Both the position numbers and the translations under genes were made by a program. From Halomarina rubra (GTDB taxonomy: Archaea; Halobacteriota; Halobacteria; Halobacteriales; Haloarculaceae), in NCBI RefSeq assembly GCF_023699475.1, contig NZ_JALXFV010000003.1, forward strand, positions 257,873 through 321,872: a stretch of 64,000 nt of DNA. The letters are read 5' to 3'. Position 1 is the stretch's first letter. Each line of letters opens with the position of its first letter. Below are positions 1-64,000 of this stretch, one piece after another. Below the pieces are notes generated by a model that saw only the letters and a program-made list of their open reading frames with translations, had not been told where the DNA came from and searched no databases.

Positions 1-1
1 C

Positions 2-766
<765 letters not shown>

Positions 767-842
767 CGTCGACCACCACCACGAGAGGGTCCGAGAAGCC
801 GACCGACGGCGTGCTCATCCTCGCTGCCCGCGTCCCCGTCGT

Positions 843-1883
843 ATGCGGTACAGACTGCTCGGGAACAGTGGCCTACGGGTGAGCGAACTCGCGCTCGGGA
901 CGATGACGTTCGGCGAGGACTGGGGATGGGGTGCGGGCGAGGACGCCTGCCGAGAGATGTTCGAGCGGTACGTCGAGGCGGGCGGCAACGTCGTCGATAC
1001 CGCGAACAACTACACGAACGGGACCAGCGAGCGTATCGTCGGCGACCTGCTCGACGGCCGCCGCGACGAGTTCGTCGTCGCCACGAAGTACAGCCTCAGC
1101 ACGCGCGACGGCGACCCGAACGCCTCGGGCAACGGCCGCAAGAACCTGTTCCAGTCGGTCGACGCCTCCCTCGAACGGCTGGACACCGACTACCTCGACC
1201 TGCTGTGGGTCCACGCCTGGGACGGCGTCACCCCCGTCGAGGAGACGATGCGCGCACTGGACGACGTAGTCTCCTCGGGGCGAGTCCACTACGTCGGCTT
1301 CTCGGACGCCCCGGCGTGGGTCGTCGCCCGCGCCCAGACGCTCGCCGCGGAGCGTGGCTGGACGCCGTTCTCGGCCATCCAGGTCAAGTACGCGCTCACC
1401 GAGCGCACCGTCGAACGCGAACTGCTGCCGATGGCTCGTGCCCTCGACCTCGGCGTCCTCGTCTGGAGTCCGCTCGACGGCGGTGTGTTGACCGGGAAGT
1501 ACGTCGACGGCCAGAGGGAGGGTGACGGCCGGGTGACGACGACCGGTCGCGACCTGACGGAGTATCAAGAGCGCGTCGCTCGCGAGGTAGTCGACGTCGC
1601 CGCGGATCTGGACGTGACGCCTGCGCAGGTCGCCATCGCGTGGGTCCGCGCACAGGGCGACCGGTACGTCCCCATCCTCGGGGCGCGAACGCTCGACCAA
1701 CTCGACGACAACCTCGCCGCGCTGGACGTGTCGCTCACCGACGACCACCTCGCACGTCTCGACGAGGCGAGTGCCGTCGAGATGGGCTTCCCCCACGACT
1801 TCCTCGCGCGGCCTGCCATCCGGAACATCCTGTTCGGGGGGACGTACGACCAGTTGGACGCGCCGAACGACTACGTCGAGTAG
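843..1883 (+). CDS. Aldo/keto reductase family oxidoreductase
   Basis: 346-residue TIM-barrel NADPH-dependent oxidoreductase. The start MRYRLLGNSGLRVSELALGT is the classic N-terminus of this family. Family features seen are GTMTFGEDWGWG, DTANNYTNGTSE (catalytic Asp/Tyr region), ATKYSLS (catalytic Lys) and the late segment VPILGARTLDQLDDNLAAL that contacts the cofactor phosphate. The ORF is open further upstream, but the homologous N-terminus begins at this ATG, 76 bases after the ABC exporter gene. A second member of the family lies at 28173-29012. The natural substrate is unknown; annotations of such proteins usually stop at family level. Confidence 0.92.
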   Translation: MRYRLLGNSGLRVSELALGTMTFGEDWGWGAGEDACREMFERYVEAGGNVVDTANNYTNGTSERIVGDLLDGRRDEFVVATKYSLSTRDGDPNASGNGRKNLFQSVDASLERLDTDYLDLLWVHAWDGVTPVEETMRALDDVVSSGRVHYVGFSDAPAWVVARAQTLAAERGWTPFSAIQVKYALTERTVERELLPMARALDLGVLVWSPLDGGVLTGKYVDGQREGDGRVTTTGRDLTEYQERVAREVVDVAADLDVTPAQVAIAWVRAQGDRYVPILGARTLDQLDDNLAALDVSLTDDHLARLDEASAVEMGFPHDFLARPAIRNILFGGTYDQLDAPNDYVE

Positions 1884-2116
1884 TCGCCCAGGGGCGGTCG
1901 CCGGAGAGAGCGACCCCGGACCGACCGGACGGACCATCGGGACCTCGTCGAAGGTGCCCGAGCACGCGGGCGAGTTCGGTGGGGGCGGCCGAGCGGCCAG
2001 TTCTGTATAGCACGCGGCGATTTATCGCGGGGCGAACGGTCGAACCACGAAGCCACCGCTCACGGCCCGTGGCGGCCGCTCGATGAGGATAGCTGGTGAA
2101 GACGGCCGCGGACGAC

Positions 2117-3022
2117 TCAGCGGTGGTCGCGAACGGTCGCGAAGGCGTCGTCACGCAGCGCCTGCGCCACGTCGCCGACGTCCGGGTCGCCGATACGGTT
2201 TGGGTGTTTCCGGCGGAAGTAGCCCACGAGGTTCGAGAGGTCGCGTTCGAGGAACTCGTCGGCGTTCTCGTGGTCGGTCGGGACGCCCTGCGGCCAGTCG
2301 AAGACGGTGACACCGTCGGTGTCGACGAACACGTTGTACTCGCTCATGTCGGCGTGGACGTACCCCGCCGCGTACGCCTTCGCCAACTCGTCGAGGATCA
2401 GATCCAACACGCCGACCGCCTGGTCGGGGTCGAGTTTCGCCTTCGACAGTTCGACGCCCGACAGCTTCTCCATCACGATGCCGTGGCGGTTCTGGTCGAT
2501 GGGACGAGGTACGCGGACGTCGGGGTACACCGTCTCCAGGGCCTCGTACTCGCGCTCGGCGGCCTTCCGGGCGGTGTAGAACCACGAGATGTGGCGGTTG
2601 TCGGAGGTGTAGTCGCGCTCGCGGCGCACCTCCCGGAAGTTGGTGTAGCCCTCGCGGTGGAACTTCAAGGCGAGCGGCTTGTACGAACGGACCTCGTAGA
2701 CGTCGCTCTCCTTCCCCACCCCGAGGGGTGCGCCGAACCCCTCGATGGTGTCGCGCTCGGCGAACGTCCGCAACGCGAGCGCGTCGTACCCCTCGAAGGT
2801 GAGGCGAAAGCCGAGGTACTGGATGGTCTTGCGTTCGACGAGGCCGCGGTCCTCACAGCGGTCGAGGCGGTACTCGACCTCCTCGTCGTCGAGGCGAGCG
2901 AACTCGGTCAGCTTCTCGGTGGCGACCCACTCCGAGAAACGCATCCCGTGTTCGAGCCCCGAGAGCAGATAGAAGTCCTCCGTCTGGAGGTCGGGGAAGA
3001 AATCGGCGACGTTCCGCACCAT
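2117..3022 (-). CDS. rio2: Rio2 atypical serine/threonine protein kinase
   Basis: 301 residues, normal for archaeal Rio2. The N-terminal winged helix (about residues 1-90) precedes a RIO kinase domain with the P-loop GVGKESDVY (101-109), Lys120 for ATP, catalytic loop HADMSEYN (223-230, catalytic Asp225) and metal-binding FDWPQ (Asp242). In eukaryotes Rio2 acts in late maturation of the small ribosomal subunit; the archaeal protein is thought to do the same. The gene is transcribed alone on the minus strand. The 180 bases upstream contain a doubled 15-base string (cggggacggagcgaa) but no ORF. Confidence 0.97.
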   Translation of the reverse strand: MVRNVADFFPDLQTEDFYLLSGLEHGMRFSEWVATEKLTEFARLDDEEVEYRLDRCEDRGLVERKTIQYLGFRLTFEGYDALALRTFAERDTIEGFGAPLGVGKESDVYEVRSYKPLALKFHREGYTNFREVRRERDYTSDNRHISWFYTARKAAEREYEALETVYPDVRVPRPIDQNRHGIVMEKLSGVELSKAKLDPDQAVGVLDLILDELAKAYAAGYVHADMSEYNVFVDTDGVTVFDWPQGVPTDHENADEFLERDLSNLVGYFRRKHPNRIGDPDVGDVAQALRDDAFATVRDHR

Positions 3023-3201
3023 ACCCGCCGTTCACGGGCGAGAGGGAAAAGCCCCCCGCGTCGGCGGCGACGGGTACGATGAATCGCATAGCACGATACG
3101 AAATCGGGGACGGAGCGAACTCGGGGACGGAGCGAACCGAGGTCGGCCCGTGGCCGTCGCTATCGGAGTCGAAGACGGCGTGAGCCGGCAGAGCGTCGGT
3201 G

Positions 3202-3504
3202 TCAGGCGACCTGGAAGCCTTCGTCCCGCAGAATATCGGGGAGGCGGCCGGCGTGGTCGCCCTGGAGTTCGATGGTCCGGGTCTTCTTCTCGACGGTGCC
3301 CCCCGTGGCGAGGCGACGTTTGAGCGTCGAGGCGAGTTCCTTGAGGTCGACCGTGTCGTCGGAGAACCCCTCGACGATGGTCATCGGTTTGCCGTAGCGT
3401 CGGCTCTCGACGCGGACGCTGAGTTGCTGTTCCGCACGGGCGAGGTCGTCCCCGATACCGAGGTCGTCGGGGAGACCGGTGACGTCACTGAAGTCCTTTG
3501 TCAC
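3202..3504 (-). CDS. SUI1/eIF1-family translation factor
   Basis: About 100 residues. The C-terminal SUI1 fold is clear: SRRYGKPMTIVEGF, ATGGTVEKKTRTIELQGDH and the ending LPDILRDEGFQVA. eIF1-type proteins help select the start codon on the 30S subunit. The frame is open upstream, but I place the start at the GTG preceding TKDFSDV because the residues before it look non-coding and a TATA element sits 29 bases upstream, as expected for a leaderless mRNA. It lacks the N-terminal CxxC zinc knuckle I associate with the main haloarchaeal SUI1 protein, so it may be a second paralogue. Confidence 0.9.
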   Translation of the reverse strand: MTKDFSDVTGLPDDLGIGDDLARAEQQLSVRVESRRYGKPMTIVEGFSDDTVDLKELASTLKRRLATGGTVEKKTRTIELQGDHAGRLPDILRDEGFQVA

Positions 3505-3530
3505 TACACCCGAGCTATGCGGTTCGCGCG

Positions 3531-3536
3531 TATAAC
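3531..3536 (-). promoter_or_regulatory. TATA element of the SUI1-family gene
   Basis: Minus-strand reading is gttata, centred about 29 bases before the GTG at 3504. It supports that start and a leaderless transcript. Confidence 0.55.
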
Positions 3537-3603
3537 CCTGCCGCGGGTCCGAAATCCGACACACGAACGCGTTCGCTGCGGGTTTCGAGCGACTGGCCCG
3601 TGC

Positions 3604-4551
3604 TCAGTCGTCGGTCGCCAGCGGCGGGAGGTTCGCCTCGATCTGTTCGCGCATGCTCTCGAACTTCGGTGGGAGGACGAGCGACGACCCGAGTTCCTCC
3701 AGGGGTTCGTCGACGGTGTACCCTGGTTCGTGCGTGGCGAGTTCGAACAGCACGCCGCCGGTGTTGGCGCTCTGGGTGCCCCCCCGGAAGTACACCGAGT
3801 GGAACCACTCGCGGTCGATGACGGGCGTCGGGTTGAACCCCATGTCGACGAACGTCTCGCGCCACGCCTGCTGGTCCTCGTCGGTCGGCGTCCGGAACGC
3901 GACGTGGTGGACCGTTCCGTAGCCCTGGCGGCCGGCCTGCTGGGTCGGAATCAGGTCGACCACCGCCCCCAACTCGCCCGAGGAGACGTAGCGGGTTCGG
4001 TCGTCTTCGGCGTCACCCTCGACCTGTTCGTAGCCCATCGTCTCCAGCAGTTCGCTCGTGGGACCGGGGTCGCGAACGAGCAACGCGACGCCGTGGAACC
4101 CACGGATGGCGTACTCCTCGGGGAGCGCCTCGGTCCACGGGTCGGCCGCGTCGTCGCCCTCGACGAGTTCCAGCGGGAGGCCGTCGGGGTCCTCGAACGG
4201 GAGCACCCGCTCACCGTATCGCTCGACGGGGTCGTCGCGGGTGACGCCGTGGTCGTCGAGACGGTCGGTCCAGAAGTCGAACGAGCCCTCGGGGACGCGG
4301 AAGGCGGTGACGCCGACCTGCCCCGCGCCGACCTGGCCGCTTGGCATGCCGTCGAACGGGAAGAACGTCATGCTCGTGCCGGGCGAGCCCTGGCTGTCGG
4401 CGTAGAACAGGTGGTACGTCGAGGGGTCGTCCTGGTTGATGGAGCGCTTGACGAGGCGCAGACCGAGTACCTCGGTGTAGAACTCGTAGTTGGTCTGGGC
4501 GTCGCCGGCCATCGCCGTGACGTGGTGGATACCGGGAATCTGGTCGGGCAT
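3604..4551 (-). CDS. VOC-family ring-cleaving dioxygenase-like protein
   Basis: 315 residues with two glyoxalase/bleomycin-resistance (VOC) modules in tandem. The first starts IPGIHHVTAMAGDAQTNYEFY and the second IRGFHGVALLVRDP. Metal ligands expected for the fold are visible: His in IHHVTA, His in VHHVAFR and Glu in GGVLFELAT. The order and the phrase HHVAFRTPTDEDQQAWRE match the MhqO/MhqA-like group annotated as ring-cleaving dioxygenases in bacteria. In-frame sequence continues upstream of this ATG but lacks family similarity. Real substrate unknown; hydroquinone or catechol chemistry is inference from the family. Confidence 0.88.
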   Translation of the reverse strand: MPDQIPGIHHVTAMAGDAQTNYEFYTEVLGLRLVKRSINQDDPSTYHLFYADSQGSPGTSMTFFPFDGMPSGQVGAGQVGVTAFRVPEGSFDFWTDRLDDHGVTRDDPVERYGERVLPFEDPDGLPLELVEGDDAADPWTEALPEEYAIRGFHGVALLVRDPGPTSELLETMGYEQVEGDAEDDRTRYVSSGELGAVVDLIPTQQAGRQGYGTVHHVAFRTPTDEDQQAWRETFVDMGFNPTPVIDREWFHSVYFRGGTQSANTGGVLFELATHEPGYTVDEPLEELGSSLVLPPKFESMREQIEANLPPLATDD

Positions 4552-4679
4552 TACTCCCAGTAGGACGCCGAGGCACTTCAGTCGGCGCGGACACCCTCGC
4601 CGGGTGGTGACGCGAGTGTTACCGGGGGGAGTTCGGGCGAGGCCGGGTGCGCGGCAGAGCGGGACAGTGGGCGGCCGCC

Positions 4680-5264
4680 TCAGCGACCCGACGCCTGCTC
4701 GCCCCGAAGGGTGAGACACGTACTGGAGAGGCGGGCGACGAGGCGTTCGTCCTCGTCGTGGACGTCGCACTCGACGAGGCCGACCGTGCGGCCCCCCGAG
4801 ACGACCCGTCCGGTGGCGGTCAGGCGGCCGTCCCACACCGGTCGGAGGTAGTTCACCTTCAGTTCGAGCGTGGTGAACGACGCCTCGTCGTCGAGCGTGC
4901 TGGCGTAGGCCGTTCCCATCGCCGCGTCGCCGACGTCACAGAGGACGCCGCCGTGGAGCGTCCCCATCGGGTTGGCGTGTTCGGGGCCGGCCTCGAACTC
5001 GATGCGTGACTCGCCGTCGGCGACGTGCTCGATGTCGAACCCGACGAGCGCGCCGACGGGCGGGCGGGGCATCCCCTGCTCCCGTGTCGACGGCGACCCC
5101 TCCACACTCCGGAAGCCGCCGTCTTGGGTGAACGCGATGGACTCGGCGAGTTCGACGCGGTCGAACAGGGCGTCGCGAGCCAGCGTCTCGGGGTCGTCGG
5201 CCACGTCGGTCAGTCGGTCGTGTTCCTCCTCGGTGAGTGTGAGTTCGAGCGTTCGCTCGGTCAT
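4680..5264 (-). CDS. PaaI-like hotdog-fold thioesterase with N-terminal extension
   Basis: 194 residues. The hotdog domain occupies roughly residues 60-190 and carries the family motif NPMGTLHGGVLCDVGDAAMG, in which the HGG turn and the Asp are the catalytic centre. LELKVNYLRPVWDG is the typical central strand. About 55 residues precede the domain (LTEEEHDRLTDVADDPETLARD...); they look like a helical acidic extension not found in minimal PaaI proteins. Probable role: hydrolysis of an acyl-CoA. It is immediately next to the VOC protein gene on the same strand, with 128 bases between. A shorter relative is at 45130-45591. Confidence 0.88.
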   Translation of the reverse strand: MTERTLELTLTEEEHDRLTDVADDPETLARDALFDRVELAESIAFTQDGGFRSVEGSPSTREQGMPRPPVGALVGFDIEHVADGESRIEFEAGPEHANPMGTLHGGVLCDVGDAAMGTAYASTLDDEASFTTLELKVNYLRPVWDGRLTATGRVVSGGRTVGLVECDVHDEDERLVARLSSTCLTLRGEQASGR

Positions 5265-5380
5265 ACGAATGCAGCCACCCGCGAGACGATATAGCCCCGT
5301 GTCACCCCGGGTGACGCGAACGCTATCACCTCGCGTCGCCTACACGAGGTCATGTTCTCACCGGTCGGTACGGAGGGCGC

Positions 5381-6730
5381 GTGACGGTAGCGGACGACAC
5401 CGGAGTCGCGAGACGCGGTCCGGACCCACGACTCGTCGTGTTCACGCTCTGGTTGCTCGTGTTCGGCGTCGGTAGCCAGGCGATGCTCATCGCCCCCATC
5501 ATCCCCCAGATAGCGACGCAACTGGCCGTCGAGGAGGCGCTGTTGGGGACGCTCGTCACCGCCTACAGTGTGGCCGTCGGCGCGTTCGCACTGCTCGTCG
5601 GCCCCGTCTCCGACCGCGTCGGCCGTCGGCCCGTCCTCCTCGCTGGCACGGGCCTGATGACCGCCGCGCTCGCGGCCCACTGGTTCGCCGGCGACTTCCT
5701 CGGCCTGTTCGGCGTCCGCCTGCTCGCCGGTGTCGCCGGCGGCGTGCTCAACGGGGCGGCCATCGCCTACGTCGGCGACTACTTCCCGCCCGAACGCCGC
5801 GGGTGGGCCAACGGCTGGGTCATCAGCGGGTTCGCCGCCGGTCAGATCGCGGGCATCCCCATCGGAACCCTCCTCGCCGCCGAGTTCGGCTTCCGCGCGC
5901 CGTTCCTCGCGTTCGCGGTGGCGACGCTGTTCGCGTTCGCACTGGTCGTGACGCTGTTGCCCGCTCCGGACGTGACGCTCGCGACGTCGAAGCTCACCGT
6001 CCGGTCTTTCGTCGGCGAGTACGCCTCGTTGCTCCGCCGAACCGAGATACTCGTCGCGACGTTCGTCTTCTTCCTCATGTTCGGCGGGACGGCGCTGTAC
6101 ACCACGTTCCTCCCGACGTGGCTCCAGGTCGAGTTGCTCGTCGGCGCGAGCGCCATCGCCCTCCTCTTCCTCCTCGGTGGACTGTCGAACGCCGTCGTCG
6201 GCCCCCTCGCGGGCAGTCTCTCGGATAGACTCGGGCGCAAGCGTATCATCCTCGTCGCCAGCGTCGGCATCGCGCTCACGATGGCCGCGACACCGCTGGC
6301 GGGCACCGTCGGGGGCTTCCTCGCCGTCGCGGGCGTGTTCGTCGTCGTGATGGCGCTGTTCGCCTCCCGCGCGAGTTCGTTCACCACCCTGCTCACCGAA
6401 CTCGCCGACGGCAGCCAGCGCGGGTCGCTGATGAGCCTCACCGTCGGCGTCGGGCAGGTCGGCACCGGCGTCGGCGGCGCGCTCGCGGGGACGGCGTACG
6501 CCGCGACGGGCTACCCCTCCAGCGCCGTCGCCGCGGGCGTCGTGATGGCGGTCATCACCCTCCTCATCTACGTCTACCTGCCCGCGACGGGACCGGGTGT
6601 GGCGGCCCCGACCCCGCCCGCCGAGCCGCGCTCGCCCCTCGACACCAGCGGCGACGGCCGCCCGGACCTCGCGTGTGACGCACTCTGCGGCCCGACCGCC
6701 GAGGGCGGGTACGGCGACGACGACGACTGA
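5381..6730 (+). CDS. MFS transporter
   Basis: 449 residues beginning at a GTG codon; no ATG gives the first helix. Twelve hydrophobic segments fit a major facilitator. The loop-2 motif after the second helix is GPVSDRVGRRPVLLAG, and it recurs in the second half as GPLAGSLSDRLGRKRIIL, showing the ancestral duplication. The hydrophilic tail of about 45 residues is rich in Pro, Asp and Gly. The sequence resembles the drug/proton antiporter or YdhP-like sugar-efflux groups, but substrate cannot be read from it. It is divergent from the thioesterase gene, with a 116-base shared upstream region. Confidence 0.92.
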   Translation: MTVADDTGVARRGPDPRLVVFTLWLLVFGVGSQAMLIAPIIPQIATQLAVEEALLGTLVTAYSVAVGAFALLVGPVSDRVGRRPVLLAGTGLMTAALAAHWFAGDFLGLFGVRLLAGVAGGVLNGAAIAYVGDYFPPERRGWANGWVISGFAAGQIAGIPIGTLLAAEFGFRAPFLAFAVATLFAFALVVTLLPAPDVTLATSKLTVRSFVGEYASLLRRTEILVATFVFFLMFGGTALYTTFLPTWLQVELLVGASAIALLFLLGGLSNAVVGPLAGSLSDRLGRKRIILVASVGIALTMAATPLAGTVGGFLAVAGVFVVVMALFASRASSFTTLLTELADGSQRGSLMSLTVGVGQVGTGVGGALAGTAYAATGYPSSAVAAGVVMAVITLLIYVYLPATGPGVAAPTPPAEPRSPLDTSGDGRPDLACDALCGPTAEGGYGDDDD

Positions 6731-6793
6731 TTCACGACCCTCCCCACCGCCGGTCGCACCAACAGCCATGTCCTCGCCGCGCCAGCACCCAGC

Positions 6794-7384
6794 ATGGACG
6801 TCCAAATCGTGCTGTACGAGGGGTTCGACGAACTCGACGCCATCGGCCCGTTCGAGGTGTTCGCCAACGCGACGCGCGCCGGCGGTGACCTCCCACCGAC
6901 GCTCGTGACGCTCGACGAGCGCGACACCGTCACCGCCAGCCACGGCCTCAGAGTCGGCGTCGACGGGGTTCTCTCGGATCCGGACCTGCTCGTCGTCCCC
7001 GGCGGCGGGTGGAACGACCGCTCGACGGCGGGTGCGTGGTCGCAGGTCGAGCAGGGTGACCTCCCCGACGCCGTCGCCCGCGTCGCCGAGACGGACGCGC
7101 TCGTCACGTCGGTCTGTACCGGTGGGATGGTTCTCGCCCACGCGGGCGTGCTCGACGGTCGGCCGGCAGTCACCCACCGCGGTGCGCTCGACGACCTCCG
7201 CGAGTTCGACGTCGAGGTACGCGAGGAGCGGGTCGTCGACGACGGCGACGTGGTGACCGCGGGCGGCGTGACGTCGGGCATCGACCTCGCGTTGCACCTG
7301 GTCGAGCGATTCGCGGGCGCGGACGTCGCCGAGCAGGTGACGACCGAGATGGAGTGGGAGCGTGGTTCGGAGCGAACGGAGTGA
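6794..7384 (+). CDS. DJ-1/PfpI family protein
   Basis: 196 residues. The N-terminus MDVQIVLYEGFDELDAIGPF, the strand LLVVPGGGWND and the nucleophile elbow VTSVCTGGMVLAHAG (Cys in SVCTGG) define the class I glutamine amidotransferase-like fold of the DJ-1/PfpI group, close to the amidotransferase part of GlxA-like regulators but without the AraC domain. Likely a cysteine-dependent hydrolase or stress chaperone; not predictable further. The last eight residues (ERGSERTE) are encoded by the left half of an intergenic palindrome (7362-7395) that also supplies the stop codon, so the native C-terminus may once have ended earlier. Confidence 0.88.
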   Translation: MDVQIVLYEGFDELDAIGPFEVFANATRAGGDLPPTLVTLDERDTVTASHGLRVGVDGVLSDPDLLVVPGGGWNDRSTAGAWSQVEQGDLPDAVARVAETDALVTSVCTGGMVLAHAGVLDGRPAVTHRGALDDLREFDVEVREERVVDDGDVVTAGGVTSGIDLALHLVERFAGADVAEQVTTEMEWERGSERTE

Positions 7385-7395
7385 GCGAGAACCAC
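7362..7395. repeat. Hairpin repeat overlapping the DJ-1 gene stop codon
   Basis: Perfect inverted repeat GTGGTTC / GAACCAC (7362-7368 with 7389-7395) around a loop containing ggagcgaacggagtgagcga. The stop codon at 7382-7384 is in the loop. Same loop family as the copies at 7433, 14585, 14668 and 14739, but with a different stem. Confidence 0.75.
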
Positions 7396-7432
7396 GGATA
7401 GGCGAACGGCGACCTGCGGGAGCCGTGAGCAG

Positions 7433-7477
7433 CGAGATTCGGAGTGAGCGAGCGGCAGCGAGCGAACGAGAATCTCG
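7433..7477. repeat. Hairpin repeat, second copy after the DJ-1 gene
   Basis: Arms CGAGATTC (7433-7440) and GAATCTCG (7470-7477) are exactly complementary. The 29-base loop reads ggagtgagcgagcggcagcg followed by agcgaacga. Between this and the previous hairpin lies a third, smaller pairing (cgaacgg ... ccgtgag). The 7385-7583 stretch holds no gene. Confidence 0.75.
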
Positions 7478-7583
7478 GGAGTGAGAGCGGGGAGTCGTAC
7501 GGGACCGAAGGCCTCGCTGGAAGCCGGCGACTCTGCCGCCGGTGACGAACGGGACAGTCGAAGCGAGAGCGCCTCGGGCGGAC

Positions 7584-7592
7584 TTTTTATAC
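7584..7592 (+). promoter_or_regulatory. TATA element of the zinc-ribbon regulator gene
   Basis: TTTTTATAC centred 27 bases before the ATG at 7616. The spacing fits leaderless transcription and fixes the start. Confidence 0.65.
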
Positions 7593-7615
7593 GAGGGGCT
7601 GGCCTACGCCGGGGC

Positions 7616-8581
7616 ATGACACAGAGCGAGCGTGTCGCCGACGCGGACGGTCCCGCCCCCAGCGAGGCGTTCGCCCCGCTCGGCAACGAGGTCCGGACGC
7701 GGACGCTCGCGGCCCTCCTCGACGACGGGATGCCGACGCGTCGGCGCTTCTCGGAGCTGTTCGAGGCCAGCGGCGCGGACACCTCCGCGGGGTTCGCCTA
7801 CCACCTCCGACAGTTGACCGACCACTACCTCAGAGAGACCGACGACGGCTACGCGCTGACCGACGCCGGCGTCCGGATGGCTCGCGCTATCGCCTCCGGG
7901 ACGTACACCGACAGCGTCGACCGCGACCCCGTGCCCGTCGCCGACCCGTGTCCGTTCTGCGGAGCGGGCGGGGAGGACGAGGGGGCAGGCGAAGTGGACG
8001 GAGCGGAGGGCGACGACCACCCCGGCCTCCACGCGGGCGCACACGACAACACCGTCGCCATCACCTGTTCGGCCTGCGAGCGGACCGTCCTCTCGCTGGG
8101 GTTCCCGCCCGGTGGGTTCCGCAGCCACGACGACGAGTCGTTCCCGCGGGCGCTCGACCGCCTGTATCGCCACCGCGTCGGTCTGCTCGCCGACGGCACC
8201 TGTCCGGAGTGTGGCGGGGCGACCCGCGGGCGGGTCGGCTACACGGACGCCGACCAGACCGACGACGGGACCGACGCGGACGCCGCGCGTCCCACGCGAC
8301 TCGCCCTCTCTTGTACGGCGTGTGGCTACGCGCTGCGCTGTCCGGTGACGCTCGCGGTGCTCGACCACCCCGCCGTCGTCTCCTTCTACCACGACCACGG
8401 CGTCGACCTGCGCGACCGACCCATCTGGAACGTCGGCGAGGAGTGGGCCGAACGCGTGCTGTCGGACGACCCGTGGTGTGTCCGAGTCGCGACGGAACTC
8501 GACGCGGAGGCGCTGTCCGTGCTCGTCGGCGCGGACGGCACCGTCGTCGAGACCGAGCGACGGACGCGCTCGGCGTCGTAA
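7616..8581 (+). CDS. ArsR-like winged-helix regulator with zinc ribbons
   Basis: 321 residues. The N-terminal winged helix (about 15-100) reads FAPLGNEVRTRTLAALLDD ... GFAYHLRQLTDHYLRETDDG, the usual ArsR-type recognition helix plus wing. Three zinc-binding CxxC pairs follow: CPFCG, CPECGG and CTACGY, with a lone CSACE between. The C-terminal part resembles a ligand or redox sensing domain found only in haloarchaeal relatives. The gene at 16301-17170 is a clear paralogue with the same layout. Upstream in-frame codons are repeat DNA; the TATA element supports this start. Target genes unknown. Confidence 0.85.
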   Translation: MTQSERVADADGPAPSEAFAPLGNEVRTRTLAALLDDGMPTRRRFSELFEASGADTSAGFAYHLRQLTDHYLRETDDGYALTDAGVRMARAIASGTYTDSVDRDPVPVADPCPFCGAGGEDEGAGEVDGAEGDDHPGLHAGAHDNTVAITCSACERTVLSLGFPPGGFRSHDDESFPRALDRLYRHRVGLLADGTCPECGGATRGRVGYTDADQTDDGTDADAARPTRLALSCTACGYALRCPVTLAVLDHPAVVSFYHDHGVDLRDRPIWNVGEEWAERVLSDDPWCVRVATELDAEALSVLVGADGTVVETERRTRSAS

Positions 8582-8765
8582 GCGCGACACGTCACCCCAC
8601 CAGAACGTACTTCGCGGTCGTCGTTCGACGTCCGAGTATGGTCCCGCCACGACCGACGTGCGGTTCGGTCGGCCCGTCCCTCCACCCGCCCCGTGTGCGA
8701 CGGCGCACGGGTGACGCGCTCGCCCCCTCCGAACACGGTGAGTCGTCGCGCCACGGAGCCACCAG

Positions 8766-9608
8766 ATGAGCCTGCGAGCGGTCGCGAGAAAGGAGTTCCA
8801 CGAGTGTCGCCGCTCGTACACGCTCCTCGGTCTCGCGGGCCTGTACGTCCTCATCGCCGTGTTCTTCGCGGTGATTCAGTGGGTCCCGTACCCCGACATG
8901 TCCAGGGAGGCGTCGACGAGCACGCTCGCACTGTTGAACAGCCTCACCCAACCCGGTGCGGCGTTCGTTCCGCTGTTGGGCCTGCTGGTCGGCTACCACA
9001 CCATCGGCGGGGCGCGCGAGAGCGGGAGTATCAGACTCACGTTGAGCCTTCCGAACACACGTCGTGCAGTCGTGTTCGGGACGTTTCTCGGGCGGTTCGC
9101 CGTCGTGGCGACGGTCATCGCGCTCGCGAGCGCCGGCATCGGCATCGTCGCACTGGCGACGTACGCGTACTTCGACGTCGAGGCGCTCGTGGTCAACACG
9201 GCGGTGTCGGTGCTCTACGGTGGGGTGTACGTCGCCATCGGCATCGGGTTCTCGGCGTTCACGAAGTCACGCTTTCGCGCGCTCCTCGGAGCAGCCGGAC
9301 TGTTCTGGCTGTTCTTCATCGTCTGGGACGCATTCATGTTCCTGGTACAGGTGCTGTTCATCGGGCCGACGCTCCCGGAGGGGTCCCAACTACCGGGCTG
9401 GATGGAGTACGTCTGGCTGTTGAATCCGTCGTCCGCAATCGTGTACACGCGCCGAACCCTGCTACCAGAGTACCACGAACTCGTCTTCACCCCGAGGACG
9501 AGTGCGGCCTACCTCCAGGACTGGGTCGGTGTCGTCGTCCTGTTCGTGTGGGTCGTCGTGCCGCTCGTGGTCGGCTACGTGCGCTTCGAGCGAATCGACC
9601 TCGAGTGA
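8766..9608 (+). CDS. ABC-2 type membrane permease (no ATPase partner)
   Basis: 280 residues with about six hydrophobic segments. The N-terminus SLRAVARKEFHECRRSYTLL is the amphipathic entry of ABC-2/NosY-like permeases, and the following loop GGARESGSIRLTLSLPNTRRAVVFGTFLGR is the conserved cytoplasmic coupling helix of that family. Such permeases normally sit beside an ATP-binding subunit gene; none is adjacent here (a regulator upstream, proteasome genes downstream on the other strand). Either it borrows an ATPase encoded elsewhere or that partner has been lost. Substrate unknown. Confidence 0.85.
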   Translation: MSLRAVARKEFHECRRSYTLLGLAGLYVLIAVFFAVIQWVPYPDMSREASTSTLALLNSLTQPGAAFVPLLGLLVGYHTIGGARESGSIRLTLSLPNTRRAVVFGTFLGRFAVVATVIALASAGIGIVALATYAYFDVEALVVNTAVSVLYGGVYVAIGIGFSAFTKSRFRALLGAAGLFWLFFIVWDAFMFLVQVLFIGPTLPEGSQLPGWMEYVWLLNPSSAIVYTRRTLLPEYHELVFTPRTSAAYLQDWVGVVVLFVWVVVPLVVGYVRFERIDLE

Positions 9609-9667
9609 GGAACGAGCGGTCGACGGACCGTGACGCTCGGACAGCGCGGTGAGAAGGGTCGGTGGCG

Positions 9668-10351
9668 TTACTCGCCGCCGTCGCGCGGTTCGTAGCCGTC
9701 GGCGGTGATGACGGCGATGGTCGGCTCCGCGCCGTCCTCGTCGTCCTCGTCGGTCAGCACGTCGCGAGCGAGCGCGACGGCGTCCTCGACACTCATCTCG
9801 GGGTCGTACTGTTCTTCGAGTTCCTCGCGGATGCGGTCGGAGCCGCCGCCGATGGCGGTCGCCTGCCACTCGATGGCCGTCCCCGAGGGGTCGGTCTCGA
9901 ACAGGCGGGCGTCGCCATCCTGGAAGCCCGCGATGAGGAGTGCCGCGCCGTACGGGCGGGTGCCGCCCGACTGGGTGTACTCCTGGATATGCTCGGAGAT
10001 CTCGGTGGTGAGCTGGTCGGTCGTGATCGGCTCGCCGTAGCGCAGGCGCTCGACCTGGGCGGCGCGACGCGCGACGTCGACGAGTTGGCGGGCGTCGGCG
10101 ACGTGGCCCGCGCTGGCGACGCCGTGGAACTCGTCGACCTTGTGCAGTTTCTCGACGCTGCGCTCTTCGAGGAGCGGCGACCGCACGCGGCGCGCGGCCG
10201 CGAGGACCACGCCGTCGTTCGTGCGAATACCGACGCTCGCCGAGCCCTGTTTCACCGCCTCGCGGGCGTACTCGACCTGATAGAGTCGCCCGTCGGGCGA
10301 GAAGATGTTCGAGTTGCGGTCGTACGCCTGCCGGTCGTTGTTACCCATCAT
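9668..10351 (-). CDS. Proteasome alpha subunit (probable paralogue)
   Basis: 227 residues. The alpha N-terminus is clear: YDRNSNIFSPDGRLYQVEYA, followed by the gate and H0 helix. Alpha subunits form the outer rings of the 20S particle and lack the active Thr. It overlaps the upstream beta gene by four bases (ATGA), so both come from one transcript and are probably made in equal amounts. It is somewhat shorter than the roughly 245-260 residue major haloarchaeal alpha proteins, and the beta-alpha pairing in one operon suggests a secondary proteasome rather than the main set. Two adjacent ATG codons (10351 and 10348) are both possible starts. Confidence 0.92.
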   Translation of the reverse strand: MMGNNDRQAYDRNSNIFSPDGRLYQVEYAREAVKQGSASVGIRTNDGVVLAAARRVRSPLLEERSVEKLHKVDEFHGVASAGHVADARQLVDVARRAAQVERLRYGEPITTDQLTTEISEHIQEYTQSGGTRPYGAALLIAGFQDGDARLFETDPSGTAIEWQATAIGGGSDRIREELEEQYDPEMSVEDAVALARDVLTDEDDEDGAEPTIAVITADGYEPRDGGE

Positions 10352-10956
10352 GCGAGGACCTCCGTGGTGTCGTCGTACGTATCCTGTTGCACGCCATCGG
10401 CGGTGATGCGCGTCACCGTGATACCGTTTCCGGAGGCGGTGTCGCGCTCGCTGGCGGCCGCGATGGCCTCGGCGGCGACGTCGACGGCCTCCTCGACGCT
10501 CATCTCGGGGTCGTAGAGGCGTTCGAGCGCGCCGGTGGCGACGGTCATGCCGCTCCCGCTGGCGGTGTAGTCGTCCTCGATGACGCCGCCTGCGCCGTCG
10601 ATCTGGAACACGCGGGGCGTTCCGTCGACGTCCACGCCACCGAGCAACGGCTGGGCCTGCATCCCGCGGATGACGTTCGCGGCGGTCTGGGCGAGCGCGT
10701 CCATGCTCATCTCGCGGTCACGGCGCGTCTCGTAGAGGTCCGACTGGACGCGCAGTTGGCGGACGAACGCCTGACCGCCACCGACCGACCCGGAGATGGT
10801 GACCGCGGCGCGGTCGTGAACCGGTTCTATCTTGATGGCGTTCTTGTTGGCGACGAACCGCCCGCCGAGCGACGCGCGGCGGTCGGCCGCGAGGACGACG
10901 CCGTCGGTGGCTTTCAGCGCCACCGTCGTCGTCCCGGTCTTCAGCACCTTGTCCAT
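10348..10956 (-). CDS. Proteasome beta subunit with very short propeptide
   Basis: 202 residues. Processing after the Gly in MDKVLKTG would expose the catalytic Thr of TTTVALKATDGVVLAADRR; Asp17 (AAD) and the active Lys (NAIKI) are present, with a one-residue insertion (GGRF) before the Lys compared with the Thermoplasma type. The propeptide is only eight residues, much shorter than the roughly 50-residue propeptide of the main haloarchaeal beta subunit. It provides proteolytic activity of the 20S core. It is the first gene of a two-gene operon with the alpha gene and is divergent from the lipoate ligase-like gene. Confidence 0.93.
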   Translation of the reverse strand: MDKVLKTGTTTVALKATDGVVLAADRRASLGGRFVANKNAIKIEPVHDRAAVTISGSVGGGQAFVRQLRVQSDLYETRRDREMSMDALAQTAANVIRGMQAQPLLGGVDVDGTPRVFQIDGAGGVIEDDYTASGSGMTVATGALERLYDPEMSVEEAVDVAAEAIAAASERDTASGNGITVTRITADGVQQDTYDDTTEVLA

Positions 10957-11097
10957 ACACTCACTGCGGGCGCTCCTCGGATAAGTTCTCGCTAAAACGC
11001 TCTTTAGCTGGCGCGGGGGCGGCGCTGACGGGCGGTGCTCGCGGCCACCCGAGCGCCGTGCGCAACCGCTTTCCCGCCGTCCTCGCTACGGGCGGGT

Positions 11098-11955
11098 ATG
11101 ACCGACACGCGCGGGGACGACGCGGGTGCCGCGGCGGCCGGTGACGCCCTCGCCGACCGGGAGTGGCGACTGATTCGCGAGGAGGCGCTGCCAGGCCCGC
11201 TGTGTATGGCCTACGACGCCGTCGCCGCCGAGACCGCCGCCGAGGGCGGCCCCCGGACCGTCCGCGTCTACCAGTGGTCGCCCTCGACGCTCTCGCTGGG
11301 CTACCGCAACGACCCAGACGACGTCGACTGGCAGTTCTGCGAGCGCGAGGGCATCGACGTGGTGCGCCGCCCAACGGGTGGCGGAGCCATCTACCACGAC
11401 GAGGTCGGAGACGTCTCGTACTCGACCATCGCGCCCGCCGACGAGTTGCCCGGCGACCTGATGGAGACGTACGACCTGCTGTGTGAACCGCTGTTGACGG
11501 CGTGTGCGGAGCTGGGCGTGCCCGCCGGCTTCGCCGAGGAGTCGTACCCCGAGTTGTACCACCCGGCGTGCTACCTCAGAGCGCTCCACCCGGCCCACGA
11601 CGTGATGTATCGCGGGCAGAAGCTCTCGGGAAACGCCCAGTACCGCCGGCGCGACAGCATCATCCAACACGGCTCGCTCACCTTCTCCTCGCGCGCCGAA
11701 CGGACGCTGGGCTGTTTCGTCGACCCGCCGGTGAACGCCGAACGGTTCCGCGAACGCGTCACCGGTCTCGACGAACACGCCGACCTCACGCGCGGGGAGT
11801 GCGTGGAGACGCTCGAATCGGCGCTCGCCACGTGGGCCGACGCCGAGGTGGGCGAGTGGACCGACGCCGAGCACGAGCGCGCACGCGAAATCGCCCGGGA
11901 GAAGTTCGCCAGCGACCGCTGGAACCGCGAACGCATCGACCCGCTGGAGCGCTAG
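11098..11955 (+). CDS. Lipoate-protein ligase A / lipoyltransferase-like protein
   Basis: 285 residues in the biotin/lipoate ligase fold. The substrate-pocket motif VRRPTGGGAIYHDEVGDVSYS lies near residues 88-108 and the invariant Lys of the family is in YRGQKLSGNAQ (Lys175). The C-terminal segment FASDRWNRER corresponds to the accessory tail of LplA-type enzymes. Expected role: attach lipoyl or octanoyl groups to E2/GcvH domains. The start chosen is the ATG at 11098; in-frame sequence before it has no family similarity. A shorter, more divergent relative is at 51112-51792, so the genome has at least two enzymes of this fold. Confidence 0.88.
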   Translation: MTDTRGDDAGAAAAGDALADREWRLIREEALPGPLCMAYDAVAAETAAEGGPRTVRVYQWSPSTLSLGYRNDPDDVDWQFCEREGIDVVRRPTGGGAIYHDEVGDVSYSTIAPADELPGDLMETYDLLCEPLLTACAELGVPAGFAEESYPELYHPACYLRALHPAHDVMYRGQKLSGNAQYRRRDSIIQHGSLTFSSRAERTLGCFVDPPVNAERFRERVTGLDEHADLTRGECVETLESALATWADAEVGEWTDAEHERAREIAREKFASDRWNRERIDPLER

Positions 11956-12005
11956 CGGGCCGGTGAGCGTCGGTGGCGACGTGGCACCGAGCGTCCCGCC
12001 GTCGG

Positions 12006-12479
12006 TCAGTCGTCGGTCTTCTCGACACCCTGCCCCGGCAGTGTCGCCTCGGTGGGAGGGGCACTCCGTTCCGGTGTGCCCACGAGGCCGTCCGGGAGCG
12101 GGTCGAACAGCGGGAACTCGTCGGCACGGTCGCCGAGTTCGACCGCCCCCGCCTCCCGGTCCCAGGCGACCAGACCACGGTCTGCGAGCGCCGGGAGGTC
12201 GACGTGATACAGTCGGTTCCGACTGTCGCGGACGGCGGACCCGTCGGGACCGGCCGTCGGCCCCGTATCGTTCTCGGCGAGCGACGCGGCGAGGGAGGAG
12301 ACGGCCAGCGTCCCGCGGTGTCGGTGGAGGTGTGCCAGCAGTCGGCGTCTCCGCTCGTCGGCGAGCACGAGGAACAGTTCGTCCCAGTCGTCGGGGCCCG
12401 TCGGTGTGCCGTCGGTGCCACCCATGCGAACCGTACCGGACGCGTTCGGGTGGTCGTTATCCCGTTCTGCACAGGGCAT
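12006..12479 (-). CDS. DUF7344-like winged-helix regulator
   Basis: 157 residues if the first ATG is used; an internal ATG at 12425 (MGGTDG) is equally possible because family similarity begins just after it. The core WDELFLVLADERRRRLLAHLHRHRG ... LYHVDLPALADRGLVAWD is the haloarchaeal winged helix often labelled DUF7344. The tail is Pro-rich and probably disordered. It starts 22 bases after the stop of the HTH_10 gene on the same strand, so the two may be co-transcribed. A related, smaller protein is at 63174-63587. No target is predictable. Confidence 0.75.
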   Translation of the reverse strand: MPCAERDNDHPNASGTVRMGGTDGTPTGPDDWDELFLVLADERRRRLLAHLHRHRGTLAVSSLAASLAENDTGPTAGPDGSAVRDSRNRLYHVDLPALADRGLVAWDREAGAVELGDRADEFPLFDPLPDGLVGTPERSAPPTEATLPGQGVEKTDD

Positions 12480-12501
12480 TTATCAGTCGGCCGCGGCGGC
12501 C

Positions 12502-13164
12502 TCACCGGCGGTCCGAGACCGAGTGGCTCGACAGCGCGCTCGACAGCACCTTGTTCGTAGCACGGCGGACGCGCTCGGAGAACGCCTGCTCGGAGATGTC
12601 GAGGTCGTTCGCCAACTCGGCGAGCGTCACCTCGCGCGGAATCTCGAAGTACCCCCGTTCGAGCGCCAGCAGCATCGCCTCGCGCTGGGGCGGCGTGAGG
12701 TTGAACAGGTAGCCCTGCTCTTCACCCTCGACGAGCGTGTACACTCGTTCGAGGTTGTAGCTGATGTCGTGGTCCAGACAGTAGTCGTGGAACTCGGTCA
12801 ACCCCTCGTGGCTGTCGAAGCGGATGCGGAAGTACCACTCCTCGTTACCCCGGGCTTCGAGGATCGACGCCTCGGTCTGGGCCATCCCGTAGATGAGACT
12901 CTCGACGTCCGCTCGCCACTCGACTCGGTAGAGACCGCTCTCGTCGACGTAGTCGAGCGCGACGAGTTCACGGACGTGCTCGCTCGCTCGAACCGCGGCC
13001 TCGAACGCGTCGAGGCCTCCGCCGTGGACCCAGATGTAGGGCATCACACGCCGCGAGGCGGGCACGACCCGCTCGATTTCGACGTTGGTGTCCGGGTCGC
13101 GGGACAGCACCTGCCCGAGGATGAACTCCTCGGCGTGCAGCGTGAACTCCGCGATTATCGTCAT
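12502..13164 (-). CDS. Bat-like helix-turn-helix regulator (HTH_10)
   Basis: 220 residues. The C-terminal third carries the HTH_10 signature of bacterio-opsin activator-like proteins: LTPPQREAMLLALERGYFEIPREVTLAELANDL ... QAFSERVRRATNKVLSS. The N-terminal 150 residues form the usual haloarchaeal input region (MTIIAEFTLHAEEFILGQVL) without a recognisable PAS or GAF domain. The ORF extends upstream, but the family start MTIIAEF is at 13164. These proteins are DNA-binding regulators; target unknown. About 600 bases of gene-free DNA lie upstream. Confidence 0.87.
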   Translation of the reverse strand: MTIIAEFTLHAEEFILGQVLSRDPDTNVEIERVVPASRRVMPYIWVHGGGLDAFEAAVRASEHVRELVALDYVDESGLYRVEWRADVESLIYGMAQTEASILEARGNEEWYFRIRFDSHEGLTEFHDYCLDHDISYNLERVYTLVEGEEQGYLFNLTPPQREAMLLALERGYFEIPREVTLAELANDLDISEQAFSERVRRATNKVLSSALSSHSVSDRR

Positions 13165-13762
13165 CGACACTGGTTTCCGGCCGACCGAGAAAAGCGTCGC
13201 GGCGAATCGGCTCTCCGGAGCGGTCGTGTCGTCCCGTCGCCCACCGAATCGGGAGCGACCGAAACCCGGACAGACGACCGGGTGATATACTGTCACCGTC
13301 TATGGACACCGGGTGGACAGGCGAGCCCGAGTGGTGTCAGCGGCAATTCGGTCGGCTCGGTCGCCCGCCCGCCACCCCACCTGTCGGCCGGGCCACTCCC
13401 CACAGGTGGCCCGGTTTCTCCGTCGTTCCCACGGGTGCGGCGAGCGACCCGGTCGGTCGGCGGCCACGAGCCATCGAGAGTGCGACGGAGGGGGAAGACG
13501 ATGTCAGAGGCTGGTTCCCCCTACCGCACCCACGAGTCTCGCCACGCCTCCGCCCGGAGAGACCGTCCGACCAGTGTCGACCGAGCCGGGAGTCGGGTGA
13601 CGAGCGTGCGGTAGTATCGACGTGAGCCGAATCAGTCGACCCCTATAGCCTGCAAGTCGTTTAACCCGAAGAGGTGTGCTCACACGGCGACCGCCGCGAC
13701 CGACGGGCACGTCGCGCACCGTTCCGAAGTCCCTATGCCCCGGAACTCCTAGCCGAGAGCAC
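13165..13762. other. 598-base divergent intergenic region
   Basis: No convincing gene. Short ORFs present are rich in Arg, Pro and Ser and look like shadows. A TATA-like gatata occurs near 13283 and a TTTAAC near 13669 (plus strand); neither stands at the usual 27 bases from a known start. The unusual length suggests regulation of the HTH_10 gene and nfo, or an untranslated RNA, but I see no fold or repeat to support that. Confidence 0.4.
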
Positions 13763-14599
13763 ATGCTGAGAGTCGGTGCACACACCTCCATCTCCGGGGG
13801 CGTGCAGAACGCGGTCGACGAGCAGGTCGAGTTGGGCGGCAACTGCGGGCAGATATTCACCCACTCCCCCCAGGTGTGGAAGCACACGCCCGCCGACGAC
13901 GAGGACGTCGAGGCGTTCCGCGCGCGCTCCGAGGCGAACGACGTCGGCCCGTGGATGATCCACGCGTCGTACCTCGTCAACCTCTGCACCCCCAAGGACG
14001 ATCTCCGCGAGAAGTCCATCAACTCCATGCAGAAGGAGCTCGACGCCGCCGAGCGCCTCGACGTCCCCTACGTCAACGTCCACCTCGGCGCGCACACCGG
14101 CGCGGGCGTCGACGACGGCCTCGCCAACGCCGCGAGCGCGCTGGACGAACTGACCGTCCCCGAGGACGTCACCATCCTCGTCGAGTCCGACGCGGGCAGC
14201 GGGACGAAACTCGGCGGCCAGTTCGAACACCTCGCGCAGGTGCTCGACGACACCGGCCACGACCTGTCGGTCTGTGTCGACACCGCCCACGCGTTCGCGG
14301 CGGGCTACGACCTCTCGACGGCCAAGGGCGTGAAGGACACCCTGACCGAGTTCGACGACGTGGTCGGGTTGGAGAACCTGGCGTACTTCCACCTCAACGA
14401 CTCGAAACACGCCTGCGGAACGAACAAGGACGAACACGCCCACATCGGCGAGGGCGAGATCGGCGTCGAGGGGTTCGAGACGCTGGTGAACGACCCGCGC
14501 GTGCGTGACCGCCCCTTCGTGCTGGAGACGCCCACCGAGAACGGCAAGAGCTTCGCGTGGAACATCGAGCGGGTGCAGGAGTTGCGGGATTCGGAGTGA
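13763..14599 (+). CDS. nfo: Endonuclease IV (AP endonuclease)
   Basis: 278 residues, typical for the family. The start [14 protein letters not shown] and the metal-binding segments [24 protein letters not shown] (usually LENTAGQG in bacteria), [40 protein letters not shown] and FVLETPTE match the trinuclear zinc enzyme that nicks DNA 5' of abasic sites in base excision repair. The Glu-Ser-Asp substitution for Glu-Asn/Thr is haloarchaeal-looking. The final residues RDSE and the stop codon fall inside the first of a series of hairpin repeats, as in the DJ-1 gene. Confidence 0.95.
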
Positions 14600-14904
14600 A
14601 CGAGCGGTAGCGAGTGAACGAGAATCCCGAGTACCGAACGGCGAACGGAGTGAGCCGTGAGGAGTTGCGAGAGTCGAGCGAGTAACACGAGCGAGACTCT
14701 CGGGAAGACGAACGGTGACAGGAGGGAGCCGTGAGTTGCGAGACTCGGAGTGAGCGACCGCAGGGAGCGAACGAGAGTCTCGGTGAAGTGAGCGGGGAGC
14801 GCTAGCGACCCGCGAGCTGCGCGGTTCGGAGTGAACGAGCGAGAGTCTCGGTAGGTGAACGGGAATCACGCGTACGCGAACGGCGAACGCGTGTGCAGTC
14901 ACCC
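14585..14904. repeat. Array of hairpin repeats downstream of nfo
   Basis: Three successive hairpins share the loop core but have different stems: CGGGATTC/GAATCCCG (14585-14592, 14622-14629), CGAGAGTC/GACTCTCG (14668-14675, 14695-14702) and CGAGACTC/GAGTCTCG (14739-14746, 14775-14782). A smaller pairing, ACGG ... CCGT within cgaacgg-n-agccgtgag, alternates with them. A last palindrome, CACGCG ... CGCGTG, ends near 14904. The region contains no gene. The same module pair is found at 7362-7477. Confidence 0.8.
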
Positions 14905-14945
14905 GACGACAGAAGACACTTGTCGAGTGACGTGTCGCTCGTAGT

Positions 14946-15410
14946 ATGAGACGCCGTGCCCTCCTCGTCGCGCTCGCGGCGCTCGCGGGATGTAGTTCGC
15001 GACCGTCGAGCGACGCCGACAACGACTCGGTAGAACCCCAGACGAAGGTACCGACTGTGACGGCGGTCGGTACGGACGGGTCTACGACCGTCTTCCTCCA
15101 CGTGGTTCCCGCAACTCCCTCCGACGAGCAGTGGGAACGGGCCGTCCCCATCGTCTTCGAGGAGTTGCCGACCGAGGAGCGTCGGGCGGTCCACCGGGCC
15201 ATCGACGAGGAGTGTGCCAGATACGACGGCGTCTCGAGCGGTGCGTGGGCGTTCACCGACCGCGTCTTCGACCACCTCCGGCAGCAGCGAGACGCCGCCG
15301 CCGACGAACCGTATCGGACCGTCTACCTCGACGCGAACCGAGTCTACGCAGTCGGTGCGGTGCAGGGCGACCACATCATGACGGAAGTCGACGCTCGTTG
15401 CCCGGAGTGA
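14946..15410 (+). CDS. Small lipoprotein of unknown function
   Basis: 154 residues. An N-terminal signal MRRRALLVALAALAGCSS ends in the lipobox LAGC (Cys16), so the protein should be lipid-anchored on the outside of the membrane. The mature part is acidic; after a low-complexity linker comes a globular stretch of about 100 residues with two Cys (DEECARYDG and DARCPE) that could form a disulfide. No family recognised. It stands alone between the nfo hairpin array and the methyltransferase gene. Confidence 0.75.
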   Translation: MRRRALLVALAALAGCSSRPSSDADNDSVEPQTKVPTVTAVGTDGSTTVFLHVVPATPSDEQWERAVPIVFEELPTEERRAVHRAIDEECARYDGVSSGAWAFTDRVFDHLRQQRDAAADEPYRTVYLDANRVYAVGAVQGDHIMTEVDARCPE

Positions 15411-15456
15411 GCGCGCATCCACACCGTTTTGCCCGCACCACCCACACCACCAGCCA

Positions 15457-16299
15457 ATGCGCCGGTTCTCCGCCGACTACCTCGACGACACCCGCCGCGG
15501 GATGTGGTCCCCCGACGACCGCGAGGCGCTCGCGCCCCTGGACCTCGCCGAGCGGTCGTGCGTCCTCGATGTCGGCTGTGGCACCGGCGAACTGTCGGCC
15601 GTCCTCGCCGAGGAGACGCCCGAGGAGGCCCGCGTCGTCGGGCTGGACCGCGACCCCGCGCTGCTCGCGGCGGTGCCCGACCCCGCCCACCCCGTCCGGG
15701 CGGACGCGCTCTCGTTGCCCGTCGCCGACGGGAGCGCGGACCTGGTGGTCTGTCAGGCGCTGCTCATCAACCTCCCCGACCCGCTGGCCGCCGTCGAGGA
15801 GTTCTCCCGGGCGTCCTCGGCCCTCGTCGCGGCGGTCGAACCCGACAACGCCGCGGTGACCGTCGAGTCGACCGTCGACGCCGAGGAGCGACTGACCGCC
15901 CGTGCACGCGAGCGGTTCGTCGCGGGCGTCCCGACGGACGTGACCCTCGGGGCGGCCCCCGACCTGTTCCGCGAGGCGGGCCTCCGCGACGTCGAGACGC
16001 GTCGGTACGACCACGTCCGGACCGTCGAGCCACCGTACGACGAGGCCACGCTGGAGGGCGCGAAACGGAAGGCAACCGGGTCGCGACTGAGCGAACAACG
16101 CGAGACGCTGCTGGCGGGCGGACTGAGCGAGGCGGCGTTCGACGCGCTCCGCGGCGAGTGGCGCGCGATGGGCCGGGAGGTCGTCGAGGCGATGGCCGCG
16201 GGCACCTACCGGCGGCGGGAGACGGTGCCGTTCTTCGTGACGGTGGGGCGGGTGCCGTCGAGCGAAAGCGACTTTTCCGCGCCCTTCTCACTCGAGTGA
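15457..16299 (+). CDS. Class I SAM-dependent methyltransferase
   Basis: 280 residues. The Rossmann motifs are VLDVGCGTGELSAVLAEE (motif I, about 32-49), VVGLDRDPALL (acidic loop) and LSLPVADGSADLVVCQALLINLPDP (motifs II-III), the pattern of Methyltransferase_11/25 proteins such as UbiE/BioC relatives. The C-terminal half is helical and Arg/Glu-rich and carries no known substrate domain. The stop codon is followed after one base by the ATG of the zinc-ribbon regulator, so the two are an operon. Substrate unknown. Confidence 0.88.
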   Translation: MRRFSADYLDDTRRGMWSPDDREALAPLDLAERSCVLDVGCGTGELSAVLAEETPEEARVVGLDRDPALLAAVPDPAHPVRADALSLPVADGSADLVVCQALLINLPDPLAAVEEFSRASSALVAAVEPDNAAVTVESTVDAEERLTARARERFVAGVPTDVTLGAAPDLFREAGLRDVETRRYDHVRTVEPPYDEATLEGAKRKATGSRLSEQRETLLAGGLSEAAFDALRGEWRAMGREVVEAMAAGTYRRRETVPFFVTVGRVPSSESDFSAPFSLE

Positions 16300-16300
16300 C

Positions 16301-17170
16301 ATGAGCGACGCCGTCACCGACGAGACGACCGACGTCGACCCGGACGCACTCGACGTCCTCGGTGACGAGACCCGACGGGCGATTCTCCTCGCGCTGGTCG
16401 AACACCGACGGGTCAGCTCCGACGACGCGACGCTCTCGTTCTCGGCGTTGCGCGAACGGGTCGGCGTCGCGGACTCCGGGCGGTTCAACTACCACCTGGG
16501 GAAGCTCGTCGACCGGTTCGTCGAGAAGACCGACGGGGGCTACCGGCTGAGCTACGCTGGCCAACAGGTCGTGGGGGCGGCGCTCGCGGGCACCTACAGC
16601 GCCGGTGAGTCGAAGGGGCCGACCGACGTCGGCGAGTGTCCGGTCTGTGAGACGACGGCGACGGCCACCTACGAGGAGGGTGTCTTGGAGGTGACGTGTG
16701 CGAACGACCACGTCGTCTATCGGGTGGGGTTCCCGCCGGGGGCGGCCGCCGACCGGTCGATGGAACGTCTCCTCGCGCTCTCAGCCCGCCTGACGTACGA
16801 CGACATCGAACTCGCCATCGAGGGGGTGTGTCCGGAGTGTCTCGGTACGGTGACGCGCTCGCTCCAGCGAACCGGCGGTGACGAGGAGGTGGAGTGGTTC
16901 TTCGACGCTCGCTGCGAACGCTGTGGACAGCAGTTCAGGGCTTCGGCCGGCGTGTGTGTACTGACTGCACCGTCGTTCGTCGCGTTCGCTGCCGACCACG
17001 ACGCCGACCCGCGAGAGCAGCCGCCGTGGACGTTCGCTACACTCGACGGGTCACAGACCGTCGTGAGCGAGGACCCGCTCCGCGTTCGGATGACCATCGA
17101 TATCGACGACGAGACGTTCAGCGCGACCCTCGACGAACACGGTCGGACCGTCGCGACCGACCGGTCCTGA
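16301..17170 (+). CDS. ArsR-like winged-helix regulator with zinc ribbons (paralogue)
   Basis: 289 residues. Layout as in 7616-8581: winged helix (DVLGDETRRAILLALVEHR ... GRFNYHLGKLVDRFVEKTDGGYRLS), then CPVCE, CPECLG and CERCGQQ zinc-binding pairs and the shared phrase RVGFPPGAAADR. The phrase VxFPPG and the late segment PSFVAFAADHD (compare PAVVSFYHDHG in the other copy) show both proteins have the same sensor domain. It begins one base after the methyltransferase gene and is probably translated by coupling. It may regulate that operon, but this is inference. Confidence 0.85.
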   Translation: MSDAVTDETTDVDPDALDVLGDETRRAILLALVEHRRVSSDDATLSFSALRERVGVADSGRFNYHLGKLVDRFVEKTDGGYRLSYAGQQVVGAALAGTYSAGESKGPTDVGECPVCETTATATYEEGVLEVTCANDHVVYRVGFPPGAAADRSMERLLALSARLTYDDIELAIEGVCPECLGTVTRSLQRTGGDEEVEWFFDARCERCGQQFRASAGVCVLTAPSFVAFAADHDADPREQPPWTFATLDGSQTVVSEDPLRVRMTIDIDDETFSATLDEHGRTVATDRS

Positions 17171-17222
17171 GCCACGACGCCGGGTCGGTCGAGGACCGTC
17201 GGGAGGGAGACGGCGCGACCAG

Positions 17223-17405
17223 TCAGTCGTGTGGAGCGGCGAGCGCGTCTTCTTCCTCCTCGCCCCCGCCGTCCTCGCCGTTCTCGCCGTCTTCTCCCTC
17301 TCCGTCTTCTCCCTCCTCGCCCCCCGGGAGTCCACACCCGGCGAGGGCCGCGAGCAATCCACCACTGGCCGCGAGCAGTCGTCGGCGTGTCGTTCGGTCG
17401 GACAT
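17223..17405 (-). CDS. Tiny Tat lipoprotein with acidic Gly/Glu tail
   Basis: 60 residues from the ATG at 17405. TTRRRLLAASGGLLAALAGC is a twin-arginine plus lipobox signal (Cys near residue 23). The mature part is only about 37 residues, nearly all Gly, Glu and Asp. Its reality rests on the signal peptide; the acidic tail is low-complexity and could be a surface brush or a decayed remnant of a longer lipoprotein. No family recognised. Confidence 0.5.
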   Translation of the reverse strand: MSDRTTRRRLLAASGGLLAALAGCGLPGGEEGEDGEGEDGENGEDGGGEEEEDALAAPHD

Positions 17406-17518
17406 CGAGCGACACGACACGCGCCGAACACAAGAGCGTTGAGCCGTCGGTCGCGGGACGACCGCGGAATCGCCGGACGTGACCGCAGCTACAAGTCAAT
17501 GGGAGCGAACGGATAGCC

Positions 17519-18214
17519 ATGCACATCGAACGGTTCGGCGACGGCGACCGCGACCTCCTCCTGGTCCTCGGGTGGGGTAACCGACTCGGACACCCGACGG
17601 TCCGATGGCTCGTCGAACAGGGCGTGGAGGCGGGCTACCGCGTCCACGGCTTCCAGATTCCGACGGTCGTCACCGACTTCGAACGCGACTGGGTCCGCCC
17701 CGTCGCGACCACCGTCGACGCGCTCGACGAGTATCGCCTGCTCACCCACTCGACGGGCGGCCTCATCGGGGAGTTCCTCAACGGGGCGACCGAGACCGTC
17801 CACTGCAGTCCGTGGTGGGGGTTCCACGGCGACCTGGAGACGCCGCTGGTCGAGTGGGCGATGAAACTACCCGTCTCGACGCCGCTCCTCCCGTCGGCGT
17901 TCGGTCGCGAGGAACTCGGCACGTTGGTGACCGACGAACGGCTCGCAGACGGGCCGAAGCGGGCCGCGCCCACGTTCCTTCGGGAGGCGAGACGCGCCCA
18001 GCGCCGCCTGCCGGCGTTCGACGACGAGACGACGAGCGTGTTCTACACGCCGACCGACGCCGTCGTCAGCGCGACGGCCATCGAGGAGCGAACGCCCGCG
18101 AGGAACCGCGTCGCCTTCGAGGGCGGCCACGAACTGTTCTCCTCGCCGTCGCGAGAGACACACGTCGGCACCGTGTTCGACGCGCTGGCGGAGGGACCGT
18201 CGGCGCTGTGGTAG
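17519..18214 (+). CDS. Alpha/beta-hydrolase fold protein
   Basis: 231 residues. LLLVLGWGNRLGHPTVRWLVEQG is the first strand plus oxyanion-hole region, LLTHSTGGLIGEF the nucleophile elbow (Ser in HSTGG), and FEGGHELFSSP supplies the catalytic His. The acid is probably Asp in YTPTDAVVS. The Cys-His pair HCSPWWGFHG in the lid is unusual. Likely an esterase or lipase-like enzyme; the Gly-x-Ser-x-Gly motif is degenerate (H-S-T-G-G). No operon partner. Confidence 0.75.
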   Translation: MHIERFGDGDRDLLLVLGWGNRLGHPTVRWLVEQGVEAGYRVHGFQIPTVVTDFERDWVRPVATTVDALDEYRLLTHSTGGLIGEFLNGATETVHCSPWWGFHGDLETPLVEWAMKLPVSTPLLPSAFGREELGTLVTDERLADGPKRAAPTFLREARRAQRRLPAFDDETTSVFYTPTDAVVSATAIEERTPARNRVAFEGGHELFSSPSRETHVGTVFDALAEGPSALW

Positions 18215-18251
18215 GGCGTCGGGCGACGCGCTCGGCGCGGAGCGGGTCGAT

Positions 18252-18956
18252 TCAAACGACGTCACCGCGGACGGACGTCCCCTCCTGTCGCTCTCGGTAG
18301 CGTCGGACGGCGCTCGCGGCCGTCTCGGCCTCCTCGCTCTCCATCCCGAGCATCTCCAGCGCATCCGAGAGCGTCGGGAAGACCAGTTCCCCCGCACGGA
18401 GTTTGTCGAGGGTCTCCTCGCTGCGCTGACCGTCGACCCAGAGACACGCGCCGCGTGGGTCGAGGATCTGTTCGTAGTTCTCGCGCATCCGCGCGCCCTT
18501 CAACCGCTGGGTGACGTTCGACTCGAAGCCGCTGTTGCACACTTCGAGGTGGACGGGTTCGCCCTCGCCGGAACTCGCCGAGGTCCGGCTGCCAGCCGAG
18601 GTCCCCTCGGCACCCTCGCCGAGGAGGTGCGCGGCGAGGCACTTCTCGGGGGCGGCGTGACCGCTGTGGTTCGCGCGGACGTGTTCGGGGAACTGCTCGG
18701 CCCACGCCGCGTCGACGGTCTTGCCGACGCCCTGGACGCCCAGCGAGTCGCGGAACTCGGCCTCGCGGTCGGCGTCCCGACCGAACAGGAGGTCCTTGGT
18801 GAGGTAGACGTCGAGGCGGTCGACGGGGTCGACGCCGAGGGCGACGTCGCCGTACACCCACACCTCGCGGACCGGGACGGGCATCGGGTCGGCGTCGACG
18901 GTGTCGAGCAGTCGTTCGACCCGGTCGACGGCCGCCTCGCGAGAGAACTCGCTCAT
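18252..18956 (-). CDS. Conserved haloarchaeal protein (probably DUF7095)
   Basis: 234 residues. It starts MSEFSREAAVDRVERLLDTV and contains VPVREVWVYGDVALGVDPVDRLDVYLTKDLLF, CLAAHLLGEG and ILDPRGACLWVDGQR, a set I associate with a haloarchaea-specific family of unknown function. A Ser/Gly-rich insertion (about 130-145) interrupts the middle. The phrase YGDVALG ... DRLDVYL is reminiscent of nucleotidyltransferase-like folds, but the GS-x-DxD signature is absent, so I do not infer that activity. Family label is from memory. Confidence 0.72.
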   Translation of the reverse strand: MSEFSREAAVDRVERLLDTVDADPMPVPVREVWVYGDVALGVDPVDRLDVYLTKDLLFGRDADREAEFRDSLGVQGVGKTVDAAWAEQFPEHVRANHSGHAAPEKCLAAHLLGEGAEGTSAGSRTSASSGEGEPVHLEVCNSGFESNVTQRLKGARMRENYEQILDPRGACLWVDGQRSEETLDKLRAGELVFPTLSDALEMLGMESEEAETAASAVRRYRERQEGTSVRGDVV

Positions 18957-19132
18957 ACCCGACGTACCGGCCGGTCGCCGAAAGCGGTTTCTCTCGCGGG
19001 ACGAGGACGACCGTCGCACTCGCGGGCCGTCACGTCCGACCCGCCCGCAGTGCGTGTGTTTCACACGCAGTGTGACGGACGGCAGACAGTTATCAGTGCT
19101 TCTGTCAAGCGTGTTGAACGAAGGCCACGACA

Positions 19133-19138
19133 CTTATT
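19133..19138 (+). promoter_or_regulatory. TATA-like element of the 121-residue membrane protein gene
   Basis: CTTATT is centred 27 bases before the ATG at 19162, in an otherwise GC-rich stretch, consistent with a leaderless mRNA. Confidence 0.45.
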
Positions 19139-19161
19139 CGTGAGGTTACTAAGGGGCCTGT

Positions 19162-19527
19162 ATGAACCCCGTCGTGGCACAGGTGATCGACCTCGGTCCC
19201 GGCGTGTTCGGGGCCGGCGTCGTCTTCGCACTGGTCGCGCTGGACCTCGCGGTGGCGACGAGCGCCGCCGCCGTCGGTCCGCGGGTCGCGAGGCGGGTCA
19301 CCGACTGGCGGCCCCCACAGCCGTGGCGCGACCTGCGCGACCGCTACGCCCCTCGTCCGCTCGACGCGTTCTTGCTCGCGGCGTGGACTGCCGTCCTCGT
19401 CGAACTCCTCCGGTCTCGACCCGTGGTCGCGGCGGGCGTGGCCGCGCTGTCCATCCTCATCAGCGTCTCCGGGACGCTCGTGTTCTGGGCGCTCGACGCC
19501 CGCGGTGGTCCCGGCGAGAAACTGTAA
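19162..19527 (+). CDS. Small membrane protein of unknown function
   Basis: 121 residues with three hydrophobic segments (about 12-36, 70-83 and 88-112) separated by an Arg/Pro-rich loop (VTDWRPPQPWRDLRDRYAPRP). N-out or N-in orientation cannot be settled, though the basic loop suggests it is cytoplasmic. A good TATA position and haloarchaeal codon usage support the gene. It is divergent from the DUF7095-like gene. No family recognised. Confidence 0.7.
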   Translation: MNPVVAQVIDLGPGVFGAGVVFALVALDLAVATSAAAVGPRVARRVTDWRPPQPWRDLRDRYAPRPLDAFLLAAWTAVLVELLRSRPVVAAGVAALSILISVSGTLVFWALDARGGPGEKL

Positions 19528-19580
19528 CTCGGTGAGCGGAGACGGAACCGCCCCCTCTCCACCCCACCGTTCTGCGACGG

Positions 19581-20648
19581 TCAGGTCAGGTCGACGAGCG
19601 CCTGCCACGTCGCGGGGCCGACGACGCCGTCGACGGCGAGTCCCGCGCTCGACTGGAACGACTCGATAGCGCCCTCGGTTTCGCTGCCGTAGTAGCCGTC
19701 GACCGAGATGCTGTAGCCGTGGCCGTAGCGCAGCGAGTGCTGGGCGGCGTAGGTCGCCCACCACGGGTCGTCGTTCGGCCCGGCGACGGTGACGACCAGC
19801 GCGTCCCAGGTGTTCGGGCCGACGACGCCGTCGACGGCGAGGCCGGAGGCAGACTGGAACGACTCGACGTTCGTCTCGACCTCGCTGCCGTAGATGCCGT
19901 CGTGGTACTGGAGGTCGTAGCCGTGCTGTTCGAGCAGGTACTGGATGGTGTAGACGTCCTCACCCTGGTCGCCGTTCGAGAAGTACTCCCACGAGTACGA
20001 CCCGCCCGTTCCGCCGTCGTCGCCGCCGTCGCCCGCAGAGCCGCCGACGAACTCCATGTAGCGGTCCCAGTCCCACGCCGGTTGCGGGCAGGACTTGTAG
20101 CTCGTGTTCCCGCAGTCGCCGTACTTCGGGGCGTTGGCGTGACCGATGATACCACCGGAAGCGTTCGCGGCCGCGCACGGGTCGGTGAAGTACTGCTTGG
20201 GGACGCCGTACGCGCTGGCGACGTGGTCGACGATGTCGGCGCTGGCGGCGTAGGCGGCGTCGGAGATGCCGTTCTGGCCGTCGTGCCACTCGTGTTCGAT
20301 ACCGATGGCGTTGGAGTTGAACCCGCCGGCGTGCCACGCGACGTCCTGTTCGTCGACCATCTGGGCGGTGTGGCCGTCGCTGTTGCGGACGACGTAGTGG
20401 GCGCTGACGTCCGCGTCGGGGTCCTGGAACCAGTTGACCGCACTCCCCCACGTCCCGTCCGTGATGTGGACGACGACCCAGTCGATCTCGCTCGCGCCCC
20501 GATAGTCGTCCGAGTAGTTCGACGAGTCGGCGGCGATGTACTCGTCTGCTGGCGGGGCCGCGGCGCTCGCCGTCCCGGCGGCGAGCAGCGACAGCCCACC
20601 CACCGCCGACGCACCGACGCCCTTCAGGAACGTCCGGCGGTCGTTCAT
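19581..20648 (-). CDS. Tat-exported amidase (Amidase_2) with two peptidoglycan-binding repeats
   Basis: 355 residues. The signal NDRRTFLKGVGASAVGGL is a twin-arginine export signal without a lipobox Cys. Residues about 45-200 form an N-acetylmuramoyl-L-alanine amidase/PGRP domain: VVVHITDGTWGSAVNWFQDP (zinc His), VSAHYVVRNSDG, VAWHAGGFNSNAIGIEHEW and GHANAPKYGDCG. Two PG_binding_1 repeats follow, each ending LAVDGVVGPNTWDAL or LAVDGVVGPATWQAL and containing YG(S)E(V/T)E. Archaea of this group have no murein, so the target may be bacterial cell walls or another amide. Two Cys pairs (DPCAAAN, GDCG, KSCP) may be disulfides. Confidence 0.93.
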   Translation of the reverse strand: MNDRRTFLKGVGASAVGGLSLLAAGTASAAAPPADEYIAADSSNYSDDYRGASEIDWVVVHITDGTWGSAVNWFQDPDADVSAHYVVRNSDGHTAQMVDEQDVAWHAGGFNSNAIGIEHEWHDGQNGISDAAYAASADIVDHVASAYGVPKQYFTDPCAAANASGGIIGHANAPKYGDCGNTSYKSCPQPAWDWDRYMEFVGGSAGDGGDDGGTGGSYSWEYFSNGDQGEDVYTIQYLLEQHGYDLQYHDGIYGSEVETNVESFQSASGLAVDGVVGPNTWDALVVTVAGPNDDPWWATYAAQHSLRYGHGYSISVDGYYGSETEGAIESFQSSAGLAVDGVVGPATWQALVDLT

Positions 20649-20833
20649 GCCGTTACCTCCGTCGTCGCGGTCTCGTCGTCTATCATGGTGTACTCCGACG
20701 GTGTGTCGGAACGGTTAGAATCCACTGTTTGCGATGGTTAAAATTTGCGGCCAAGTCGTATTCAATATCGAATCCGGGAGCTCCGAGCGCAGTCGAACGC
20801 GGACGTTATCCCGCTCGAACCCCCAGCGCGGCC

Positions 20834-21841
20834 ATGGACTGTGAGAAGTGTGGCGCACCGGCGGTGATGCACGCCGCCTACTCCGGACTGCACCTCTGTG
20901 AGTCGCACTTCTGTCGCTCCGTCGAGAAACGGCTCCGTCGCCGGGTCCGCGACGACGACCTGCTGTCGGACGCGGCGACGCCCGACGACCCCGAGACGTG
21001 GGTCGTCGGGTTGTCGGGCGGGAAGGACAGCGTCGTCCTCACGCACATCCTCCACGAGACGTTCGCCGAGGACCCCCGCGTCGAACTGGTCGCGCTGACC
21101 ATCCACGAAGGCATCCAGGGCTATCGCGACAAGTCACTCGACGCCTGTCTCTCGCTGACCGACGCCCTCGACATCCGCCACGAGGTGGTGAGCTACGAGG
21201 AGGAGTTCGGCCTGCGGATGGACGACGTCGCGCGCGAGGACCCCGAAGGGATGGCTCCGTGTGCGTACTGTGGCGTCTTCCGCAGGGACGTGCTCTCACG
21301 CTACGCCGAGGCGCTCGACGCCGACAAACTGCTGACGGGCCACAACCTCGACGACGAGGCCCAGACCGCGCTGATGAACGTGCTGTCGGGTGACCTCCGC
21401 CAGATGGCGAAACACTTCGACGCTTCCCTGGGGAGTTTCGACCGCCGCGGTGACGAACACGCCGACGAGTTCGTCCCGCGCGCCAAACCCCTGCGCGACG
21501 TCCCCGAGAAGGAGGTGGCCCTGTACGCTCACCTGCGCGAGCTACCGACACACATGGCCGAGTGTCCCCACTCCAGCGAGGCCTACCGCGGCGAGATTCA
21601 GGAGCTACTGTTGAACCTCGAATCGAACCACCCCGGCACCCGTCACTCCATCATGGCGGGCTACGAGGAGTTCGCCGCCATCGTCGCCGAGCGGTTCCGT
21701 GGCGACGGCGACGGCCCCGCCCTCGGCGACTGTGAACGCTGTGGCGCGACGACCACCCGCGACCTGTGTCGGAAGTGCGAACTCGTGGAGGCGGTCCACG
21801 AGGCCGACGCCGACGCCGGTGTCGGGACCGGGAGCGACTGA
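20834..21841 (+). CDS. ncsA: tRNA 2-thiolation protein NcsA/TtuA-like
   Basis: 335 residues. N-terminal zinc ribbon (MDCEKCGAPAVMHAAYSGLHLCESHF), PP-loop ATP-binding motif VVGLSGGKDSVVLTHIL, the conserved PCAYCGVFRR (catalytic/iron-sulfur Cys), TGHNLDDEAQT, second CxxC-like element (ECPHSS) and a C-terminal zinc ribbon CERCGATTTRDLCRKCE are all present. This is the Ncs6/TtuA/CTU1 family, which adenylates and thiolates U34 or U54 of tRNA with SAMP-type sulfur carriers in haloarchaea. The start is the ATG at 20834; an upstream TTG lies in promoter-like sequence (gttatc about 28 bases before). Confidence 0.94.
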   Translation: MDCEKCGAPAVMHAAYSGLHLCESHFCRSVEKRLRRRVRDDDLLSDAATPDDPETWVVGLSGGKDSVVLTHILHETFAEDPRVELVALTIHEGIQGYRDKSLDACLSLTDALDIRHEVVSYEEEFGLRMDDVAREDPEGMAPCAYCGVFRRDVLSRYAEALDADKLLTGHNLDDEAQTALMNVLSGDLRQMAKHFDASLGSFDRRGDEHADEFVPRAKPLRDVPEKEVALYAHLRELPTHMAECPHSSEAYRGEIQELLLNLESNHPGTRHSIMAGYEEFAAIVAERFRGDGDGPALGDCERCGATTTRDLCRKCELVEAVHEADADAGVGTGSD

Positions 21842-21908
21842 GAGACCACATCACCGCGTTTACGGGCCGCTGCGCGGGTTTATCCTCTCGGCCACCAGTA
21901 CAGACGCC

Positions 21909-22346
21909 ATGGATTCTATCGAGACGCACGTCGACATCGATGCGCCGCCCGAAGCGGTGTGGGACGTACTGATGGACGTCGACAGCTACGGGGAGTGGAA
22001 CCCGTTCATCGACGTAGAAGAGCGACCGACCGAGGGCGAGCAGGTGACCGTCCACCTGACGCCACCCGGCAAGCCGTCCGTGACGATGACCCCCGAGATT
22101 CTCGTCGCCGACGGGCGAGAGCTACGCTGGCGCGGACAACTGTTCGTCGGTGGCCTCTACGATGGAGAGCACTCGTTCACGCTGACCGAGCAACCGGACG
22201 GAACGACCCACCTCGTCCACGCCGAGACGTTCTCGGGGGTACTGGTCGGCCCCATCAACTGGTGGCTCGGCGACTCGACGGAACGTGGGTTCGAGGCGAC
22301 GAACGAGGCACTGAAAGAACGAGTCGAATCGCGCGTCGTCGCCTGA
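21909..22346 (+). CDS. SRPBCC (START-like) domain protein
   Basis: 145 residues making up one SRPBCC/polyketide-cyclase fold: MDSIETHVDIDAPPEAVWDVLMDVDSYGEWNPFI at the start and the long C-terminal helix WWLGDSTERGFEATNEALKERVES. The fold binds hydrophobic ligands in a deep cavity. No catalytic residues can be assigned. The gene follows ncsA on the same strand with 67 bases between, so read-through is possible. Ligand unknown. Confidence 0.88.
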   Translation: MDSIETHVDIDAPPEAVWDVLMDVDSYGEWNPFIDVEERPTEGEQVTVHLTPPGKPSVTMTPEILVADGRELRWRGQLFVGGLYDGEHSFTLTEQPDGTTHLVHAETFSGVLVGPINWWLGDSTERGFEATNEALKERVESRVVA

Positions 22347-22405
22347 GTCGAGACCGGGACGCTGTCGCTCGGTGCTGTGAACAGGTGGAAGAGTCGGCGG
22401 CCCGA

Positions 22406-23620
22406 CTATCGGATGACGTCGAGGCCGTTGTTCTGCTCGACCTCGCTGCGCCCGCCGTCGGTCTCGCCGAAGTTGACGCCGTTGCCGCCGTTGGACCCGG
22501 AGTTCGACTCGAACTGGTGGCTCTGGGAGGTCGACCCCATGCCGCCGGAGTTGTCGATGGCCTCGCGCGATGCGTTGGCCTGCTTCTGGGTCGTCGGCCC
22601 GAGAATCTGGGCCGACTGGACGCCCGTCATGATGGCCATGACGCGCACCTTACCCTTGTACTCCTCCTGGATGCGCGCGCCCCAGATGACGTTCGCGGAG
22701 GCTTCGAGGCGCTCGGTGATGTTCTGGGCGATGCCCTCGGCCTCTTTCAGCGTGAGGTCGGGGCCGCCAGTGATGTGGACGAGACCGCCCGTGGCCCCGC
22801 GGTAGTCCACGTCCAGCAGTGGGTGGTTCATCGCGTCCTTGACCACTTCCTGGGTCTTGTTCTTGTCCTGGGTCTCACCGACGAGCATCACCGCGACGCC
22901 GCCCTGGCCCATGATCGCGGTCATGTCGGCGTAGTCGAGGTTGATGAGGCTCGGCTGGGTGATGGTCTCCGAGATACCCTTGACGGTCTCGGCGATGATC
23001 TGGTCCATCACGCTGAACGCCTTGCCGATGGGCAGGTTCGGGACGTAGTCGAGCAGGCGGTTGTTGTCGAGGACGATGATGGAGTCCGCGGCGTTGCGGA
23101 GTTTCTCCAGGCCCTCCTCGGCTTTCACCGTGCGGGCACGCTCGACGTTGAACGGCGTCGAGACCATCCCGACGACGATCGCGCCCTGCTCCTTGGCGAT
23201 GTTGGCGACCACGGGGGCCGCACCGGTCCCGGTGCCACCACCCATGCCCGCGGTGACGAACACGAGGTCCGCCTCGCCGAGGACGTCCTTGACGGTGCCC
23301 TGGGCCATCTCCGTGGCGCGCTCGCCCATCGACGGGTCACCACCGGCACCCAGCCCCTGCGTGAGCGACTTGCCGACGAGTATCTTGGTGTCGGCCTCGA
23401 TCATCTTCAGGTGCTGTTTGTCGGTGTTGATGGCGATGGTGTCCGCGCCGTCGACGCCGATGTTGTACAGGCGGTTGACGGTGTTGTTACCCGCACCACC
23501 ACAGCCGACGATGACGATTCGGGGGTCGCCGAACTCGTCGGCCTCGGAGTCGCCCGAGTCCGAGCGTTTGCGCTGCTCTTTCTCGGCGTTCTCGAGCGCC
23601 GAGTTGACGATGTCCTGCAT
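22406..23620 (-). CDS. ftsZ2: Cell division GTPase FtsZ2
   Basis: 404 residues. The tubulin signature GGGTGTG lies at 127-133, preceded by [16 protein letters not shown] (36-50) and followed by the T5-T7 loops and [19 protein letters not shown]. The N-terminus [13 protein letters not shown] and the first strand [15 protein letters not shown] match the FtsZ2 class rather than FtsZ1 (which has GGNTVN). The acidic Ser/Gly/Asn-rich tail ends NNGLDVIR. In Haloferax, FtsZ2 is required for ring constriction. The ATG directly follows the TGA of cdrS with no gap, so it is co-transcribed and translationally coupled. Confidence 0.96.
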
Positions 23621-23794
23621 TCAGGCCCTCGCCCACGGCCGCTTCTTGTCGCGGCGCTCGGTGTTGTCCTCGTTGATCATGTCGCGGACCGCGGCGCGAA
23701 TCGCCTCGCTGCGATTCGGGTACTCCCCGGTCTCGACCATGCGTTCAACTTCCTCGATCTGCTGCTTCGGAATCCGTAGTGTCACACGCTCCAT
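23621..23794 (-). CDS. cdrS: Ribbon-helix-helix regulator CdrS
   Basis: 57 residues. [20 protein letters not shown] is the beta strand and first helix of an RHH (CopG/MetJ) domain; [16 protein letters not shown] is the second helix. The tail is basic ([11 protein letters not shown]). The gene ends TGA and ftsZ2 begins in the next base. This matches cdrS (cell division regulator, short), published as a regulator of ftsZ2 and division in Halobacterium and Haloferax. It acts as a DNA-binding dimer. The upstream 233 bases carry four GTAAGAC boxes that are candidate operator sites. Confidence 0.92.
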
Positions 23795-23813
23795 TTTTAT
23801 CGTATTCCCCTTG

Positions 23814-23976
23814 GTAAGACACCGAGCCGCGTGTCACGACGACCCAGGCGCCGGACACGGGAGGAAACCGCAGTACGTGGCAGGAATTCGACCCGCCACA
23901 CCCCGTGTAAGACGACTGTCTTACGCAGGTGTTTGCATACTCCGATGTGTAATAAAACTTTGGCCCGGCGTAAGAC
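23814..23976. promoter_or_regulatory. GTAAGAC boxes upstream of cdrS-ftsZ2
   Basis: Four copies of the heptamer GTAAGAC lie between cdrL and cdrS: 23814-23820, an inverted pair 23907-23924 (GTAAGAC-gact-GTCTTAC, a perfect palindrome) and 23970-23976. A minus-strand TATA-like tttatta at about 23950-23957 would place transcription start close to the palindrome, a position where a bound repressor could block initiation. RHH proteins typically bind such short inverted repeats, so CdrL or CdrS are obvious candidates; that link is inferred. Confidence 0.6.
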
Positions 23977-24027
23977 GCCGACGACGATTAGTACGTAAAC
24001 GAGAACGAATTCCCGTGTACGACGCGT

Positions 24028-24603
24028 TTACGAGCGTTCTAGCACGTCTGCCGCTGGCGTCCGACGACCGCACCCGGGACAGAACCCCCAGTCCGACCGG
24101 AGTTCGTCACCACACTCACAGAACACGCGGTGGGTCGCCTTCTCGCCACAGTTCGAACAGTACACCGCGTCCCCGGCGAGCGACGTCCCACAGCCGGAGC
24201 ACTGTTTACGCCCGTCTTCGCCGTCCGACGTGGACTGTTCACTTCGTGGGGGCCGGTCGGTCTGTGCGCTCGGTTCCGACCGCGACGGTGCGCGGTCACC
24301 GTCGAGCGTGACGTTTACGTTGATGTCCTGAGCGTCGCGGCGTCCGTGTCGGCGCTCGTGTGCCGCGAGCACGGCGTCGATGCGTTGGTCGACGAGCGTG
24401 TCCACGCGCTCGCGAACGAGTGCGTCGAGTGACCCGTGGACGGCCGGCCCGTCCGACGGGGCGGGGCGCTCGTCGTCGTCCCGCGCCGAGGCGTCGTCGA
24501 GGTACGCGCGAAGCGCTTCGCGCATCACCTCGCTCTTGGACCCCTCACACGCCTCGATGCGAGCGACGAGGTCATCGTCGGCGCGGAACGTGATTTTACT
24601 CAT
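24028..24603 (-). CDS. cdrL: CdrL-like regulator: RHH domain plus zinc ribbons
   Basis: 191 residues. The N-terminal RHH domain ([37 protein letters not shown]) is followed by an acidic linker, a helix ([21 protein letters not shown]) that may oligomerise, a strand [11 protein letters not shown], and two C-terminal zinc ribbons ([19 protein letters not shown] and [18 protein letters not shown]). This arrangement and its position before cdrS-ftsZ2 match CdrL, reported to control the cdrS-ftsZ2 promoter in Halobacterium. I chose ATG 24603 because a TATA box lies about 31 bases upstream; an ATG at 24627 would overlap that box. Confidence 0.85.
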
Positions 24604-24630
24604 CGGATACGACGGATTACTGTTCATTCG

Positions 24631-24640
24631 ATATATATTT
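24631..24640 (-). promoter_or_regulatory. TATA box of cdrL
   Basis: AT-rich ATATATATTT (minus strand aaatatatat), centred about 32 bases before ATG 24603. It is the strongest TATA box in the window. Confidence 0.65.
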
Positions 24641-24718
24641 TCCTCACCCGCGTCAGACGTCCGTCAGTCGCACCGAAAGACAAGCATTAAATTCGACGAC
24701 GTACTCCCACCGAACAGG

Positions 24719-24792
24719 CCGCTCTTAGCTCAGTCTGGCAGAGCAGTCGACTGTAGATCGACTTGCCCCCCGTTCAAATCGGGGAGAGCGGA
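24719..24792 (+). tRNA. tRNA-Tyr (GUA)
   Basis: 74 bases including the discriminator A, no intron. Acceptor stem CCGCTCT/AGAGCGG pairs perfectly (C1-G72 is an archaeal Tyr identity pair). The D arm is TAGCTCAGTCTGGCAGAGCA, the anticodon stem GTCGA/TCGAC encloses loop CTGTAGA with anticodon GTA, and the T arm is CCCCG-TTCAAAT-CGGGG. CCA is not encoded. The 3' end is repeated twice downstream. Confidence 0.96.
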
Positions 24793-25080
24793 CTACCTTC
24801 TCGCGGCGACTGTGAACGAGCGAAGCGAGTGAACCAGCGCCGCGTGTGGTGTCCAACACGACCCGATTTGAGCAACGAGCGACGGCTGGGAGCGAGTGAG
24901 TTCAAATCGGGGAGAGCGGACTTCTTCGTGACCGAACCGCGAGCGAAGCGAGTACGGTGAGGTCGAGAAGACACCCCAACACGATTTGAAGAGACGAGAC
25001 GCAGCGCGACCGGGAGGAGCGACCGTCTCGGCGCGTTCAAGTCGGGGAGAGCAAACCGCTACTGCACGCGGCAGTGGGAA
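24793..25080. repeat. Two extra copies of the tRNA-Tyr 3' end within hairpin repeats
   Basis: The 23-base tRNA end gttcaaatcggggagagcgg-act (24772-24794) recurs exactly at 24900-24922 and in shorter form (18 bases, one change) at 25035-25052. Each copy is the right arm of a long hairpin whose left arm is its reverse complement: CCCGATTTGA (24862-24871) and CGATTTGAA (24982-24990). Between them are hairpins with the gagcgaagcgagt core, such as CGCGGCG/CGCCGCG (24802-24808, 24838-24844). No gene is present in this stretch. Confidence 0.85.
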
Positions 25081-26021
25081 CTACGCCGATTCGAGCGTGA
25101 ACGCGACGTCGACGGAGAGTGTCGACCCCGGTGCCCCCCGCTCCGCGGAGTAACTCAGCGAGTCGGTGACGCGGTAGGTACCGGGTCCCGGTGGCACCGT
25201 GAACTCGGGGTGGTTCGTCGTCCCGGTCGGCAACACCTCGTAGCGGCGGGTGACGCCGTCCGACGGCGCTAGCTCCGTCACCGAGCCGATACTGCACGCC
25301 GTCATCCCCCGGTCCGAGAAGCTGATACAGCCCTCTTCCTCGTACTCCCGCCAGAGCAGGAACCGCTCGTCGGCGTCGACGGCCTGCGCGAACACGGCAC
25401 CGAACGGCGGGACGGTCCCCGCGTACACCAGTTGGGTCGTCTCGCTACTGTTCGTGAGCGTGAACTCGACCGCGCCGGGACTCGCCGCCGAGACGGTGTC
25501 GTCGACGACCGAAGCGCTGAACTCGACGGCGGGTGGGCTGTCCGGGTCGAATCGATACAGCGTCAGTCCGACGTGTGTGGCGGTGTCGCCGTCGGTGGGA
25601 CCGGTGAAGAAGTCGACGCGCTCGACGGTCTCGGCCAACCCCTCGGGCGCGGTGTTCGACCGCCACTCGCCGTCCCGAATCGCAGTTTCGACAGCACCGC
25701 GGACCGTGGCGTCGTCGATGTCCGCCACGTCCACAACGACCTGTTCCTCGCCGGTGCGTTCTCCCTCCCGTTCGACGGCGTCCCCGGAGTAGAACGCCGA
25801 CGGTTCGAGGACGTACTTCACCGAGGGACGCTCGACGCTCGTCGACCGGGTGAGGTTCGTCAGTCTGTACTCCGCGTCGGTCGGCGTCTGGCTCGACCCC
25901 GTAGCGGGTGGTGTCGAACGGGACGGCGAGAGGGCTGCGACGAACGGTTCGTCTGTGGTGGCGACTGCAGACAGCCTGCAGCGAGAGCACCGAGACTCGC
26001 CAGGAGGGCACGGCGGCGCAT
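25081..26021 (-). pseudogene. Lipoprotein gene split by a frameshift
   Basis: Two frames must be joined to make one protein. From ATG 26021, MRRRALLASLGALAAGC is a lipoprotein signal (lipobox AAGC) but that frame then degenerates into Arg/Pro codons and stops at 25860. A different minus frame, without its own start codon, encodes a good acidic domain of about 290 residues, from AVATTDEPFVAALSPSRS to DVAFTLESA at 25081. The join is near 25975-26000. The mature part has strand-rich segments (VEFTLTNSSETTQLVYAGTVP, GTYRVTDSLSY) like an Ig-type or BsuPI-like domain. Either a real frameshift mutation or a sequencing error. Confidence 0.75.
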
Positions 26022-26145
26022 ACGATGTGTTCGTGAATCCGACACGAAATACTTTCTGCCGGGTGGCGCGGGCGTACGATAGCGACCGTGGTCGTCCGAC
26101 AGCCACGGACCTACAACTAAGGGTCGCGCCCGCGCACGTGAAGGC

Positions 26146-26616
26146 ATGTACGAGCGAATCCTCGTCCCCGTCGACGGCAGCGACATCGCCTACGCCGCCG
26201 CCGACCACGCGTTCGACCTCGCGACGGCCCTGGGCGCGGACGTGCACGTCCTGTTCGTCGTCGACGAGAGCGTCGAGTCGATGTTGCTCTCGACCCACAG
26301 CATGCGGACCGTCCTGGAGTCGCTGCGCGAACGCGGCGAGGAGGTGCTGGCGACCGTCGAGGAACGTGCCACCGACGCCGGCGTCGAGGTGACGACCGAA
26401 CTGGGACACGCCGTGCAGGTCCACACCGCCATCGTCGACTACTGCACCGACCACGACGTCGACCTGGTCGTGATGGGGACCAGTGGTCGAGAGGGCCTCG
26501 AACACCTCCTCGGTAGTACGACCGAACGCGTGCTGATGGCTTCCTCCATCCCCGTACTGGCCGTCTCCCCGGAGGGTATCCTCGACGGTTCGTCGACCAC
26601 GACCGACGAGGAGTGA
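26146..26616 (+). CDS. Universal stress protein (UspA family)
   Basis: 156 residues. MYERILVPVDGSDIAYAAADHA is the first strand with the ATP-contacting Asp, and DLVVMGTSGREGLEHLLGSTTERVLMASSIPVLAVSP contains the G-2x-G-9x-G(S/T) nucleotide-binding motif (GTSGREGLEHLLGST). It is thus an ATP-binding Usp. Three further Usp proteins lie at 61736, 62702 and 63641. It is followed by tRNA-Phe after 53 bases and is divergent from the frameshifted lipoprotein gene. Confidence 0.93.
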   Translation: MYERILVPVDGSDIAYAAADHAFDLATALGADVHVLFVVDESVESMLLSTHSMRTVLESLRERGEEVLATVEERATDAGVEVTTELGHAVQVHTAIVDYCTDHDVDLVVMGTSGREGLEHLLGSTTERVLMASSIPVLAVSPEGILDGSSTTTDEE

Positions 26617-26669
26617 CGGACCGCGTTCCGAAACGCTTTTTCAGGTGCTCGGCCTCGTCACGTATGCGC

Positions 26670-26743
26670 GCCGCCTTAGCTCAGACTGGGAGAGCACTCG
26701 ACTGAAGATCGAGCTGTCCCCGGTTCAAATCCGGGAGGCGGCA
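26670..26743 (+). tRNA. tRNA-Phe (GAA)
   Basis: 74 bases with discriminator A, no intron. Acceptor GCCGCCT/AGGCGGC pairs perfectly, anticodon stem CTCGA/TCGAG encloses CTGAAGA (anticodon GAA), and the T arm is CCCGG-TTCAAAT-CCGGG. CCA is not encoded. The 3' end is duplicated 120 bases downstream. Confidence 0.96.
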
Positions 26744-27179
26744 TTTTCCTGCGAACGAAGTGAGCAGTGAAAATGCTCGCGACCGGTTTGAACCCTGCAA
26801 GTCGCAACCTGCGAGCGCAGCGAGCAGGTCCGTCTTGTTCCGGTTCAAATCCGGGAGGCGGCATGGCGTTTTCACGCGAATCACGTTCGAGAGGGCTGCG
26901 GCTCTCGACTGAGACTCGAGCCGTCGCCAACGTATCTGTGCACCTCGAGCGGATTCCGAACCAGACGAGTCCGAGCGAAGTGAGTCCCGATGCGGCCGCA
27001 CAAAACTACTGTGCGGTCGCGACGCCGAAGCAGAGCGGGCCGACACCCCCAGATGACCGGCCGTTCGGAGGCCGGACCGTGTCGGGGACGACCCGTCCAA
27101 CCCCCACGTATGCTAGCGAGAGACACAGGAGACCGCCTGCAGAAGCCTTATGTCTGGCAAGCCATTCCAGTTAGAAGTA
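26742..27179. repeat. tRNA-Phe 3'-end copy and hairpins in a gene-free region
   Basis: The last 25 bases of tRNA-Phe plus one (26720-26744) recur exactly at 26840-26864. A reverse-complement left arm, CCGGTTTGAA (26783-26792), can pair with the copy. Two hairpins with the gcgaacgaagtgagc-like core lie between: CATTTTC/GAAAATG (26742-26748, 26769-26775) starts on the tRNA's last bases, and ACCTGC/GCAGGT (26807-26812, 26824-26829). Beyond 26880 are further imperfect palindromes (gcggccgcaca ... tgtgcggtcgc near 26993-27022). No gene is seen before cspA. Confidence 0.8.
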
Positions 27180-27374
27180 ATGGCGAAAGGTACGGTTGAT
27201 TTCTTCAACGACACGGGCGGTTACGGCTTTATCGAGACTGAGGATGCGGACGAGGACGTCTTCTTCCACATGGAGGACGTTGGCGGCCCCGACCTCGAAG
27301 AGGGACAGGAAGTGGAGTTCGACATCGAGCAGGCCGACAAGGGCCCGCGCGCGACCAACGTCACCCGACTCTAA
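27180..27374 (+). CDS. cspA: Cold shock domain protein, first of a tandem pair
   Basis: 64 residues, the full length of an archaeal CspA. GTVDFFNDTGGYGFIETEDAD carries RNP1 (GYGFIET) and DVFFHMEDV carries RNP2, the aromatic nucleic-acid-binding face. The end is EQADKGPRATNVTRL. It lacks the Lys of bacterial KWFN (here DFFND), making the surface acidic as usual for halophiles. It binds single-stranded RNA or DNA. The second copy begins two bases after its stop codon. Confidence 0.95.
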   Translation: MAKGTVDFFNDTGGYGFIETEDADEDVFFHMEDVGGPDLEEGQEVEFDIEQADKGPRATNVTRL

Positions 27375-27376
27375 TC

Positions 27377-27571
27377 ATGGCGAAAGGCAAAGTCGACTTC
27401 TTCAACGACACGGGCGGGTACGGCTTCATCGACACCGACGAGGAGGACGAGGACGTCTTCTTCCACATGGAGGACGTCGGCGGTCCCGACCTCGAAGAGG
27501 GTCAGGAAGTCGAGTTCGACATCGAGCAGGCCGACAAGGGTCCACGCGCGACCAACGTCACCCGCCTGTAA
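27377..27571 (+). CDS. cspA: Cold shock domain protein, second of a tandem pair
   Basis: 64 residues, differing from the upstream copy at only a few positions (KVDFFN for TVDFFN, FIDTDEEDED for FIETEDADED). The DNA differs mainly at third codon positions, so the duplication is not brand new and both copies look selected. The start codon lies two bases after the first stop, so the two form one operon; some haloarchaea keep such pairs. Confidence 0.95.
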   Translation: MAKGKVDFFNDTGGYGFIDTDEEDEDVFFHMEDVGGPDLEEGQEVEFDIEQADKGPRATNVTRL

Positions 27572-27734
27572 GACGACTTCACACACGAACGACGATTCTC
27601 GGTATTTTCACTCCGACAGCGACAGCGCTGGCGCGGGGACCAGACGGTCGATCCGACGGCGACGAAGAAACGTCGTGTGACCGACGGGTGTCTGACTGAC
27701 CTTCATACTCCCCGGCGGTGAACCACCGACACTC

Positions 27735-28127
27735 ATGGCGGCGCAACCCCGAGACGCCTCCTCGCTCGACCAGCAGTTCCGCCCGACGGTGGCGACGACC
27801 GTCCGGTCGGCGTGGCGGGCGGTCGTCGGTCGACTCCGAGAGCTGTTCTTCGGGCTCTCGCCGGTCCACTACGAACCGGGCGATATGCGGCGAGAGTACC
27901 GCTGGACGCGGGCGGCGCTCGTCGGGGCGACGACGACGCTCGTGGCGGCGCTGGCGGTGCGGTCGGTGCTGACGGGACTGTTCGTCGCCTGTTTCTCGGC
28001 GGAGCCGTCGGTCGTGACGCTGTTCAACGTCGGCCTGACGCTCGCCGTCGTCGGCGGGGCCGCGGGGGTGGCGGCGGTCCGGGCCGCGGACTTCACCCGA
28101 CTGCGGCGACGGGAGCGGCGACTCTGA
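27735..28127 (+). CDS. Membrane protein of unknown function
   Basis: 130 residues. Two or three hydrophobic segments (about 59-77, 80-92 and 95-118) follow a 50-residue polar N-terminus (VRSAWRAVVGRLRELFFGLSPVHYEPGDMRREY). The C-terminus is basic (ADFTRLRRRERRL), placing it in the cytoplasm. No family recognised; the gene is supported by composition and by the hydrophobic pattern rather than by homology. Confidence 0.65.
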   Translation: MAAQPRDASSLDQQFRPTVATTVRSAWRAVVGRLRELFFGLSPVHYEPGDMRREYRWTRAALVGATTTLVAALAVRSVLTGLFVACFSAEPSVVTLFNVGLTLAVVGGAAGVAAVRAADFTRLRRRERRL

Positions 28128-28172
28128 GCGCGGCGGACCGGAGCCGACGGAGCGCCGACCGTCGCCGACCGC

Positions 28173-29012
28173 TCACTCGCTGAGGCGGTCGTACTCCTCG
28201 TCCGTGAGGTCGAGCGAGGCGGCAGCGACGTTCTCTTCGAGGTGGTCGACGCTGGAGGTGCCGGGGATGGGGAGGGTGACGTCCGAGTGGCGGAGGAGCC
28301 ACGCGAGCGCGACCTGCATGCGGGAGACGTCGTGGGCGTCGGCCACGACGTCGACGACCGCGCTCTTCTCACCGAGGTCGCCCGCGCCCAGCGGGAAGTA
28401 CGGCATGAACCCGATGTCGTACTCCTCGCAGGCGGCGAGCACGTCGTCGTGTTCGCGGTTGCCGACGTTGAAGTTGTTCTGGACGGTCGCCACCTCGACG
28501 TGGTCGCGGGCGGTCTCTAGCTGGTCGACCGAGACGTTCGAGAGGCCGACGTGGCGGACGAGTCCGTCGTCTTTCAACTCGGCGAACGTCGTGACGCTCT
28601 CCTCGAAGTCGGTGTCGGGGTCCGGGCGGTGGAACTGGTAGAGGTCGATGGTGTCGGTTCGCAGGCGGTCGAGCGAGCAGAGCACCTGGTTGCGGACGTA
28701 GTCGGGGTCGCCGTGGGGGAGCCAGTCGCCGTCGCGGTTGCGCAGTAGGCCGGCTTTGGTGGCGACGACGGCCTCGTCGGGGTCGAGCGTCTCGCCGATG
28801 AGTCGCTCGCTGACGCCCGGGCCGTAGGAGTCGGCGGTGTCGACGAAGTCGACGCCGAGGTCGACGGCCCGGCGGAGCACGTCGCGGGCGTTCTCCTCGT
28901 CGTCCGGCGGGCCGACGATGCCCTCCCCACAGAGGCGCATCGCGCCGAAGCCGAGTCGGTTGACGGTCGTCTCGCCGTCGAGGTCGAAGGTGTCGCTCTC
29001 GTTGGTCGGCAT
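28173..29012 (-). CDS. Aldo/keto reductase, shorter subfamily
   Basis: 279 residues. DTADSYGPGVSERLIG has the catalytic Asp and Tyr, VATKAGL the Lys and YQFHRPDPD the His. The cofactor end LPIPGTSSVDHLEENVAA is typical. It is about 65 residues shorter than the enzyme at 843-1883 and resembles the bacterial oxidoreductase group that starts with a Pro/Asp-rich leader followed by VNRLGFGAMRLCGEG. NADPH-dependent carbonyl reduction is expected; substrate unknown. In-frame sequence upstream of ATG 29012 is not conserved-looking. Confidence 0.92.
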   Translation of the reverse strand: MPTNESDTFDLDGETTVNRLGFGAMRLCGEGIVGPPDDEENARDVLRRAVDLGVDFVDTADSYGPGVSERLIGETLDPDEAVVATKAGLLRNRDGDWLPHGDPDYVRNQVLCSLDRLRTDTIDLYQFHRPDPDTDFEESVTTFAELKDDGLVRHVGLSNVSVDQLETARDHVEVATVQNNFNVGNREHDDVLAACEEYDIGFMPYFPLGAGDLGEKSAVVDVVADAHDVSRMQVALAWLLRHSDVTLPIPGTSSVDHLEENVAAASLDLTDEEYDRLSE

Positions 29013-29168
29013 CGTCGGTGGTCCGCGCGGACGCCGCAAAGCCGTTGGCGCAGTGGCAACGTCGTCCGGCAGTCCGCACCGTCGGGACGTCCGTTCAGCC
29101 GCCGGAGAGAGTCTCTCGCGGCGGCGTTCCGAGACAGCCTTTTGCCACCACAGTGTGAACTGGTACCT

Positions 29169-29345
29169 ATGACCGAGATGGCCGCGTTCGTCCTGACACT
29201 CCTGACGTGCGGCGTGCTCGCCGCCGTCGGAACCGTCGGTATCGTCCTGATGAAACGAGTGATGGCGGACGGTTCGACGTCGGAGTCCCTGGTGGAACCG
29301 GTGACCGAGAGCGAACCGACGCCACCCGGGAGAGGTGCCGTCTGA
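29169..29345 (+). CDS. Small single-pass membrane protein
   Basis: 58 residues. One hydrophobic helix (AAFVLTLLTCGVLAAVGTVGIVLM, about residues 5-28) and a polar acidic tail (SLVEPVTESEPTPP). The gene is short, but codon use and the abrupt change from helix to acidic tail fit a real haloarchaeal small protein. No family recognised. Confidence 0.5.
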   Translation: MTEMAAFVLTLLTCGVLAAVGTVGIVLMKRVMADGSTSESLVEPVTESEPTPPGRGAV

Positions 29346-29416
29346 GTGAGTCGGTGTCTAAGGGATATAATCACGAATCAGGAACGTACGAGCGTCTTAC
29401 CACGCTAGTGCGCGAG

Positions 29417-29423
29417 TTTATAC
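29417..29423 (+). promoter_or_regulatory. TATA box of the 50-residue zinc protein gene
   Basis: TTTATAC centred 27 bases before ATG 29447, a textbook leaderless spacing and strong support for an otherwise easily missed gene. Confidence 0.65.
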
Positions 29424-29446
29424 GCGTGTAGTGACCTCCGTCGAAC

Positions 29447-29599
29447 ATGTCCGCGATGTCCCAGCCACGAGTTCGAACCGCCGACCCCGAACCGCTCGCC
29501 CGACGCGCGACGGCCTGCCCGGAGTGCGAGGAGGCGCTCGTCGAGGGGCAAGGTCTCGTCGCCTGCGTCGGCTGCGCCTGGACCGGCCGCTACGAGTAG
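29447..29599 (+). CDS. 50-residue zinc-ribbon protein
   Basis: The small ORF encodes two CxxC knuckles, CPECEEALVEGQGLVACVGC, spaced as in a zinc ribbon, ending WTGRYE. Such small haloarchaeal zinc proteins are usually transcription- or RNA-related, but no target can be assigned. The TATA box 27 bases upstream sets the first ATG as the start (a second ATG is three codons later). It is convergent with the MFS gene downstream. Confidence 0.75.
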   Translation: MSAMSQPRVRTADPEPLARRATACPECEEALVEGQGLVACVGCAWTGRYE

Positions 29600-29640
29600 T
29601 CGACTCGTCGGCCGACCGCTCACTCACCACCGACCGCGTC

Positions 29641-30840
29641 TCACCGCCGTCCGCCCGCCAGTTTTCTCGCGGCCGGCAGTCCCCGGAGTCTGAGCATCGC
29701 GAGCGTGCCGAGCACCGGACCGACGACGAGCGGCGCGAACGCCCACCGCCAGCCGACGGCGTCGGCGACCAGCGGCGTCACCTGGATGGAGACCGTCGTC
29801 AACAGGAAGCCGACGGCCGTCTGGAGGGTGAGCGCCGTCCCGACGTACTCCGCCTCGGCGAGTTCGGTGAGCGCCGCGGAGAACTGCGCGGAGTCGGCGA
29901 CGATAGTCGCCCCCCAGACGACGAGAAACGGGACGAGCGCGAGCAACGGCGCGTCGAAGGCGACGCCCGCACCGAGACAGGCCGCCCCGGAGACGACCAT
30001 GCTCGCGCTCGTCACCGTCGTCCGCCCCACGTCGTCGGCGACGACGCCGGCCACCACCGCCCCCACCGACCCGACGCCGATGGTGAGGAACGCGAGGCCG
30101 GACGCGAGACGGGGCGACCCGACGGTCGCGCTCGCCGCGAGGTACGCCGGAATCCAGGTCCAGACGGCGTACAGCTCCCACATGTGCCCGAAGTAGCCGA
30201 GGTTCGCGAGAACCGCGGGACGGTTGCCCAGCAGTCGCCGGACCGCACGCGGGTCGAACGGCGCGGTGGGCGCTTGGTAGGGACCCTGCTCGACACGGAG
30301 CGCGAGCGCCCCGCCGACGACGGCGAGGCCGGCCGCCCCGAGCAGGACCGCCCGTGGCCGACCGACGCCACCGACCGCTCGCAGGAGGTGCGGCAGGGCG
30401 GAGCCGACGGTGAGCGCGCCGACGAGGGTGCCGATGGCGAACCCGCGGCGGTTCCGGAACCACCCCGCGATGAGCTTCATCCCCGGCGGGTAGACGCCCG
30501 CGAGCGCGACGCCGGTGAGAAATCGGAGTCCGATGGCCGGCAGCGCGCTGTCGACCGCGAGCGCGATGGCGACCGTCGCGGCCGCACCGAGCCACGCCGA
30601 GACGGCGACCAGCACGCGCGGGCGGACCACGTCCGAGAGCGTGAGGGCGGCGCTGAAGAGCGCGCCGACGACGAACCCGACCTGCACGGCGTTGGTGAGC
30701 CACGCCCGTTCGACCGCCGAGAGGTCCCACGCCGCGGCGAGGTCCGGCGCGACCGCTGTCGCGCTGAACCACAGCGCCATCGCGAACAGTTCGGCGGTGC
30801 CCAACAGCACGAGCGCCCGCCACTTCCGGTCGAGTGCCAC
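29641..30840 (-). CDS. MFS transporter
   Basis: 399 residues starting at a GTG. Twelve hydrophobic segments; LGTAELFAMALWFSATAVAPDLAAAWDLS is the first helix and loop, LRFLTGVALAGVYPPGMKLIAGWFRNRRGFAIG the family's loop 4-5 region. This resembles the bacterial cyanate/nitrate-like MFS group (NarK/CynX-type), but no substrate residue is diagnostic. It runs alone on the minus strand, 112 bases downstream of the 79-residue protein gene. Confidence 0.9.
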   Translation of the reverse strand: MALDRKWRALVLLGTAELFAMALWFSATAVAPDLAAAWDLSAVERAWLTNAVQVGFVVGALFSAALTLSDVVRPRVLVAVSAWLGAAATVAIALAVDSALPAIGLRFLTGVALAGVYPPGMKLIAGWFRNRRGFAIGTLVGALTVGSALPHLLRAVGGVGRPRAVLLGAAGLAVVGGALALRVEQGPYQAPTAPFDPRAVRRLLGNRPAVLANLGYFGHMWELYAVWTWIPAYLAASATVGSPRLASGLAFLTIGVGSVGAVVAGVVADDVGRTTVTSASMVVSGAACLGAGVAFDAPLLALVPFLVVWGATIVADSAQFSAALTELAEAEYVGTALTLQTAVGFLLTTVSIQVTPLVADAVGWRWAFAPLVVGPVLGTLAMLRLRGLPAARKLAGGRR

Positions 30841-30952
30841 ACGACACGTCGGTCAGCCGAGACGAAAAAGACGGGTGCGTTCTGGTGGACGGTGCGCACG
30901 CGACGCGAGCACGCACTCGGCACGTGGCCCGAACGGTCGGTCCGGGTGTCGA

Positions 30953-31192
30953 CTACTCCCAGAGGATTTCGGTGCCGCCCTCGTGGCCGTGTATCTCCTG
31001 GACCTCGCGGATGTTGTCGTAGATGTTGAGGCTCGGGACGTCCGTGGTCCACGCGATGACGCACTTGCCGTTCGGTGGCGGGAACTGGACGCCGTAGGCG
31101 ACGACGCCGGTACCGGAGACGCCGGTCGAGTCCTCGCTGCGGTACAGCGCGAACTTCCGGAACCGCGGGTTCTGGGAGAACGGGTCGGGCAT
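30953..31192 (-). CDS. Conserved small haloarchaeal protein
   Basis: 79 residues: MPDPFSQNPRFRKFALYRSE, then TGVVAYGVQFPPPNGKCVIAWTTDVPSLNIYDNIREVQEIHGHEGGTEILWE. Balanced composition, alternating strand pattern and no low-complexity sequence indicate a true folded protein, probably a small beta barrel. I recall similar short proteins across haloarchaea without known function. It could be co-transcribed with the MFS gene downstream. Confidence 0.75.
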   Translation of the reverse strand: MPDPFSQNPRFRKFALYRSEDSTGVSGTGVVAYGVQFPPPNGKCVIAWTTDVPSLNIYDNIREVQEIHGHEGGTEILWE

Positions 31193-31298
31193 GGCTCGGG
31201 ATTGCCGTCGAGAGGTTACAGCGTTTCGCTTCCCGTCGTCGGTCGACGGGCGGAACGCCGCGGCCGTGTTCGCTCCGGACCACCCCGACCCCGACGCG

Positions 31299-32606
31299 TC
31301 ACTCCGCTGCGTCGCCGGTCGGCGTCGGGAGCGCGCGCAGGTCGCTCGGCGGGACCAGGAAGTTCCCGCGGTTGCGCACGAAGATGTACTCCAGGATACC
31401 GTTGTTGACGCGCTGGCGGACCGCGGGGGTCGCCTGCGTCACGTCCTCGCCGTTCATCGCGGTTCGGACCTCCTCGAACGCCGTGATTCCTCGCTGGAGC
31501 GACGGGAAGTGGAGGCTCGCGTCGTCGTCGTCGGTCGACTCGAAGTGCCGCCGGAGCAGGCGGACGTTCCCCTCCGAGTCGCGGTTGGCGCGCGCGGCCT
31601 TCTGGGCGTGGCCGACCCGGCCGAACTCCTTCGCGTCCTCGACGACCGTGTCGAGGAACTGGTCGATACCGCTGTCGTCCCCGAGGTTGTCGCCGACACC
31701 CTCGACGAGTCCCTGCTCGGCGTGCTGCGGGCTGAACATCTCCGTGACGCGCTGGTCGAAGTCCTGCTCACCGTACCAGTCGTCGAGCCGTTGGCGGACG
31801 TTGGCGACGTGTTTCGTCGTCCCGCCGGCGAACGGCCCCTCCTGGATGGTGACGTAGTCCTCGGTCGCCTGGTTGCGCTGGAACCCCGCGGCGAACCCCA
31901 TGAACAGCGGCGACGCCTCGGGGATGGGGTTGTCCGCGGGGACGCCGTTGAGGTCGGTGTCCTCGGCCTTCTGGCGGGGGAGGCCGGGACCGACGAACCC
32001 CGTCCGGCGGTCGTCGAGGTCCAGTGCGTCCGTGAGCGCCGTCTCGACGTCGACGCCGTTGGCGGTGTCGACCTCGCCGCGGAGCGCCTGTTCGGCTTCG
32101 AGCAGCGCGTCGGCGCGGTCGCTGGCGAGGTGGAGCAGCGCGTCCTGCTCGTCGAGCGTCGGCTGTTCGAACGACGAGAGGCGACGCGGCCGGGGCAGGT
32201 CGAGGCCCTCCGGGAGCGACTCGTCGAACCGCGCGAAGTACGCCGGCGAGTAGCCGATGGAGTAGATGAGGCCCTCGTTCGAGCGCTCGTAGGCACGGTC
32301 GAGGGTGGCGAGCGCCGACTCGACGGCCTCGCGCGTGTCGGCGTCGGGCGGTCCGTCGCCGGGCACCGAGAGGTACCACAGCGTCTGGTGAGTCGGCAGG
32401 AGGTCGTTGCCGTGCTCGTCGTGGCGGATGCGCTCGTTCCACGCGAACTGGCGGCGGGGGAGCGAGTCGGGGCCGCCACCGGTCGGAACCGGCGTGGGCG
32501 TCCCGTCGTCACCGCCCTGGATGTCGAGACACGCCGACAGCGCGCTCGCACCGCCGAGGGCGACGGCCGCCTTCAGGACCTCGCGGCGAGACGGGTCGTC
32601 GGTCAT
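31299..32606 (-). CDS. Tat lipoprotein resembling a Dyp-type peroxidase, catalytic Asp missing
   Basis: 435 residues. RREVLKAAVALGGASALSAC is a twin-arginine signal with lipobox SAC. The mature part lines up with Dyp/EfeB peroxidases: LFMGFAAGFQRNQ at the place of the GFxDGxxNP motif, GPFAGGTTKHVANVRQRLDDWYG for AGGSYxVVRxIRMxLExW, a His (VGHAQK) for the haem ligand, LLRRHFE for ILRRGY and GILEYIFVRNRGNFLVPP at the end. The catalytic Asp of GxxDG is Ala here, so classical peroxidase chemistry is doubtful; haem or iron binding may remain. It lies just downstream of the surface protein gene on the same strand. Confidence 0.7.
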   Translation of the reverse strand: MTDDPSRREVLKAAVALGGASALSACLDIQGGDDGTPTPVPTGGGPDSLPRRQFAWNERIRHDEHGNDLLPTHQTLWYLSVPGDGPPDADTREAVESALATLDRAYERSNEGLIYSIGYSPAYFARFDESLPEGLDLPRPRRLSSFEQPTLDEQDALLHLASDRADALLEAEQALRGEVDTANGVDVETALTDALDLDDRRTGFVGPGLPRQKAEDTDLNGVPADNPIPEASPLFMGFAAGFQRNQATEDYVTIQEGPFAGGTTKHVANVRQRLDDWYGEQDFDQRVTEMFSPQHAEQGLVEGVGDNLGDDSGIDQFLDTVVEDAKEFGRVGHAQKAARANRDSEGNVRLLRRHFESTDDDDASLHFPSLQRGITAFEEVRTAMNGEDVTQATPAVRQRVNNGILEYIFVRNRGNFLVPPSDLRALPTPTGDAAE

Positions 32607-32701
32607 CCGCACAGCACCTCCGAGCGGGCCGAACGAGGACGCGACGAGCGGGGAGTGACCATATCTCGACTAGCGGATTCGTCAGAAAGGCCCTTTCGGT
32701 G

Positions 32702-33688
32702 TCAGCGGTCCGTTCGACGGACGAACCAGAGCACGGAAGCGAGGGTGGCGGCCACGAACGCCACCCCCACTCCGAACCCGCCCCCGGTGCCCGAGGACGG
32801 CGGCGTCGGACTCGTCGAATCGGTGCTCGGTGCGGTGCTCGTCGGCGACGACTCGGCGGGCGGTGACGTACCCGTCGTCTTCGCGGGCGTGTTGATGGCC
32901 GGTTGCGTGGGGGTGTTCACCACCGGGGCCGACCCGTTCCCGTCGCCGGTCGAGACGACGGGGAGCGTCGTCTCCAGAGTCAGGTTCCCGACTCGGAGCG
33001 GTCGGTCGGCGTCGCCGAGCCTGCCGTCGCCGTCGTCGGCGTACAGTTGGGTGCGGACGACGAACTGGCCGTCCTGGGCGGCGACGAACGACTCGTTCAG
33101 TCCGATGGCGACCTCGCGGTGCGTACCCGCCGCGAGCGCCCGCGTCCCGAGGACGTCGCCGGTCTCGTTGTCCCGGGCGACCACCAACCCGTCGTCCGGT
33201 AGCGTCACCCGGCCGACGGTCACCTCGGGGCCGTCGGTGTACTGCCCGAGAAAGCCCTGACCGGTGACGATGGCGGGCGACCCCTTCCCGACGGCGACGC
33301 GCTCGGCGACCGGCCGGTTGAACCGGGTGTAGACCGGGTCGTCGGCGTCGTACTCGCCGTCGCCGTCGTCGGCGTGGAGCGCGAGCCACACCGTCCGGTT
33401 CTCGCCCCACTGGTCCCACTGGTCGGCGGCGACGTCCACCTCGACGTCGCGGACTAGGCCACCGGGCGTGAGCGAGCGCGAACCGAGCGCCGCGCCCATC
33501 TCGCCGCCGTCGTCGGCGTGGACGACGAGGTGGGCGCGCTGGGAGACGAACACCGTCTCGACGAGGAGGGTGCCGTCGTCGCTGACCTGGCTGGTCGCGG
33601 TGAGGTGGTTCGAGTGCGCGCTGACCGGCAGCGGGACCGACGCGAGGACGACGAGGAGGACGACTGCGAACGCGAGCGGGCGACGCAT
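32702..33688 (-). CDS. Secreted surface protein with C-terminal anchor (DUF7282-like)
   Basis: 328 residues. Signal peptide MRRPLAFAVVLLVVLASVPLPVSA, then a strand-rich region with repeated DDGDG motifs (VHADDGGEMG, LHADDGDGEYDADDP, LYADDGDGRLGDADR) that could bind calcium, a Thr/Ser/Pro-rich stalk (about 250-300) and a final hydrophobic helix GVGVAFVAATLASVLWF followed by RRTDR. The end resembles PGF-CTERM proteins but has GGGFG in place of PGFG, so sorting by archaeosortase is uncertain. The repeated domain looks like DUF7282. It is the upstream gene of a probable pair with the Dyp-like lipoprotein. Confidence 0.8.
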   Translation of the reverse strand: MRRPLAFAVVLLVVLASVPLPVSAHSNHLTATSQVSDDGTLLVETVFVSQRAHLVVHADDGGEMGAALGSRSLTPGGLVRDVEVDVAADQWDQWGENRTVWLALHADDGDGEYDADDPVYTRFNRPVAERVAVGKGSPAIVTGQGFLGQYTDGPEVTVGRVTLPDDGLVVARDNETGDVLGTRALAAGTHREVAIGLNESFVAAQDGQFVVRTQLYADDGDGRLGDADRPLRVGNLTLETTLPVVSTGDGNGSAPVVNTPTQPAINTPAKTTGTSPPAESSPTSTAPSTDSTSPTPPSSGTGGGFGVGVAFVAATLASVLWFVRRTDR

Positions 33689-33760
33689 GACCGGGGTTAC
33701 GGGAGCCGTCCGAAAAGGGCTACCGGGTGGCCGCGTGGGCGGGCCGCTCCGGGCGACCGC

Positions 33761-34804
33761 TCAGTCGTCGGCCGTCGCGTTCGCCTCGCGGAGCGCGTCG
33801 GGCGGGCCGCCCGCCAGTCGGTCGCGGTCGTGTGCGGCGAGGAAGTCGTGGTCCGGGCCGACCGCGACGATCTGCTTCGGGTTGACGTCGGTGTGGGTCG
33901 TGTAGTAGTGCTCGGTGATGTGGTCCATGTTCACCGTCTCTGCGACCCCCGGCAACTGCGACAGTTCGAGCAGGTAGTTCCACAGGTTCGGGTACTCCGC
34001 TATCTTCCGGACGTTGCACTTGAAGTGGGTGTGGTAGACGTCGTCGAAGCGGACCAGCGTCGTGAACATCGCGACGTCGGCCTCGGTGAGCACGTCGCCG
34101 GCGAGGTAGCGCTGGTCGTCGAGGACCGCCTCCCAGCGGTCCAGCGCGTCGAACAGTTCGCCGACGGCCGTCTCGTAGGCCTCCTGGGTCTCGGCGAACC
34201 CCGAGCGGTAGACGCCGTTGTTGATGGGTTCGTAGATTTCGGAGACGACGCGGTCGACGTCCGCGCGGTGGCCCTCGGGGTAGAGGTTGACGTCTCGCTC
34301 CGCGAGGTCGTCGAACGCCACGTCCAGCATCCGCATCACCTCCTCGGACTCGTTGTTGACGATGGTACCCTCCTGCTTGTCCCACAGCACGGGCACCGTC
34401 ACGCGTCCGGTGTAGTTCTCGTCGGCCGCGACGTACGCCTCCCGCAGGTAGTCGAACCCGTTTATCGAGTCCGCGTCACAGCCCGCCTTCTCGGGGGTGA
34501 ACTGCCAGCCGCCGTCGTCGCGGTACGGGTCGACGACATCGACCGAAATCGCGTCCTCCAGACCCTTCAGCGCCTGCGTGACGAGCGTTCGGTGTGCCCA
34601 CGGACACGCCAGCGAGACGTAGAGGTGGTACCGACCGGATTCGACGGGGAACTCCGCGTCGGGGTCGGGGGCTTCGCCGTCGCGCACCTGCTCGCCGCCC
34701 ACCCAGTTCCGGAAGGTGGTCTCGTCGCGGTCGAACTCGCCGTCCTCGTTCGACATCTCGTAGGCGTCGGTGCGCCACTCGCCGTCGACGAACATGTTCA
34801 CCAT
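33761..34804 (-). CDS. Xi-class glutathione S-transferase / hydroquinone reductase-like
   Basis: 347 residues. YHLYVSLACPWAHRTLVTQALKGLE holds the catalytic Cys of the CPWA motif, followed by VPVLWDKQEGTIVNNESEEVMRML and, in the C-terminal domain, YEPINNGVYRSGFAETQEAYE, all hallmarks of ECM4/YqjG-type enzymes. These reduce glutathionyl-hydroquinones. Haloarchaea use gamma-glutamylcysteine rather than glutathione, so the real thiol is probably different. ATG at 34804 and an internal ATG at 34795 are both possible. Confidence 0.92.
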   Translation of the reverse strand: MVNMFVDGEWRTDAYEMSNEDGEFDRDETTFRNWVGGEQVRDGEAPDPDAEFPVESGRYHLYVSLACPWAHRTLVTQALKGLEDAISVDVVDPYRDDGGWQFTPEKAGCDADSINGFDYLREAYVAADENYTGRVTVPVLWDKQEGTIVNNESEEVMRMLDVAFDDLAERDVNLYPEGHRADVDRVVSEIYEPINNGVYRSGFAETQEAYETAVGELFDALDRWEAVLDDQRYLAGDVLTEADVAMFTTLVRFDDVYHTHFKCNVRKIAEYPNLWNYLLELSQLPGVAETVNMDHITEHYYTTHTDVNPKQIVAVGPDHDFLAAHDRDRLAGGPPDALREANATADD

Positions 34805-34955
34805 GGCAGAAGGTAGGGGCCGACCCCGGATAGGCACACAGGTGGCACGGGCGTAACCGGGCGAGACGAGTGTGACGAGCGAGATTCGGTGGCCGGTCTC
34901 GCGAGCCAACAGCGCGATAGCCACTCAGCGAGTGATGGGTACACCAGCGTTCCTA

Positions 34956-35138
34956 CCGCGAGTGAGTGAGCGAAGCGAACGAGCGAGCGGGCCGACCGAA
35001 CCGTCGACGGAACGAGCGAAGCGAGTGGCAGAGGCGGTGAGGGAGTGTTTTTTAGTCCAGGTTTTGCCAGCGAGCCTTCGATGACCGCCGAACGCAGTGA
35101 GGCGTGTCATCGAACCGCGAGCGCAGCAAAAAGTGGGT
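34956..35138 (+). repeat. Structured intergenic element, copy A (before rpl10e)
   Basis: Core gttttttagtccaggttttg-cc at 35046-35067, followed by the hairpin TTCGATGAC ... GTCATCGAA and ending gcagcaaaaagtggg. The TTTTGC of the core can pair with GCAAAA at the end. Left flank ccgcgagtgagtgagcg and gggccgaccgaacc are shared with copy C. The element ends about 40 bases before the rpl10e ATG and just before its TTTAAC promoter element. The rest of 34805-35179 has no gene. Confidence 0.75.
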
Positions 35139-35179
35139 TCGAAGGCTTTAACCCCCAACTGCTCTTCACCACACGTAAT

Positions 35180-35710
35180 ATGGCCGATAAACCCGCCTCG
35201 ATGTACCGGGACATCGACAAGCCACCGTACACCCGGCGCGAGTACATCACGGGGATTCCCGGCTCGAAGATCGCCCAGCACAAGATGGGCGACATCGAGG
35301 CCGACCCCGACGACTACCCGGTCCAGATCAGTCTCGTCGTCGAAGAGTCCGTCCAGCTCCGGCACGGCTCGCTGGAGGCCTCGCGCCTCTCGGCGAACCG
35401 CCACCTCATCAAGGAGCTCGGCGAGAAGAACTACAAGATGATTCTCCGGAAGTTCCCCCACCAGGTGCTCCGAGAGAACAAGCAGGCGACCGGTGCGGGT
35501 GCAGACCGTGTCTCCGACGGGATGCGCCTCTCGTTCGGGAAGATCGTCGGCACCGCCGCGCGCGTCTACGAGGGCGACCAGCTGTTCACCGCGTGGTGTA
35601 CGCCGGAACAGGCACCCGTCGTGAAGGACGCCTTCCGCCGCGCGTACAACAAGATCACCCCGCCGTGCCGCATCAAGGTCGAGCGCGGCGAAGAACTGCT
35701 GGTTTCGTAG
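35180..35710 (+). CDS. rpl10e: 50S ribosomal protein L10e (uL16 family)
   Basis: 176 residues, full length. [31 protein letters not shown] is the archaeal L10e start, [26 protein letters not shown] the central loop reaching the peptidyl-transferase centre and [12 protein letters not shown] the end. It is part of the large subunit near the tRNA acceptor sites. It stands alone, not in a ribosomal operon; element copy A lies directly upstream and a TTTAAC element 27 bases before the ATG. Confidence 0.97.
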
Positions 35711-35829
35711 AACCAGCAGTTCTTCGCTCCGCCCAGTAGGGCGCGGTGAGGACCTGCTCGTCTCGCAGAGACCTGCACTGCCCGGCAGAGACGGGCCATC
35801 TTTTTGCGTTCTCCACGCTCGGGTAGCGT

Positions 35830-36699
35830 ATGCTTCGGCTGGCGATGACGACCGACGCCGAGACGTTCGAGCGCGTGGCCGACCCGCTGGCCGAGCGCGG
35901 TGTCGAGGTGGGGTACGTGCAGGCCGACGAGCGGACGGTCGCGCTCGGCGACGGCCGCCCCGCGGAGTTCGAGGGGTTCGACGTGGGGTTCGTCTACCCC
36001 TCCCGACTCCCAGAGGGCGGCGTCATCGACGCGCTGCTCGGCGTGCCGTGGGTCAACGACCGCGAGGCCGTCCTGCGCTCGCGGCACAAGGGCGAGGCGC
36101 TGGCGCGACTGGCGCGAGCGGGCGTCCCGGTCCCCGACAGCGTCGTCGTCTCGAACCCCGCGAGCGACGCCGACCTCCGTGAGGCGTTCGAGCGGTTCGA
36201 CCCGCCGGTCGTCGTCAAGCCGAACTCGACGACGCGGGGGACGGGCATCACGAAGGTCCACGACGTCGACTCGCTGCTCGGCGTCACCGACTACCTCGCG
36301 CTGGTCCACGACTACCGGGCGACCGGCGACAAGTCGTTTCTCGTCCAGGAGTACCTGCCCGAGGCGCGTGACTACCGCGCGATGGTCGTCGACGGGGCGT
36401 GTGTCGGCGCGGTCGAGCGTCGCCTCCCCGAGGGCGCGCGGGCCGCGGGCCAGTGGAAACACAACGTCCACCGCGGCGCGGTGGCCGAGGGCGTCTCGCT
36501 ACCCGACGAGTTGCGAGCGGTCGCCGAGGACGCGGCGGCGGCGCTCGGCGTGGACTACCTCGGCGTCGACCTGCTCGTCACCGACGACCGAGTCGTCGTC
36601 GGCGAGACGAACGCCCGGCCGACCGTCGACGACGAGACGAAGTACGACCCCGGGTTCTACGACGACCTCGCGGCGCTGATTCGCTCGCGCGCCGAGTGA
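35830..36699 (+). CDS. RimK-type ATP-grasp ligase
   Basis: 289 residues. Two-domain ATP-grasp enzyme: VPVPDSVVVSN and VVVKPNSTTRGTGITKVHD (ATP-binding Lys and flexible Gly loop), FLVQEYLPEARDYRAMVVDG, WKHNVHRGAVAEG and the metal-binding end YLGVDLLVTDDRVVVGETNARPTVDDETKYDPGFY (Asp and Glu-x-Asn). RimK-type enzymes join an amino acid, usually Glu, to a carboxylate on a protein, coenzyme or the LysW carrier. No lysW or F420 gene is adjacent, so the acceptor cannot be inferred. Confidence 0.87.
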   Translation: MLRLAMTTDAETFERVADPLAERGVEVGYVQADERTVALGDGRPAEFEGFDVGFVYPSRLPEGGVIDALLGVPWVNDREAVLRSRHKGEALARLARAGVPVPDSVVVSNPASDADLREAFERFDPPVVVKPNSTTRGTGITKVHDVDSLLGVTDYLALVHDYRATGDKSFLVQEYLPEARDYRAMVVDGACVGAVERRLPEGARAAGQWKHNVHRGAVAEGVSLPDELRAVAEDAAAALGVDYLGVDLLVTDDRVVVGETNARPTVDDETKYDPGFYDDLAALIRSRAE

Positions 36700-36735
36700 G
36701 CAACCGTCGACGCGACGGCGAGACGTCGAACCGTC

Positions 36736-37629
36736 TCACCCCTCGAACACGGCGACGGCGAGCAACAGCAGTCCGAACGTCCCCCCGATAGCCGCGAAGT
36801 ACCAGCCCAGCACACCCCCGAGTTCGACGACGGCGAGGGTACTCCCGACGAGGATACCGAGAGCCATCACGCCGGCGACGAGCGTCACGGTCCGGTTCGA
36901 CGAGCGACCGTCCGTGGCCGGGGCGTCGGACGACGGCGACGACGCCACGACGGCGTCGAACAACGCTGCGGCGTCGGGTGCGCGCGCCGTCGGGACCCAG
37001 ACGCGCTGGAGCTTCGACAGCCGCCCCGGCCGACGGGGGTAGCGCAGTCGGAACACCACCACGGGACCGAGACGGCGGGTCGTGTACCCGGAGAGGCCGG
37101 CGAACGACCACTCGACCGCACCCGGTTCCGAGAGGTACCGGCGTTCGGCGGCGTCGAGTCGACCAGCGGTGCTGAACGCTTCGAGCACGGCGAGCGCGGC
37201 GAGGCCGACGACGAGCGGGACGAGCACGAGCGGCGGTGACAGCCACGCCGCGGCGAGGAGGACGAGCGCACCCGGAACCGCGACGAGTCGGCGCTGACGC
37301 CGCGAGAGACGTGGGCGACGGTACTGCCGGGGGACTATCGCGAGGCGGTCGTCGCCGGTCACCAGCGCGAGGGTGTTGGGGTCGCCGAACAGGCGGAGCG
37401 CGACGACGAGGAGCGCGACGCCGGCGAGCGTGGCGTCGGCGCTCGCGACCAGCAGCGAGACGAGGACGGCGAGGACGGTGAACACGACGACGGTCGCACC
37501 GCCGAGCAGTGCCGCCCGGACGAGCGCGACACCGCGGAGCCAGCGACTCGTCGTCGCGTCGTAGCGCCACTCGACGGTCGGGGGCGGAGTCGCCGTGGAG
37601 GGCGGGTGGTCGTCGGGGGAGGGAGACAC
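36736..37629 (-). CDS. Multi-pass membrane protein of unknown function
   Basis: 297 residues starting at GTG. Five or six hydrophobic segments: two at about 33-60, one near 65-80, one pair at 113-145 and two at the C-terminus. The soluble segment between them (LSEPGAVEWSFAGLSGYTTRRLGPVVVFRLRYPRRPGR ... RVWVPTARAPDAAALFDAVVAS) looks like a PH-like module found in some haloarchaeal membrane proteins. No family recognised. Reality is supported by the alternating hydrophobic and acidic pattern. Confidence 0.7.
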   Translation of the reverse strand: MSPSPDDHPPSTATPPPTVEWRYDATTSRWLRGVALVRAALLGGATVVVFTVLAVLVSLLVASADATLAGVALLVVALRLFGDPNTLALVTGDDRLAIVPRQYRRPRLSRRQRRLVAVPGALVLLAAAWLSPPLVLVPLVVGLAALAVLEAFSTAGRLDAAERRYLSEPGAVEWSFAGLSGYTTRRLGPVVVFRLRYPRRPGRLSKLQRVWVPTARAPDAAALFDAVVASSPSSDAPATDGRSSNRTVTLVAGVMALGILVGSTLAVVELGGVLGWYFAAIGGTFGLLLLAVAVFEG

Positions 37630-37677
37630 GACCGGTCGTCCGACGCGTGTGAGGAAAAGTAGCGGTGTCCGACTCGC

Positions 37678-38838
37678 TCAACGCCACCACTCGCTGCGTC
37701 GCTCGCCGGGGGAGGCCGACTGGCGCAGCGGTTCGGGGAACTCGTCGTCGCCGTCGAGACTCAGACCGAGACCGACCCAGCGGGCGACGTGCCACGCGAC
37801 GGCCTCGGTGTCGAGGTCCGCGACGGTGATGTCGAGCGACGTGTACGTCTCCAGCGCGCCGTCGCGGTCGGGGTCGAACCCGCCGAGCCGACCGCAGGAC
37901 CCGCCGGTGGCGTCACACGGCAGCGTCTCGGCGAAGGTGATGGTGACGTCCGCTCGCCGGGGGTCGTCGACGCGCACGAACGAGACGTTGTCGGGGACGG
38001 TGCCCGCCGCGCCGTCGGCGAAGTAGCCGAGCGCGGCGTCGACCTGCCGTTCGGCGGCCGCGCGGTCCTCGGCGGCACCGTAGTCGACGTACACCGAGAG
38101 CGTCGAGTGGTTCCAGGCGAACTCTCGCTCGCTCGCGTCGGTCCGCGGCTGGCTCGTCAGCGCGGCGCGACTCGACATCACGTCCTGTGGCGGGTCGTCG
38201 TGGTCGAGGCCCAGCGTGTGACCGAGTTCGTGCTGGAGGACGAGTCGCGTCGAGTCGTCGTCGTAGCCGGTCTGGAGGCGGACGACGACCGGTCGCTCGA
38301 CCGGCCCGCGGGTGATGTAGGGGGCACAGCCGGCGACGTGCTGGTCGCGCCCGCAGTCGACGATCTCGTCGACGAACCGCACCACGACGTCGGCGTCGCT
38401 CGCGTCCGCACTCGCCGCCAACAGCCGGTACTCGACGTCGTAGCCGGCGTAGCGGGTCGCGTTCGCCTCCCAGTAGTCGAGCGCCTCGCGGACGGCGGTG
38501 CGGACGTCCCGGTCGGCCGAGACGTTCGTCGCGTCGACGGCGACGGTCAGCGTCCCCTCCTCGTAGGGGTTGTCCCGCGGCTCGACCGTCGGTTCGAGGG
38601 TTCGAGCACCCTCACCGCCGTTCGGTCGGTCCGTTCCGGACCCACCGGTCGCCTCGGCCGTCGAGCGCGCGCCCGGCTCCGCGGTCGAGTCGGTGCGTTC
38701 GGTGACCGTCCCACCCGGCGACGGCCCGTCGGCGTCGCCGGGGTCGGAGTCACCCACCTCCGGGAGCGTGACGGGGGCCGAACAGCCCGCGAGAACGACA
38801 CAGCAGAGGAGGGCGAGTGCGGTGACCCGTCTCGTCAT
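37678..38838 (-). CDS. Secreted matrixin-like zinc metalloprotease lipoprotein
   Basis: 386 residues. Signal MTRRVTALALLCCVVLAGCS with lipobox LAGC (Cys19), then about 70 residues of Ser/Thr/Gly/Pro stalk. The catalytic zinc motif HELGHTLGLDH (about residues 203-213) is of the matrixin/M10-type HExxHxxGxxH, followed by a plausible Met-turn DVMSS. Two Cys pairs (VDCGRDQHVAGC, PCDATGGSCG) probably form disulfides. Likely an extracellular protease tethered to the membrane. It is the last protein gene before the RNase P RNA region. Confidence 0.85.
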   Translation of the reverse strand: MTRRVTALALLCCVVLAGCSAPVTLPEVGDSDPGDADGPSPGGTVTERTDSTAEPGARSTAEATGGSGTDRPNGGEGARTLEPTVEPRDNPYEEGTLTVAVDATNVSADRDVRTAVREALDYWEANATRYAGYDVEYRLLAASADASDADVVVRFVDEIVDCGRDQHVAGCAPYITRGPVERPVVVRLQTGYDDDSTRLVLQHELGHTLGLDHDDPPQDVMSSRAALTSQPRTDASEREFAWNHSTLSVYVDYGAAEDRAAAERQVDAALGYFADGAAGTVPDNVSFVRVDDPRRADVTITFAETLPCDATGGSCGRLGGFDPDRDGALETYTSLDITVADLDTEAVAWHVARWVGLGLSLDGDDEFPEPLRQSASPGERRSEWWR

Positions 38839-38955
38839 CTACCCGGGGTACCACGGCGAGCGGAATGACCCTTGTGGGACCTGTGTCGCTTTCGAACCGA
38901 CAGATTCTGAGACCGGGGAGTGGCGACTATCGACACACAGTCACCAGCGCACTCG

Positions 38956-39090
38956 CCGCGAGCGAGTGGAGCGAGCGAGCGGGCGCGAACGCGACCGGAG
39001 CGGGACCGGAGGTCCCGCAGGGGGCGTGCAGCGCTTTTGGTCCAGCTTTTGCCAGTGAGCGGCACAGCCGCTCACGCAGTAAGAGGTGGT
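38956..39090. repeat. Structured intergenic element, copy B (touching the 3' end of rnpB)
   Basis: Plus-strand core gcttttggtccagcttttgc at 39032-39051, preceded by the perfect hairpin GCGGGACC-ggag-GGTCCCGC and followed by GTGAGCGGC-aca-GCCGCTCAC (39055-39063, 39067-39075), ending gcagtaagaggtgg. CTTTTGC of the core pairs with GTAAGAG at the end through two G-U pairs. Neither hairpin has the sequence of the corresponding hairpins in copies A and C. Confidence 0.75.
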
Positions 39091-39518
39091 GGGCTGCGAG
39101 CCGTAAGCCCCCTTCTGTTCGAACCGGCATTCGGCTGAGCGCCCGCGACAGGCCGACCCTACTGGTCGTCTGCCGGGCTACCTCGACGTCGCGGGCTTGC
39201 ACCGGCGAGGGTTCGCCGTTCCACCCGTTCTCCTCCATCGGCGGTCCCGTACGACCGCGCTACCCTCGGTGGGTTAGCTCGCTTCCCTCGCGGGTCGCTT
39301 CGCCCGTTCGCGGGCGTCGCCCGCGAACGCAAGCGCGACGGTGCTCCCGTCGCGACGCACCTCATCGGTCCGGAGGAGGGGTCTCGTTTCTGTTCCATAG
39401 CCGACGGTCTCCCGTCCCGGGCTTGTGCCCGGTCGCCTGCCCGGCCGGTGGGGGGACTTTCCTCGTTTGCGTGCGTGCCAACGGGCACGCCGCCACGGTG
39501 GCCGGTCACTCGCTGCCC
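39091..39518 (-). ncRNA. rnpB: RNase P RNA
   Basis: Catalytic RNA that trims tRNA 5' leaders. Minus-strand landmarks in order: P1 strand GGGCAGCGAG (39509-39518), CR-I GAGGAAAGUC (39455-39464), UGGAACAGAAACGAGACC, the GGUGGAACGGCGAACCCUCG and GUGCAAGCCC block, GAGGUAGCCCGG, then ACAGAAGGGGGCUUACGG and the P1 partner CUCGCAGCCC (39091-39100). P1 pairs over ten positions with one A-A mismatch. About 428 bases, close to other haloarchaeal RNAs (ends estimated from P1). It lies 38 bases downstream of the pncB stop codon on the same strand; its own promoter is not obvious. No protein gene covers this stretch. Confidence 0.94.
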
Positions 39519-39556
39519 GTCTGGAGATAGCCGAGCGCGCGGCCTAAGTCGTTCGG

Positions 39557-40714
39557 TTACTCGTTCTCGGCGTCGTCGCCCGACCCGAACCCGACGCGCT
39601 CGGCGTCGTCCAACGCGCGGTCGGCCGCGGCGTCGACGTCGAACTCGGCGACGACCTCGCCGTCGCGAATCAGCGGTTCGAACAGCGACTCGGCGTCGGC
39701 GGGCGCGTCGTCGCCCTCGGGGAGCACGAGGTGCTCGCCGTCGGCGCTCCGGTAGACGGCCTTCCGGCCGGGGAGCTTCCCGCGTTTCGCTCGCGACTCG
39801 CCCTCGACCTCGACGATGTCGAGGGCGAAGTCGACGGGCGTCGCGTTCGAGACGTATCCGCCGACGCCGAACCCGTCGGCGACGTCGCGCAACTCGCGGA
39901 GTTCCTCGGGGCCCAGCCCGCCCGAGCAGAACACCTCGACGTCGTCGTGGCCCGCGTCGTCGAGTTTCCAGCGGACCTCCCTGACGATGTGACGGAAGTC
40001 GCCGCGTCGCGAGCCGGTGGTGTCGAGGCGGACACCGTCGAGGTCGATGGTCTCGGCGGCACGCAGGCTCTCGTCGGTCTCGTCGGTGTAGGTATCACAC
40101 AGCGCGATGCGAGGGGTACCCTCGGGAGCGGCGGCGTCGAACGCCTCCCACGCGGCTTCCTGCTCGCCGGGACCGAAGCAGATGACGAGCGCGTGGGGCA
40201 TCGTCCCCGACGGTTCGCGGCCGAGCAACTCGCCGGCGGCGACGTGCGAGAAGCCGTCGAACCCGCCGACGAGCGCCGAGCGCTCGACCATCGCGGCGAT
40301 GGCGGGGTGGACGTGCCGGGCACCGAACGAGAGTAGCGACGAGTCGGGGGCGGCCCGGCGCGCGCGCAGCGCGTTCGTCGCGACGCCCGAGGCGTGCGAG
40401 AGGAACCCGAGGAGCGCGGTCTCGAAGCGGGCGAACTCGGTGTAGCGGCCCTCGACGCGCATGACGGGGCCGCCGTCGAACAGTGTCCCCTCGGGCACGG
40501 CGTCGACGTCGACGGCGAGGTCCGCGAGCAACTCGGCCGCGTCCTCCAGACCGGCGAACACCTCGAACTCGCCGTCGGGGAACTGGTCGGCGGTGACTTC
40601 GGCGACCACGTGCGGGTCCCGGCCGGCGTGGTCGAGAGCGGCGACCGTCCGGTCGAAGTAGGCGTCGGTCGCGGCCCCCTCGCGGATGGTCTCCGCGGAG
40701 ACGATGTCGAACAT
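39557..40714 (-). CDS. pncB: Nicotinate phosphoribosyltransferase
   Basis: 385 residues. The enzyme makes nicotinate mononucleotide from nicotinate and PRPP in the NAD salvage route. Visible family segments are GATDAYFDRTVAAL, EVTADQFPDGEFEVFAGLEDA, LSFGARHVHPAI, LCDTYTDETDES, GVRLDTTGSRRGDF (phosphate-binding) and VFCSGGLGPEELRELRDVADGFGVGGYVSNA, the short archaeal/Thermoplasma type of about 390 residues. A cysteine hydrolase that could be the matching nicotinamidase is at 43893-44465, past two surface protein genes. Confidence 0.95.
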   Translation of the reverse strand: MFDIVSAETIREGAATDAYFDRTVAALDHAGRDPHVVAEVTADQFPDGEFEVFAGLEDAAELLADLAVDVDAVPEGTLFDGGPVMRVEGRYTEFARFETALLGFLSHASGVATNALRARRAAPDSSLLSFGARHVHPAIAAMVERSALVGGFDGFSHVAAGELLGREPSGTMPHALVICFGPGEQEAAWEAFDAAAPEGTPRIALCDTYTDETDESLRAAETIDLDGVRLDTTGSRRGDFRHIVREVRWKLDDAGHDDVEVFCSGGLGPEELRELRDVADGFGVGGYVSNATPVDFALDIVEVEGESRAKRGKLPGRKAVYRSADGEHLVLPEGDDAPADAESLFEPLIRDGEVVAEFDVDAAADRALDDAERVGFGSGDDAENE

Positions 40715-40822
40715 ACGCCGGGTAGACGTGGCGGCTCGAAAAAACGGCCGGTTCCGACCGCTCGCCGCGACGGACCAGCGTCGGGCCGGCGTCGGGAGGC
40801 GGCCGAGACGGGCGAGCGGGGC

Positions 40823-42121
40823 TCAGTCCCGCGCGTGGACCGCGTCCAGCGCCCCCTCGGTCGGCGCGTTGACGATGGTGACCGTCGACCCGTCGCGGGT
40901 CACCCGGAACGCGTCTGCGTACGGCCCCGTGGGGATGGTGTAGCGGTCGCCCGACCGCGTCGCGTTCTGCTTCACCAGCAGGTCGCGGTAGGCGGCGACG
41001 AACTCGCGGGCGTCCTCGGGTGAGTCCCACTCCAGCCGCCAGACGTACGCCGACTCGCCGGTGTCGGCGTTCGTGTAGGGGACGAGGCGGTCGCCGGCCC
41101 ACCCGGTCGTCGCGGGGTGGGAGTAGTCGTACGGGTCGTGGTCGTGGAACAGCCCGTTCGTGCGGAACATCGTGTAGACCCCGCTCTCGCCGAGGCGGTC
41201 GGACCAGCGCTCGCGGTCGAGACGCGACCACGACTCGTCCGAGCGGTCCTCGACGGTCACCTCCACGACTGGCTCTTCGGGGTAGCGCTCGGGGTGGATG
41301 GTCTGTTCGGTGCTCTCGGGAAACCGGCCGTAGGCGTCGTTCACCGCCGTCCAGTTCCCGCGCTCGTGGAGCGCGCCGACCAGTTCCGGCCCCTCGACGT
41401 ACGGCTGGATGAGCGTCCCGTAGATGCCGCGGTTGAACGACCCCGGGTCCTCGGGGCGCTCGGGGATCGGGAGACAGCTCCAGGAGGCGTTACAGCGGGC
41501 ATCGTACAGCGACTCGACGTAGTTGGCGTCGCCCTCGACGAGTCCCTCGCGGGCGCGGGCCCCGTCGAACGTCGACCGACCCGGACCGAACCCGAGGTGC
41601 TGGTCCTGGAGCGCGTGGACCAGTTCGTGTGCGAGCGTCCGACTGTCGAGTTCGGGCGACTCGCTGTCGCTGACGATGACGATGCGGCCGTTCGAGTAGA
41701 AACCGATGACCGAACTGCCGTACACCGACTCGAAGGCGGCGGTCGCGTCCGCGTCCTCGCCGACGGCGAACAGCGCCTCCCAGCGCTGGTTGACGAAGAC
41801 GCGCTCGTCGGCGCTCGGCGTCGGCCCGCCGCCGCGGTTCGCGCGGTACTCCTCGCGGGTGACTAGTTCGACCGTGACGGTCTCCTCGAACTCCAGCCCT
41901 CGAATCGTCTCGATGCGGGCCATCGCACGCCCGAGGACCGCCTCGCGTTCGCTCGCGTTGAGTCCGTCGGCGGTCGTCACCGACAGGCTGTCGGTGGCGT
42001 TGTAGCCGTTCTCGTAGCCCAGCCGGTCGTTCGGGTCCTCCGCGTCGGAGGGGCCGATGGCGGGCAGCGAACAGCCCGCGAGGACGACGAGAACGACACA
42101 ACAACCGACCAGCGCGCGCAT
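40823..42121 (-). CDS. Hvo_1808-family lipoprotein with intact HExxH metalloprotease motif
   Basis: 432 residues. Signal MRALVGCCVVLVVLAGCS with lipobox LAGC (Cys17). The family core has DRLGYENGYNATDSL, AHELVHALQDQH (zinc His165 and His169, Glu166), EGDANYVESLYDARC, STEQTIHPERYP, YVWRLEWDSPEDAREFVAAYRDLL and DGSTVTIVNAPTEGALD. It should be membrane-anchored outside the cell and could be a zinc peptidase. Its ATG immediately follows the stop codon of the paralogue upstream (42122-43813), so both come from one transcript. Confidence 0.9.
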   Translation of the reverse strand: MRALVGCCVVLVVLAGCSLPAIGPSDAEDPNDRLGYENGYNATDSLSVTTADGLNASEREAVLGRAMARIETIRGLEFEETVTVELVTREEYRANRGGGPTPSADERVFVNQRWEALFAVGEDADATAAFESVYGSSVIGFYSNGRIVIVSDSESPELDSRTLAHELVHALQDQHLGFGPGRSTFDGARAREGLVEGDANYVESLYDARCNASWSCLPIPERPEDPGSFNRGIYGTLIQPYVEGPELVGALHERGNWTAVNDAYGRFPESTEQTIHPERYPEEPVVEVTVEDRSDESWSRLDRERWSDRLGESGVYTMFRTNGLFHDHDPYDYSHPATTGWAGDRLVPYTNADTGESAYVWRLEWDSPEDAREFVAAYRDLLVKQNATRSGDRYTIPTGPYADAFRVTRDGSTVTIVNAPTEGALDAVHARD

Positions 42122-43813
42122 CTACGACCGCCGGGCGAGCAGCGCCACGGCGAGCAGCGCGACGAGCGCGACGACGACACCGAAGCCGGGACCGAACCCG
42201 CTGGAGGAGTCGGTCGTCGAGTCGACGTCGTCGCCGGTCGTGTTCGTGCCGTCGGTTCCGGTCGAGCCGTCGGTGCCCGTCCCGGCGTCCGTACCGTTCT
42301 GAATCTCCTGGACCGAGACGTTCCCGTCGACACCCGAGAGGTCCTCGACGGTCGGGGCGTTGACGATGGTCGTCGTGTCGCCCTCGACGGCGACGTGGAA
42401 CGCGTCGGCGAACTCGCCGTCCTCGACGACGTAGGTGTCCTGACCGACCTGCGTCGCGCCGTGGAAGCCGAGCAGCTGTTCGTAGCCCTCGCGGAACTCC
42501 TCGGCCTCCGCCGGCGAGTCCCACTGCATCTTCCAGACGTAGCCCGTCTCGTTGGTGCCGGCGTCGCTCGCGACGTACGGCAGGAGCTTGTCACCGTCCC
42601 AGCCGTTCGACCACGACTGGTCGTAGTTCAGCGGGTCGAACGAGTCCGCGCCCGTGCCCTGTTCGTTGATGTTGAGGAACTGCTGGGGCGAGAGCAGACC
42701 GCCCTGGCCCTGGGAGGCGTACGTCGGGTAGATGAACATGGCCGCGAGGCCGGCCTCGCCGAACTCGGCGTAGTCAAGGCCACCCTCCAGTTCGAGGACG
42801 TTCCAGCGCTCGTCGGACCGGTCCTCGATGGACACCTCGCTGGGAGCGTCCTCGCCGTACTTCTCGGGGTGGATGGTCTGTTCGGTCGAGGCGGGCGGGT
42901 TCTCGTAGACGGCGTTGACCGCGTCCCAGCCGCCGTTCTCGTGGAGGCTCCGGACGAACGCCGGACCGTCGCTGTAGGGCTGGTAGATGGTCAGGTACAG
43001 CCCGAGGTTGATGTCGCTGCTGCCGCCGGCGGCGCTGCCGTTCGAGCCGGGTGCGGGCGTGTCGGTGAGACACTCCCCCCACGCGTCGGCGTCGTCGGCG
43101 GGCAGTTCACAGCGCTGCTGGTAGAGGTAGTCGACGTAGTTGCCGTCGCCCTCGACGATGCCGTCGATGGCGTTGTGCTTCTCGCGGGTCGACTGGTTGT
43201 AGGAGGTGAGGTCGAACTTCTGGTCTTGGAGGGCGTGGAACAGCTCCTGTGAGAGCGTCACCTCGTTGAGCTGTGGCGACTCGGCGTTCTCCGAGACGAC
43301 CACGATGCGCTCCTGGGAGGGGCTGTAGTAGCCGCCGACGGTCGCGCCCTGGTTGGACTGCTGGACGGCGACCGCGTCGGTGGACTCGCCGACCATGAAC
43401 GTCGCCTCGTACTTCACGTTCTGGTGGAGCCGCGCGTTCTCGCTCGTGTTGGCCGTGCCCTGCCCGGCCTCCGCCTGCAGCTCCTCGCGGGTGTAGATCT
43501 CGACGGGGACCGACCGCTCGAACTCCAGGCCCCGAACCTCCTCGACGCGGGCCATCGCCCGGGCGACGACCGTGTCGAGCTCCTCGTCGTTCAGCCCGTC
43601 GCTCGGGTCGACGTCGACGCTCTCGTTGTACCAGTAGCCGTTCTCCCAGCCGAGGACGTCGCTCTCGGGGTCGTCGGGGGCGCTGTTCTGTGTCGAGTCG
43701 ACCGCCGAGTCGGTGGAGGTGGCCGCGGGGGCCGACCCGGGGACCGCGGCCGCCACGGGTGCCGAGAGCGTCAGCACCGCGAGGACGACCGCCAGTAGTG
43801 CAGGGCGTCGCAT
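42122..43813 (-). CDS. Hvo_1808-family surface protein with PGF-CTERM anchor, zinc motif degraded
   Basis: 563 residues. Signal peptide (MRRPALLAVVLAVLTLSAPVAA), the Hvo_1808 core (DVLGWENGYWYNESV, STEQTIHPEKYG, YVWKMQWDSPAEAEEF, TTTIVNAPTVEDLS), then a Thr/Gly/Asp-rich stalk and the tail GFGPGFGVVVALVALLAVALL followed by ARRS, a PGF-CTERM signal for archaeosortase A. The position of HELVHALQDQH in the sister protein reads QELFHALQDQK here (Gln189, Phe192, Lys199), so zinc binding is lost. It also has an insertion with two Cys around residues 290-310. Surface role unknown. Confidence 0.9.
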   Translation of the reverse strand: MRRPALLAVVLAVLTLSAPVAAAVPGSAPAATSTDSAVDSTQNSAPDDPESDVLGWENGYWYNESVDVDPSDGLNDEELDTVVARAMARVEEVRGLEFERSVPVEIYTREELQAEAGQGTANTSENARLHQNVKYEATFMVGESTDAVAVQQSNQGATVGGYYSPSQERIVVVSENAESPQLNEVTLSQELFHALQDQKFDLTSYNQSTREKHNAIDGIVEGDGNYVDYLYQQRCELPADDADAWGECLTDTPAPGSNGSAAGGSSDINLGLYLTIYQPYSDGPAFVRSLHENGGWDAVNAVYENPPASTEQTIHPEKYGEDAPSEVSIEDRSDERWNVLELEGGLDYAEFGEAGLAAMFIYPTYASQGQGGLLSPQQFLNINEQGTGADSFDPLNYDQSWSNGWDGDKLLPYVASDAGTNETGYVWKMQWDSPAEAEEFREGYEQLLGFHGATQVGQDTYVVEDGEFADAFHVAVEGDTTTIVNAPTVEDLSGVDGNVSVQEIQNGTDAGTGTDGSTGTDGTNTTGDDVDSTTDSSSGFGPGFGVVVALVALLAVALLARRS

Positions 43814-43892
43814 ACCACCCGTACTCGCGGCCCCACAATGAAACCCCTGTTGTCGACGTGACGGTTTTCCACACGCCCGCCGTAGCCCGACT

Positions 43893-44465
43893 ATGGACCT
43901 CGAACCGACCAGCACCGCGGTCGTCGTCGTCGACGTGCAGAACGGGTTCTGTCACCCCGACGGCAGCCTCTACGCACCCGGCAGCGAGGCGGCGCTCGCC
44001 CCCGTCACCGACCTCGTCGCCCGCGTCCGAGAGGCGGGCGGGCGCGTCGTCTACACCCGCGACGTCCACCCCCCAGAGCAGTTCGACGGCAACCACTACT
44101 ACGACGAGTTCGAGCGATGGGGCGAACACGTCGTCGAGGGGACGTGGGACGCCGAGCTACACGCGGACCTCGACGTCCGCGAGGCGGACCTCGTCGTCGA
44201 GAAACACACCTACGACGCGTTCTACGAGACGCAACTGGAGGGCTGGCTCCGCGCTCGCGGGGTGACGGACCTCCTGCTCTGTGGCACGCTCGCGAACGTC
44301 TGCGTGCTTCACACGGCCGGGAGCGCGGGGCTGCGGGACTTCCGGCCCGTCCTCGTCGCGGACGCCATCGGCGCACTGGAGGACGACCACAAGGCGTACG
44401 CGCTGGACCACGCCGACTGGCTGTTCGGCGAGGTGGTCGACGCGGCGGACGTGACGTTCGACTGA
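43893..44465 (+). CDS. Cysteine hydrolase (isochorismatase/nicotinamidase family)
   Basis: 190 residues. Catalytic triad visible: Asp in VVVVDVQNGFCHPDG, Lys in VVEKHTYDAFYETQLEGWL and Cys in LLLCGTLANVCVLHTA. YTRDVHPPEQFDGNHYY is the loop that, in nicotinamidases, carries the metal ligands (D-x-H-x-x-x-H-like), so nicotinamide deamidation is plausible and would fit with pncB 3 kb away. The family also includes isochorismatase-like and N-carbamoyl hydrolases, so I do not assign pncA. It is divergent from the surface protein operon. Confidence 0.88.
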   Translation: MDLEPTSTAVVVVDVQNGFCHPDGSLYAPGSEAALAPVTDLVARVREAGGRVVYTRDVHPPEQFDGNHYYDEFERWGEHVVEGTWDAELHADLDVREADLVVEKHTYDAFYETQLEGWLRARGVTDLLLCGTLANVCVLHTAGSAGLRDFRPVLVADAIGALEDDHKAYALDHADWLFGEVVDAADVTFD

Positions 44466-44489
44466 CCGTGTCCGTCGCGAACCGACCGC

Positions 44490-45083
44490 TCAGCAGATGC
44501 CAGAGCGGACACGGAAGTCGTAGTCGGGGCCGATAGCGAAGGTGACCCCGATGTAACAGACGGTGGTCCGAACGGTGTCGTAGGCCGTCTCGTCGTCGTG
44601 AGCCGCGTAGACGGTGAACTCCCGGTCACCACCCGTCTCCGCTTCGAGCGTCGAGAACTCGAACACGCGTTTTCGACTCGTCGCTGCGACCGTGTAGGTC
44701 TCCTCGTGGTAGACTGTCGTCTCGTCGGAACTCCCCGCAGCCGGCCCTTCGATACGAACATCGACGGTCTGCTCGCTGTCGTACTGGTTGTCGATGGCGA
44801 CGTGGTGGTCGTAGCTCACTTCGTTCGGGTCGGCCATCGTCCCCGGCGGAGCGTCGGTGCCGGTCCCCGGCGACTCCGTTGCCGAGGTCTCGGTGGGCGT
44901 CGTGGTGGGTCGTCGCGGCGTCGACGTGCCGTCGGGCGACATCCCGGTTTCGAGGGCACTGGTCGCCGGCCCACTCGTCTCGGGGAGTCCCTCGCTCTCG
45001 ACACAGCCAGCGAGAGTAGCGGTAGCGACGGTAGCGGTCCCGGCGAAGACCGTTCGGAGGACGCGACGACGGGTCGGAGCCAT
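44490..45083 (-). CDS. Tat lipoprotein of unknown function
   Basis: 197 residues. MAPTRRRVLRTVFAGTATVA leads into the lipobox LAGC; twin arginines make it a Tat substrate. A 65-residue Thr/Pro/Ser stalk follows. The mature domain is Ig-like: HHVAIDNQYDSEQTVDVRIEG, TVYHEETYTVAATSRKRVFEF, REFTVYAAHDDETAYDTVRT, with Cys near the end (TVCYIG, SGIC) that may bond. The pattern recalls haloarchaeal copper- or ligand-binding surface domains, but no family is certain. Confidence 0.78.
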   Translation of the reverse strand: MAPTRRRVLRTVFAGTATVATATLAGCVESEGLPETSGPATSALETGMSPDGTSTPRRPTTTPTETSATESPGTGTDAPPGTMADPNEVSYDHHVAIDNQYDSEQTVDVRIEGPAAGSSDETTVYHEETYTVAATSRKRVFEFSTLEAETGGDREFTVYAAHDDETAYDTVRTTVCYIGVTFAIGPDYDFRVRSGIC

Positions 45084-45129
45084 ACGACTCCTGTCGGCGG
45101 GGCGACCGTAATCCCCCCGGTGGGTCAAA

Positions 45130-45591
45130 TCAGCCCTGAAACAGTCTGTAGGCACCCTGCCCGACGGCGACCGGTTTGACGGCCGTCTCGCCCTCGCCGG
45201 TCGGGACGTCGCTGGTCACCGTCACCTGACTGACGCCGACGGACCCGCCCGAGCGGATGACCTCGGCGTGGGCGGTCACGTCGCCGGCCGCCCGCCGGAG
45301 GTAGTTGACGTTGAGGTTGATGGTGGCGACGCCGCCCTGGATGGGGTTCTCCAGCGACGGACGCAGCGCGATACCGCCGGCGGTGTCGATGAGCGTCGCC
45401 GCGATTCCCCCGTGCATCGTCGGCGGCGAGGTGGGGTTGGTGAGCTTCTCGTCGAACGGCACCGCGAGCGTGATGGAGTCGTAGGTGAACTCCTCGACGG
45501 TCGTGCCGAGCCACGACAGGTAGCCGTGTTCCTGCTCGATGAACTGCTGGAGCATCTCCTTTGCCGCCGGGGGGAGCGTGTCGTCGGTCAT
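45130..45591 (-). CDS. PaaI-like hotdog-fold thioesterase
   Basis: 153 residues. NPTSPPTMHGGIAATLIDTAGGIALR is the family's catalytic segment and INLNVNYLRRAAGDVTAHAEVIRSGGSVGVSQVTV the following strands. A minimal-length family member, unlike the extended one at 4680-5264. Expected to hydrolyse an acyl-CoA (aromatic or fatty). ATG 45591 is chosen; another ATG at 45600 would add three residues. Confidence 0.9.
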   Translation of the reverse strand: MTDDTLPPAAKEMLQQFIEQEHGYLSWLGTTVEEFTYDSITLAVPFDEKLTNPTSPPTMHGGIAATLIDTAGGIALRPSLENPIQGGVATINLNVNYLRRAAGDVTAHAEVIRSGGSVGVSQVTVTSDVPTGEGETAVKPVAVGQGAYRLFQG

Positions 45592-45677
45592 ACGACCCAT
45601 CGAGGCGGTGACGGTTTGAAATCAGCGGTTCGACGGGTCGAGCCACCGGTTCGGCGGGCGGCCGACCGACGAGCGTC

Positions 45678-46121
45678 TCAGCGTCCGAGTGCGGCCCGAA
45701 CTCGGGGGCCGAACGGTCCCGTCGCCACCCGGTAGCCGACCAGCGCCGGCACCAGTGCGAGCAGCCAGCACACCAGAACGAACAGCAGGTCCGTCACCGA
45801 GAGCAGGTGGGCGAGCGGGTCGGCGACGTGCATCGCGAGGACGAGTTCGTAGACCACGGGGACGGCGGCGACGAGCGCGGCGAGGGCGTACAGCGCAGTC
45901 GCGACGACCCCCCGTCGGGAGGGCCGACCGTAGAGCACCGCCCCGAAGCCGACGACGCCGAGGCCGAACAGCACCGCTCGCGGGAGCAGGTCCGCGCCGA
46001 CCCACGCCGCGAGCGCGCCGAGGACGACCGCACATCCGACGACCAGCCCCGTCGTGAGCGCGTCGTGACCGTGGCCGAACCACCGGTCGAGACGGCGACG
46101 GAGGGCGTCGCTCGTCGACAT
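45678..46121 (-). CDS. Four-helix membrane protein of unknown function
   Basis: 147 residues. Hydrophobic segments at about 23-45, 48-65, 70-93 and 105-130. The N-terminus has several basic residues (RRRLDRWFGHGHD), so it should be inside. Its ATG overlaps the TGA of the upstream beta-helix protein gene by one base (TGATG), indicating translational coupling. No family recognised. Confidence 0.72.
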   Translation of the reverse strand: MSTSDALRRRLDRWFGHGHDALTTGLVVGCAVVLGALAAWVGADLLPRAVLFGLGVVGFGAVLYGRPSRRGVVATALYALAALVAAVPVVYELVLAMHVADPLAHLLSVTDLLFVLVCWLLALVPALVGYRVATGPFGPRVRAALGR

Positions 46122-47395
46122 CACGACTCACCCCGGCGGACCGCCTCGCGGGGCGGGGCGTCACGCGCGTTCGGCATGCCCTCCAGTTCGTCGAACGGCG
46201 GTTCGGGCGCGCTCCGCCAGTCGCCGCGTGGAGCCTCGCCGTTGTCGAGTTGCGTGAACTGCTCGAGCAGCACCATCGTCACCCAGGGGTCGCCCCCGAG
46301 GATGCGGAGGCCGCCGTCGAGACCGCCGGGGCGGGTCGAGTCGGCGCGGTTCCCCTCGAAGACGTTGCCGCCGTCCTCGGGCGCGCCGACGGCGAGGTCC
46401 GCGCGCCCGGACCCCGAGACGTCGTTGTCGAGAAAGCGGTTGTTCCGCGGCGGGTAGACGTTGTCGTCGACCATCGGCACCGCGACGATGCCGAAGTTGG
46501 GGTGGTCCCGGACGGTGTTGCCGACCACCTCGTTGTCGATTCCGCCGGCGACGTTGATGCCCGTCCCGAACGCGGCGTAGCCGAACCCCTCGTCGGGCGC
46601 GTCGGCGTTGTGGTTCGACTCGACGAGGTTGTTCTCGAAGCGGGCGCTGTCCTGTGGCGGGTCGGCCTCACTGTCCAGGGAGTTCGGGACGATGCCGCCC
46701 ATGTTGTTGCGCCACACCGAGTCCCGGACGGTGAGGTACCCGCCCGCGTTCGTCCCGGAGTAGCCGATGGCGTTGTTCTCCGAGCGGACGTTCTCGATGA
46801 GCGCGTGACAGGGCTTGCACTGGCCGATGTAGAACCCCGAGTCGGTGTGGCCCGACGCGTAGCAGTTGTCGTAGCGGCCGTGCTGGCTGTCGATGTTGTA
46901 GATGCCGTACACCTGGTTGTTGTACGCGGTGAGGTACGACCCACGCCACCCCGACACCGACGACCAGAAGAAGCCGTTGCGCACGTAGTGGCGCGCGGTG
47001 AGGTTCTCGACGACGACGTCGTCGACGGTGGCGAGCACGCCGTCCTGGCGCTTGAACTCGCCGTCGAGGATGACCTCGTTGCGGTCGGTACCCCGGATGG
47101 TGAGTCGAGGCGTGTCGGTCACCGCGACGGCCTCGCGGTAGACGCCCGGTTCGACGAGCACGAGGTCCTCCGGAGCGGCCGCGTTCACCGCCGCCTGGAT
47201 GGTGTCGTACTGGCCCGGAACCTCGTGGACCGTGTAGTCCTCGTAGGCGCGTGGCTCGCCGCGCAGTGGCTGGCCCGCGGGGAACTCGGGGGCGGACTGG
47301 TCGGCGCTGGCGAGGTGTGCAGCCGTGAGCCCCGCCGTCCCGACCGCACCGGCCGCACCGAGCGCCCGGAGCACGTCGCGTCGACGGTGGGTCAC
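46121..47395 (-). CDS. Tat-exported right-handed beta-helix protein (NosD-like)
   Basis: 424 residues. RRRDVLRALGAAGAVGTAGL is a Tat signal without a lipobox. YDTIQAAVNAAAPEDLVLVEPGVYREAVAVTDT starts a parallel beta-helix made of repeated coils: NNQVYGIYNIDSQHG, SGHTDSGFYIGQC, SENNAIGYSGTNAG, WRNNMGGIVPNSLD, ESNHNADAPDEGFGYAAFGTG and NRFLDNDVSGSGRADLAVG. This fold is shared by carbohydrate-active enzymes and NosD copper loading proteins. No catalytic residues identified. The coupled downstream gene encodes a four-helix membrane protein, so they may act together at the membrane. Halocyanin is the next gene. Confidence 0.88.
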   Translation of the reverse strand: MTHRRRDVLRALGAAGAVGTAGLTAAHLASADQSAPEFPAGQPLRGEPRAYEDYTVHEVPGQYDTIQAAVNAAAPEDLVLVEPGVYREAVAVTDTPRLTIRGTDRNEVILDGEFKRQDGVLATVDDVVVENLTARHYVRNGFFWSSVSGWRGSYLTAYNNQVYGIYNIDSQHGRYDNCYASGHTDSGFYIGQCKPCHALIENVRSENNAIGYSGTNAGGYLTVRDSVWRNNMGGIVPNSLDSEADPPQDSARFENNLVESNHNADAPDEGFGYAAFGTGINVAGGIDNEVVGNTVRDHPNFGIVAVPMVDDNVYPPRNNRFLDNDVSGSGRADLAVGAPEDGGNVFEGNRADSTRPGGLDGGLRILGGDPWVTMVLLEQFTQLDNGEAPRGDWRSAPEPPFDELEGMPNARDAPPREAVRRGES

Positions 47396-47554
47396 GCCCC
47401 ACCCACGTCGTTCGTTGACATGTCTCGTCGATTCGAGTACCCGAGGATAAAACTACGCCTCGGTGGGAGTCTCGACGGTCAGCGGGACAGACACCGTCGA
47501 GCGCGGTCGCGTGCAGTCAGCGGGGCGGACTCCGCCGAGCGTGGCCGTGCACGG

Positions 47555-48022
47555 TCAGCGGACGGCGACACCGCCTTGCATCCCGCTCGGGCGGTGGGGT
47601 TCGCAGTAGTAGGGGAACTCGCCGCTCTCCTCGAAGGTGTAGGAGAACGTCTCACCGGCGTCGCTGTACAGTTGGCTCTCGAACGTGCCGTCGCGCGCGA
47701 CGACGTTGTGACCGCCGCCCTTCCCGGTCCACTCCCAGACGACGGTCGTCCCGGGGTCGATCTCGATAGCCGCCGGGGTGAACGCGAGACCGCCTTCGGT
47801 TCCGACCTGCACCGTCGTCTCGTCGGTTCCGGTGCGGTCGACGACCGACTCGTAGCCGTTCGAGCCGTCGAGCCACTCGTCGTAGTCGACCGAGTCGCCG
47901 CTGCCGCTGCGCAGACACCCGGCGAGCGCGAGGGCCGACCCCACCGCGCCGAGAACCGCCCGTCTGCTCCGTCGTGCGCCTGGAGAGCGCCGTTCCGCAT
48001 CGCGTTGGCTGTGCACAATCAC
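47555..48022 (-). CDS. Halocyanin (blue copper) lipoprotein
   Basis: About 155 residues from GTG 48022 (a GTG at 48016 is also possible). Signal: RRAVLGAVGSALALAGCLRS with lipobox LAGC. The copper site of the plastocyanin fold is complete: first His in GGGHNVVA, then Cys, His and Met in PYYCEPHRPSGMQG. It should carry electrons outside the membrane. It is divergent from the P19/Tp34-like gene with only 27 bases between the start codons, so promoters must overlap or share one region. Confidence 0.92.
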   Translation of the reverse strand: MIVHSQRDAERRSPGARRSRRAVLGAVGSALALAGCLRSGSGDSVDYDEWLDGSNGYESVVDRTGTDETTVQVGTEGGLAFTPAAIEIDPGTTVVWEWTGKGGGHNVVARDGTFESQLYSDAGETFSYTFEESGEFPYYCEPHRPSGMQGGVAVR

Positions 48023-48049
48023 TTTGAGCGGGAGTCGCCTCTTAACTGT

Positions 48050-49123
48050 ATGCGACGCCGGACGTTCCTCGCCGCGACCACCGGAGCGCTCGCCGCCACG
48101 AGCGGGTGTCTCGGCGGGGCAACCGACGGGAGCTACGTCCCGCCACCGCGCGTCGCGGACCCACCGGCCGGCGTCTACCGACCACCCGCCAGCACCGGCC
48201 TCGCGCTCGTCGGCACCGCCGACGCCGGCCCGTTCCGCCTCGGAGTGCTCTACAGCTACCCGACGCGCTTCTGGGAGGTCGTCGGCGAGCAGACCTACCT
48301 GCGGGACGTGACCGACGAGGACAGCGTCCACCTGATGGCGCTCGCGTGGGACCCCGAGACGGGCGTCGTCTTTCCCGAGGTCGGCCTGACCGTCGAGGTC
48401 ACCCACGCCGAGACCGGCGCGGACCACGACGCGGGCGACCTGGTCGCCGAAGAGGCCGTCTACGCGATGCTCTCACAGGGGCTCGGCTTCCACTACGGCG
48501 ACAACGTCGCGCTGCCGGGCGACGGCCGCTACGACGTCACCGTCGCCGTCGGCGGCCTCCAACTCCGACGGACGGGCGCGTTCGCCGACCGGTTCGGTGA
48601 CCCCGCGAGCCACACGTTCGAGTTCGAGTACAGTCGTGCCGAACGCGACGCGCTCGCGACCCGCCGGAACGAGGACGCCGGCACCTCGGGAGCCGTCGAC
48701 CCACTCGAGGAGCCACCGGTGCCGACCGCCCGCACGCCGACCGCCGACTCCGCGTGGACGAGGCTCGGGCGGACGCGCGCCGACGACGCGGTGGTCCTCG
48801 CCTACCTGCTCGACGGCGAGGCCGCCGACCGTTTCGACGCCGAGCGGTATCTGGCGCTCACGACCTCCACGCCGTACAACCGACTCGTCCTCCCCGCGAT
48901 GGGTCTCCGCGTTCGGGTCTCCGACGGCGCGTCGGTGGCGTTCGAGGGACTCCTGACCCGGACGGTCGACCCGTCGCTCGGGTACCACTACGGCACCGCG
49001 GTGCCCGCACTCCCCGACGGCGGCGACCTCCTCGTCGAGGTGCTCTCGCCGCCACAGGTCGCCCGCCACGAGGGCTACGAGACGGCGTTCCTCGCGACCG
49101 ACCCGGTTCGGATCTCGCTGTGA
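48050..49123 (+). CDS. Tat lipoprotein with two P19/Tp34-like domains (probably DUF7350)
   Basis: 357 residues. MRRRTFLAATTGALAATSGC is a Tat/lipobox signal. Two related domains follow. The first has YSYPTRFWEVVGEQTYLRDV and LGFHYGDNVALPGDGRYDVTVAVGG, and the second has LGYHYGTAVPALPDGGDLLVEV. The xGxHYG(D/T)N-P-DG pattern is that of periplasmic iron/copper carriers of the P19/Tp34 type. The adjacent halocyanin also binds copper, so a metal-handling role is likely but not proven. Family label DUF7350 is from memory. Confidence 0.75.
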   Translation: MRRRTFLAATTGALAATSGCLGGATDGSYVPPPRVADPPAGVYRPPASTGLALVGTADAGPFRLGVLYSYPTRFWEVVGEQTYLRDVTDEDSVHLMALAWDPETGVVFPEVGLTVEVTHAETGADHDAGDLVAEEAVYAMLSQGLGFHYGDNVALPGDGRYDVTVAVGGLQLRRTGAFADRFGDPASHTFEFEYSRAERDALATRRNEDAGTSGAVDPLEEPPVPTARTPTADSAWTRLGRTRADDAVVLAYLLDGEAADRFDAERYLALTTSTPYNRLVLPAMGLRVRVSDGASVAFEGLLTRTVDPSLGYHYGTAVPALPDGGDLLVEVLSPPQVARHEGYETAFLATDPVRISL

Positions 49124-49427
49124 GCGGTCGCCGACCGCCCGGGGCTACAGGTGTCGACACCGCTCGACCGCGGCCCGATAGACGTAGCCACCGCGTTCGT
49201 TGGTGTCCGGGTGTTCCGTACTGATGCGGCGACGCGACGAGCACACCCGACCCAATCATCACGCTCGTCGCCCCCGCCGCGACCAGTTCGTTCCGCCGGG
49301 CCCGTCGCTCCGTCATGTCTCTCACGTGACGGCCTCGGTGGACTGTCACCACACCGCCAGCCACAGGTTGACCGTCCCGGCACGAGAACCGCTTACCAAT
49401 GAGCGACTGCGAACGCGGAGGACAGGC
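49124..49427. other. Gene-free stretch before the DUF4385 region
   Basis: About 300 bases with no convincing gene. A 33-residue minus ORF from a GTG at 49246 (ends AAVERCRHL) looks protein-like but has no TATA box and an uncertain start. A TTACCAAT string near 49393-49400 is about 30 bases before GTG 49428 and is the likely original promoter of the DUF4385 gene. Confidence 0.35.
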
Positions 49428-49486
49428 GTGACCGACGACGACGGCGACGACACCGACGACGGCCCCGAGTACGACGTCGACCCCCG
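49428..49486 (+). pseudogene. Truncated first copy of the DUF4385 gene start
   Basis: GTG ACC GAC GAC ... encodes VTDDDGDDTDDGPEYDVD and then runs into element copy C. Thirty bases (49452-49481, ending gtacgacgtcgac) are identical to 49643-49672 at the start of the complete gene. Only this copy is preceded by a promoter-like sequence. Confidence 0.75.
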
Positions 49487-49622
49487 CCACCTTTTGCTGC
49501 GTACGCGCGCCGCTGGCGCGCTCACTGGCAAAAGCTGGACCAAAAGCACTCCCGAACCCCCTCGGTCGCTTCGCTCCTTCGAGGGTTCGGTCGGCCCGCT
49601 TGCTCGTTGCACTCGCTCGCGG
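49487..49622 (-). repeat. Structured intergenic element, copy C (between duplicated gene starts)
   Basis: Read on the minus strand: left flank cgcgagcgagtg, gggccgaccgaacc, hairpin CGAACCC ... GGGGTTCG, core gcttttggtccagcttttgc (complement at 49527-49546), hairpin GCGCGCC-agc-GGCGCGC, end gcagcaaaaggtgg. CTTTTGC of the core pairs perfectly with GCAAAAG at the end. The layout is that of copies A and B, while both hairpin sequences differ. Confidence 0.8.
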
Positions 49623-49639
49623 AACGAGGGGGTGAGAGA

Positions 49640-50092
49640 GTGACCGACGACGGCCCCGAGTACGACGTCGACTTCCGCGACCACCCCGAGCAGTACGAGG
49701 TCGGTCGTGGCGAGGAGGACGTGTTCAAGGTCGAACCGTACAAGTCCGAACTGCTCCCGCTGTGGGGGTACGCCGACCGTGCTACCGCCGACGAGGCGGG
49801 CGAGGCCATCTACGAGCGGTTCCGCGAGTACCGCGAGCGCGAGGAGTTCGTCGGGATGGATATGGCCCGCAAGTACCTCCAGATGGGCTACACCCGGGCG
49901 ATGCGCTACGCGCGGTACCCCGGCGGGCAGAAGTACGAGGACGACGGCACGGAGCGCGACCCGGAGCACTGGGCGGACCACGACAAACGCGAGGCGGCGC
50001 TCGTCTACGAGGTGTGGTGGGACCGCGTCGAAGCCGACGAGTGCTACCAGGAACTGAAGCGACGCCACCGCGACCACACCGCGGACGACTGA
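49640..50092 (+). CDS. DUF4385 family protein
   Basis: 150 residues from GTG 49640. The core is PEQYEVGRGEEDVFKVEPYKSELLPLWGY, then EFVGMDMARKYLQMGYTRAMRYARYPGGQKYEDDG and the end YEVWWDRVEADECYQELKRRHR, all characteristic of DUF4385, a family found in bacteria, phages and haloarchaea with no known function. The gene start is duplicated upstream across element copy C, leaving this complete copy separated from its probable promoter by about 200 bases. Confidence 0.9.
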   Translation: MTDDGPEYDVDFRDHPEQYEVGRGEEDVFKVEPYKSELLPLWGYADRATADEAGEAIYERFREYREREEFVGMDMARKYLQMGYTRAMRYARYPGGQKYEDDGTERDPEHWADHDKREAALVYEVWWDRVEADECYQELKRRHRDHTADD

Positions 50093-50096
50093 CCGC

Positions 50097-50978
50097 TCAG
50101 CCCAGCACCGTCGGGTCGTCGGTCGGTTCGAGCGTGACGTCGATGCGGTCGCCGACGGCGAAGTCGTGGCCGGGGCAGACGACCTTCGCGCCGAAGCCGT
50201 CGTCGCGAGCGAGGAACAGCGAGAGACCCGTCACGCGCTCGCCGTCGGCGAAGACGGCGAGGTCGTTCCAGCGGACGGTCCGGCCGTCGGCGACGCCGAC
50301 CTCCCGACCGAGCAGCGTCACCGGTCCACTCGTCGCGCCGTGGGCACCGCCGCCCTCGTAGTGGACGAGACCGCCGTCGAGCACCCACCCCTCCTCGGAA
50401 GCGACGCCGACGAACCGACCCGGGTCGGGGTGGGCGGGCGCGTCGAGGACGACGAACGTCTCGCCGGCCTCCCGGACGGTGCCGGTTCCGTCCCACTCCA
50501 GTGCCAGCGGGTCGACGCCGAGGGCGATTGGGACCGACCCCGACGCCCGGTAGGGGTTCGCGTCGGGCGCGCGGAAGCCGAGGTGGACGTGGTTGTCGAC
50601 CCACGGCGCGAAGAAGCCGGCACGGACGAGCGTGCCGAGCGAGTCGCCGACGGCGACGCGGTCGCCCGGTTCGACCGCGGGGTCGACGTGGAGCATCCGG
50701 GCGACGGTACCCGGTGGTGCGTCGAGCGAGGAGTCGTCGTCGAGTTCGACCAGAATCAGGTGGTCCTCCGCGGCGGCGTACGGTTTGGGTGGGGCACGCA
50801 CGGAACGCGTGTCGAGCACCTCGCCGGCGACGGGCGAGGGGGCGCTCGTCGCTCGCTGGGGGCCGACTTCGGGGTAGAGGTCGATGGCACAGCCGTCGTC
50901 GTGGGCGACGTACGGCGAGTTGTACAGCGACAGTCGCGGGTAGCGTTCCAGCACCGACTCGGGCAGCGTCACCGCCAT
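50097..50978 (-). CDS. M23/LytM-like metallopeptidase-fold protein
   Basis: 293 residues, no signal peptide. Residues 1-155 follow the LytM/M23 pattern: AHDDGCAIDLYPE (first His and Asp zinc ligands), a hairpin PSPVAGEVLDTRSV, ARMLHVD at the place of LYAHL, VEPGDRVAVGDSLGTL and DNHVHLGFR for the HxH ligand pair. The remaining 140 residues (VLDGGLVHYEGGGAH, TLLGREVGVADGRTVRW) are a beta-rich domain of unknown type. I recall this as a conserved haloarchaeal hypothetical. M23 enzymes cut peptidoglycan cross-bridges, which archaea lack, so the substrate is open. Confidence 0.72.
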   Translation of the reverse strand: MAVTLPESVLERYPRLSLYNSPYVAHDDGCAIDLYPEVGPQRATSAPSPVAGEVLDTRSVRAPPKPYAAAEDHLILVELDDDSSLDAPPGTVARMLHVDPAVEPGDRVAVGDSLGTLVRAGFFAPWVDNHVHLGFRAPDANPYRASGSVPIALGVDPLALEWDGTGTVREAGETFVVLDAPAHPDPGRFVGVASEEGWVLDGGLVHYEGGGAHGATSGPVTLLGREVGVADGRTVRWNDLAVFADGERVTGLSLFLARDDGFGAKVVCPGHDFAVGDRIDVTLEPTDDPTVLG

Positions 50979-51111
50979 TGCCCGAGGTAGGGACGGCGGC
51001 GGGTTAGCCGCGTCGAAAGCGGCGTCGCGGCCCACCGGGGCTAGCCACGGGGGACCGTCGGCGGCCCCCGAGAGCGGACGGCTTTAGCGCTCGCCGCCCC
51101 AACTCCGGGCC

Positions 51112-51792
51112 ATGCGCGTACTGCGGGGACGGGCAGAGGACCCCGAAGCCGACCGAGCGGTGACCCGAACGCTCGTCGAGGACGCTCGCGAGGCCGAGGA
51201 GGGAGCGGTCCGGGTGTGGACGCCCCACCGGCAGGTGGCGTTCGGTCGCCGGGACACCCACGCGGAAGGGTACGCGACCGCCCGCACGGCCGCCGCCGAC
51301 CGGGGGTTCCCGCCACGGGAGCGTCGGGTAGGCGGCCGAGCGGTGGCGTACACCGGCGACACCGTCGCGTTCGCCCGCGTGACACCCGTCGGCGACATGC
51401 GCGTCGGCATCGACGAACGCTACGAGGCCGCCGAGCGCGACCTGCTGGCGGCGCTCGACACACTGGGCGTCGACGCCCGGCCGGGGGAACCACCCGACTC
51501 GTTCTGTCCGGGCAGTCACTCCATCCAGGCCGACGGGAAGGTCGTGGGCCTCGCTCAGCGCGTCCAGCGGGGCGTCGCGCTCACCGCGGGCATCTGCATC
51601 GTGGCCGAGCGCGAGGCCATCGCCGACGTGCTGGCGGCGGTGTACGACGCGCTCGACCAGCCGTTCGACCCGGCGAGCGTCGGCAGCGTCGCGAACGCGG
51701 GCGGGCCGAGCGACCCCAACGCGGTCGTCGACGCCATCGAGGACGCGCTGGTCGGCGGCCACGACGCGCGGGTCGAACGCCTCGACGGCTGA
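51112..51792 (+). CDS. Short lipoate-protein ligase/octanoyltransferase-like protein
   Basis: 226 residues. RRVGGRAVAYTGDTVAFARVTP is the family's pocket (RRxxGGRAV) and SHSIQADGKVVGLAQRVQRGVALTAGIC contains the invariant Lys (Lys143). It is closer to octanoyltransferase LipM/LipL-type proteins than the enzyme at 11098-11955, which has the RRPTGGGAIYHD form. The two could be a transferase and a ligase. A TTTAG element is 28 bases upstream. The dihydroorotase gene follows after 91 bases. Confidence 0.82.
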   Translation: MRVLRGRAEDPEADRAVTRTLVEDAREAEEGAVRVWTPHRQVAFGRRDTHAEGYATARTAAADRGFPPRERRVGGRAVAYTGDTVAFARVTPVGDMRVGIDERYEAAERDLLAALDTLGVDARPGEPPDSFCPGSHSIQADGKVVGLAQRVQRGVALTAGICIVAEREAIADVLAAVYDALDQPFDPASVGSVANAGGPSDPNAVVDAIEDALVGGHDARVERLDG

Positions 51793-51883
51793 ACGAGTTC
51801 GGCCCCGGCGTCGGCGGCGCATTCGACCCCCACGAATCGACAGAAGGGACAGGATTACCACCGATGCCGACGGACGAGTGGGT

Positions 51884-53161
51884 ATGCTCATCAGGGACGC
51901 CCACCTCGCGGACGGGCGAGTCCGAGACGTTCGGGTGCGCGACGGGCGTATCGTGACGGTCGGTCGCAACCTCCAGCAGAACGACTCGTCGGTCGTGGAG
52001 GCCGACGGCAACCTGCTCCTGCCCGGCGTCGTCGACGTCCACGTCCACTTCCGCGAACCCGGGTTCTCCCACAAGGAGACCTGGACGACGGGGTCCCGGT
52101 GCGCCGCCGCGGGAGGCGTCACGACGGTGGTCGACCAACCCAACACCGACCCCGCGACCACGACGGGCGCGGCGTTCGACGAGAAGGCCGAACTCGCTCG
52201 CGAGTCGCTCGTCGACTACGGCATCAACGGCGGCGTCACGCCCGAGTGGGACCCCGAGACGCTGTTCGAGCGCCCGCTGTTCGCGCTCGGCGAGGTGTTC
52301 CTCGCGGACTCGACGGGCGACATGGGTATCGACGCCGACCTGTTCGCCGACGCGCTGGAGCGCGCCCGCGACGCCGGCGTCCCCGTGACGGTCCACGCCG
52401 AGGACGCCGACCTGTTCTCGGCGGACGCTCGCGAGCGCGACGACCACGACGCCTGGAGCGCCTTCCGCACCGCCGAGGCCGAGATAGCGGCCGTCGAGCG
52501 CGCCTGTGGGGTCGCCGAGGACACCGGCACGACCGTCCACGTCGCTCACACCTCCACCCCCGAGGCGGTCGACGTCGCCGCCGAGGCGGAGATGACCTGC
52601 GAGGTGACGCCCCACCACCTCTTCCTCTCCCGGGACGACTACGACGACCTGGGCACGTTCGGTCGGATGAACCCGCCGCTCAGGAGCGAGCAGCGCCGAG
52701 CGGCGCTGTTCGAGCGCCTGGCCGACGGCACGGTCGATATGGTCGCCACCGACCACGCCCCACACACCCGTGCGGAGAAGGACGCGAGCATCTGGGACGC
52801 CCCGAGCGGCGTCCCCGGCGTCGAGACGTCGCTGCCACTGCTGCTCGAAGCCGCCCGTCGAGGCGACCTGAGCTACGAGCGCGTCCGGGACGCCACCGCT
52901 CGGAACCCCGCCGAGGTGTTCGGCCTGTCGCAGAAGGGCCGCGTCGCGGAGGGGTACGACGCCGACCTCGTGCTCGTCGACCCCGAGGCCAGTCAGAAGA
53001 TTCGCGGTGCGGACCTCCACTCGAACTGCGAGTGGACCCCGTTCGAGGGGATGGCCGGCGTGTTCCCGCTGTGGACGATGGTGCGCGGGGAACTGGTGTA
53101 CGAGCGAACGGAAGGTGGCGAGCGCTTCGGCGAGGCCGTCGGGCGGAACGTCCGGGAGTGA
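51884..53161 (+). CDS. pyrC: Dihydroorotase
   Basis: 425 residues. Class I dihydroorotase of the amidohydrolase superfamily, converting carbamoyl-aspartate to dihydroorotate in pyrimidine synthesis. DVHVHFREPGFSHKETWTTGS (metal His53 and His55), VTVHAEDADL, VHVAHTSTPEA, VTPHHLFLSRDDY, MNPPLRSEQ and VATDHAPHTRAEK supply the zinc ligands and catalytic Asp. GVPGVETSLPLLL is the substrate loop. ATG 51884 fits the strand MLIRDAHLADGRV; a GTG six bases upstream is unlikely. Confidence 0.95.
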   Translation: MLIRDAHLADGRVRDVRVRDGRIVTVGRNLQQNDSSVVEADGNLLLPGVVDVHVHFREPGFSHKETWTTGSRCAAAGGVTTVVDQPNTDPATTTGAAFDEKAELARESLVDYGINGGVTPEWDPETLFERPLFALGEVFLADSTGDMGIDADLFADALERARDAGVPVTVHAEDADLFSADARERDDHDAWSAFRTAEAEIAAVERACGVAEDTGTTVHVAHTSTPEAVDVAAEAEMTCEVTPHHLFLSRDDYDDLGTFGRMNPPLRSEQRRAALFERLADGTVDMVATDHAPHTRAEKDASIWDAPSGVPGVETSLPLLLEAARRGDLSYERVRDATARNPAEVFGLSQKGRVAEGYDADLVLVDPEASQKIRGADLHSNCEWTPFEGMAGVFPLWTMVRGELVYERTEGGERFGEAVGRNVRE

Positions 53162-53197
53162 GGAGACGGTCGCGGAACTGCTTCTACGTCGGCCGCC

Positions 53198-53575
53198 TCA
53201 GAGCGCCCCGACGACGCTCCCGAGGAGGGCGACGGCGACCATCGCCCCCGCCCCCGCACCGGCGAGGCGGGCCATCGCCCGCCGTGAGCCGGCTTCGGTC
53301 CAGTTCGACTCGGTGTCGAGAAAGCGCTGTGCCGACTCGACGCTCTCGCCGAGGAACACCGACCCCGACCAGCCGAGCGTCCCGAAGCCGAAGACGAGCG
53401 CGCCGAGTGCGAACGCCGTCGTACTCGCGGGCCGGGGACCGTCCCCGACGACCAACAACGCGAGGTAGACGGCGGTTCCGAGGGCGCCCCCGACGAGCGC
53501 GCTACCGGCCAGCAGGCGGGCGCTAGCCCGCAGGTACCGCCGGAACGCGGCCGTCGAGTCGGACGTGTCGGTCAC
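53198..53575 (-). CDS. Three- or four-helix membrane protein after the dpp operon
   Basis: 125 residues from GTG 53575, the codon lying one base beyond the dppC stop. Hydrophobic segments at about 21-43, 50-66 and 105-124, with a central amphipathic stretch VESAQRFLDTESNWTEAGSRRAMARL. The tight packing against dppC suggests translational coupling, so it may be a lineage-specific accessory of the transporter. Similar haloarchaeal proteins exist in my memory without known role. Confidence 0.7.
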   Translation of the reverse strand: MTDTSDSTAAFRRYLRASARLLAGSALVGGALGTAVYLALLVVGDGPRPASTTAFALGALVFGFGTLGWSGSVFLGESVESAQRFLDTESNWTEAGSRRAMARLAGAGAGAMVAVALLGSVVGAL

Positions 53576-53576
53576 G

Positions 53577-54554
53577 TCAGTCGACGGTCTCGCGCATCCG
53601 CGGGTCGAGCGCGTCGCGCATCCCGTCACCGAGCAGGTTGAACCCCAGCACGGTCACCGCGAGGAACAGGCCGGGGAAGAACGACCACCACCACTGGCCG
53701 CTGAGCAGGCCGTAGTTGACACCCTCCGAGAGCATCGCCCCCCACGAGGGGGTCCCCGCCTGCGCGCCGAACCCGAGGAACGACAGCGCGGCGAGGTCGA
53801 TGATTGCCAGCCCGAAGTTCAGCGTCGACTGGACGGTGATGGGAGCCAGCGAGTTCGGCAACACGTGCTTGACGAGGATGCGCGGGTCGGTCGCACCGAG
53901 CGCGACCGTCGCGTCGACGTACTCGTCTTCGAGCACCTTCAGCGCCGCCCCGCGGACGACACGGGCGAACCGCGGCGTGTAGACGAGCACCAGCGCGATG
54001 ACGGCGTTGGTGAGACTCGGACCGAAGATGGCGACGAGCGCCAGCGCCAGCAGCAGCGACGGGAACGCGAGCAGCACGTCCATCGTCCGCATGATGACGT
54101 TGTCCGTCACGTCGCCGTAGTACGCCGCGAGCGTGCCGAGTCCGACCCCGAGCACCGTCGAGATGCCGACGGTGACGGTGCCCCACTTCAGCGCCAGCCA
54201 CGAGCCGTACAGCACGCGGTCGAAGATGTTCCGCGCCTGGATGTCCGTCCCGAACGGGTAGGGACAGTTCCCTGCGTTCTGAATGGACTGGCCCACCTTC
54301 GACGAGCCACACGGCCCCTGCATCGACGGCGCGGTACCGAGCTTGGAGCTCACGATGGGTGTGAGGTCGGGCGTCAGTCCACCGATCATCACGAACCGGG
54401 CGTACAGCGCGACGACGACGAGCATCCCGATGATGCCCAGGCCGATGAGCGCGAGGCGATTCGACAGCAGGTCGGTGAGGAACGGCGAGGCGAACAGGCG
54501 GTCGACGAGCCCCCGTTCGCTCGTGTGCTCCTCGCTGGTGGTCTCCGTGCTCAT
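53577..54554 (-). CDS. dppC: Dipeptide/oligopeptide ABC permease, DppC type
   Basis: 325 residues. The OppC/DppC-type N-terminal helix (LALIGLGIIGMLVVVALYA) is followed by a 60-residue loop with a Cys pair (GPCGSSKVGQSIQNAGNCPYPFGTDIQARNI) and five helices. The coupling motif EYVDATVALGATDPRILVKHVLPNSLAPI is the EAA loop that contacts the ATPase. It forms the membrane channel with DppB. It overlaps dppB by four bases (ATGA). Confidence 0.93.
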   Translation of the reverse strand: MSTETTSEEHTSERGLVDRLFASPFLTDLLSNRLALIGLGIIGMLVVVALYARFVMIGGLTPDLTPIVSSKLGTAPSMQGPCGSSKVGQSIQNAGNCPYPFGTDIQARNIFDRVLYGSWLALKWGTVTVGISTVLGVGLGTLAAYYGDVTDNVIMRTMDVLLAFPSLLLALALVAIFGPSLTNAVIALVLVYTPRFARVVRGAALKVLEDEYVDATVALGATDPRILVKHVLPNSLAPITVQSTLNFGLAIIDLAALSFLGFGAQAGTPSWGAMLSEGVNYGLLSGQWWWSFFPGLFLAVTVLGFNLLGDGMRDALDPRMRETVD

Positions 54555-55564
54555 TGGTCGATCCTCGGGTCGAGGTACGAGTAGGTGATGTCGACGCCCA
54601 GGTTGACGAGCGTGAACAGCAGTGCGAACAGCAGCACGGTGCCCTGCACGACGGGGTAGTCACCGCTCTGGATGGCTTCGACGAGCAGCGTGCCGATACC
54701 CCGGATGTTGAACACCGTCTCGGTGAGGACGGCCCCACCGAGCAGCGACCCGAACTGGATGCCGATGATGGTGACGACCGGAATGAGCGCGTTGCGGAAC
54801 CCGTGTTTCATCACCGTTATCTTCGCGCCCTGACCCTTCGCGCGGGCGGTCCGCATGTAGTCCTGCCTGATGACCTCCAGCATCGACGAGCGCATCATCC
54901 GGGAGATGAGCGCCGTCGCGTAGATGCCGATGACCAGCGCGGGCAGCGCCAGGTGTTGAGCGGCGTCGACGAACGCCGGGATGTCACCGACGAGCAGCGT
55001 GTCGACGGTGATGAGCCCCGTTATCTCTGGGTTGTCGTACGCGACGCCGAGGCGACCACTCGTCGGGACGAGGTCCAACTGGACGGCGAACAGCATGATG
55101 AGCAGCGGCCCGCTCCAGAAGATAGGGACGCTGATGCCCGCCAGCGCGCCGATGCGCGTGAAGTGGTCGGTCAACGAGTCCTGTTTGACCGCGCTCAGCA
55201 CGCCCAGCGGCAGTCCGATGAGGATGCCGAACAGTTGGCCGAGCAGGGCGAGTTCGAGCGTCGTCGGGAAGAACGTCTGGAGCACCGTCGAGACGGGCGT
55301 ACCCTGCCGGACGGTGTACGACCGACCGAAGTCGAACGTCACGACGTCGCCGAGGAACCGACCGTACTGGATCCAGATGGGGTCGTTCAACCCGAGGTCG
55401 TTCTCGATGCGCTGGACGAACGCCTCGCTCGCTCGGGCACCCGCGATGACCCGCGCCGGGTTCCCCGGCGAGAGGTGCAGGATAGCGAACACGAGCGTCG
55501 CGACGCCCAGCAACACCGGGACGAGCAACAGCAGTCGCTTCAGTATAAATCGTTTAGATGTCAT
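54551..55564 (-). CDS. dppB: Dipeptide/oligopeptide ABC permease, DppB type
   Basis: 337 residues with six helices. The N-terminus FILKRLLLLVPVLLGVATLVFAILHLSPGNPA and ALGLNDPIWIQYGRFLG-like loop are typical of DppB/OppB. The EAA loop is QDYMRTARAKGQGAKITVMKHGFRNALIPV. The end VNLGVDITYSYLDPRI is conserved. It starts 35 bases after the dppA stop and overlaps dppC by four bases. Confidence 0.94.
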   Translation of the reverse strand: MTSKRFILKRLLLLVPVLLGVATLVFAILHLSPGNPARVIAGARASEAFVQRIENDLGLNDPIWIQYGRFLGDVVTFDFGRSYTVRQGTPVSTVLQTFFPTTLELALLGQLFGILIGLPLGVLSAVKQDSLTDHFTRIGALAGISVPIFWSGPLLIMLFAVQLDLVPTSGRLGVAYDNPEITGLITVDTLLVGDIPAFVDAAQHLALPALVIGIYATALISRMMRSSMLEVIRQDYMRTARAKGQGAKITVMKHGFRNALIPVVTIIGIQFGSLLGGAVLTETVFNIRGIGTLLVEAIQSGDYPVVQGTVLLFALLFTLVNLGVDITYSYLDPRIDQ

Positions 55565-55599
55565 GTTGAAACTGACTCGGACGCGGCCGAGTCGTTACC

Positions 55600-57351
55600 T
55601 CACTCGATGGAGACTTCGTTGAGCGCCGGCCCGCTGATGGGCGAGACGGTGAACCCGGACACCGCGCTGCTGACACCGCGCAGCTCCTCGGTGTGGGTCA
55701 TGAACACCCACGGCGCTTCCTCGTTGACGAGTTCGCCGATCTGCTTGTACGTCTCCTCGCGGCTCCCCTCGTCGTAGGACTGCTGGGCCTCCGAGACGAG
55801 GTCCATGAACTCGGTGTTCGCCCACATCGAGCGGTTGCCGGTGTTGACACCCTCGGTGTCCCAGCTGAGCCAGTCCTGACCCTCGGGCACCGTGCTCGTC
55901 TCCACCTGCGGGTGGAGCAGCGGGTAGTAGAAGTTGTCCGGGTCGGCGTTGTCCGAGATCCACCCGAGGAAACAGGCGTCGTGCTTGCCCTCCGCGGTGT
56001 ACTCCAGATACGGGTCCCACTGCTGCTGGTTGATTTCGATCTCGACACCGACCTCCGAGAGGTTCGTCCGGACGGTCTGGGCGGTCTGGACCGGCGACGC
56101 GAAGTACGGTCGTGGGTTCGTCATCGTCTCCAGCTGGAACGTGAGGTCACTGTAGCCGGCCTCCTCCAGCAGCGACTGCGCCTGCTCGGGGTCGTGGGGG
56201 TACGGGTCGACGTTCTCGTTGTGGCCCATCACCGTCGGCGGAACCGGCTGGCTGGCACGCGTCGCCAGCCCCTTGTAGATGTTCTCGACGATGGCCTGCG
56301 TGTTGATGGCGTAGTTGATGGCCTGGCGGACGCGCTTGTCGCGGAACGCCTCGACGCGTGCCATGTTGAACGCGAGATAACCGACGGTCATCCCTTCCGT
56401 GCGCTGAACGCTCGCGGCGTCGCTGTTCTCGAGGGTCTGGATGGACTGTGCGTCCATCCCGTCGATGATGTGGGACTCGCCCGCGACGAGCTGCTGGGTC
56501 CGCGTCGAGTTGTCGCCGACACCCTGGAAGACGACCTCGCCGACCGAGGGCGTCGTCCCCCAGTACTCGCCGTTGGCGGCCAGTCGGATGCGCTGGTTGC
56601 TCGTGTCCCACTCGTCGAAGCTGAACGGGCCACTGCCGACCGGGTCGCTGGAGAAGTCGTGACCCTCCTCGATGAGGCTCTTCGGCATCACGGCCATCGC
56701 GAACACCGCGAGGTTCCGCAGGAACGGCGCGTACTGACTGTCGAGTTCGATGGTGAGTTCGGTCTCGCTCGATGCCTCGACGTTCGTGACCTTGCTCAGC
56801 AGGTACCCACCGTAGTACGACTGCTTGGCACCGGAGACGCCCTCGTCGTCGGTCATCCCGATGAAGGACTCGTACTCCTCGTCGACGAACCGGCGGTACG
56901 TCGCGATGAAGTCCTCGGCGGTGACGGTGTCACCGTTGTGGAACGTCGCGTCCTCGCGGAGCGTCAGCGTCGCCGTCGTGCCGTCGAGTTCGTACTCCGT
57001 CGCCAGCCCCTCGACGAGCGAGGACGCGCCGGTCTCGAACTTGATGAGCGTGTCGTACACCTGGTTGATGACCTTCGCGTCCTCACCGGAGGTCGTGTTC
57101 TGTGGGTCGAGCGTCGCGGAGTCGCTCCCGCGACCGTAGATGAGCGTCCCACCGGAGCCACCGCCGCCCCCACCGCCACCGGTGCCGTTACCGTCGCCAC
57201 CGCCCGTGCCGTTACCGTCGCCACCGCCCGTGCCGTTACCGGACGGCTCTTCGTCGTCGCCGCCACCGAGACAGCCGGCCAGCGAGGCGGCCGCCGCGGT
57301 ACTGCCGGCTACTTTGAGAAACGTTCGTCTAGACGTGTCATCCTGAGCCAT
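55600..57351 (-). CDS. dppA: Dipeptide/oligopeptide ABC substrate-binding lipoprotein
   Basis: 583 residues. SRRTFLKVAGSTAAAASLAGC is a Tat signal ending in lipobox LAGC. A Gly/Asn/Thr/Asp linker follows, in which the 24-base DNA unit encoding GDGNGTGG is tandemly repeated. The SBP_bac_5 core has LDPQNTTSGEDAKVINQVYDTLIKFE, GTTATLTLREDATFHNGDTVTAEDF, DPVGSGPFSFDEW, LAFNMARVEAFRDKRVRQAINYAIN and a C-terminal WISDNADPDNFYYPLL. It captures peptides or related solutes outside the cell. TATA gttatcag lies 27 bases before ATG 57351, so it can be transcribed separately from the ATPase gene. Confidence 0.95.
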   Translation of the reverse strand: MAQDDTSRRTFLKVAGSTAAAASLAGCLGGGDDEEPSGNGTGGGDGNGTGGGDGNGTGGGGGGGGSGGTLIYGRGSDSATLDPQNTTSGEDAKVINQVYDTLIKFETGASSLVEGLATEYELDGTTATLTLREDATFHNGDTVTAEDFIATYRRFVDEEYESFIGMTDDEGVSGAKQSYYGGYLLSKVTNVEASSETELTIELDSQYAPFLRNLAVFAMAVMPKSLIEEGHDFSSDPVGSGPFSFDEWDTSNQRIRLAANGEYWGTTPSVGEVVFQGVGDNSTRTQQLVAGESHIIDGMDAQSIQTLENSDAASVQRTEGMTVGYLAFNMARVEAFRDKRVRQAINYAINTQAIVENIYKGLATRASQPVPPTVMGHNENVDPYPHDPEQAQSLLEEAGYSDLTFQLETMTNPRPYFASPVQTAQTVRTNLSEVGVEIEINQQQWDPYLEYTAEGKHDACFLGWISDNADPDNFYYPLLHPQVETSTVPEGQDWLSWDTEGVNTGNRSMWANTEFMDLVSEAQQSYDEGSREETYKQIGELVNEEAPWVFMTHTEELRGVSSAVSGFTVSPISGPALNEVSIE

Positions 57352-57373
57352 ACCCACACACGGCACATCGTGA

Positions 57374-57381
57374 CTGATAAC
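57374..57381 (-). promoter_or_regulatory. TATA box of dppA
   Basis: Minus-strand gttatcag centred 27 bases before ATG 57351; suggests dppABC has its own promoter within the cluster. Confidence 0.6.
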
Positions 57382-57441
57382 TCTACCGGAGTGTGAAAAC
57401 GGCAATTAACTCACAGTCGGGCGATTCTACTCGTCGAGAGA

Positions 57442-60114
57442 CTATCGGTCGTCGTCCCCACCCGACTGTTCGTAGAGGTGGCACGCCGCCGGGTGAGGTG
57501 CGTCCTGGAGGCGCGGGCGGTCGCGCTCACACACCGTCTCGAACCGCTCGCGGAGCGTCTCGGCGGCCGCCTCGCGGTCGTCGGCGAGCAGGTGTTCGAC
57601 CGCTTTCTCGACCGTCGTCCGGTTCGTTCCGGTCAGACGCGTCTCGAACAGGTCGTCGACGACCGAGGTGGCGTCGGTGCGGGTCGCCGTGTCAGTGACG
57701 CCGCTGGCCTCGGTGCCGCCGTCGGCCGCCGCCGCCGGCGTCTCGGGGTCGCGCAGCGCCGCGACGTCGACGCGGTCCTCCTCGACGCGCTGGCGGAAGT
57801 CCATCACCTCGCGGAACGTCTCCTGCTCGATGTCGACGTCCGACGGCGGGATGACCGACGGACAGCGCGTTCGGAACCGACACCCCGAAGGCGGGTCGAC
57901 GGGACTCGGGACGTCCCCCGAGAGGATGACGCGGTCGGCGGTCACCGTCGGGTCGGGCGTCGGAATCGCCGAGAGCAACGCTCGCGTGTAGGGGTGTTTC
58001 GGGTCGTCGAACAGTTCGTCGGTCGCCGCCACCTCGACGACCTCGCCGAGGTACATCACGGCGATGCGGTCACAGATGTGCCGGACGACCGAGAGGTCGT
58101 GGGCGATGAACAGGTACGTCAGGCCGAACTCCTCCTGGAGTTCCTCCATGAGGTTGAGTATCTGGGCCTGGACGCTCACGTCGAGGGCGCTCACCGGTTC
58201 GTCACAGACGATGAAGTCGGGGTCGACGGCCAGCGCGCGGGCGATACCGACGCGCTGGCGCTGGCCCCCGGACATCTCGTGGGGGTAGCGGTCGCGCTGG
58301 TTCGGGTCGAGACCGACCGCCTCCATCAGTTCGGTGACGCGCTCGCGGCGCTGGTCGCTCCTGGAGGTTCCGTCGTCGGGCGCTTCCGCCGGCAGGTCGT
58401 GTATCTTCAGCGGTTCGGCGATGGTCGCCGCGACGGTCTGGCGGGGGTCGAGGCTCGACAGCGGGTCCTGGAATATCATCTGCATGTCCCGCCGTTTCTT
58501 CCGGAGCGCGGACTTCGAGAGGCCGCCGACGTCGTCGCCCGCGAACACGACCGTCCCGTCGGTCGGTTCGAGCAGGCGGAGGATGGACCGTCCCGTCGTC
58601 GACTTCCCACAGCCGGACTCGCCGACGAGACCGAGCGTCTCGCGTTCGTGGACGGTGAGGTCGACGCCGTCGACTGCCTTCACGGTGCCGAGGTCGCCGC
58701 CGAGCCACTCGTCGAGCAGCCCGTCGGCCCGCGAGAAGTGCTTCTTCAGCCCCTTGGCCTCCAGAATCGGCTCGCCCGTCGGCGTCTTCGAGGTGGCGGC
58801 GATGCCGGCGTCGGTGCCGTACTCGCTCGTGTCGAAGTCGTCGAGGATGCACTTCGCCCGGTGGTCGACCTCCTCGGGACCACGGTCGCTCGCGCTCCCT
58901 GCTCCCGGCCCACTGTTCTCGCCGGGACCGTGCTGGAGGAACGGGATGTCGCCCTCGGTACACTCCGGTTTCGCCCACGGACAGCGCGGCGCGAAGTGAC
59001 ACCCCTCGGGCATGTCGATGAGGTCCGGGACGTTGCCCTCGATGGGCGTCAGGCGCTCGGCGTCCTCGCTGGGGATGGACTCGAGCAGCGTGTACGTGTA
59101 GGGGTGAGAGGGGTTCTGGAATATCTCTTCGACCGGTCCCTCCTCGACGATTTCTCCCGCGTACATCACGGCGACGCGGTCGCACGTCTCGGCGACGACC
59201 CCGAGGTCGTGGGTGATCATCAGCACCGACATCCCGAGGTCGTCCTGGAGGTCGTTGATGAGGTCGAGTATCTGCGCCTGGATGGTGACGTCGAGTGCGG
59301 TGGTCGGCTCGTCGGCGATGAGCAACTGCGGGCGACACGCCAGCGCGATGGCGATGAGGACGCGCTGGCGCATCCCTCCCGAGAACTCGTGGGGGTGTTC
59401 GTCGACGCGCTGGGCGGGTTCGGGGATGCCGACCTCCGCGAGCAGGTCGACGGCCTCCTCGCGGACCTCCTCGTTCAGGCCGCTCCGCGAGAGCGCCTCG
59501 CGGACGGCGTTGAACCACGAGTCCTTCTTGCGGCCGCCGTAGCGGTGCAGGCGCAGCGACTCGGCGACCTGTTCGCCGACGGTGAGCGCCGGGTTGAGCG
59601 AGGTCATGGGGTCCTGGAAGATCATCCCCATGTCGCCGCCCCGAATCTCGCGCATCACCTTCTCGGGCGCGTCGGTCAGGTCGACGCGGCCGGCCTCGAT
59701 GTGGACGGTGCCGTCGACGTCGCCGGCGGCGATCTGTTTCGGCGACTCCCGGGCGGCGCGGGCGACCTCGTCGGGGTCGCTCGTCGAGCCGTCGCGGGCG
59801 GTTCCGGCTTCGACGTGGATGTAGCCGTCGTGGTCGGGCGTGGCGATTCCCTTCGGATAGCGGCGAGCGAGTCGGCGGACGGTCTCGACGGCCCGGAACG
59901 AGACGCTCCCGCCGGCGATGCGGCCGGGGCTGTCGATGAGGTCCATCGCCGACAGGGCGGTGACGGACTTGCCCGAGCCCGACTCGCCGACGAGACCGAC
60001 CGTCTCGCCCTCGCGGACGGTGAGGTCGACGCCGTCGACTGCCTTGACCGCGCCGCGGTCGGTGTCGAACTGCGTACGAAGGTCGGAGAGAGAGAGTAAC
60101 TCGTCTGCGGTCAC
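57442..60114 (-). CDS. Fused dipeptide ABC ATPase (DppD-DppF in one chain)
   Basis: 890 residues, two full ATPase domains. Domain 1: Walker A GESGSGKS (43-50), Q-loop FQDPM (166-170), FSGGMRQR, Walker [13 protein letters not shown], followed by the oligopeptide-type Cys cluster [14 protein letters not shown]. Domain 2: [50 protein letters not shown], and [12 protein letters not shown]. An unusual insertion of about 70 residues (76-146) sits between Walker A and the Q-loop of domain 1, with two HxEAG repeats. A 90-residue C-terminal tail is extra. GTG start with a TATA-like ATTTAC 27 bases upstream. It energises DppBC. Confidence 0.94.
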
Positions 60115-60137
60115 ATCCGGCGTTGGACGAACTGAAG

Positions 60138-60143
60138 TAAATC
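60138..60143 (-). promoter_or_regulatory. TATA-like element of the fused dpp ATPase gene
   Basis: Minus-strand atttac centred 27 bases before GTG 60114. It supports the GTG start and a leaderless message. Confidence 0.5.
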
Positions 60144-60217
60144 GTTTTGGGAGTCCGCCTCACGGGCCGAGATACCACATGAGTAACGCGTTTACGTCGG
60201 GAGCCGCCACGGCGAGT

Positions 60218-60751
60218 ATGGACCAGACACCCGACGCCGACCGCGAACACCCCATCGAGCGCGTCGCCGACCACTGGGAGGCGGTCGTCGACGACATGAA
60301 CGCGACCGCCGACCAGCTCCGCGACGCCGGTGCCGACGTCGTCGAACTCCACCCCGGGGACGTCGTCCCCCGCCCCGACCTCGGCGGGTTCGACGTCCTC
60401 GTCCCGAACTCGGAGTTCGACGCGCTGCGCGAGGTGGTCGCCGACACCGCGCTCCCGGCGACGGACGTGTTCCGGGCGCAGGCCGACGACGTCGCGTTCT
60501 TCGTCGCCGTCCTCGCCGCCGACGACGGCTCGGCGGCCGTCTGCTGTCCGCTGTACTACCACCTCACCGACGACGAGGTGGCACAGCTCCAGCGCGACGT
60601 CTACCAGGAGGGGTCGCTGCGGGCGTTCGTCCGCCCGCTCGCCAACGACGAGGCGGTCGTCCTGCAGTTCGACGACCCGGACGTGTTCTTCGGTGGCGAG
60701 GCCGACGACACGGACGACGCGCCCGCGGTCGACGGCGACGGGACCGCGTAG
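60218..60751 (+). CDS. Conserved haloarchaeal protein (probably DUF7529)
   Basis: 177 residues. HWEAVVDDMNATADQLRDAGADVVELHPGDVVPRPDLGGFDVLVPNSEFDALREVV is a distinctive block, followed by VAFFVAVLAADDGSAAVCCPLYYHLTDDEVAQLQRDVYQEGSLRAFVRPLANDEAVVLQFDDPDVFF. Strongly acidic, folded-looking and soluble. Function unknown; the family number is from memory. ATG 60218 is chosen because a TTTACG element lies 27-29 bases upstream; an ATG at 60179 precedes it. Confidence 0.75.
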   Translation: MDQTPDADREHPIERVADHWEAVVDDMNATADQLRDAGADVVELHPGDVVPRPDLGGFDVLVPNSEFDALREVVADTALPATDVFRAQADDVAFFVAVLAADDGSAAVCCPLYYHLTDDEVAQLQRDVYQEGSLRAFVRPLANDEAVVLQFDDPDVFFGGEADDTDDAPAVDGDGTA

Positions 60752-60814
60752 GGCGGACCGAACCGTCTGTGACGGCACGCCGCCCACCGAGATGGGCCGC
60801 TCGCTCCCGTCGTC

Positions 60815-61549
60815 TCACTCCTCGGTTTCTTCCTCGCGCAACTCGGCGCTCGCCGCGCGCACCTCGCGCATCACGCTGGAGATGCGCTCTTCGGCCTCCA
60901 GTTCCTCCTCGACGCTCAGGTCGACGCCCTCCACTTCCAGCAGGAACTTCGCGACCTCCGTCGCCTCGTACATCACGTCGTCCAGCTCCTCGGCGGTGAA
61001 GAAGTCGCACATCGCGCCGTAGAGGAACGTCGCGCCCGCCTTGCGTATCTTGTCCTCGAACGCCGAGCGCGCCTGGTTGACCGCCTGTGGCGTGTAGGTG
61101 TCCTCCATGAACGGGACGAGTTCGGGGAGGTTCTCGCCGATCTTCGTCATCTCGACGCCCGTCTCGGTGCGGAAGTCGGAACAGAGGCGCGCGATTGCCC
61201 ACTCCCGAGCGGTGATGTACGTGCGGTCGCGCAGGAACTGGTTGGCGCGGTCGTACGTCGCGCCGTCTATCTTCTTGAACCGCGCGTACTTGGCGACGTC
61301 CTCGGGTACGTCGCGTTCCTCCTCGACGCTCTCGGGGTCGGGGACGCCCGGCTGGGCGCTCGGGGACGACTCGTTCGGGGCGTCACCCGGTGACTCGTCG
61401 GCCGGGGGGGCGGCGGCCGAGGCGTCGCTCTCGTGGCCGTTCGTCGTGGCGTCGGTCGGGGACTCCTCGGCGTGCGTCTCCCCGACGGCGTTCGTCTCGG
61501 GGGTGGTCTCCTCGTCGGACCCGGCGTGTTCGGGCGACTCCTCGCTCAT
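60815..61549 (-). CDS. DUF5806-like haloarchaeal protein
   Basis: 244 residues. The first 80 residues are disordered-looking (Glu, Ser, Thr, Pro, Ala). The rest is a helical domain: VAKYARFKKIDGATYDRANQFLRDRTYITAREWAIARLCSDFRTETGVEMTKIGENLPELVPFMEDTYTPQAVNQAR ... FLYGAMCDFFTAEELDDVMYEATEVAKFLLEVEGVDLSVEEELEAEERIS. I recall this block as DUF5806, conserved across haloarchaea, unknown function; the region ITAREWAIARLC looks like a helix-turn-helix, so nucleic-acid binding is possible. Confidence 0.78.
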   Translation of the reverse strand: MSEESPEHAGSDEETTPETNAVGETHAEESPTDATTNGHESDASAAAPPADESPGDAPNESSPSAQPGVPDPESVEEERDVPEDVAKYARFKKIDGATYDRANQFLRDRTYITAREWAIARLCSDFRTETGVEMTKIGENLPELVPFMEDTYTPQAVNQARSAFEDKIRKAGATFLYGAMCDFFTAEELDDVMYEATEVAKFLLEVEGVDLSVEEELEAEERISSVMREVRAASAELREEETEE

Positions 61550-61735
61550 GACACGTCCTGATTGGTCGGCGAGTAAGAGCGTGTCGCCGTCCGGGCGGTG
61601 AAACTGAACGTGGACGGACGCGGGGACGCCGGAGGAGCGCCCCGACGGTTCACGGTCTTTCGACCGCCGTCTTCGGCTCGACGAGCACCACCGAGCGCCG
61701 GGAGGCTTTTGGGACCGCCGAGCGACGACAGTACC

Positions 61736-62104
61736 ATGCGAACGCTGGTCGGTATCGGTGGCAGCGACGACTCGCTGCGCGCGCTGGCGGTGGCGCTGGA
61801 GCGGGCACAGGACGCCGGCGACGAGGTGACGGTCGCCGTCGTCGAGAACCCCGACTCCGACCTCTCGGTCGAGGAGGTCGAGACGCGCGTCCACGAGCAC
61901 CTCGACGAGCGGACACTGGACGCCGACGTCCGGGTCCTGCGCGGGCATCCCGGGAGCCAACTCGTCGACGTCGCCGACAGCGAGGGGTTCGACCGCATCG
62001 TCCTCGGCGGCGGCGAGACCAGTCCGCTCGGGAAGATCAGCATCGGGAGCATCGCCGAGTTCGTCCTGCTGAACGCCAACACCTCGGTGACCCTGATTCG
62101 ATGA
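61736..62104 (+). CDS. UspA-like stress protein, short form
   Basis: 122 residues. MRTLVGIGGSDDSLRALAVAL is the first strand with a Gly-Ser in place of the usual Pro-x-Asp, and FDRIVLGGGETSPLGKISIGSIAEFVLLNANTSVTLI the C-terminal motif G-2x-G-like loop with GS. It is shorter than the 156-residue UspA at 26146 because the central part is abbreviated. ATP binding is uncertain because the Asp after the first strand is shifted. It overlaps the acetyltransferase gene by four bases, so the two are an operon. Confidence 0.85.
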   Translation: MRTLVGIGGSDDSLRALAVALERAQDAGDEVTVAVVENPDSDLSVEEVETRVHEHLDERTLDADVRVLRGHPGSQLVDVADSEGFDRIVLGGGETSPLGKISIGSIAEFVLLNANTSVTLIR

Positions 62105-62670
62105 GTCCCGACCGCCTCTACCCCGACGACCCCGCCGAGGCGTTCGACCGGCCGCCGGTCGAGTTCGACGACAGGGAGGGCCGGCCGGTGACCATCCAGC
62201 GCTACGACGGGAGCGAGGACGGCTTCGAGTCGCTCGTCGAGATGTACGTCGCGTTCGACCCCGAGGACCGCGCCCAGGGCATCCCGCCGACGGGCGAACA
62301 GCAGGTCCGCGACTGGCTGGACCACATCCTCACCGACGACTGCGTCAACGTCGTCGCCGTCCTCGAAGACGGCCGGCGCATCGGCCACGCGACGCTCGTC
62401 CCGGACGTCCCCGAATCGCGCCGCGACGCCGGCGACGGGTCGGAGGCGTACGAACTCGCCATCTTCGTCCTCGCGGCGTACCAGGGCGCGGGCATCGGGA
62501 CGCGACTCATCCGGGCGCTGCTCGGCGCGGGTCAGGAGTCCGAACTCGAACGCGTCTGGCTCACCGTCGAACGCTGGAACCACCCGGCTGTGGCGCTCTA
62601 CAAGAAGGTCGGCTTCGAGACCTCGCGCACCGAGAGCTTCGAACTGGAGATGTCGTTGCGACTGCGCTGA
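62101..62670 (+). CDS. GNAT-family N-acetyltransferase
   Basis: 189 residues. The acetyl-CoA site is YELAIFVLAAYQGAGIGTRLIRALLGAG (motif A, Q-x-x-G-x-G/A), followed by RVWLTVERWNHPAVALYKKVGFETSRTESFELEMSL, the usual C-terminal strand-helix pair. The N-terminal arm VTIQRYDGSEDGFESLVEMYVAFDPEDRAQGIPP is seen in haloarchaeal GNAT proteins. It is translationally coupled to the Usp gene (ATGA overlap). Substrate unknown; protein or small amine. Confidence 0.9.
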   Translation: MSPDRLYPDDPAEAFDRPPVEFDDREGRPVTIQRYDGSEDGFESLVEMYVAFDPEDRAQGIPPTGEQQVRDWLDHILTDDCVNVVAVLEDGRRIGHATLVPDVPESRRDAGDGSEAYELAIFVLAAYQGAGIGTRLIRALLGAGQESELERVWLTVERWNHPAVALYKKVGFETSRTESFELEMSLRLR

Positions 62671-62701
62671 GGGGCCACCCCAGCGACCGCTCGGACCCGG
62701 C

Positions 62702-63082
62702 TCAGACCGACAACACCGGCTGTTCTGCGTACTGGAGGACGTAGCCCGCGGCCTTCCCGAGCAGCGCCGAGGGGCGCTGGCGAGGGACGACGACGAAGTC
62801 CGCGTCCACGTCCTCGCTGGCGTCGAGGACGACGCTCCCGGGGTGCTGGGCGAGCGTCGCGGTCGTGAACCCGTACGCCGAGGAGTGTCTGACCGGGACG
62901 TCGCCAGCGAGCATCTGGGTGGCGACCATCATCTCCTGGGTGTGGCTCTCGGCCTCGTGGTCGAGCAGGTACAGCGCGTGGACCCCACCGTCGTGTCGGT
63001 CCGCGACGGCGACGGCGACCTCGACGGCGCGCACCGACTGAGGGCTCCCGTCGACGGGGACGAACACCGTCTCGATGTCCAT
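62702..63082 (-). CDS. UspA-like stress protein
   Basis: 126 residues. MDIETVFVPVDGSPQSVRAVEVAVAVADRHDGGVHALYLLD is a normal UspA N-terminus with PVDGS. The C-terminus reads DADFVVVPRQRPSALLGKAAGYVLQYAEQPVLSV, where the ATP-binding G-2x-G-9x-GS motif is not preserved, so this is probably a non-ATP-binding Usp type. It lies convergent with the acetyltransferase gene and divergent from the next regulator. Confidence 0.85.
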   Translation of the reverse strand: MDIETVFVPVDGSPQSVRAVEVAVAVADRHDGGVHALYLLDHEAESHTQEMMVATQMLAGDVPVRHSSAYGFTTATLAQHPGSVVLDASEDVDADFVVVPRQRPSALLGKAAGYVLQYAEQPVLSV

Positions 63083-63173
63083 ACCGACCCCACCGCGAGC
63101 GAGAGCAAAAACCCTCTGGGGCGTCGGTCGGCCGATAGGACTATCGCGGACCCTAGTGTAGATAAACTGTCAA

Positions 63174-63587
63174 ATGGTCCCCGAGACGCCCCCCTCCGCA
63201 GATGAGGCGTTCGCGCTCCTCGCCAACCCCGACCGACGGGCGGTCCTGCGCGCGCTCCGCGACCACGGTTCGCTCGACGAACTGGCACTCGCTCGCCACG
63301 TCGCCGCGGCCCGGGAGACCGACGGTGGGGCCGACCCCACCGAGACGGACGGCGAGGACACGGTCGACACTGAGCGTGTCCGTGCGGTCCACCTCTCGCT
63401 CTGGCACGTCCACCTGCCGCGACTCGACGAGACCGCACTCCTCGACCACGACCGGGGCGACCGAATCGTCGCCCCCGGTCCCGCCCTGGCGGCGGTCGAA
63501 CCGTTGCTGGCCTACGCCGACGCCTACCCGGGCGACGCCCACTCTCCCGAGGACGCTCGCTCGCCCGACGGCGGGACCGACGGGTGA
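63174..63587 (+). CDS. Small DUF7344-like winged-helix regulator
   Basis: 137 residues. DEAFALLANPDRRAVLRALRDHGSLDELALARHVAA is the first part of the winged helix, and VHLSLWHVHLPRLDETALLDHDRGDRIVAPGPAL contains the recognition helix and wing, with an Asp/Glu/Thr-rich insertion between (about 48-65). Related to the regulator at 12006-12479. It sits between two Usp genes and may control them, which is inference. The tail is Pro/Asp-rich. Confidence 0.78.
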   Translation: MVPETPPSADEAFALLANPDRRAVLRALRDHGSLDELALARHVAAARETDGGADPTETDGEDTVDTERVRAVHLSLWHVHLPRLDETALLDHDRGDRIVAPGPALAAVEPLLAYADAYPGDAHSPEDARSPDGGTDG

Positions 63588-63608
63588 ACGGCCGGGCGAC
63601 GACCATCG

Positions 63609-63616
63609 GTTATTAG
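63609..63616 (+). promoter_or_regulatory. TATA element of the last Usp gene
   Basis: GTTATTAG centred about 28 bases before ATG 63641. Confidence 0.55.
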
Positions 63617-63640
63617 CCACCGCACCGCGCAGGGTCGGAC

Positions 63641-64000
63641 ATGTTCGAGACGGTCGTCATCGCCAGCGACGCCAGTCCGAGCGCGGAGCGAGCGGTCACG
63701 GTCGCACTCGACTTCGCCGAGCGCTTCGACGCCGACGTTCACGTCCTCTCGGTCGTCGAAGACGACGGCCACGAGCAGTTGATACGGACCCGACTCGCGC
63801 GCTTCGGCGCGTCGCTCGACCGGTCCGTGACGACTGCCGTCCGTCGCGGCGACCCCGCGGACGCCATCCTCCGGTACGTCGAGCGCGTCGACGCGGACCT
63901 CGTCGCCACCGGCACACGGGGCCGGGACAGCCCCTACTCCTACCACCTCGGGAGCGTCGCCGAGCGCATCGCCCACGACTGCCCGGTGCCGGTGTTGACC
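63641..64000 (+). CDS. Universal stress protein (3' truncated by window edge)
   Basis: The first 120 residues are present. MFETVVIASDASPSAERAVTVALDFAERFDADVHVLSVVEDD is the N-terminal half; DADLVATGTRGRDSPYSYHLGSVAERIAHDCPVPVLT carries the G-2x-G-9x-GS ATP-binding motif (GTRGRDSPYSYHLGS). Only the last strand residues are missing. Fourth Usp of the window and third in the last 2.3 kb, so this end of the window is a stress-response cluster. Confidence 0.92.
   Translation, partial: MFETVVIASDASPSAERAVTVALDFAERFDADVHVLSVVEDDGHEQLIRTRLARFGASLDRSVTTAVRRGDPADAILRYVERVDADLVATGTRGRDSPYSYHLGSVAERIAHDCPVPVLT

Follow-up and report, generated by a model that had tools for sequence, protein, structure and literature searches.

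The window (the whole 64,000-nt stretch of DNA analyzed here) contains a tRNA-Tyr gene whose 3' end is repeated twice downstream of the gene, which raises the question of whether these repeats grew in place, were left by an integrated element, are maintained as a functional tail, or mark the insertion of something smaller. The tRNA-Tyr(gta) gene was called at 24719-24792/3 by ARAGORN and Rfam. Its 23-nt end, GTTCAAATCGGGGAGAGCGGACT (24772-24794), has an exact match at 24900-24922 and a second, weaker one at 25035-25057, with 83% identity over 23 nt and a single change in the first 18 nt; the spacing from the tRNA end to copy 1 and from copy 1 to copy 2 is 128 and 135 nt, respectively. Ahead of each copy lies part of the T-arm in inverted form, CCCGATTTGA at 24862-24871 and CGATTTGAA at 24982-24990, and the 282-nt tail has a folding energy of -121.7 kcal/mol against a mean of -102.1 kcal/mol for shuffled sequences (z = -4.0), folding better than 200 of 200 shuffles. 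No plausible gene is found between the copies, where the list of open reading frames includes only overlapping, mechanical ORFs. The initial annotation had described the two repeats, the reverse complement ahead of each, and the two gene-free intervals, all of which were recovered at the same coordinates. The features of this locus and of the second tRNA gene of the window are as follows.

24719..24792, plus strand: tRNA-Tyr(gta); the copied part, T54-A73, is at 24773-24792
24793..24844, plus strand: hairpin I of Tyr unit 1, directly 3' of the tRNA, with the GAGCGAAGCGAG core at 24818-24829
24862..24871, plus strand: antisense T-arm (S') of Tyr unit 1, CCCGATTTGA, complementary to the T-loop/T-stem of tRNA-Tyr and of the copy
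24872..24900, plus strand: hairpin II loop of Tyr unit 1, GCAACGAGCGACGGCTGGGAGCGAGTGAG, with two GAGCGA boxes; related type-A loops covary
24901..24920, plus strand: Tyr tail copy 1, T54-A73, 20/20 identical to tRNA-Tyr, with G53 before the copy at 24900
24921..24970, plus strand: hairpin I of Tyr unit 2, TTCTTCGTGACC...GGTCGAGAAG
24982..24990, plus strand: antisense T-arm (S') of Tyr unit 2, CGATTTGAA
24991..25035, plus strand: hairpin II of Tyr unit 2, type B, GAGACGAGACGCAGC...GACCGTCTCGGCGCG
25036..25055, plus strand: Tyr tail copy 2, 17/20 identical to tRNA-Tyr
26670..26743, plus strand: tRNA-Phe(gaa), tail T54-A73 at 26724-26743, arranged as at tRNA-Tyr
26744..26843, plus strand: tRNA-Phe unit with hairpin I, antisense T-arm CCGGTTTGAAC (26783-26793), and hairpin II AAGTCGCAACC...GGTCCGTCTT
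26844..26863, plus strand: tRNA-Phe tail copy, 20/20 identical

Copy 2 of the tRNA-Tyr tail is the older, decayed one, and the tail as a whole is probably made up of two stacked members of a family of small non-coding insertions found across the Halobacteria. The hairpin I type of Tyr unit 1 is also seen in the tRNA-Val arrays of relatives, and the head of Tyr unit 2 is also present in three congeners (genomes G002, G004, and G006). The second tRNA of the window, tRNA-Phe, which the initial annotation had passed over, is followed by one unit and then by a 20/20 repeat of its tail. In the window, the Rfam gathering score was reached only by tRNA and RNase P RNA, and relaxed thresholds gave nothing convincing for the units; the archaeal RNase P RNA gene lies on the minus strand at 39092-39517 (RF00373, 127 bits).

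Own-tail copies, defined as matches to the 20 nt from T54 to the discriminator base (positions 54-73 of the tRNA) that have no more than 5 mismatches and lie no farther than 600 nt downstream, were sought at the 166 tRNA genes of four genomes, that of the window (G000) and those of the three congeners. Such copies are found at 90 of the 166 genes, compared to 1 of 830 trials with the tails of other tRNAs, and exact 20-nt copies are found at 45 genes and in none of the 830 mismatched-tRNA controls. These controls rule out chance, and the prospect raised in the initial annotation, that other tRNA genes of this genome and its relatives carry such tails, is borne out. Upstream of the tRNAs of the window's genome, tail matches are not above background. 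Certain tRNAs are without any copy in all four genomes; among those inspected, as read directly from the sequence rather than from formal annotation, copy-less Ser-gct and Leu-cag have an apparent coding start no more than ~20 to 25 nt downstream, and copy-less Ala-tgc, by its flank, is apparently the tRNA of an rRNA operon. Such flanks are to be expected if only sites with enough space tolerate insertion. Of 80 named tRNA-Tyr loci, drawn from a wide range of haloarchaeal genera, 77 had enough downstream sequence; a copy within 300 nt is present at 33 of these, the first copies beginning 64 to 179 nt after the tRNA, and 44 of the 77 have no copy within 300 nt. Several copy-less tRNA-Tyr genes (L108, L125, L135, L081, and L093) share a different, CTNNTTYTCNNGYCGAACYGTGGC-like start of the downstream sequence, possibly another conserved trailer.

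The units of different tRNAs and species have one consensus anatomy in common, in which the tRNA is followed by hairpin I, a linker, the antisense arm S' (T-loop and T-stem, 8 to 12 nt), hairpin II, and the copy of T54-N73. The first intervals cluster at ~76 to 130 nt, and a few are longer, up to 265 nt. Hairpins are internal to the units, and end repeats are not obvious. Hairpin I often takes the form TTTTC-CTGC-GAAC..GTGA-GCAG-TGAAAA, whose 5'-GA/GA-3' steps may allow sheared pairing. Hairpin II occurs in three related forms, A (CAGG-GAGCGA-NN..NN-GAGCGA-CCG), B (ACGAGACGC...GTCTCGGC), and C (AGTCGCAGC...GACCGTCT). In an alignment of 25 type-A sequences, both GAGCGA boxes are essentially invariant, paired cells make up 94.7% (84.9% in shuffles), double-change cells number 43 (13.4 in shuffles), and one pair is represented by A-U, C-G, and G-C, 8 times each. 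The left edge of the copy is at G53/T54 and its right edge at N73; 75 of 82 good copies have a G just before T54, past N73 the match drops to background, and the duplicated block is probably G53-N73, that is, 21 nt.

The type-C hairpin II pattern was found in 226 of 292 Halobacteria genomes and 64 of 77 genera; the reversed pattern, run as a control, gave almost nothing. In a draw from the whole phylum, 22 of 33 Halobacteria had the type-C pattern, but none of the 164 genomes from other classes did. All nine strict hairpin II matches in the 4.07-Mb genome G000 lie at tRNA tails in the orientation of the tRNA, and 22 of 30 type-C loci from different genomes are shortly 3' of a same-strand tRNA, most of them with a tail copy. 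The hairpin II core is not bound to tRNAs in certain genera, as seen in G002 and in the genus labeled g17. At locus L057, 901-2100 (G002:C1:2952549-2952821), hairpin II units GAGACGAGACGCAGC...GACCGTCTCGGC form a tandem 111-bp array with no tRNA, located at the 3' end of a protein gene that by eye resembles XTP/dITP diphosphatase, where the hairpin I stem base-pairs with the final stretch of the coding sequence. In g17, the core is found inside a longer dispersed repeat, gaggctggggaggtgtgaggctgcggtcccgcgag...gggactcaaaggggcag (L467, L469-L471, and L473-L477 in G034; L479-L483 in G016 and G018), of which G034 has ~9 similar copies, one of them behind a TATA-like box; this repeat has no Rfam match and looks like a multicopy non-coding RNA or a mobile repeat. 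Four species of one genus (L317-L320) combine the hairpin II core with a different hairpin I, gtctcgtgagcgaagcgaacgagac, away from tRNAs.

Comparison of the congeners reveals how the units are gained. At tRNA-Pro(tgg), the tail in G004 is followed by TTCCACCTTTTAGCTTCG... and that in G000 by a 115-nt unit, a 20-nt tail copy, and TTCCACCTTTTTGCTTCG...; beyond the copy, the two genomes are nearly identical, with the flank TTCCACCTTTT... resuming directly. Filled and empty sites are similarly paired at Tyr (G004 over G006 and G006 over G002), Val-gac, Leu-taa, Gly-ccc, Arg-tcg, and Asp. Insertion is discrete, and the orthologous tRNAs of the congeners carry 0, 1, 2, or 3 units. It is also polarized: wherever orthologous arrays are shifted relative to each other, the additional unit lies on the tRNA side, and in multi-copy arrays the first copy matches the tRNA sequence better than the second does in 13 cases, worse in 2, and equally well in 9 (one-sided p = 0.0037). 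Units and copies decay with time. In 22 comparisons of orthologous units, which are partly non-independent, the substitution rate is 0.155 in the spacers and 0.139 in the copies; some copies are exact despite spacer divergence of 16 to 20%, and others have 3 to 7 changes. The changes in the copies fit neutral decay with occasional resetting by conversion, and the exact copies amid diverged spacers suggest that gene conversion or constraint acts in some of the arrays. Selection on the copies was considered as the main force and rejected, given their divergence at nearly the rate of the spacers, even though some are exact.

The likeness of units within one array (0.559) is close to that of units from different tRNAs of the same genome (0.545); for units of the same tRNA across genomes it is 0.602, with 12% exceeding 0.75 versus 0.2 to 0.3%. 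Tandem duplication was rejected as the main source of units because array neighbors are usually unrelated, the exceptions being Arg-tcg in G006, whose units 1 and 3 are 0.93 alike, and Val-gac at L489, whose units 2 and 3 are near-identical. In the assembly of G519, the number of units behind tRNA-Val(gac) differs among contigs C163, C151, and C123 (L489, L493, and L494), which are perhaps strain variants and offer candidate recent gains or losses, including near-identical neighboring units. Two near-identical tRNA-Gly(tcc) loci with the same unit lie ~3 kb apart in G039 (L484 and L485, at G039:C1:3344500 and 3347550).

The antisense arm S' follows the sequence of its own tRNA. With respect to tRNA base 57, A57 is matched by T in 47 units and G57 by C in 25, leaving 8 exceptions among 80 units. 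For tRNA-Gly(ccc), which has the unusual T-loop TTCAATTC, S' is GAATTGAA or GAATCGAA, and for tRNA-His, with the T-loop TTCGATTC, it is GAATCGAA. Matches of S' over 12 nt are mostly imperfect; when all T-arms of a genome are ordered by their match to S', the mean rank of the own tRNA is 0.24 over all units (0.5 by chance), and this tRNA is the best match, with ties shared, in 21.8 of 115 units versus 3.6 expected. The mean rank is 0.19 in units with exact copies and 0.29 in old units; the specificity, being present in young units and weaker with age, is lost rather than gained over time. In the old Lys-ttt unit of G004, the copy and S' have changed together at 3 of 3 positions, as they have in some other old units. 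In the S'-S pairing (S being the T-arm), G-T pairs number 33 and A-C mismatches 16, and this excess indicates that the folded strand is the sense strand; the same strand comparison in the type-A alignment gives 12 G-T versus 10 A-C.

These observations bear unequally on the possible origins of the tails. In the initial annotation, repeat growth templated from the tRNA end had been favored, with the tail and its inverted copy made in place by strand switching or slippage. Part of this proposal stands, since the copies are linked to the end of the tRNA and S' follows its own tRNA, even in recent units (e.g., GAATTGAA at tRNA-Gly(ccc)); quasi-palindrome correction, an established mechanism, could sharpen S', and the near-identical units of the Arg-tcg and Val-gac arrays are also compatible with growth in place. 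Purely local templating, however, does not account for consensus blocks common to different tRNAs and species, for array neighbors that are no more alike than units of other tRNAs, or for filled and empty sites with the ancestral flank, and an S' of ~8 to 12 nt cannot be the source of a 20-nt copy, which makes growth in place highly improbable. The shared anatomy, the unlike neighbors, and the filled and empty sites argue instead for discrete insertion of members of a dispersed family beside the tRNA. Somewhat less improbable, although still quite doubtful, are remnants of att sites, that is, the tRNA 3' end left as attR after crossover in the T-loop by the tyrosine integrases of small plasmids or proviruses, or in successive empty integrations, with the units as the residue of these events. 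Such a crossover would give the very block seen here, from T54 to the end of the tRNA, with the tRNA intact and its 3' fragment at the far end; the T-stem-loop and 3' end of tRNAs are integration regions of archaeal integrases, with the intact tRNA restored (PMC8371274), and Haloquadratum prophages are bounded by 22- to 43-nt tRNA duplications (PMC3119063). Against this, the first intervals are mostly very short, and each tRNA would need an integrase specificity of its own, whereas one covarying hairpin anatomy is found everywhere. No integrase-bearing element between the same repeats was found in a relative at the 77 tRNA-Tyr loci, with up to 8 kb of fetched DNA each, in agreement with the initial annotation, which had discounted a gene-bearing integrated element; a looser scan gave only two far tRNA-Tyr tail matches, at +864 in L074 (3 mismatches) and at +2276 in L098 (4 mismatches), and identified no gene-bearing element. 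Phage and plasmid records contain no matching element. On viral contigs, a loose pattern occurred in 120 stretches, of which 0 of 80 inspected had the unit anatomy, indicating chance matches, and the type-A pattern had 0 matches. Remnants of gene-bearing integrase elements are therefore unlikely.

The tails could also be functional 3' trailers, transcribed with the tRNA and selected as hairpins for processing, termination, or quality control or as released small RNAs. The compensatory changes and invariant GAGCGA boxes of hairpin II, the constant sense orientation with the tRNA, the wide distribution in the class, the folding of the sense strand, and the presence of the hairpin II core in the RNA-gene-like multicopy repeat of g17 are all in line with such a role. 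Yet the number of units at orthologous tRNAs of congeners varies from none to three, more than half of the tRNA-Tyr loci lack a nearby copy, copies diverge about as much as spacers, and no Rfam family matches, so that selection for a trailer function is improbable as an explanation for the tails, if slightly less so than att-site remnants. The best explanation, and a likely one, is a family of small non-coding Halobacteria insertion elements that target tRNA 3' ends, stack, and decay.

According to this explanation, the element would consist of hairpin I, S', and hairpin II, ~80 to 130 nt in total, and would insert immediately behind a tRNA gene in the orientation of the tRNA. The sequence from G53/T54 to N73 would then stand on both sides of the element, leaving the tRNA intact and a 20- to 21-nt copy at the far end. 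Repeated tRNA-proximal insertion would produce stacked units with the newest nearest the tRNA, and older units and their copies would decay or, in some cases, be lost. We infer that the repeat is a target-site duplication made by a putative trans-acting recombinase or transposase and not a tail brought in by the element; both target duplication and an element-carried tail, as in integrase-style insertion, fit these data, but the latter would need a different element for each tRNA, and one anatomy is seen at all tRNAs. The folded form may be the substrate, probably single-stranded, and S' may help to choose or hold the target T-arm. A more specific version, in which the folded single-stranded element finds the tRNA gene by pairing of S' with the T-loop/T-stem and a host enzyme inserts it at the tRNA end, duplicating G53-N73, is offered only tentatively and is more doubtful than the insertion itself. 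If it is true, most Halobacteria genomes contain tRNA-anchored arrays that grow from one end as CRISPR arrays do.

A full-length source of Tyr unit 1 was not found in 146 genomes of the family, which gave only hairpin I or hairpin II matches; the nearest relatives of its hairpin I are in tRNA-Val units, and those of its hairpin II in tRNA-Tyr and tRNA-Pro units. The units therefore look mosaic, and no jump is traced from donor to target; nor was a transposase, an integrase, or an autonomous relative of the units found. Within the four genomes, no unit with an exact tail has a near-identical counterpart elsewhere in its genome, the maximum identity between units of different tRNAs being 0.79.

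A large share of the tRNA genes in one archaeal class carry an overlooked repeat that inserts beside essential genes without harm to them. The arrays naturally record successive insertions at dozens of sites in each genome and point to a recombinase with tRNA-end specificity. They may bear on tRNA 3' processing, on the misannotation of tRNA fragments, and on how integrases find tRNA genes, with the copies serving as decoy or spare attachment sites. Archaeal tRNA fragments have been ascribed to integrations of ~9 to 23 kb and to CRISPR (PMC9897764). Searches of the open-access literature found no description of gene-less ~100-nt units at many tRNAs per genome; an earlier description elsewhere is possible.

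Several known systems resemble the units in part. Like the elements of tyrosine integrases (SSV, pNOB8, SNJ2, and HF2-like proviruses), they have the tRNA 3' end copied at the far end and the tRNA intact; unlike these, they are gene-less, with no integrase, mostly ~80 to 130 nt long, stacked, and of one anatomy for many tRNAs. The tRNA-gene-targeted retroelements (Dictyostelium TREs and yeast Ty) also prefer the neighborhood of tRNA genes, whereas the units abut the tRNA and duplicate tRNA sequence, and no reverse transcriptase is seen. CRISPR and casposon arrays likewise combine a duplicated target with the newest unit beside a fixed, leader-like end, but the units are a homologous family of structured hairpins and not arbitrary spacers, the duplication is 20 to 21 nt, and, in contrast to Cas1-bearing elements, no gene-carrying element is seen at the tRNA-Tyr loci. 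MITEs and REP/BIME sequences are likewise short, non-coding, hairpin-forming, dispersed, and probably mobilized in trans, the hairpins being common to the units and the REP/RAYT system. With MITEs, the units share a short non-coding insert, a flanking repeat (whether target duplication or carried tail), and filled and empty sites; the near-identical copies that MITEs have at several loci per genome are not seen among the units, which also have no recognized terminal inverted repeats of a known transposon. What sets the units apart from MITEs and REP/BIME is that, in the window's genome, they insert almost only behind tRNA genes and in one orientation, where they leave a 20- to 21-nt duplication specific to the tRNA, together with an antisense arm that fits the target.
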